The translations under genes and the position numbers were made by a program. Source: Pseudomonadota bacterium (GTDB taxonomy: Bacteria > Pseudomonadota > Alphaproteobacteria > Acetobacterales > Acetobacteraceae). From it: a stretch of 19,775 bases of DNA. Shown one piece after another: positions 1 to 19,775 of this stretch. The stretch's first letter is position 1; the number at the start of each line of letters is the position of its first letter. The notes under the pieces are model-generated. The model was not told the DNA's origin. It saw nothing but the letters and a program-made list of their open reading frames with translations, and did no database searches. The stretch spans positions 1 through 19,775 of the forward strand of contig JAKCCP010000203.1 of assembly GCA_021841985.1 (NCBI GenBank), read 5' to 3'.

Positions 1-1
1 G

Positions 2-1270
2 CGTGTCGCGGTTGGCTATGATGGCCGGCTCTCCTCGCCAACGCTGGAAAAATCCCTGGTCGCCGGGCTCATGGCGAGCGGGATGGAGGCGGTCCGCATC
101 GGGCTCGGCCCGACGCCGATGCTCTATTTCGCCGCGACCACGCTGCCCGCCGACGGCGCGGTCATGGTCACCGGCAGCCACAACCCCTCCGATTACAATG
201 GCTTCAAGATGATGCTCGGCAAAAAGCCGTTTTTTGGCGCGGCGATCCGCGAACTCGGCGCGCGCGCGGAACGCGGCGAGGTGGGGGCCGAAACCACCGG
301 ACGGGAGCAGGCCAAGGATATCTCGGGCGCCTACCTCGCACGCATTTTGCACGATTACGACGGCGGCCAGCGCGCGCTCAAGGTGGTCTGGGATCCCGGC
401 AACGGCGCGGCGGGCATGGTGCTCGATCGGCTGGTCGCGGGCCTGCCGGGGGCGCATACGATCATCAACGGCGCGGTCGATGGGCTGTTTCCCGCGCACC
501 ACCCCGACCCGACCGTGCCGGCCAATCTCACGCAGTTGATCGCTGCGGTGCGCACGCAAAAAGCGGATCTCGGCATCGCCTTCGATGGCGACGCCGATCG
601 CATCGGCGTGGTCGATGACACGGGAGAAATCCTGTTTGGCGACCAGATCATGGTGCTGTTCGCGCGCGACGTTTTGCGCACGCATCCCGGCGCCACCATC
701 ATCGCCGATGTCAAGGCGAGCCAGGTGCTGTTCGACGAAATCGGCCGCGCCGGCGGCAAGCCCCTGATGTGGAAAACCGGGCACAGCCTGATCAAGGCCA
801 AGATGGCCGAAACCGGCGCGCCGCTCGCGGGCGAGATGTCGGGCCATATTTTCTTCGCCGATAAATGGTATGGGTTTGACGACGCGCTCTATGCCGCGGT
901 GCGGCTGCTGGGGATTGTGGCGCGCATGACCGCGCCGCTCTCGGCCGCCCGCGCCGGGCTGCCGGCGCTGGTCTCGACCCCCGAATTGCGCTTCGATTGC
1001 GCCGAGGCGCGCAAATTCGCCGTTGTCGCCGAGGTCGCAGCAAGGCTCCGCGCCGCCGGCGCGAAGGTCAACGACACCGACGGCGTGCGGGTGCTGACCG
1101 AGGATGGCTGGTGGCTGCTGCGCGCCTCGAACACCCAAGCGGTCCTGGTCGCCCGCGCCGAGGCGCGCGACGCCGCCGGCCTCGATCGCCTCAAGGCCAG
1201 CCTTGCCGAGCAGCTTTTTCTCTCTGGCCTCGAAGCCCCCGATTTCTCCGGCAGTCACGCCGGGCATTAA
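2..1270 (+). CDS. Phosphomannomutase/phosphoglucomutase, 5'-truncated by window edge
   Basis: Alpha-D-phosphohexomutase family enzyme interconverting hexose 6-phosphates and 1-phosphates (mannose and/or glucose), which supplies sugar nucleotides for envelope polysaccharide. The frame is open from base 2, beginning with residues resembling the family N-terminus ([20 protein letters not shown]), so the ATG at 71 is internal and the true start lies to the left of the window. Visible motifs in order: the phosphoserine loop TGSHNP (serine codon at about 176), the Mg-binding loop [10 protein letters not shown] (about 581-610), the sugar-specificity loop GEMSGHIFF (about 829-855), and the C-terminal phosphate-binding loop [15 protein letters not shown] near 1120-1165. 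The gene ends at TAA 1268-1270 and is followed by a hairpin-rich spacer and the convergent anmK. Mannose versus glucose preference cannot be settled by eye. The family call is firm. Confidence 0.95.
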
Positions 1271-1401
1271 GGGAAAAAAGGCGAGGGCTCCGCCCGCGAC
1301 CCGCTGGGGCCGGCGGCCCCAGACCCGCATCATGGGAAGGATTGCAAAGGCGCCGCCTTTGCTGGGGTCCCAAGGGAGGATGGGCGGCAAAGCCCCCCGC
1401 C
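1271..1401. repeat. Hairpin-rich intergenic element between convergent genes
   Basis: A 131-bp spacer between two convergent genes, made almost entirely of short GC-rich inverted repeats. The clearest are CTGGGGCC-ggc-GGCCCCAG (1304-1322) and GCAAAGGC-gcc-GCCTTTGC (1344-1362), both perfect 8-bp stems with 3-nt loops. A looser stem lies in 1382-1400, and GGGCTCCGCCC at 1285-1295 is nearly self-complementary. No T-tract follows the stems, so classical Rho-independent termination in either direction is uncertain. The composition resembles a dispersed intergenic repeat; a shorter related stem occurs at 7716-7728. Its role as a bidirectional terminator or repeat family is inference. Confidence 0.5.
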
Positions 1402-2475
1402 TTATGGCTTGGCTATTCTTCCTCCCCTCAGCGGCCGAGGCGCGCCGGTGGTGGTCGGGAAGCTGATCGGGAGGCCGGCGAGATGGCGGGCGGCGAGGAA
1501 GGCGAAGCACTGCGCTTCGAGCGCGTCGCCGTTCCAGCCGACCGTCTCGACCGTCTCGACCGGCGCGCCGAGGCTGGCACGCAGCGCCGCCAGGATGGAG
1601 GGGTTATGCCGCCCGCCGCCGGTGACGAGAAAGCGGCGCGGGGGCGCCGGGAGCGGTGTGGCGGCGATGGCGGCGGCGATGAAGGCGGCCAGGGTCGCCG
1701 CGCCGTCGGCGGCGCTCAGGGCATTGATCCCGCTTTCGGCAAGGCTGGCCGCGAAATCGAGCCGGTCGAGCGATTTCGGCGCGGGGCGGCGGAAATAGGG
1801 ATGGGCGAGCAGGCCGGCCAGGATTTTTTCATCCGCCGTGCCAGCCCCGGCGAGGCGGCCGTCGGTGTCAAAGGGGCTGCCGGTATGGTGGCGCGCCCAG
1901 TCATCGAGCGGGCCGTTGCCGGGGCCGGTGTCGCAGGCGAGCAGCGCGCCATTTTCGCCGATCCAGGTGATATTCGCGACACCGCCGATATTGAGCACGG
2001 CGAGCGGGAGGGGTTGGCCCGCGGCGAGGGCGGCGTGGAAAATCGGGGCCAGCGGCGCGCCCTCGCCGCCGGCGGCGACATCCTGGCCGCGAAAATCATG
2101 CACCACCGGCAGCCCGCTCGCCTCCGCCAGACGGGCGGCGTCGCCGATCTGCCAGGTGCGGCCGCGCGCCGGCTCGTGCAGGATGGTCTGGCCGTGAAAG
2201 CCGATCAGATCGGCGGGCGCGCCGAGTGCCGCGATGGCGTCGAGATGGCGCTCGGTGAGCCGCGCCGTGACCGCTGCCAGGAAGGGATGATTGGGCGCAA
2301 GGCGCGGGGCGAGATCGAGCAGGCGGCGAAGATCGGCTCTGAGATCAGGCGTATAGGGCAGCGTGAGGCAGGGGCCGAAGCGGGCGATGCGCGCGCCGTC
2401 GGTCTCGATCCAGGCGGCGTCCACCCCGTCCAGCGAGGTGCCGCTCATCAGCCCGATCACGCGCAGCATTTTCAC
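1402..2475 (-). CDS. anmK: Anhydro-N-acetylmuramic acid kinase
   Basis: Cytoplasmic kinase that opens the 1,6-anhydro ring of anhydro-MurNAc and phosphorylates it to MurNAc-6-phosphate, a step of peptidoglycan recycling. The 357-residue product has the expected family length. It opens with the phosphate-binding motif GLMSGTSLDGVDAAW (about residues 8-22) and carries LNIGGVANITWIG, the CDTGPGNGPLDDW block that contains the catalytic aspartate region, and the C-terminal LVTGGGRHNPSILAAL nucleotide-binding motif of the ASKHA fold. The start is GTG at 2475-2473; an ATG two codons later (2469) is possible. It is divergent from tyrS across a 61-bp gap, an arrangement I recall from alphaproteobacteria. 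It converges on the mutase gene at its 3' end. No damage is visible. Confidence 0.95.
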   Translation of the reverse strand: MKMLRVIGLMSGTSLDGVDAAWIETDGARIARFGPCLTLPYTPDLRADLRRLLDLAPRLAPNHPFLAAVTARLTERHLDAIAALGAPADLIGFHGQTILHEPARGRTWQIGDAARLAEASGLPVVHDFRGQDVAAGGEGAPLAPIFHAALAAGQPLPLAVLNIGGVANITWIGENGALLACDTGPGNGPLDDWARHHTGSPFDTDGRLAGAGTADEKILAGLLAHPYFRRPAPKSLDRLDFAASLAESGINALSAADGAATLAAFIAAAIAATPLPAPPRRFLVTGGGRHNPSILAALRASLGAPVETVETVGWNGDALEAQCFAFLAARHLAGLPISFPTTTGAPRPLRGGRIAKP

Positions 2476-2536
2476 CCCGATTGCCCTGTGCTAGCGACCA
2501 CCCGAGATATTTCCTTTCTGCAAGCGAGCCGCGATC

Positions 2537-3778
2537 GTGAAAAGCCCCTTCCTGCGCGAGGCCATGGAACGTGGCTTCGTTTTCCAGTGCACCGACGCCG
2601 AGGCGCTCGACGCGCGGCTCGCGGCCGGCCCGATCGCCGCCTATATCGGCTTTGACTGCACCGCCGACAGCCTCCATGTCGGCAGCCTGGTGCAGATCAT
2701 GCTGCTCCGCCTCCTGCAACGCCATGGCCATCGCCCGGTGGTGTTGTTGGGCGGCGGCACCAGCCGGATCGGCGACCCCTCGGGCAAGGACGAGGCGCGC
2801 CAGTTGCTGAGTGATGCCCAGATCAAAGCCAACATGGCCGGCATCCGCCGCGTGTTCGATCCGTTTTTGCGCTTTGGCGGGGGCGCGGACGGCGCGATCG
2901 TGGTCAACAACGCCGATTGGCTCGATGCCTTGGGCTATATCCCGCTTTTGCGTGATGTCGGCACGCATTTCACCATCAACCGCATGCTGAGCTTCGATGC
3001 CGTGCGCCTGCGCCTGGAACGCGAGCAGCCGCTGACTTTTCTCGAATTCAACTACATGATTTTGCAAAGCTATGATTTCCGGGAGCTGTTTCGCCGCCAC
3101 GGGGTGATTGTGCAAATGGGCGGCTCCGATCAATGGGGCAATATCGTGGCCGGCGTGGAACTCGTGCGGCGCACCGAGGGGAGCACGGTTTTCGGCCTGA
3201 CCTCGCCGCTGATCACCACCGCCTCGGGGGCGAAAATGGGCAAGACCGCCCAAGGCGCGGTCTGGCTCACGCCCGAGCGACGGGCGCCCTTCGACTACTG
3301 GCAGTTCTGGCGCAACACCGAGGATGCCGATGTCGGGCGTTTCCTGCGCCTGTTCACCGATCTCCCGCTCGCCGAAATCGCGCGGCTGGAAGGGCTCGGG
3401 GGCGCTGAGATCAATGCCGCGAAAATCATCCTCGCGACCGAGACGACGGCGCTCGCCCATGGGCGGGACGCGGCCACAGCGGCGGCCGAGACGGCGAAGC
3501 AGGTGTTTGTTGACGGCAGGAGCGACGCGGCCCTGCCAGGCATGACAATTCCTGTGGCCGAGCTTAAAGCGGGCATCCCGGCCTTTCGCCTTTTCGTCCT
3601 TACCGGGCTTACCGAGAGCAACGCGGAGGCGCGGCGGCTGATCCGCGGCGGCGGCGCGCGGCTCAATGACGAGACGCTTACCGCCGAGACGCGCTTGATT
3701 GGCAAGGAGGATTTACGCGACGGCGCGATCAAACTCTCGGCCGGCCGCAAGCAGCATCGGCTGGTGCGGCCGGTCTGA
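2537..3778 (+). CDS. tyrS: Tyrosyl-tRNA synthetase
   Basis: Class I aminoacyl-tRNA synthetase that charges tRNA-Tyr with tyrosine in the cytoplasm. The 413-residue length is typical for TyrS. The HIGH signature is HVGS at residues 47-50, preceded by the tyrosine-site segment [25 protein letters not shown] lies near 193-202, and the KMSKS loop is KMGKT at 233-237, as in many bacterial TyrS. A C-terminal S4 RNA-binding domain follows (about 345-413, [20 protein letters not shown]). The start is GTG at 2537. The 61-bp gap to anmK holds a poor promoter candidate (TTGCCC at 2481, GATATT at 2506). The gene ends 101 bp before the convergent EamA gene. The call is secure. Confidence 0.97.
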
Positions 3779-3879
3779 GCGGCGTGGAGGCGCGGGGCGA
3801 GAGAGCGGCTTTTTCTGCGCGCGCTCGGCGCCCGGCAGGTCGGATCCTTGCCTCTCCCTATCTCCCGACCGCCCCGACC
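3779..3879. other. Intergenic spacer between convergent tyrS and EamA gene
   Basis: 101 bp with no credible ORF. It contains a weak inverted repeat, GGTCGG (3838-3843) with CCGACC (3865-3870), separated by 21 nt, and a T5 run at 3810-3814 that is not placed after a clear stem. Termination of both genes presumably happens here, but no convincing Rho-independent terminator is visible. Confidence 0.3.
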
Positions 3880-4791
3880 TTACGCGCCCGCCCCAAGCAG
3901 CACCAGGACCACGCCTAGCGCGACCAGCGTCAGCCCCGCGACATCGCTCCGCTTCATCCGCTCCTTGAGATAGAAATGGCTGAACAGCAGGATGAACGGC
4001 ACCTCCATCTGGCCGAGCGAGCGCACCAGACCGACCGGGGCGAGCGCGAAGGCTGAGAACCAGCAGCCCGAGCCCACCGCCGACATCGCCCCCACCCACA
4101 CCGCGCGCCGCCAATGGGTGAAGGCGGCGCGGAGCTGCGCGGGCTCGCGCCAGGCCATCCAGGCACCCTGCATCAGGGTTTGCAGAGAGTTTGTCACCAC
4201 CAGCGCATAGAGCGCCTGGACGATCGGATGGCCGCCATGGAGCGCGAGATTGGCCCATTTGATCAGCACCGAGACCAAGGCGAAGCAGAGCCCGGTGCCG
4301 AGCCCGCACAGCGCCGCCGGCTGGAAGGTGGCGCGCAACAGCCCGCGCAGCCGCAGGCCGTGGCCGGCGAGCGAGAGCGTCAGCACGCCCACGACGCCGA
4401 GCAGAATGCCGAGCCAGGCCTTGAGGCGCAGCGTCTCGCCGGCGATCGCCCAGGCGACGATCGCGGTTTGCACACCCTCGGTCTTGGCATAGGCACTACC
4501 CACGGCGAAGCTGCGAAAGCCGAAGGCGAGGATGAGCAGCCCCGTGCCGACGATCTGCAAGGCGCCGGCAAGGACGCATTCGAGAAGAAATTCGCGGTTC
4601 GGCGCCGGCAGCCGCGCCCCGCTCACGGCCAGTGCCGCGAGCAGCAGGGCCAGCCCGAACGGCACGCCATAGACGAAGCGCACGAACGACGCGCCATTCA
4701 CGGAGAGGGTGGCGCGGAGCTTCTGCTGCAACGCCGTCCGCCAGGTCTGGAACAGCGCAGCGATAAAGGTGAGCGCAATCCAGAGCGGCAT
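3880..4791 (-). CDS. EamA-family (drug/metabolite transporter superfamily) permease
   Basis: Inner-membrane transporter of the DMT superfamily, 303 residues, with about ten hydrophobic segments in two repeated EamA halves: residues about 1-135, ending in the segment that contains LGVVGVLTLSLAG, and about 155-300, ending in VAGLTLVALGVVLVLLG. The conserved pre-TM stretch NGASFVRFVYGVPFGLALLL is visible in the first half and PFILLFSHFYLKERM in the second. The substrate cannot be predicted; relatives export amino acids, nucleotides or drugs, or act as permeases. The start is ATG at 4791, whose upstream bases (gccacgctg) offer no Shine-Dalgarno. It overlaps by one base (TGATG) a very short ORF that does have one, see 4791-4823. 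The gene is divergent from the NRAMP-like operon across a shared control region. Confidence 0.85.
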   Translation of the reverse strand: MPLWIALTFIAALFQTWRTALQQKLRATLSVNGASFVRFVYGVPFGLALLLAALAVSGARLPAPNREFLLECVLAGALQIVGTGLLILAFGFRSFAVGSAYAKTEGVQTAIVAWAIAGETLRLKAWLGILLGVVGVLTLSLAGHGLRLRGLLRATFQPAALCGLGTGLCFALVSVLIKWANLALHGGHPIVQALYALVVTNSLQTLMQGAWMAWREPAQLRAAFTHWRRAVWVGAMSAVGSGCWFSAFALAPVGLVRSLGQMEVPFILLFSHFYLKERMKRSDVAGLTLVALGVVLVLLGAGA

Positions 4792-4823
4792 CAGCGTGGC
4801 GCCATTCGCCAGGGCATGACCAT
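4791..4823 (-). CDS. Short upstream ORF coupled to the EamA gene start
   Basis: On the minus strand ATG at 4823 (or ATG at 4817) opens a ten-codon (or eight-codon) ORF, MVMPWRMAPR, whose TGA at 4793-4791 shares its last base with the EamA ATG (TGATG). The purine run GAAAGGA (4829-4823) sits about 5 nt before the 4817 ATG, whereas the EamA ATG itself lacks a visible ribosome site. Read together this suggests translational coupling. It is short enough to arise by chance, so confidence is limited. Confidence 0.35.
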   Translation of the reverse strand: MVMPWRMAPR

Positions 4824-4893
4824 CCTTTCAGGCGCCAGGGAAGCGCGGACAGTAGAGACCGGATTGCCCCGGTCAAGCGTTGCGCATTCCGCG

Positions 4894-4922
4894 TTGACAA
4901 AATGTAGCCTTGGCAACATATT
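4894..4922 (+). promoter_or_regulatory. Strong sigma70-type promoter of the NRAMP-like operon
   Basis: A perfect -35 hexamer TTGACA at 4894-4899 is followed after exactly 17 bp by CATATT at 4917-4922 (four of six matches to TATAAT). It lies 40 bp upstream of the leader ORF start at 4963 and points into the NRAMP-like operon. It is the best-matching promoter in the window and is overlapped by a dyad, so it is probably repressible. Confidence 0.75.
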
Positions 4923-4941
4923 GTAGCAGCGGCGACATTTT
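4899..4941. promoter_or_regulatory. 43-bp dyad operator overlapping the -10 element
   Basis: The segment is an imperfect palindrome centred on 4920, inside the -10 hexamer. The outer arms are AAAATGTAGCC (4899-4909) and GGCGACATTTT (4931-4941), matching at 10 of 11 positions. The inner arms are GCAACA (4913-4918) and TGTAGC (4922-4927), matching at 5 of 6. It can also be read as two direct 16-bp copies, at 4903-4918 and 4922-4937 (12 of 16 identical, 19-bp period), each itself of the form TGTnGC...GGCnACA. This is what a dimeric repressor covering two adjacent faces would bind. The regulator is not in the window and I do not recognise the box as a standard Fur, Mur or MntR site. Confidence 0.65.
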
Positions 4942-4962
4942 CGGCGGCGGAGGGAATGTACG

Positions 4963-5058
4963 ATGGCGGAAACCGTGACGTGGCGAAATCCGAACGAGCG
5001 CCGCCGGCTGAAAACCGGGGACGCCATCTTCGCGGAAAATCGGGGGCAAGGCCGATGA
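4963..5058 (+). CDS. 31-residue leader ORF translationally coupled to the NRAMP-like gene
   Basis: ATG at 4963 is preceded by GGAGGG (4949-4954) at an ideal 8-nt spacing. It opens a 31-codon frame that starts MAETVTWRNPNERRRLKTGD and stops at TGA 5056-5058, overlapping the ATG at 5055 of the transporter as ATGA. It lies directly downstream of the promoter and operator. The peptide is hydrophilic and arginine-rich, with no membrane segment. A leader peptide that sets transporter translation, or a small independent protein, are both possible. I recognise no homologue. The alternative is that the transporter begins at ATG 4956, but that ATG is only 1-2 nt from the GGAGGG and would add 33 poorly conserved-looking residues. 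Confidence 0.5.
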   Translation: MAETVTWRNPNERRRLKTGDAIFAENRGQGR

Positions 5059-6425
5059 CGTACGGCGCTCCCGATATGCCGATGTCGCTCCCCGCCGCCA
5101 CGGAGGCCGCGGTCACGCGCGAGGACGTCTTGCGGGCGCGCGACCGCTGGAAGGTTCGCGAGAGCCGTTCGCGCGGGCGCTGGCTGCGTCTTCTCTGGCT
5201 TCTCACCGGCCCCGGGGTGCTGGTCATGCTGGGCGAGAACGACGGCCCGAGCATGATCTCCTACGCGACGACCGGGGCGACCTATGGCATTGGCTTCTTC
5301 GTCCCCTTCATCCTGCTGACTTTCGTCCTGGCCTTCATCGTGCAGGAGATGACGGTGCGGCTCGGTGCCGTCACGCAGCGCGGCCATGCCGAGTTGATCT
5401 TTCAGCGTTTCGGCCCGTTCTGGGGCTATTTCGCGATGGCCGACCTGGTATTCGGCAACATTCTCACCCTGATCACCGAATTCATCGCGATCCAGGCGGG
5501 CGGCCTCTATTTCGGCATTCCGTCCTGGCTGTCAGTGACGATGGGTGGCTTACTCATCTTCGCCTCTCTCACCCTCAGGCGTTACTGGACGTGGGAACGC
5601 GCCGTGATGGCGCTCACGGCGTTCAACCTTTTATTCGTTCCCGCCGCCCTGTTCGCCCATCCGAGCGGCGCCGCGCTGGCCCATGCGCTGGTTTCCTGGG
5701 GGCCGCTGCCGGGCGGCGTGACGGCGGGTTTCGTAACCCTCATCCTCTCCAATATCGGCGCGACGGTGACACCCTGGATGATCTTCTTCCAGCAGAGCGC
5801 GGTCGTGGACAAGGGCTTGACCAGGGCGGATATCACCGAGGGACGCTGGGATACGGCGCTCGGCACCATTCTGGCGGCGATCGCGGCGATCGCGACCGTC
5901 GCCGCCGCGTCGCCGCTCTTCGCCCATCACGTGGATGTCTCCAAGCTCAATGACGGCGCTGATTTCGCGACCGCTCTCCGGCCGCTGCTCGGCACCACCG
6001 GGGCGACGCTCTTCGCACTCGGCATCATCGAGGCGGGGCTGGTGGCCGCGATGACCATCTCGACCAGTTCGGCCTATGCGTTCTGTGAAACATTCCACGA
6101 ACGCCATAGTCTCAATCTCAGTTTTTCGCAGGGCCGCTGGTTTTACGGCGTGACAATCTTCTCCTGCCTATTCGCCGGCGGCATCGTGCTTATCCCCGGC
6201 ACACCGCTGGTCGCATTGACGCTCACCGTCAATGTCATCGCCACCCTCCTGATGGCGCCCGCTCTGGTATTCTTGCTGTTGCTGATCAACGACCGCGAGA
6301 TCATGGGCGATTCCGCCAATGGCTGGTGGTCAAACCTGGCAGGCGGCGCGACGGTCGGCGCGATCTCGCTGGTCGGGGTTTTCTACGGCGTCATCACCGC
6401 GATCCCGGGGCTTCTGGGCAAATAG
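5055..6425 (+). CDS. Atypical NRAMP-family (SLC11) divalent metal transporter
   Basis: Inner-membrane protein with about eleven transmembrane segments and the NRAMP fold, 456 residues from ATG 5055. The N-terminus aligns with NRAMP TM1 (GPGVLVMLGENDGPSMISYA), but the metal-binding DPGN motif reads DGPS, so only the aspartate is kept. In TM6 the usual A-x-x-M-P-H segment appears as GATVTPWMIFFQQS, so the thioether ligand and the histidine seem replaced. Relatives transport Mn, Fe or other divalent ions by proton symport. The altered site suggests a different ion or mechanism, as in known NRAMP-related magnesium carriers, but that is inference. I chose 5055 over ATG 4956 because of the coupled leader ORF. 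The next gene follows after 25 bp with a strong ribosome site, so they form an operon. Confidence 0.85.
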   Translation: MTYGAPDMPMSLPAATEAAVTREDVLRARDRWKVRESRSRGRWLRLLWLLTGPGVLVMLGENDGPSMISYATTGATYGIGFFVPFILLTFVLAFIVQEMTVRLGAVTQRGHAELIFQRFGPFWGYFAMADLVFGNILTLITEFIAIQAGGLYFGIPSWLSVTMGGLLIFASLTLRRYWTWERAVMALTAFNLLFVPAALFAHPSGAALAHALVSWGPLPGGVTAGFVTLILSNIGATVTPWMIFFQQSAVVDKGLTRADITEGRWDTALGTILAAIAAIATVAAASPLFAHHVDVSKLNDGADFATALRPLLGTTGATLFALGIIEAGLVAAMTISTSSAYAFCETFHERHSLNLSFSQGRWFYGVTIFSCLFAGGIVLIPGTPLVALTLTVNVIATLLMAPALVFLLLLINDREIMGDSANGWWSNLAGGATVGAISLVGVFYGVITAIPGLLGK

Positions 6426-6450
6426 GCATCGGGGCAAGGAGGAGGCAGTC

Positions 6451-6642
6451 ATGCGCAATGATCCCTATCCCGTCTGCGCTCTCGAGCCGGGTCAGCTCGC
6501 GGCGATGCGCGCCCGCCCGTTGCCGCGCCGGGAATTAACCCAACCCGCACTGATCCTTCTCGGTCTGTTGCGCCTTTATGTCCTCGTCGCCGTTCCGATC
6601 GTCTGCTACGCCTTCGTTCATGCCCTGATGACGCCGCAATAA
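6451..6642 (+). CDS. Small single-pass membrane protein, possible transporter partner
   Basis: A 63-residue protein starting at ATG 6451 after AAGGAGGAGG (6436-6445), one of the strongest ribosome sites in the window. The first 33 residues are polar with several arginines and prolines (MRNDPYPVCALEPGQLAAMR), followed by one hydrophobic helix of about 22 residues (LILLGLLRLYVLVAVPIVCY) and a short tail. The stop TAA overlaps the next ATG (TAATG). The position between the NRAMP-like gene and the thioesterase, tightly spaced on both sides, shows co-transcription. I do not recognise the family. A role as a small accessory subunit of the transporter, like other one-helix transporter partners, is inference from size and position. 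Confidence 0.75.
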   Translation: MRNDPYPVCALEPGQLAAMRARPLPRRELTQPALILLGLLRLYVLVAVPIVCYAFVHALMTPQ

Positions 6643-7139
6643 TGCAGCCTCCCGCGCCGATCCGCGCCCATGAGGACCAGGTGATCGCCGCGTGGATCGA
6701 CCGCAACGGTCATCTCAATCTCGCCTATTACCTGGTGATCTTCGACCGCGCGACGGATGCGGTATTCGATCTTTTGGGCATCGGCGCAGCCTATACGGAG
6801 GCCAGCGGCCACTCGCTCTTCGTTGTCGAAACCCATACGCTCTATGAGCGCGAGCTGGCGCAGGGCGCGCGGGTGCGGGTGGAAAGCCGCATCCTCGGTG
6901 CCGACGCCAAGCGGCTGCACCTCGCCCATGCCATGCGTCGCGCCGAGGGCGGCGCGCGTGCCGCCTTGCTGGAAGCGATGGTGCTGCATGTCGATCTCGC
7001 GACCCGCCGGGCCGTCCCCTTTCCACCGGCGCAAGCCGCCACCCTCGCCGAGACGGCGCAAGCCCATGCCCTACTGCCGCCCTGGCCGGGGATCGGTCAC
7101 GCGATCGCGATGACGGGTGGGAATATGACAAAGCGATGA
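6642..7139 (+). CDS. Hot-dog fold acyl-CoA thioesterase
   Basis: A 165-residue protein of the 4-hydroxybenzoyl-CoA thioesterase-like superfamily. The hallmark is near the N-terminus: WIDRNGHLNLAYYLVIFDRA (about 19-38), the conserved aspartate-x-x-GH-x-N helix of these enzymes, followed by the ETHTLYERELAQGARVRVES strand region and the LEAMVLHVDLATRRAVPFP C-terminal strand. Such enzymes hydrolyse acyl-CoA thioesters in the cytoplasm; the closest pattern I recall is the betainyl-CoA/carnitine-pathway thioesterase subgroup, but no carnitine genes are nearby and the substrate is unknown. The start ATG overlaps the previous stop (TAATG), so it is the last gene of the NRAMP-like operon. Why a thioesterase is coupled to a metal transporter is not clear. 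Confidence 0.85.
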   Translation: MQPPAPIRAHEDQVIAAWIDRNGHLNLAYYLVIFDRATDAVFDLLGIGAAYTEASGHSLFVVETHTLYERELAQGARVRVESRILGADAKRLHLAHAMRRAEGGARAALLEAMVLHVDLATRRAVPFPPAQAATLAETAQAHALLPPWPGIGHAIAMTGGNMTKR

Positions 7140-7245
7140 ACCGCGCTCGGGGCGCTAGGCGCGGCGCGGCGGCTCCGTTATGGTCCGTTTCCGCTCCCGT
7201 CGGTAACCGAAACGGGGCGCGCGATTGTGATCGAGGGAGGGGAAT
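7140..7245. other. Intergenic region upstream of the exported protein gene
   Basis: 106 bp without a gene. It holds an inverted repeat CCGTTTC (7185-7191) / GAAACGG (7209-7215) with the small palindrome CGGTAACCG (7201-7209) between the arms. The Shine-Dalgarno-like run GGGAGGGG (7235-7242) precedes the TTG start at 7246. No convincing promoter hexamers are seen. Confidence 0.3.
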
Positions 7246-7707
7246 TTGCTGCGGCGTTTCATGGCTCCGATGTTTTTCTGCGCGGCGGCCCTGCTCGGGC
7301 TCGCCTCTGGCGGCGTGGCGCGGGCGGATACGCCCTTGCCGCTTGAACTCAACAAGCTCGAGCCGCTGACCCAGGGCGAAGCCGGCTGCCGGGTCTATTT
7401 CGTCGTCACCAACCCCGACGCCGAGACCATCGGGCAGTTGCGGCTCGACCTCATCCTATTCGGCACCGATGGCGTGATCCTGCGCCGCATCGCGCTCGAT
7501 CTCGGCCCACTCACCGCCAAAAAGACCGGCGTGCGGCTGTTCGACCTGCAAAATCTCGCCTGTGACTCGATCGGGCGCGTGCTGGTCAACGACGTGCTCG
7601 CCTGCCATGCCGGCGACAAGCCGGGCGGCAATGCCGAGCAGGAGCGTGCCGCCTGCCTCGACCGTCTCACCCTTTCCTCGCGCACCAAGGTGCCGCTGGC
7701 CAAGTAG
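7246..7707 (+). CDS. Small exported protein of unknown function
   Basis: A 153-residue protein with a clear Sec signal peptide: basic start (LRRF), hydrophobic core (FFCAAALLGLASGG) and an A-R-A cleavage site just before DTPLP (about residue 27). The mature part is about 125 residues, mostly beta-prone, with cysteines in GC, LAC, LAC and AAC contexts that could form two disulfides in the periplasm. The start is TTG at 7246, chosen because GGGAGGGG ends a few nt upstream; an ATG at 7261 would leave about 18 nt and remove the basic n-region. I recognise it only as a conserved-looking hypothetical periplasmic protein. It sits alone between the thioesterase and the PDH cluster, with a GGGGC-ttt-GCCCC hairpin after its stop. 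Confidence 0.75.
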   Translation: MLRRFMAPMFFCAAALLGLASGGVARADTPLPLELNKLEPLTQGEAGCRVYFVVTNPDAETIGQLRLDLILFGTDGVILRRIALDLGPLTAKKTGVRLFDLQNLACDSIGRVLVNDVLACHAGDKPGGNAEQERAACLDRLTLSSRTKVPLAK

Positions 7708-7740
7708 GGCCCAGCGGGGCTTTGCCCCTGGCCCCGATGG
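7708..7740 (+). terminator. Possible terminator hairpin after the exported protein gene
   Basis: Directly after TAG (7705-7707), GGGGC (7716-7720) and GCCCC (7724-7728) form a 5-bp GC stem with a TTT loop, extendable by partial pairing on both sides. No T-tract follows, so intrinsic termination would be weak. The element resembles those in the 1271-1401 spacer. Confidence 0.35.
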
Positions 7741-7990
7741 GGGATGGAGGCGGATCCTGAAAGAAAATTGCCGCCACATGCCCGGCGCAAAATCTTATGT
7801 CGCGCGCCGGCGTGATATCGCGCTTCTTTCATTCAATTGAGTGGTTGGCAGTTAAGCGGCTGGGCCTGCAATTTATGCTATCGCGCTGCACAATAAAGGT
7901 TTTTGCCGAGACGCGCTTGTCGAAATCGCGGTTCGGCGTTACCTCTGGGTGGCAAACTCTGGCCGGATCAAACGAGGGGGTTAGGTGATC
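7741..7990 (+). promoter_or_regulatory. Upstream region of the PDH operon
   Basis: About 250 bp without a gene, distinctly more AT-rich from 7825 to 7905 than the surroundings, as expected of a promoter region. I find no clean -35/-10 pair; TATGCT at 7874-7879, or the AT-rich CACAATAAA at 7889-7897, are weak candidates. A 9-bp direct repeat TATCGCGCT occurs at 7816-7824 and 7879-7887, 63 bp apart (about six helical turns), possibly a regulator site. GAGGGGG (7974-7980) is the likely ribosome site for pdhA. Confidence 0.35.
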
Positions 7991-9055
7991 ATGGTGCAAG
8001 CCGGGAAAAGCGAGCGCGGCGCCAAAACGGCGCGGAACGACGCGACGGTGACGGCGGAAAAACCCCAAGCCGTCGCCGGCCTCGGCCGCGCCGCGCTGCT
8101 GCGCGCCTATCACGACATGGTGTTGATCCGCCGCTTCGAGGAGCGTGCCGGCCAGCTCTATGGCATGGGGCTGATCGGTGGCTTCTGCCATCTCTATATC
8201 GGCCAGGAAGCCGTGGTCGTCGGGGTGCAGATGGCGCTCCAGGACGGCGATCAGGTGATCACCAGCTACCGCGATCACGGCCACATGCTGGCTGCGGGGA
8301 TGGACCCGCGCGGGGTGATGGCCGAGCTTACCGGAAGGCGCGACGGCTATTCGCACGGCAAGGGCGGTTCCATGCACATGTTCTCGCGCGAGAAGAATTT
8401 CTTCGGCGGCCATGGCATCGTCGGCGCGCAGGTGAGTATCGGCACGGGGCTTGCCTTCGCCAACCGCTATCGCGGCAATGATCGGGTGTCCGTCACCTAT
8501 TTCGGCGAGGGCGCCTCCAGCCAGGGGCAGGTCTATGAGAGCTTCAACATCGCCGCGCTGATGAAACTCCCGGTGCTCTATGTCATCGAGAACAACAAAT
8601 ACGGCATGGGTACCAGCGTCGATCGCTCCAGCGCCTCGCACGATCTTTCGCAGAACGGCGCGCCCTGGGGCATTCCGGGGGCGCAGGTCGATGGCATGGA
8701 TGTCGAGGCCGTGCAGGCAGCGGCGGCGGCGGCGGTGGCGCATTGCCGGGCGGGCCGGGGACCGTATCTGCTGGAGATGAAAACCTATCGCTATCGCGGC
8801 CACTCGATGTCCGACCCGGCAAAATACCGCACCCGCGAGGAGGTGCAAAAAATGCGTACCGAGCGCGACTGCATCGAGCACGCCCGCCAGCATCTCCTGG
8901 CACTCGGTGCGGCCGAGGCCGAACTCAAGGCGATCGAGGAGGCGGTGAAGACGCAAATCCAGGAAGCCGCGGATTTCGCCCAGGCGAGCCCCGAGCCCGA
9001 TCCCGCCGAACTCTGGACCGACGTGCTGGCGAGTGACGTTGTGGCGGGGGCGTGA
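7991..9055 (+). CDS. pdhA: Pyruvate dehydrogenase E1 component, alpha subunit
   Basis: Thiamin-diphosphate enzyme subunit that, with the beta subunit, decarboxylates pyruvate and passes the acetyl group to lipoamide. The ORF gives 354 residues from ATG 7991; an in-frame GTG at 7985 is possible, but GAGGGGG (7974-7980) is better spaced for 7991. Features: an alanine-rich N-terminal extension of about 30 residues, [20 protein letters not shown], the [14 protein letters not shown] segment, [10 protein letters not shown], and the TPP motif beginning [15 protein letters not shown] and ending [10 protein letters not shown]. The first TPP aspartate (GDG) is glutamate here. The phosphorylation-loop-like [11 protein letters not shown] is present. 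It is the first gene of a four-gene operon, and pdhB starts 1 nt after its stop. Confidence 0.95.
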
Positions 9056-9056
9056 G

Positions 9057-9218
9057 ATGGCGACCGAGATTCTGATGCCGGCGCTCTCGCCCACCATGAC
9101 CGAGGGCAAGCTCGCCCGCTGGCTCAAGAAGGAGGGCGATGCGGTCAAGGCGGGCGATGTCATCGCCGAGATCGAGACCGACAAGGCGACGATGGAGGTG
9201 GAGGCGGTCGATGAGGGC
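9057..9218 (+). repeat. Lipoyl-domain coding repeat, copy 1
   Basis: This segment encodes the pdhB lipoyl domain core and aligns without gaps, at an offset of 1362 bp, to 10419-10580 in pdhC. Within it, 9153-9196 is identical over 44 bp to 10515-10558. The synonymous-site identity in that block suggests recent duplication or ongoing gene conversion between the two lipoyl domains. Confidence 0.8.
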
Positions 9219-10406
9219 AAGCTCGCCCGCATCCTCGTCGAGGAAGGCACCGAGGGGGTCGCGGTGAACACCCCGATCGCCGTGCTCGCCGCCGATGGCG
9301 AGGATCTTTCCGTGCCCAAGCCCGCGCCCAAACCCGCTCCGCCGCCAGCCGCGGCAAAACCCGCGCCATCCCCGACGGCAACGCCCGCCACGGCAGCGGC
9401 GGAAAAAGATTGGGGCCCGGTCAAGCCGATCACCGTGCGCGAGGCGCTGCGCGATGCCATGGCCGCCGAAATGCGCGCCGACGGGGATGTCTTTCTGATC
9501 GGCGAGGAGGTCGCGCAGTATCAGGGTGCCTACAAGATCAGCCAGGGCCTGCTCGACGAATTCGGCGAGAAGCGCGTCATCGACACGCCGATCGCCGAAC
9601 ACGGTTTCACCGGGCTCGCGGTCGGCGCGGCGATGGCCGGGTTGAAGCCGATCCTTGAGTTCATGACCTTCAACTTCGCCATGCAGGCGATCGACCACAT
9701 CATCAATTCGGCGGCCAAGACGCGCTACATGTCGGGCGGGCAGATGCACTGCCCGATCGTCTTTCGCGGCCCCAACGGCGCCGCCTCCCGCGTCGCGGCG
9801 CAGCATAGCCAGTGCTATGCGAGCTGGTATGCCCATGTGCCGGGCCTCAAGGTGATCGCGCCGTGGTCCGCGGCCGATGCCAAAGGCCTGCTGCGCGCCG
9901 CCATCCGCGACCCCAATCCGGTGGTCTTCCTCGAAAACGAGATCCTCTACGGCCATAGTTTCGACTGCCCGACGGCGGAGGATTTTGTCCTGCCCATCGG
10001 GCGGGCGAAAATCGAGCGCCGGGGCCGCGACGTCACCATCACGGCGTTTTCCATCACCGTCTCGACCGCGCTCGCCGCGGCCGAGAAACTCGCCGAGCAG
10101 GGGATCGAGGCGGAGGTGATCAATCTCCGCACGCTGCGCCCGCTCGATACCGCGACCATCGTCGAGAGCGTGAAGCGCACCAACCGCCTCGTCACCGTCG
10201 AGGAGGGCTGGCCCTTCGCCGGGATCGGCGCCGAGATCGCGATGCAGGTGATCGAGCACTGCTTCGACTGGCTGGACGCCCCGCCGGCGCGGGTCTGTGG
10301 CGTCGATGTGCCGCTGCCCTATGCCGCCAATCTCGAAAAACTCGCCCTCCCGCAGCCCGATTGGGTGGTCGAGGCGGTGCGCAAAACCACCCAGGGCATG
10401 GGCTGA
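9057..10406 (+). CDS. pdhB: Pyruvate dehydrogenase E1 component, beta subunit with N-terminal lipoyl domain
   Basis: 449 residues. Residues 1-80 are a complete lipoyl domain ([20 protein letters not shown]), with the lipoyl lysine in ETDKATME (Lys43). A proline/alanine-rich linker follows (about 85-118), then the E1-beta transketolase-like domain (about 120-449) with [35 protein letters not shown], and the C-terminal [16 protein letters not shown] segment. A lipoylated E1-beta is a known alphaproteobacterial peculiarity. I chose ATG 9057 because the lipoyl domain begins there and it follows the pdhA stop (TGAG-ATG); the in-frame start at 9033 would add eight unlike residues. The lipoyl region is nearly identical at DNA level to that of pdhC. 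Confidence 0.96.
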
Positions 10407-10418
10407 GGGAGAATTCTC

Positions 10419-10580
10419 ATGGCCACCAACATCCTGATGCCAGCACTTTCGCCGACCATGACCGAGGGCACGCTCGCGCGCTGGCTCAAGAAGGAGGGCG
10501 AGGTCGTCAAGGCCGGCGATGTCATCGCCGAGATCGAGACCGACAAGGCGACGATGGAAGTGGAAGCCGTCGATGAGGGC
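10419..10580 (+). repeat. Lipoyl-domain coding repeat, copy 2
   Basis: Partner of the 9057-9218 repeat. It codes for the E2 lipoyl domain; the 44-bp block 10515-10558 is identical to 9153-9196 in pdhB, including third codon positions. Confidence 0.8.
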
Positions 10581-11699
10581 GTGCTGGGAAAAATCCTGGT
10601 GCCCGACGGGAGCGAGGACGTGAAGGTCAACGCGCCGATCGCGGTGCTGGTGGCCGAGGGGGAAAGCGTCCCCGCCGGCCCCGCCCCGCCAGCCGAGAAA
10701 GCCGCCGCCGCCGCCCCAGCCCCCAGCCCAGCGCCCCCGCCCGCCGCCACCGCGGCCGCGCCGGCCCAGGCGAACGGGCACGCGCCCGCCGGCGAGCGGC
10801 TCTTCATCTCGCCGCTGGCCCGTCGCATGGCGCGCCAGGCCGGGCTCGATCCGGCGACGCTTGTCGGCAGCGGCCCCTCCGGGCGGATCGTCAAGGCTGA
10901 TATCGAGGCGGCGCTGCGCCAGGCGCCACCCGCGGCGCCGCAAGCCGCCGCGCCCGCCACCCCGCCGCCGGCACCCGCGCCACGCGCGGGCGCCATCACC
11001 GCGCCGCACGACCTCGTGCCCCATTCCTCGATGCGCAAGGTGATCGCGCGCCGGCTCGTCGAAGCCAAACAGCAGATCCCGCATTTCTACATCACGCTCG
11101 ACGTCGCGCTCGATGCGCTGCTCGATTTGCGCGCGGCGCTGAATGCCAAATCAGCGAAAGAAGGGCCGGGCGCCTTCAAGCTTTCGGTCAACGATCTGCT
11201 GATCAAGGCGGCGGCGATCGCGCTCCGGCGGGTGCCCAAGGTCAATGCGAGCTTTACCGAGGACGGCATCGCCTTCTATCGCGATGTCGATATCAGCGTC
11301 GCCGTCGCCATTCCCGATGGGCTGATTACCCCGATCATCCGCCATGCCGACGAGAAAGGTCTGGCGGCAATCAGTAACGAGATGAAAACCCTCGCCGCGC
11401 GGGCGCGCGCGGGAAAACTGAAGCCCGAGGAATTCCAGGGCGGCGGCTTCTCGATTTCCAATCTCGGCATGTATGGCGTGCGCGAATTCGCCGCCATCAT
11501 CAACCCGCCACAAAGTGCCATTCTCGCCATCGGCGCCGGCGAGAAGCGCCCGGTGGTGAAGGCAGGCGCGCTCGCCATCGCCACCCTGATGACCTGCACG
11601 CTGAGCGTCGATCACCGCGTCGTCGATGGCGCGCTCGGGGCGGAATGGCTCGCCGCCTTCAAGGCGATCGTCGAAGATCCCCTGAGCCTGATGCTTTAG
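10419..11699 (+). CDS. pdhC: Dihydrolipoamide acetyltransferase (PDH E2)
   Basis: Core-forming E2 of the pyruvate dehydrogenase complex, which transfers the acetyl group from lipoamide to CoA. 426 residues with one lipoyl domain (1-80, Lys43 in ETDKATME), an alanine/proline linker (about 85-125), a peripheral-subunit-binding domain (about 128-166, [20 protein letters not shown] ending [12 protein letters not shown]), a second Ala/Pro linker, and the catalytic domain (about 195-426). The latter ends with [15 protein letters not shown], in which His399 and Asp403 are the catalytic residues. It starts 12 bp after pdhB with GGGAGAA as ribosome site. A complete, normal single-lipoyl E2. Confidence 0.97.
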
Positions 11700-11716
11700 C
11701 GCCGGGAAGAGGCCGC

Positions 11717-13117
11717 ATGCCAGAGACCGAATTCGATCTGATCGTGCTGGGCGGCGGGCCCGGCGGCTATGTCGCGGCGATCCGAGGCGCTCAGCTCGGT
11801 CTGAAAACCGCGCTGGTCGAGCGCGAGCATTTGGGCGGCATTTGCCTCAACTGGGGCTGCATCCCGACCAAGGCGCTGCTGCGCTCCTCGGAAATCAACC
11901 ACCTCCTGCACCATCTGCCGGAATTCGGCTTTTCCGCCGAGAATATCCGTTTCGATCTCACCGCCGTGGTGAAACGCTCGCGCGCGGTGGCGAAGCAGCT
12001 TTCCTCGGGCGTCGCACATCTCTTGCGCAAAAATAAGGTCACGGTGTTCGATGGCAGCGGCAAACTCGCCGGAGGGGGAAAACTCGCGGTCGAGAAGGCA
12101 GGCAGCGCCGTCACAATGCTTGCGGCGAAGCACGTCGTTCTCGCCACCGGCGCGCGGGCGCGCGAGTTGCCCGGCCTCGAAGCCGATGGCAAGCTGATCT
12201 GGACCTACAAGCAGGCGATGGTGCCGACAGCGCTGCCGAAACGTCTTCTCGTCATCGGCTCGGGCGCCATCGGCATCGAGTTCGCGAGTTTCTATCGCAA
12301 CATGGGCGCCGATGTCACCGTGGTCGAGGTGCTCGACCGCATCCTCCCCGTCGAGGATGCCGAAATCAGCGCCTTTGCCCACAAGGCGTTCGAAAGGCAG
12401 GGAATGAAAATTCTCGTCGGGGCGAAGGTGACGGCGGCAAAAAAATCCGCCGAGAGCGTGACGGTCACCCTTGAGACGGGCACAAAGAAAACGGAGATCG
12501 TCGTCGATCGCGTCATCTCGGCGGTCGGCATCGTCGGCAATGTCGAAGGATTGGGGCTTGCCGAGGCGGGCGTGCGGGTGGAAAAAACCCACGTTGTCGT
12601 CGATGAATTTTGCCGCACCGGGGTTCCCGGCCTCTACGCCATCGGCGATCTCGTGGGTCCGCCCTGGCTTGCCCATAAGGCGAGCCATGAGGGCGTGGTG
12701 TGCGTCGAGAAAATCGCGGGAGTTGCCGGTGTCCATCCCCTCGATGTCACGAACATTCCCGGCTGCACCTATTGCCGTCCGCAGATCGCCTCGGTCGGCC
12801 TCACCGAGGCGAAGGCGAAGGAAGCCGGCCACGAGGTGCGCGTCGGACATTTTCCCTTCATCGGCAATGGCAAGGCGATCGCGCTCGGCGAGCCCGAGGG
12901 CTTGGTCAAGACGGTGTTCGACGCCAAGACCGGCGCGCTGCTTGGCGCCCATATGATCGGCGCCGAGGTCACCGAAATGATCCAGGGCTACGTCCTCGCC
13001 CGCACGCTGGAGAGCACGGAAGCGGAACTGATGCACACCGTCTTCCCCCACCCGACGATCAGCGAGACCATGCATGAGGCCGTGCTCGACGCCTACGGCC
13101 GCGCCATCCATTTCTGA
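11717..13117 (+). CDS. lpd: Dihydrolipoamide dehydrogenase (E3)
   Basis: FAD-dependent disulfide oxidoreductase that reoxidises the dihydrolipoyl groups of E1-beta/E2 and reduces NAD. 466 residues from ATG 11717; an in-frame upstream extension to 11645 overlaps the end of pdhC and lacks family similarity, so it was rejected. Visible: the FAD-binding GGGPGGYVAA (12-21), redox-active cysteines Cys43 and Cys48 in GGICLNWGCIPTK, the NAD-binding VIGSGAIGIEFASFYRNMGA, the second FAD motif YAIGDL, and the C-terminal dimer-interface catalytic dyad HPTISE (His445, Glu450). It lies 17 bp after pdhC and is the last gene of the PDH operon. Complete and normal. Confidence 0.97.
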   Translation: MPETEFDLIVLGGGPGGYVAAIRGAQLGLKTALVEREHLGGICLNWGCIPTKALLRSSEINHLLHHLPEFGFSAENIRFDLTAVVKRSRAVAKQLSSGVAHLLRKNKVTVFDGSGKLAGGGKLAVEKAGSAVTMLAAKHVVLATGARARELPGLEADGKLIWTYKQAMVPTALPKRLLVIGSGAIGIEFASFYRNMGADVTVVEVLDRILPVEDAEISAFAHKAFERQGMKILVGAKVTAAKKSAESVTVTLETGTKKTEIVVDRVISAVGIVGNVEGLGLAEAGVRVEKTHVVVDEFCRTGVPGLYAIGDLVGPPWLAHKASHEGVVCVEKIAGVAGVHPLDVTNIPGCTYCRPQIASVGLTEAKAKEAGHEVRVGHFPFIGNGKAIALGEPEGLVKTVFDAKTGALLGAHMIGAEVTEMIQGYVLARTLESTEAELMHTVFPHPTISETMHEAVLDAYGRAIHF

Positions 13118-13167
13118 TGCTGAGGATTTTTGCTCGCCAACCCGCAGCGCGGGAAGCCTTGCCTTGA
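13118..13167. other. Short spacer between convergent lpd and permease-like gene
   Basis: 50 bp containing a small perfect hairpin, CCCGC-agc-GCGGG (13141-13153), between two convergent operons. A T5 run (13128-13132) lies upstream rather than downstream of the stem on the plus strand. On the minus strand that run would read as A5, so it is not a standard terminator in either direction. Confidence 0.3.
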
Positions 13168-13713
13168 CTATCTCGCCAAATGCCAAAGCCCAAGGGCGGC
13201 GGCAAACAGCGGCGCAATGGTGAGAAGATAGGCCGCAAGCGGCGGCAGATCGGGTGCGAGGCGGAGCCCGAGCAGAGCGGCATAGGCCATGGCGCCGCCG
13301 GCCAGAAGGCCCGGCATCATGCGCGGCAGCCAGAGCGCGAGCGCCGCTCGTCCCGGCGAAAAACCCGCCGCCCCGAGCGCCGCCACCGTCTCATCGCCGA
13401 CGGCCTTGAGCGCGGCGGCGGCAAAACCCATCGCGAACGGCCAGGCGAGCAAAACGGCGACGATGACATCGCCTTCCTGATCGGCCAGCATCGCCGCCGC
13501 AACCAGCGACGCCAGCGCCAGCATCCAGGCGCCGCCGCGCAGCCAGGCCTGGCCGCGCCAGACCGCCCAGGCGCCGAGCGCGCCGAGCAGGACGGCGAGG
13601 AGGGTGGCGAGATCGGCGGCGAGCAATGCCGGGCGCAACGCTCCGGGATGGGGAGCGAAGAAAGCCGCGAGCAGCAGCCCCGCCAGCAGCCAGATCGCGA
13701 CCCTGCCCGACAT
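13168..13713 (-). CDS. Short ABC-permease-like membrane protein of the degenerate cassette
   Basis: 181 residues with five to six hydrophobic helices. Residues about 105-140 (containing GFSPGRAALALWLPRMMPGL) align with the EAA coupling loop of binding-protein-dependent permeases of the PotB/PotC type (consensus G-A-S-P-W...LP..RPGL). The glutamate-alanine-alanine part itself is not kept; the position of the Glu appears to be alanine. Normal PotB/PotC proteins are about 260-290 residues; this one keeps TM2-TM6 with shortened loops. It starts 9 bp after the substrate-binding protein gene, so it is the third gene of the cassette, and no second permease follows. An unrelated membrane protein is the alternative, but position and the loop argue for a reduced permease. 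Confidence 0.65.
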   Translation of the reverse strand: MSGRVAIWLLAGLLLAAFFAPHPGALRPALLAADLATLLAVLLGALGAWAVWRGQAWLRGGAWMLALASLVAAAMLADQEGDVIVAVLLAWPFAMGFAAAALKAVGDETVAALGAAGFSPGRAALALWLPRMMPGLLAGGAMAYAALLGLRLAPDLPPLAAYLLTIAPLFAAALGLWHLAR

Positions 13714-13722
13714 TCCGAGGCG

Positions 13723-14787
13723 CTAATGCTGCGCGAGCCAGGCGTCGAAGCGCTGGCGGAGGGCCGCTTCGTTCTCTTCCCAGAACGCCTCGTCGAAGGG
13801 CAGCGCGTCCTTGAGGTTGCCGGGGCTGGAGGGCGAGAGCGCGCGCAGCGGCGGCGGCAGCAGCGCGCTCGCGCCCTTGGCGAGCGGGCCGAAGGCGAAA
13901 TTGGTCATGAGCCGCGCCTCAAGCGCGGGGTCGCCGATGAAGGCGAGGAATTTCCGCGCCGGATCGAGCAGCGGCGTGCCGGCGATGAGGGCGAAGCTTT
14001 TGACGCGATAGAGGCTGCCGTTCCATTGCATGCCGAAATGATGTGTGCCGTCGCGGTCGGCGGCGACGATTTCCTCGCTCGGCGCCATCGTCATCAGTAC
14101 CTTGCCCTCGCCGAGTTGGCGCGCCGCCTCGTCGTCTTTTTCCCACCACACGAGATAGGGCCGCAGTTGATCGAGCTTGCGAAAGGCGCGCTTGAGACCT
14201 TCGGATGTGCGCAGCGTCGCATAGACATCGCCGGGGGCGACGCCATCGGCAAGGAGCGCGAATTCGAGCGTCATACGCGGATCACGCCGCAAGCCGCGTT
14301 TGCCGGGATATTTCGCGACGTCCCAGAAATCCGCCCAGCTCGGCGCGCCTTGGATTTTATCGTTATCCCAGCTCAGAACCATGGTTTTCAGAAAGGCCCC
14401 GACCCCGCACTCGCTCACCGCCTCGGGCAGATAGCGCTCGCGCCCGCCGATCGCTGTCCAGTCGAGTTTTTGCAACAGGCCGCGCGCGCAGCCCTCGCGC
14501 AATACCGGTGCCGCGAGCAAAACGATGTCCCAGGGGGTATGCGCGCCGGCGGCGAGCGTGATCGCCTCGATGCTCCCATCGAATGGCGCCTCGACCATCG
14601 CGATGCCGCTCTGCTGGGCAAAGGCCGCGACAAAATTTTTTGCCAGTTCCGCGACCAGCGGCTCATCCGGTGCGGCGAGGGTGAGATCGCGCGCGCCGGC
14701 CGGGGTCACGACAGCGCTGAGCAGGACAAAAAAAACCAGCACGTCACGGCTGAGCGCGGCAACACGCGCGGGCCACGCCCCGCTCAC
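13723..14787 (-). CDS. Spermidine/putrescine-type periplasmic substrate-binding protein
   Basis: Extracellular solute-binding protein family 1, PotD/PotF-like. From GTG 14787 it is 354 residues, with a signal peptide (hydrophobic DVLVFFVLLSAVV, likely cleavage after TPAGA). The mature protein starts RDLTLAAPDEPLVAELAKNF. Recognisable family segments: WDIVLLAAP, FLKTMVLSWDNDKIQ, SWADFWDVAKYPGKRGLRRD, LRPYLVWWEKDDEAARQL, and RVKSFALIAGTPLLDPARKF. I chose GTG 14787 because it overlaps the upstream TGA as GTGA, typical of coupling, and gives a standard signal peptide; ATG 14838 is possible but adds a cysteine-rich stretch. The ligand pocket segment usually reading TSAYNGRI is TMAPSEEI here, so the ligand may differ. 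It looks intact, unlike its ATPase partner. Confidence 0.8.
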   Translation of the reverse strand: MSGAWPARVAALSRDVLVFFVLLSAVVTPAGARDLTLAAPDEPLVAELAKNFVAAFAQQSGIAMVEAPFDGSIEAITLAAGAHTPWDIVLLAAPVLREGCARGLLQKLDWTAIGGRERYLPEAVSECGVGAFLKTMVLSWDNDKIQGAPSWADFWDVAKYPGKRGLRRDPRMTLEFALLADGVAPGDVYATLRTSEGLKRAFRKLDQLRPYLVWWEKDDEAARQLGEGKVLMTMAPSEEIVAADRDGTHHFGMQWNGSLYRVKSFALIAGTPLLDPARKFLAFIGDPALEARLMTNFAFGPLAKGASALLPPPLRALSPSSPGNLKDALPFDEAFWEENEAALRQRFDAWLAQH

Positions 14788-15890
14788 GTCGAGTCCCGCG
14801 GGGTTGCGGCAAAAATGCGCGCATGCGCGGCACTCCACGCGACCGACATCTCAAGCCCTGGTTGCAAACCTCGCAGATTGGCGCTAGCAGGGCGCGTAAT
14901 GATGATTTCTCCACCCGCGCCGAGAGAAACGATAAGCCGGGTTAACGCACCAAGCGGCATGACCTTGCGCAGCACCGCGGAAATCGCTCCTTCCCCCAAT
15001 TCCTCGGCGGCGATCGCCGCCACCGCGATCCGCTCCGGCCGGATCATCAAGCGCGAGCGTTGCCCGATCGCGATCCGCTCGGCAAGAGAGCCCGCGACGC
15101 GCGCGCCATTATCGAGGCGGAGGCGGGCGATATCATTCTCGTCTTCCTCCAGGACGCCATCGAGAATATTGGCCTCGCCCATCGCGATCGCGGCGGTGAG
15201 GCTCGCGGGCGCGTCATAGAGGCTTTGTGGCGTGCCGTCCTGAACGATGCGGCCCTCGTGCAGCACCAGGGCGCGATCGGCGAGCGCGAAAACCGCGGCC
15301 GGCGTGCGCGCGGCGAGCAGCGTCGTCACCCCTGGCGCGGCGGGGCCGGCGCGGAGCAGGGTTGCCAGCATGCGGCGTTCGGGCTCGGCGAAGCCGTCAT
15401 CCGGCTCCTCCAGCAACAGCAGCGCCGGCGAGGCGATCAGGGCGCGCGCGAGGGCGGCGCGATAGCGCTCGGCGGGTGAAAGTTCCCCCGGTCGGCGCGC
15501 GGCGCACTCGGCCAGCCCAACCATCGCCAGCATCGCGGCGACCCGCCCTCGCCGCACCTTGCCGGCGATCCCACGCGCGGCGAGCGGGGCGGCGACATTG
15601 CCGGCGATATCGCGAAAGCCGATCAGCCCGGCATTGGCCGGCACGTAGCCGAAGCCCCGCCGATGCGCTGGGGTGGCCTGGAGCCGCCGGCCGTTGATCA
15701 CGATCTCGCCCGATCCCGGGCGGCGCAATCCGGCGATCATGCGCAGCACGCCGCGCGCCGCCGCACCATAGCGATCGAGCAGGGCGAGGCTTTCACCCCG
15801 CGCCATCATCAGGGCGGCATCCTCGCCGGCGGCCAGGTCGATGCCGCGCACGGCAAGAAAAGCTGGCTCGGGGAGATCGCTCGATTGCAT
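14784..15890 (-). CDS. PotA-like ABC ATPase homologue lacking all catalytic motifs (pseudo-ATPase)
   Basis: 368 residues aligning end to end with PotA/CysA-type ATPases. The N-terminal domain (about 10-240) keeps framework blocks VLRMIAGLRRPGSGEI, ALARALIASPALLLL, ADRALVLHEGRIVQDGTP, and a C-terminal TOBE-like domain (about 240-365, LMIRPERIAV). The functional motifs are gone. Walker A is DRYGAAARG at 39-47 (lysine replaced by alanine). The Q-loop is VPANAGLIG. The signature is LSPAE at 138-142. Walker B is LLLLEE. The H-loop histidine position is arginine (AARTPAA, 192-198). No stop or frameshift is present. The start is ATG 15890, with no obvious ribosome site; upstream in-frame ATGs at 15938 and 15974 exist, but the latter overlaps the divergent gene. 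First gene of the three-gene cassette. Confidence 0.8.
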   Translation of the reverse strand: MQSSDLPEPAFLAVRGIDLAAGEDAALMMARGESLALLDRYGAAARGVLRMIAGLRRPGSGEIVINGRRLQATPAHRRGFGYVPANAGLIGFRDIAGNVAAPLAARGIAGKVRRGRVAAMLAMVGLAECAARRPGELSPAERYRAALARALIASPALLLLEEPDDGFAEPERRMLATLLRAGPAAPGVTTLLAARTPAAVFALADRALVLHEGRIVQDGTPQSLYDAPASLTAAIAMGEANILDGVLEEDENDIARLRLDNGARVAGSLAERIAIGQRSRLMIRPERIAVAAIAAEELGEGAISAVLRKVMPLGALTRLIVSLGAGGEIIITRPASANLRGLQPGLEMSVAWSAAHARIFAATPRDST

Positions 15891-15972
15891 CACGAGGAGG
15901 GTTTTCGTATGGCCTAGGGCGTGATGGCAACCACCCATCGCACGATGTTTCGATAAAGAAAGGACGAATGCC
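15891..15972. promoter_or_regulatory. Divergent control region between the pseudo-ABC cassette and the DUF883 gene
   Basis: 82 bp that must hold promoters for both directions, though no strong hexamers are visible. On the plus strand GAGGAGGG (15894-15901) stands 7 nt before ATG-GCC-TAG (15909-15917), a two-codon start-stop. AAAGGA near 15958-15963 is the likely ribosome site of the gene at 15973. Confidence 0.35.
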
Positions 15973-16227
15973 ATGAGCAACGCCAAGCCCGCCGAGGATC
16001 CGGCCGCCGAGATCGCCCGCCTCACCGCCGAACTCGAGACGCTGCGCGGTCGGGCCGGAGCTGCCCTGGGACGCGCCGGCAAGGAAGCCGGAAAGCTGGC
16101 CGAGGACGCCCGTGATCTGGCGCGCCATGAGACCGAGGCGCTGGCGCGGCAGGTGCAGGAACGGCCGCTGCTCGCGCTCGCCATCGCGGGTGCTGTGGGC
16201 TTCCTGATCGGGCGGCTGGCACGCTAG
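15973..16227 (+). CDS. DUF883 family (ElaB/YqjD-like) membrane-anchored protein
   Basis: 84 residues. The first 60 are strongly helical, charged and heptad-like (AAEIARLTAELETLRGRAGA), ending in a single C-terminal hydrophobic anchor ERPLLALAIAGAVGFLIGRL with the glycine pattern typical of DUF883. In E. coli the relatives ElaB, YgaM and YqjD are tail-anchored inner-membrane proteins that bind ribosomes in stationary phase; the same role here is inference. The ribosome site AAAGGA lies about 9 nt upstream. The next gene starts 4 bp after its stop, mirroring the yqjD-yqjE arrangement. Confidence 0.85.
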   Translation: MSNAKPAEDPAAEIARLTAELETLRGRAGAALGRAGKEAGKLAEDARDLARHETEALARQVQERPLLALAIAGAVGFLIGRLAR

Positions 16228-16231
16228 CGCG

Positions 16232-16612
16232 ATGCGGGCACTCCGCCTCGCCCGCATCGCGCTGGCGGCGGAGGCGCTGCGCTGGCGGCTTTGGGGGCGA
16301 CGACGAGGCCGGCAAGGGGCGCTGCTGGGCGCCGCCCTGGTCTTCGCGCTGCTGGCCCTGGCGTTGCTCCATCTCGCCCTCTGGCTGTGGTTCGCGGCGC
16401 GGCTGGGAGGGGTTGGCGGAGCGCTGGTGATCGCCGCGGGGGATGCTGCGGTCTCCTCCCTGCTGGTGCTTGCCGCCTATCTCGGCGGCGGCGAGGGACG
16501 CCTCGGCGGGGAAGCGGCGCGGCTCCGCGAGCAGGCGCTGGCCTCACTCCGCGCCGAGGTTTTCGGCTCGGCGCTCGCCGTCTTGCTCCATCTCTGGCGT
16601 CGCGAGCCATAG
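16232..16612 (+). CDS. YqjE/holin-like small membrane protein
   Basis: 126 residues with a basic N-terminus (RWRLWGRRRGRQ), two adjacent hydrophobic helices (about 31-55 and 60-85, GALLGAALVFALLALALLHL then GALVIAAGDAAVSSLLVLAA), and an arginine-rich amphipathic C-terminus ending in WRREP. Size, topology and position directly behind a DUF883 gene match the YqjE/DUF1469 (putative holin-X superfamily) partner of YqjD-type proteins. I make the family call mainly on context and topology; the primary sequence is very rich in alanine and leucine. The function of such proteins is unknown. Confidence 0.65.
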   Translation: MRALRLARIALAAEALRWRLWGRRRGRQGALLGAALVFALLALALLHLALWLWFAARLGGVGGALVIAAGDAAVSSLLVLAAYLGGGEGRLGGEAARLREQALASLRAEVFGSALAVLLHLWRREP

Positions 16613-16705
16613 CCGGGAGCGCGCGGCCGGTTGGCGTCTCGCCTCGCTCCCGCAGCGCGGCTATAGGATGCGGGAGAGATAAATTTTTGGGGAGCATTCC
16701 TGCGC
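16613..16705 (+). terminator. Possible terminator/leader segment before the HIBYL-CoA hydrolase gene
   Basis: 93 bp with GGGAGCG (16615-16621) and CGCTCCC (16645-16651) able to form a 7-bp stem; within the loop GGCG-tct-CGCC (16633-16643) forms a second stem. No T-tract follows. TATAGGAT near 16671 resembles a -10 element but lacks a good -35 at the right distance. TGGGGAG about 12 nt before the 16706 ATG is the ribosome site. Confidence 0.3.
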
Positions 16706-17713
16706 ATGGATGAGGCGGCAAGTGTGCAAAGCACGCATGAGGGCAGGATCGGGCGGCTCCTGCTCAACCGGCCCAAGGCGCTGAATGCGCTTGATCTCGA
16801 GATGATCCGTGGCCTCGCCGCGGCGCTTGAGGGCTGGCGCGACAGGCCGTCGGTGCATGCGGTGCTGATCGCGGGCGCGGGCGGGCGGGCGTTTTGCGCC
16901 GGGGGCGATATCCGTGCCGTGCGCGACGCCGCCCTCGCCGGGGACAATGTCGCGATCGAGCGCTTCTTCGCCGAGGAATACGCGCTGAACGAGGCGATCG
17001 CGCGCTACCCGAAACCCTATATCGCGCTGATCGACGGCGTTTGCATGGGCGGCGGCATCGGGGTTTCGGTCCACGGCACATTCCGCATCGCCAGCGAGCA
17101 CGCGATTTTCGCCATGCCGGAGACCGGCATCGGGCTGTTCCCCGATATCGGCGCGAGCTATTTTTTGCCCCGCCTGCCAGGCGAGCTTGGCATGTATCTC
17201 GCGCTCACCGGGGCGCAATTGCGCGGCGCGGATGCCGTCCATGCCGGGCTCGCCACGCATTTCGTGCGCCGCGAGGCGTTGGCCGATCTTGCTGCCGCGA
17301 TAACGCGTGACGGGCCGGCGGTGATCGCGGGCTTTGCCGCGCCCTTGCCGCCGTTCAGCCTGGCCGCCCACCGCGCACGGATCGATGCCTGTTTTTCCGC
17401 GCCCTCGGTGGCCGAGATTTTTGCCCGCCTCGCCGCCAGCGAGGAAAAATTCGCCCAGGCGACACTGGCTGTGCTGAAAACCCGCTCGCCGGCGGCGCTG
17501 CTATGGTCGTTCGCGCTGCTGCGGCGCGGCGCGGCGCGTGAACTGCGCGCCTGCCTCGCTCAGGAACTCGCGCTCACCCGGAAGGTGACGCGGCATCCCG
17601 ATTTTCTCGAGGGTGTGCGCGCCATGGTGGTCGATAAGGATCGCACCCCGCACTGGTCGGCACCCTCGATCGATGCGGTCGACGCCATGGCAATCGATGC
17701 GCTTTTCGCCTGA
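16706..17713 (+). CDS. 3-hydroxyisobutyryl-CoA hydrolase (enoyl-CoA hydratase/isomerase family)
   Basis: 335 residues of the crotonase fold. The enzyme hydrolyses 3-hydroxyisobutyryl-CoA to 3-hydroxyisobutyrate in valine degradation. Evidence: LLLNRPKALNALDLEMIRGL at the N-terminus, the oxyanion-hole segment RAFCAGGDIRAV (61-72), MGGGIGVSVHG (114-124), and the block MPETGIGLFPDIGASYFLPR, in which Glu139 and Asp147 match the catalytic residues of HIBCH. The FPDIG...FLPRLPG pattern separates this group from ordinary enoyl-CoA hydratases, as does the length of about 340 residues. The start is ATG 16706. The downstream MFS gene overlaps its end by 17 bp. No other valine-pathway gene is in the window. 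Confidence 0.92.
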   Translation: MDEAASVQSTHEGRIGRLLLNRPKALNALDLEMIRGLAAALEGWRDRPSVHAVLIAGAGGRAFCAGGDIRAVRDAALAGDNVAIERFFAEEYALNEAIARYPKPYIALIDGVCMGGGIGVSVHGTFRIASEHAIFAMPETGIGLFPDIGASYFLPRLPGELGMYLALTGAQLRGADAVHAGLATHFVRREALADLAAAITRDGPAVIAGFAAPLPPFSLAAHRARIDACFSAPSVAEIFARLAASEEKFAQATLAVLKTRSPAALLWSFALLRRGAARELRACLAQELALTRKVTRHPDFLEGVRAMVVDKDRTPHWSAPSIDAVDAMAIDALFA

Positions 17714-18923
17714 CGAGGGCGCCGCGCCGCGCCGGCTGCTGCTCGGGATTTCCCTGGTGCTGATCGGCTTCAACCTCCGCCTGCCGATCGCGAGCCTCGG
17801 GCCGGTGCTGCCCGAGGCGGCGCGGGCGGATGGGCTCACGCCCTTGGCCACCAGCGTCCTGACCACGCTGCCCTCGCTCTGCTTCGGGCTTTTCAGCCCG
17901 CTCGCGCCCTCGATGAGCCGGCGCATCGGCGCCGAGCACACCGTGCTGGTCATGCTCGCGGTGCTCACCCTCGGCACCGCGCTCCGCGGCCTCGGCGGCG
18001 CGCCCGCCCTGTTCGCGGCGCAAATCCTCGCCTGTCTCGGCATCGCCGCGATCAACGTGCTCGCCCCGGTGCTGGTGAAGCGCGATTTTCCCCGGCACGC
18101 CGCGATGATGACCGGGCTTTTCACCATGGCGCTCTGTGTTGGCGCCGCCCTCGCCGCCGGCACCACGGTGCCGCTCCGTCATCTGCTCGGTGGCTCCTGG
18201 GCGCTGGCACTCGCCGCCTGGGCGTTGCCGGCGCTGCTCGCGGCGCTGCTCTGGGCGCCGCTTCTGCCACCCCAGGAGACCATGCTCGGGCCGCCGGCGC
18301 GACCGCGCTCGCTGCTCACCGACCCACTGGCCTGGCAAGTCACCTTGTTCATGGGGCTGCAATCGGCGCTCGCCTATCTGGTGTTCGGCTGGCTCGCGCC
18401 GATCCTCCGCGATCGCGGGCTGAGCCCGGCGGTCGCCGGCTATCTCCTTTCGCTCTCCATCCTCGGCCAGGCGGTGACCTCGCTCGTCGCGCCAAGTTTT
18501 GCCGCGCGCCGGCGCAGCCAGAGCGGGGTGGCGCTGTTCTTTTCGGGGTTGGCGGTGGCGAGCCTGCTCGGCTGCCTCCTGGCCCCCCTCGGCACCGCCT
18601 GGCTCTGGGCGATCCTGCTCGGGCTGGCCCAGGGGGGATTGTTCGGCACCGCCCTGATGCTCATCGTGCTGCGCGCCCGCGACGCCCTGACTGCGGGCCA
18701 GCTTTCCGCCATGGCGCAAGGCATCGGCTATCTCCTCTCAGCACTCGGGCCGCTGCTCGCCGGGACGCTGCATGGCATGACCGGCGGCTGGGGCGCGGTG
18801 GCGGGCTGGGTGGGCGTGCTCGGCGGGGCGATGGCCTGGAGCGGGGCACAAGCCGGGCGGGCGCGCTATGTCGGCGCCTCGGCCCCGACCGCCGCCGCGA
18901 CCACCGGGGCGAGCGCGCGGTAA
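17697..18923 (+). CDS. MFS transporter, CynX/NimT-like
   Basis: 408 residues with about twelve transmembrane segments. The N-terminus RRLLLGISLVLIGFNLRLPI and following SLGPVLPEAARADGLTPLAT are typical of the CynX (cyanate)/NimT (2-nitroimidazole) subgroup, as are LPSLCFGLFSPLAPSMSRRI and the second-half GLQSALAYLVFGWLAPILRD. Members export small organic compounds or cyanate; the substrate is unknown here. The start is ATG 17697, inside the end of the hydrolase gene (17-bp overlap), consistent with coupled translation, although no clear Shine-Dalgarno precedes it. The 3' end overlaps the convergent OxyR-like gene by 58 bp. Intact. Confidence 0.85.
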   Translation: MRFSPDEGAAPRRLLLGISLVLIGFNLRLPIASLGPVLPEAARADGLTPLATSVLTTLPSLCFGLFSPLAPSMSRRIGAEHTVLVMLAVLTLGTALRGLGGAPALFAAQILACLGIAAINVLAPVLVKRDFPRHAAMMTGLFTMALCVGAALAAGTTVPLRHLLGGSWALALAAWALPALLAALLWAPLLPPQETMLGPPARPRSLLTDPLAWQVTLFMGLQSALAYLVFGWLAPILRDRGLSPAVAGYLLSLSILGQAVTSLVAPSFAARRRSQSGVALFFSGLAVASLLGCLLAPLGTAWLWAILLGLAQGGLFGTALMLIVLRARDALTAGQLSAMAQGIGYLLSALGPLLAGTLHGMTGGWGAVAGWVGVLGGAMAWSGAQAGRARYVGASAPTAAATTGASAR

Positions 18924-19775
18924 TCGGCCGTCCGCGGCGCCGCCGTCCGCCACGCGAGCCCAAGCGTGCGCCAAGCGCCTTCGCCGGCAAGCGGACGGAG
19001 CGCGATCTCGGCCCCCGCCGCCACGCCGCCCCGGATCGCGAGTTCGGGCAGCAGGGTGACGCCGAGGCCGCCGGCGACCATCTGCACTAGCGTCCGCAGG
19101 CTGGTCGCGGCGAATTCGCTGGAAAAATCCTCGCCGTCGCGCTCGCCCCCGAGCAGGCCGCAGGCGGCGAGCGCCTGATCGCGCAGGCAGTGCCCCTCTT
19201 CGAGCAGCAGCAGATCCTCGCCCGCCAGCGCCGCGACCGGCACCTCGGCGCGGCCGGCAAGCAGATGGCCAGGCGGCAGGGTGGCGACGAAGCGATCGCG
19301 CGCCACCAGGATCGTGTCCGCGCCGGCGCAATCGCAGGGCAGCGCCAGCAGCAGCACGTCGAGCCGCCCGGCGCGCAGGCGCTCGAGCAGCCGCGCCGTG
19401 GTGTCCTCGCGGAGAAACAGGCGGAGATGGGGGAAGGCGGCGCGCAGATGCGGGATCAGCCGGGGCAGCAGGAACGGCGCGATGGTCGGAATGAGGCCGA
19501 GGCGAAGCGGGCCGCTCATCGGCGCGCGCGCCGAGGTCGCGGCGTCCGCCACCGCCTGCAAGGCCGCCATCGCCGTCCGCGCCCGCTCCACCAGATTGCG
19601 CCCGAGGGCGGTGAACACTACCCGCTTACCCATGCCGCGGTCGAGGATCTCGGCATCCAACTGATGCTCCAGCATCAGGATGCCGGCGGAAAGCGTCGAT
19701 TGCGTCACCGCGCAGGCCTGGGCGGCGCGGCCGAAATGCTTGTGCTCGGCGAGGGCCAGGAGATAGCGCAATTGT
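18866..19775 (-). CDS. oxyR: OxyR-like LysR family peroxide sensor, 5'-truncated by window edge
   Basis: LysR-type regulator whose frame is open to the right edge, so the N-terminus lies outside. The apparent start at 19771 is a TTG leucine inside the conserved QLRYLLALAEHKHFGRAA helix of the DNA-binding domain. The winged helix-turn-helix continues with QACAVTQSTLSAGILMLEHQ. In the sensor domain LLLLEEGHCLRDQALAACG carries both OxyR redox cysteines, nine residues apart, as E. coli Cys199 and Cys208. GGLGVTLLPELA is also typical. OxyR activates peroxide defence genes on disulfide formation. The expected target (catalase, ahpC) is not in the window and may lie beyond the right edge. It converges on and overlaps the MFS gene by 58 bp. 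Confidence 0.9.
   Translation of the reverse strand, partial: QLRYLLALAEHKHFGRAAQACAVTQSTLSAGILMLEHQLDAEILDRGMGKRVVFTALGRNLVERARTAMAALQAVADAATSARAPMSGPLRLGLIPTIAPFLLPRLIPHLRAAFPHLRLFLREDTTARLLERLRAGRLDVLLLALPCDCAGADTILVARDRFVATLPPGHLLAGRAEVPVAALAGEDLLLLEEGHCLRDQALAACGLLGGERDGEDFSSEFAATSLRTLVQMVAGGLGVTLLPELAIRGGVAAGAEIALRPLAGEGAWRTLGLAWRTAAPRTADYRALAPVVAAAVGAEAPT

Follow-up and report, generated by a model that had tools for sequence, protein, structure and literature searches.

ABC proteins with a job other than transport, SUR1 and FtsEX among them, bind ATP and to some extent also hydrolyse it. The cassette described here resembles them in that ABC architecture would serve a non-transport job, but its nucleotide-binding domain (NBD) protein, unlike theirs, is without an ATP site altogether. 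With importers of the PotABCD, Atu4243 and Pf622 type it has in common three homologous subunits, the order NBD, binding protein (SBP), permease, and a TOBE-bearing NBD fold; unlike them, it lacks an ATP site and a second permease, has a single short permease and carries altered ligand residues. In E. coli, MalK anchors MalT when no substrate is transported (excerpted text of PMC10427625), and the MalK-type TOBE domain is a hub for regulatory proteins (excerpted text of PMC11466899). The idle MalK/MalT pair, as far as these excerpts go, is a TOBE-bearing subunit of a non-transporting importer that keeps a cytoplasmic protein tethered to the membrane, as may also be the case here; MalK, however, is a working ATPase whose anchoring is relieved by transport, whereas here the motor is dead and the partner only postulated. 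Loss of the Walker A lysine and LSGGQ is likewise described, in the parts of these papers concerned, for RbsA and NupO of B. subtilis (PMC11466899) and for exporters (PMC7756269), in which one competent half remains and transport continues, while the cassette studied here encodes no competent half. Our search of the open-licence literature, with subscription papers outside its scope, turned up no paper describing this locus or a conserved importer whose motor is wholly dead.

The cassette lies in what we call the window, the whole 19,775-nucleotide stretch of Acetobacteraceae DNA that was analysed, and comprises the following features together with one neighbour:

14784..15890, minus strand: gene of the PotA-like NBD, with an ABC domain at about residues 1-235 and a TOBE domain at about 236-368 (Pfam ABC_tran and TOBE_2, motif alignment, AlphaFold/Foldseek)
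14784..14787, minus strand: GTGA stop-start overlap of the NBD and SBP genes (read from the sequence)
13723..14787, minus strand: gene of the SBP, GABA/opine/polyamine type (Pfam SBP_bac_8, PDB relatives, column counts)
13168..13713, minus strand: short permease remnant, 181 aa (profile alignment to full-length permeases)
15973..16227, plus strand: divergent gene that we take to be YqjD/ElaB-like (tblastn in family loci)

The coordinates bear out the original observation of three linked minus-strand genes: the GTG start of the SBP gene overlaps the NBD stop as GTGA, the SBP and permease genes are 9 bases apart, and all three frames are open. Reading of the open reading frames and the locus found no second permease in the cassette, which thus departs from the two full-length permeases of type I importers. 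The YqjD-like gene is a conserved neighbour, located upstream of 54 of 62 loci with a dead NBD (as defined below) and a short permease, and of all eight dead-NBD loci in which no permease was detected; the convergent neighbour on the other side is presumably lpd. The nearest sampled genome, G001, has 67% of sampled words in common with the window and differs from it at 13 bases over the 2,723-base cassette, three of them synonymous changes in the permease and none in the NBD, which is 100% identical.

Aligned to canonical relatives, the window NBD reads DRYGAAARG against GPSGSGKTT in Walker A, PANAGLI against FQSYALF in the Q-loop, LSPAE against LSGGQ in the signature, LLLLEEPDDGFA against LVLLDEPLGALD in the Walker B region and AART against VTHD in the H-loop. 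The Walker A lysine, the Q-loop glutamine, LSGGQ, the Walker B aspartate (now Glu) and the H-loop histidine are therefore all replaced, as had been noted; the claim that every motif was gone went too far only at the catalytic-glutamate position, which is still Glu, so that one of six motor motifs is kept and the set of a functional importer is missing. Pfam, AlphaFold and Foldseek all recover a MalK-type NBD fold with a C-terminal TOBE domain, and the AlphaFold model (pLDDT 87.5) has E. coli PotA as its best PDB match (8zx1_A, TM 0.80). As modelled, the NBD fold is intact and the ATP site is gone. The same holds more widely. NBDs were called dead partly by an absent Walker A lysine, whose loss is therefore not an independent count; among 67 readable dead copies (L068, L144 and L206 had unreadable alignments and were left out), the glutamine of the Q-loop is kept in one, the histidine and a near-intact signature in none, the Walker B Asp in 41 and the catalytic Glu in seven, these being the seven of the window's genus. 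Every motor motif is kept in 23 of 23 canonical copies. Block identities in Walker A, Q-loop, signature and Walker B amount to 0.80-0.86 in 19 canonical copies versus 0.39-0.50 in 23 chosen dead ones; for TOBE blocks they are 0.32-0.56 and 0.45-0.55, respectively. In the 23 chosen representatives, the new residues R86, D87, P88 and D50 are fixed across clades at 83-96%. Databases name such NBD genes spermidine/putrescine transport ATPase or TOBE-domain protein, and one related protein is labelled Acidiphilium sp.

The permease, annotated in databases as a hypothetical protein, had been noted as reduced, and it is. It has no Pfam match and only a weak NCBIfam match to ModB (E 5.7e-6, far under the cut-off), and aligns solely to positions 183-322 of a 385-position full-length permease profile (E 2e-10, as a single comparison), which marks it as a remnant keeping the EAA loop. 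This EAA-type coupling loop, a mark of importer permeases and the part that contacts the NBD, lies at about residues 107-130 and is the most conserved stretch among the short permeases. The AlphaFold model is weak (pLDDT 58), with the loop helix as its best-confidence part, and was not used for topology.

The SBP comprises 354 aa from the overlapping GTG and has a signal-like N terminus. Its profile, built from the window and 25 relatives, matches 4i1d (E 4e-48), Pf622 (9d57, 6dgv), Atu4243 (4eq7), opine SBPs and others in the PDB, which places it by sequence in the GABA/opine/polyamine-type fold family. A cysteine pair, C117/C144 in a 371-aa numbering, is conserved, each position being kept in 59 of the 62 dead-NBD/short-permease loci; His-rich N termini are confined to part of the clade and are no general feature. 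The GABA site of the Pf622 sensor consists of W9, T13, F100, Y102, W202, R205, D228 and Y264 (according to the excerpted text of PMC12999171). We placed these positions on the window through the SBP/PDB profile alignment and found E and K where Pf622 has R205 and D228, so the description of the binding protein as normal-looking does not hold at its ligand site. The NocT paper, considered in excerpt as a source of ligand residues, was dropped because NocT falls in another SBP cluster. Across the 62 dead-NBD/short-permease loci D228 is kept in none and R205 in seven, while both are kept in all 18 loci with two long permeases (14 of 14 with a canonical NBD, four of four without an adjacent NBD). 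Eight loci have a canonical NBD without a permease, and of these R205 is found in two and D228 in one, both residues in L065, which is cut by a contig end. Judging from these columns, the SBP ligand site and the permease were lost together. In genera g11, g34, g56 and g124 this preceded loss of the ATPase motifs; genus g4 displays the reverse order, with a degenerate NBD in L069 and long permeases and ligand residues retained.

A contig search with the window NBD returned one true copy, in the G001 metagenome-assembled genome, and two ordinary ABC proteins. By locus, a dead NBD adjoins the SBP gene in each of the six genomes sampled from the window's genus (G001-G006) and is found in 61 of 82 loci of a second family clade, which we label Neoasaia-side because it holds Neoasaia. 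Comparison with relatives had been proposed as a check, and the losses do recur in the five further genomes sampled from the genus and in many other genera. In the family as a whole, an SBP match at 1e-40 occurs in 285 of 395 genomes and 75 of 96 genera, full systems and paralogs included. We read 148 SBP loci, hand-picked from the SBP hits with several per genus and with the near-identical WIN and L090 both counted, so that the following counts are not population frequencies: 62 had a dead NBD and a short permease, 42 an SBP without NBD or permease, 14 a canonical NBD and two long permeases, eight a canonical NBD without a permease, eight a dead NBD without a detected permease (L068 and L144 being unreadable and L097 in fact having a permease), four two long permeases without an adjacent NBD, and ten other arrangements. 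On the SBP tree, from which L059, L075 and L083 were left out as partial, dead copies occur at two separate points, one being the window's genus and the other the Neoasaia-side clade. Counted without L068 and L144 (unreadable NBD alignment) and L099 (contig end), there are four changes, at least two of them forced by well-supported branches; the long branches of L087-L089, L080, L085 and L086 make some placements unsure. Copies with partly lost motifs and a kept lysine (L049, L056, L062, L066, L069 and L145) are scattered on this tree, and because these lineages stand apart from each other, motor decay is taken to have begun repeatedly.

The cassette was predicted to be under selection rather than in decay, and its substitution pattern is that of purifying selection. 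Whole-NBD dN/dS of dead copies, estimated by Nei-Gojobori in seven genera, was 0.07-0.45 (maximum 0.448) in the 149 scorable (dS 0.02-1.8) of 159 within-genus pairs, which argues against recent pseudogenisation; these pairs are not independent, and the method is crude for GC-rich genes. Medians were 0.147 in g131, 0.199 in g61, 0.265 in g43, 0.162 in g31, 0.175 in g121, 0.358 in g57 and 0.285 in g1. For the SBP they lay between 0.08 and 0.45, and for the short permease, which is under weaker constraint, between 0.24 and 0.51 (maximum 0.77). Neither a dN/dS near 1 nor a broken frame, the marks of a pseudogene, was found in the cassette. Within the NBD, we compared the two domains on matched pairs from all members of 11 groups. 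Summed dN/dS was higher in ABC than in TOBE in seven of seven dead genera (ABC/TOBE: g131 0.165/0.071, 3 pairs; g61 0.228/0.150, 45; g43 0.305/0.180, 65; g31 0.202/0.144, 5; g121 0.200/0.122, 3; g57 0.469/0.260, 3; g1 0.357/0.202, 15) and lower in four of four canonical groups (g46 0.115/0.236, 3 pairs; g141 0.187/0.336, 5; g34 0.198/0.294, 3; g124 0.063/0.118, 1). With genera as units, 7/7 versus 0/4 has an exact probability of 1/330 (hand calculation). Pair by pair, ABC exceeded TOBE in 127 of 139 dead and in 0 of 12 canonical pairs, although genus g31, whose summed value shows the shift, does so in only two of five scorable pairs; by dN alone, which escapes saturation, the figures are 149 of 158 and 0 of 13. 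In all 14 non-identical pairs of canonical paralogs from g43 and g61 (at least 60% identity; 16 of 28 fetched loci usable), ABC had the lower value. In the former ATPase it is thus the C-terminal TOBE domain, and no longer the ABC motor, that is most strongly constrained.

The explanation we favour, at about an even chance, is that a retired GABA/opine/polyamine-type importer survives as a scaffold independent of ATP, in which the former motor is valued for its TOBE platform. A binding-protein-dependent importer would have been retired in ancestors of these Acetobacteraceae and its subunits not discarded. The dead NBD would rest against the coupling loop as a platform that idles permanently and needs no ATP, a role in keeping with a preserved fold, an ATP site that has been emptied and a constraint that now favours TOBE. 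Its TOBE domain would tether a partner from the cytoplasm to the membrane, much as idle MalK does with MalT, and it is solely the shift in constraint that points to such TOBE-dependent tethering of a putative partner. In the periplasm, the SBP homologue may have a binding or a structural role, with a new small ligand or none. That the putative complex would neither hydrolyse ATP nor transport, as originally suggested, is supported by three losses: every motor motif but the catalytic Glu, the pair of long permeases, and the ligand site of the SBP. The further suggestion of a membrane scaffold is compatible with the sequences, but a membrane-bound complex is not needed in all relatives. In most of the window's genus, where the permease is gone, the NBD-TOBE protein would act without one. 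A more elaborate version is tentative, and we hold it possible but somewhat unlikely: a pseudo-importer, derived by stepwise conversion of a complete importer's subunits into a conserved transmembrane scaffold or signalling bridge that needs no ATP, with a ligandless SBP outside, a motor-dead TOBE platform inside and a minimal permease joining them, in which motor loss would have gone to completion in two separate clades.

The best surviving alternative, although rather unlikely in our estimation, dispenses with the complex: the NBD-TOBE protein would work in the cytosol as a regulator or a binding protein and the SBP separately in the periplasm, the operon being shared by descent and the short permease a dispensable remnant. 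The window's genus speaks for it, since the NBD is retained there without a detectable permease in five of six sampled genomes. The short permease was found in the window and G001 alone, a homologue at E <= 0.001 being absent from the remaining five of the genus's sampled genomes; these five also contain no unlinked copy (best E 0.005), and by reading, the gene after the SBP is DsbB-like in four of the other loci and thioesterase-like in one (for G005 the two pieces lie on separate contigs). A three-part membrane complex is therefore not general. The short permease is also the fastest evolving of the three proteins, and the SBP stands alone in 21 of 82 Neoasaia-side loci and, in other genera, next to an Mla operon, so it has a role of its own. 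Against this, the permease's EAA coupling loop is its most conserved part, and in the Neoasaia-side clade, where NBD and short permease genes flank the SBP gene, the two are kept or lost jointly in 82 of 82 loci (both in 61, neither in 21, one alone in none; L206 and L049 left out, and L097, whose permease overlaps the SBP end, placed by hand among the permease loci). On the tree this co-retention amounts to about three changes and two independent pairs, too few events for the sign test (p 0.5).

That the cassette is instead a relic on its way out, under weak or accidental constraint from operon structure and overlap, is improbable. Losses are stepwise across lineages, with the motor partly lost in several; one NBD is frame-broken (L068, in two frames); and NBD and permease have been lost completely more than once. 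Slow decay does not sit well, however, with a dN/dS below 0.45 in every scored pair, with new residues fixed across clades or with a TOBE domain under more constraint than the ABC domain. Very improbable, in turn, is a working transporter whose short permease is powered by an ATPase from another locus, with the local NBD as a regulatory dummy. G001 does have canonical paralogs, and three of five examined loci of genus g4 (L212-L214) retain two long permeases and the ligand residues although no NBD gene adjoins them, so that g4 may share NBDs between systems; the reduced cassettes, by contrast, have lost the SBP ligand site and retain only part of the permease fold, and pairing with the dead NBD would give a mixed dimer that has no complete composite site, LSGGQ and Walker A both being lost. 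A periplasmic sensor or receptor, the other role once suggested for the cassette, is unlikely as far as the original ligand goes, since the equivalents of Pf622 R205 and D228 were lost along with the permease, and strain-specific pseudogenisation was rejected on the low dN/dS and the same state in relatives.

What defines an ABC importer is its ATP motor, and the family described here retains the parts of one minus motor, pore and ligand site. Annotators should be warned that its dead NBDs carry the names of transport ATPases and its short permease that of a hypothetical protein. Retention under selection in many relatives suggests that these genes have a new function outside transport. The family forms a natural series that begins with full systems, passes through partial losses and ends with dead cassettes, which lets the non-transport roles of ABC subunits, and of the TOBE domain above all, be studied without transport as a confounder.

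Among the individual SBP loci of Acetobacteraceae genomes (L-numbers), seven combine a motif-perfect NBD, the PotA-like ATPase subunit, with an adjoining binding-protein homologue (SBP) that lacks the ligand residues, at the positions of Pf622 R205 and D228, and have no adjacent permease (L054, L058, L073, L125, L126, L142 and L143); L126 was scored as having none where the locus ends at the contig end. Directly after the SBP gene, a STAS-like and MlaE-like gene was recognised by reading at L048, L050, L051, L053, L055, L056, L057 and L058. Most of these loci also carry MlaF-like genes, and the NBD is missing from most of the eight. In the window's genus, the SBP gene is followed by a gene read as DsbB-like at L044, L045, L046 and L059, and the SBP upstream of it has two conserved cysteines.

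The PDH genes of the window were also inspected:

9033-11699, plus strand: PdhB-like gene and the next PDH gene, each starting with a lipoyl-type domain

The two domains are near-identical (79% over 84 residues by tblastn in L090, a locus near-identical to the window), an ordinary arrangement.

In part of the Neoasaia-side clade, a second clade with dead NBDs, a His-rich stretch lies right behind the signal-like segment of the SBP homologue:

SBP with His-rich N terminus: L077, L078, L079, L081, L084, L085, L091, L096, L130, L184, L188, L190

Histidines number up to 8 per 50 N-terminal residues in part of this clade and at most 1 in canonical two-permease loci; the window SBP has no His-rich N-terminal stretch. 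From sequence, such N termini hint that these homologues may bind metal.

Within a single genus, g4 (L069, L212-L215), three NBD states occur, namely canonical, degenerate and none adjacent; in each state the neighbouring permeases are long and the SBP site is intact. This mixture suggests that an ATPase from elsewhere may serve the long-permease systems of g4.
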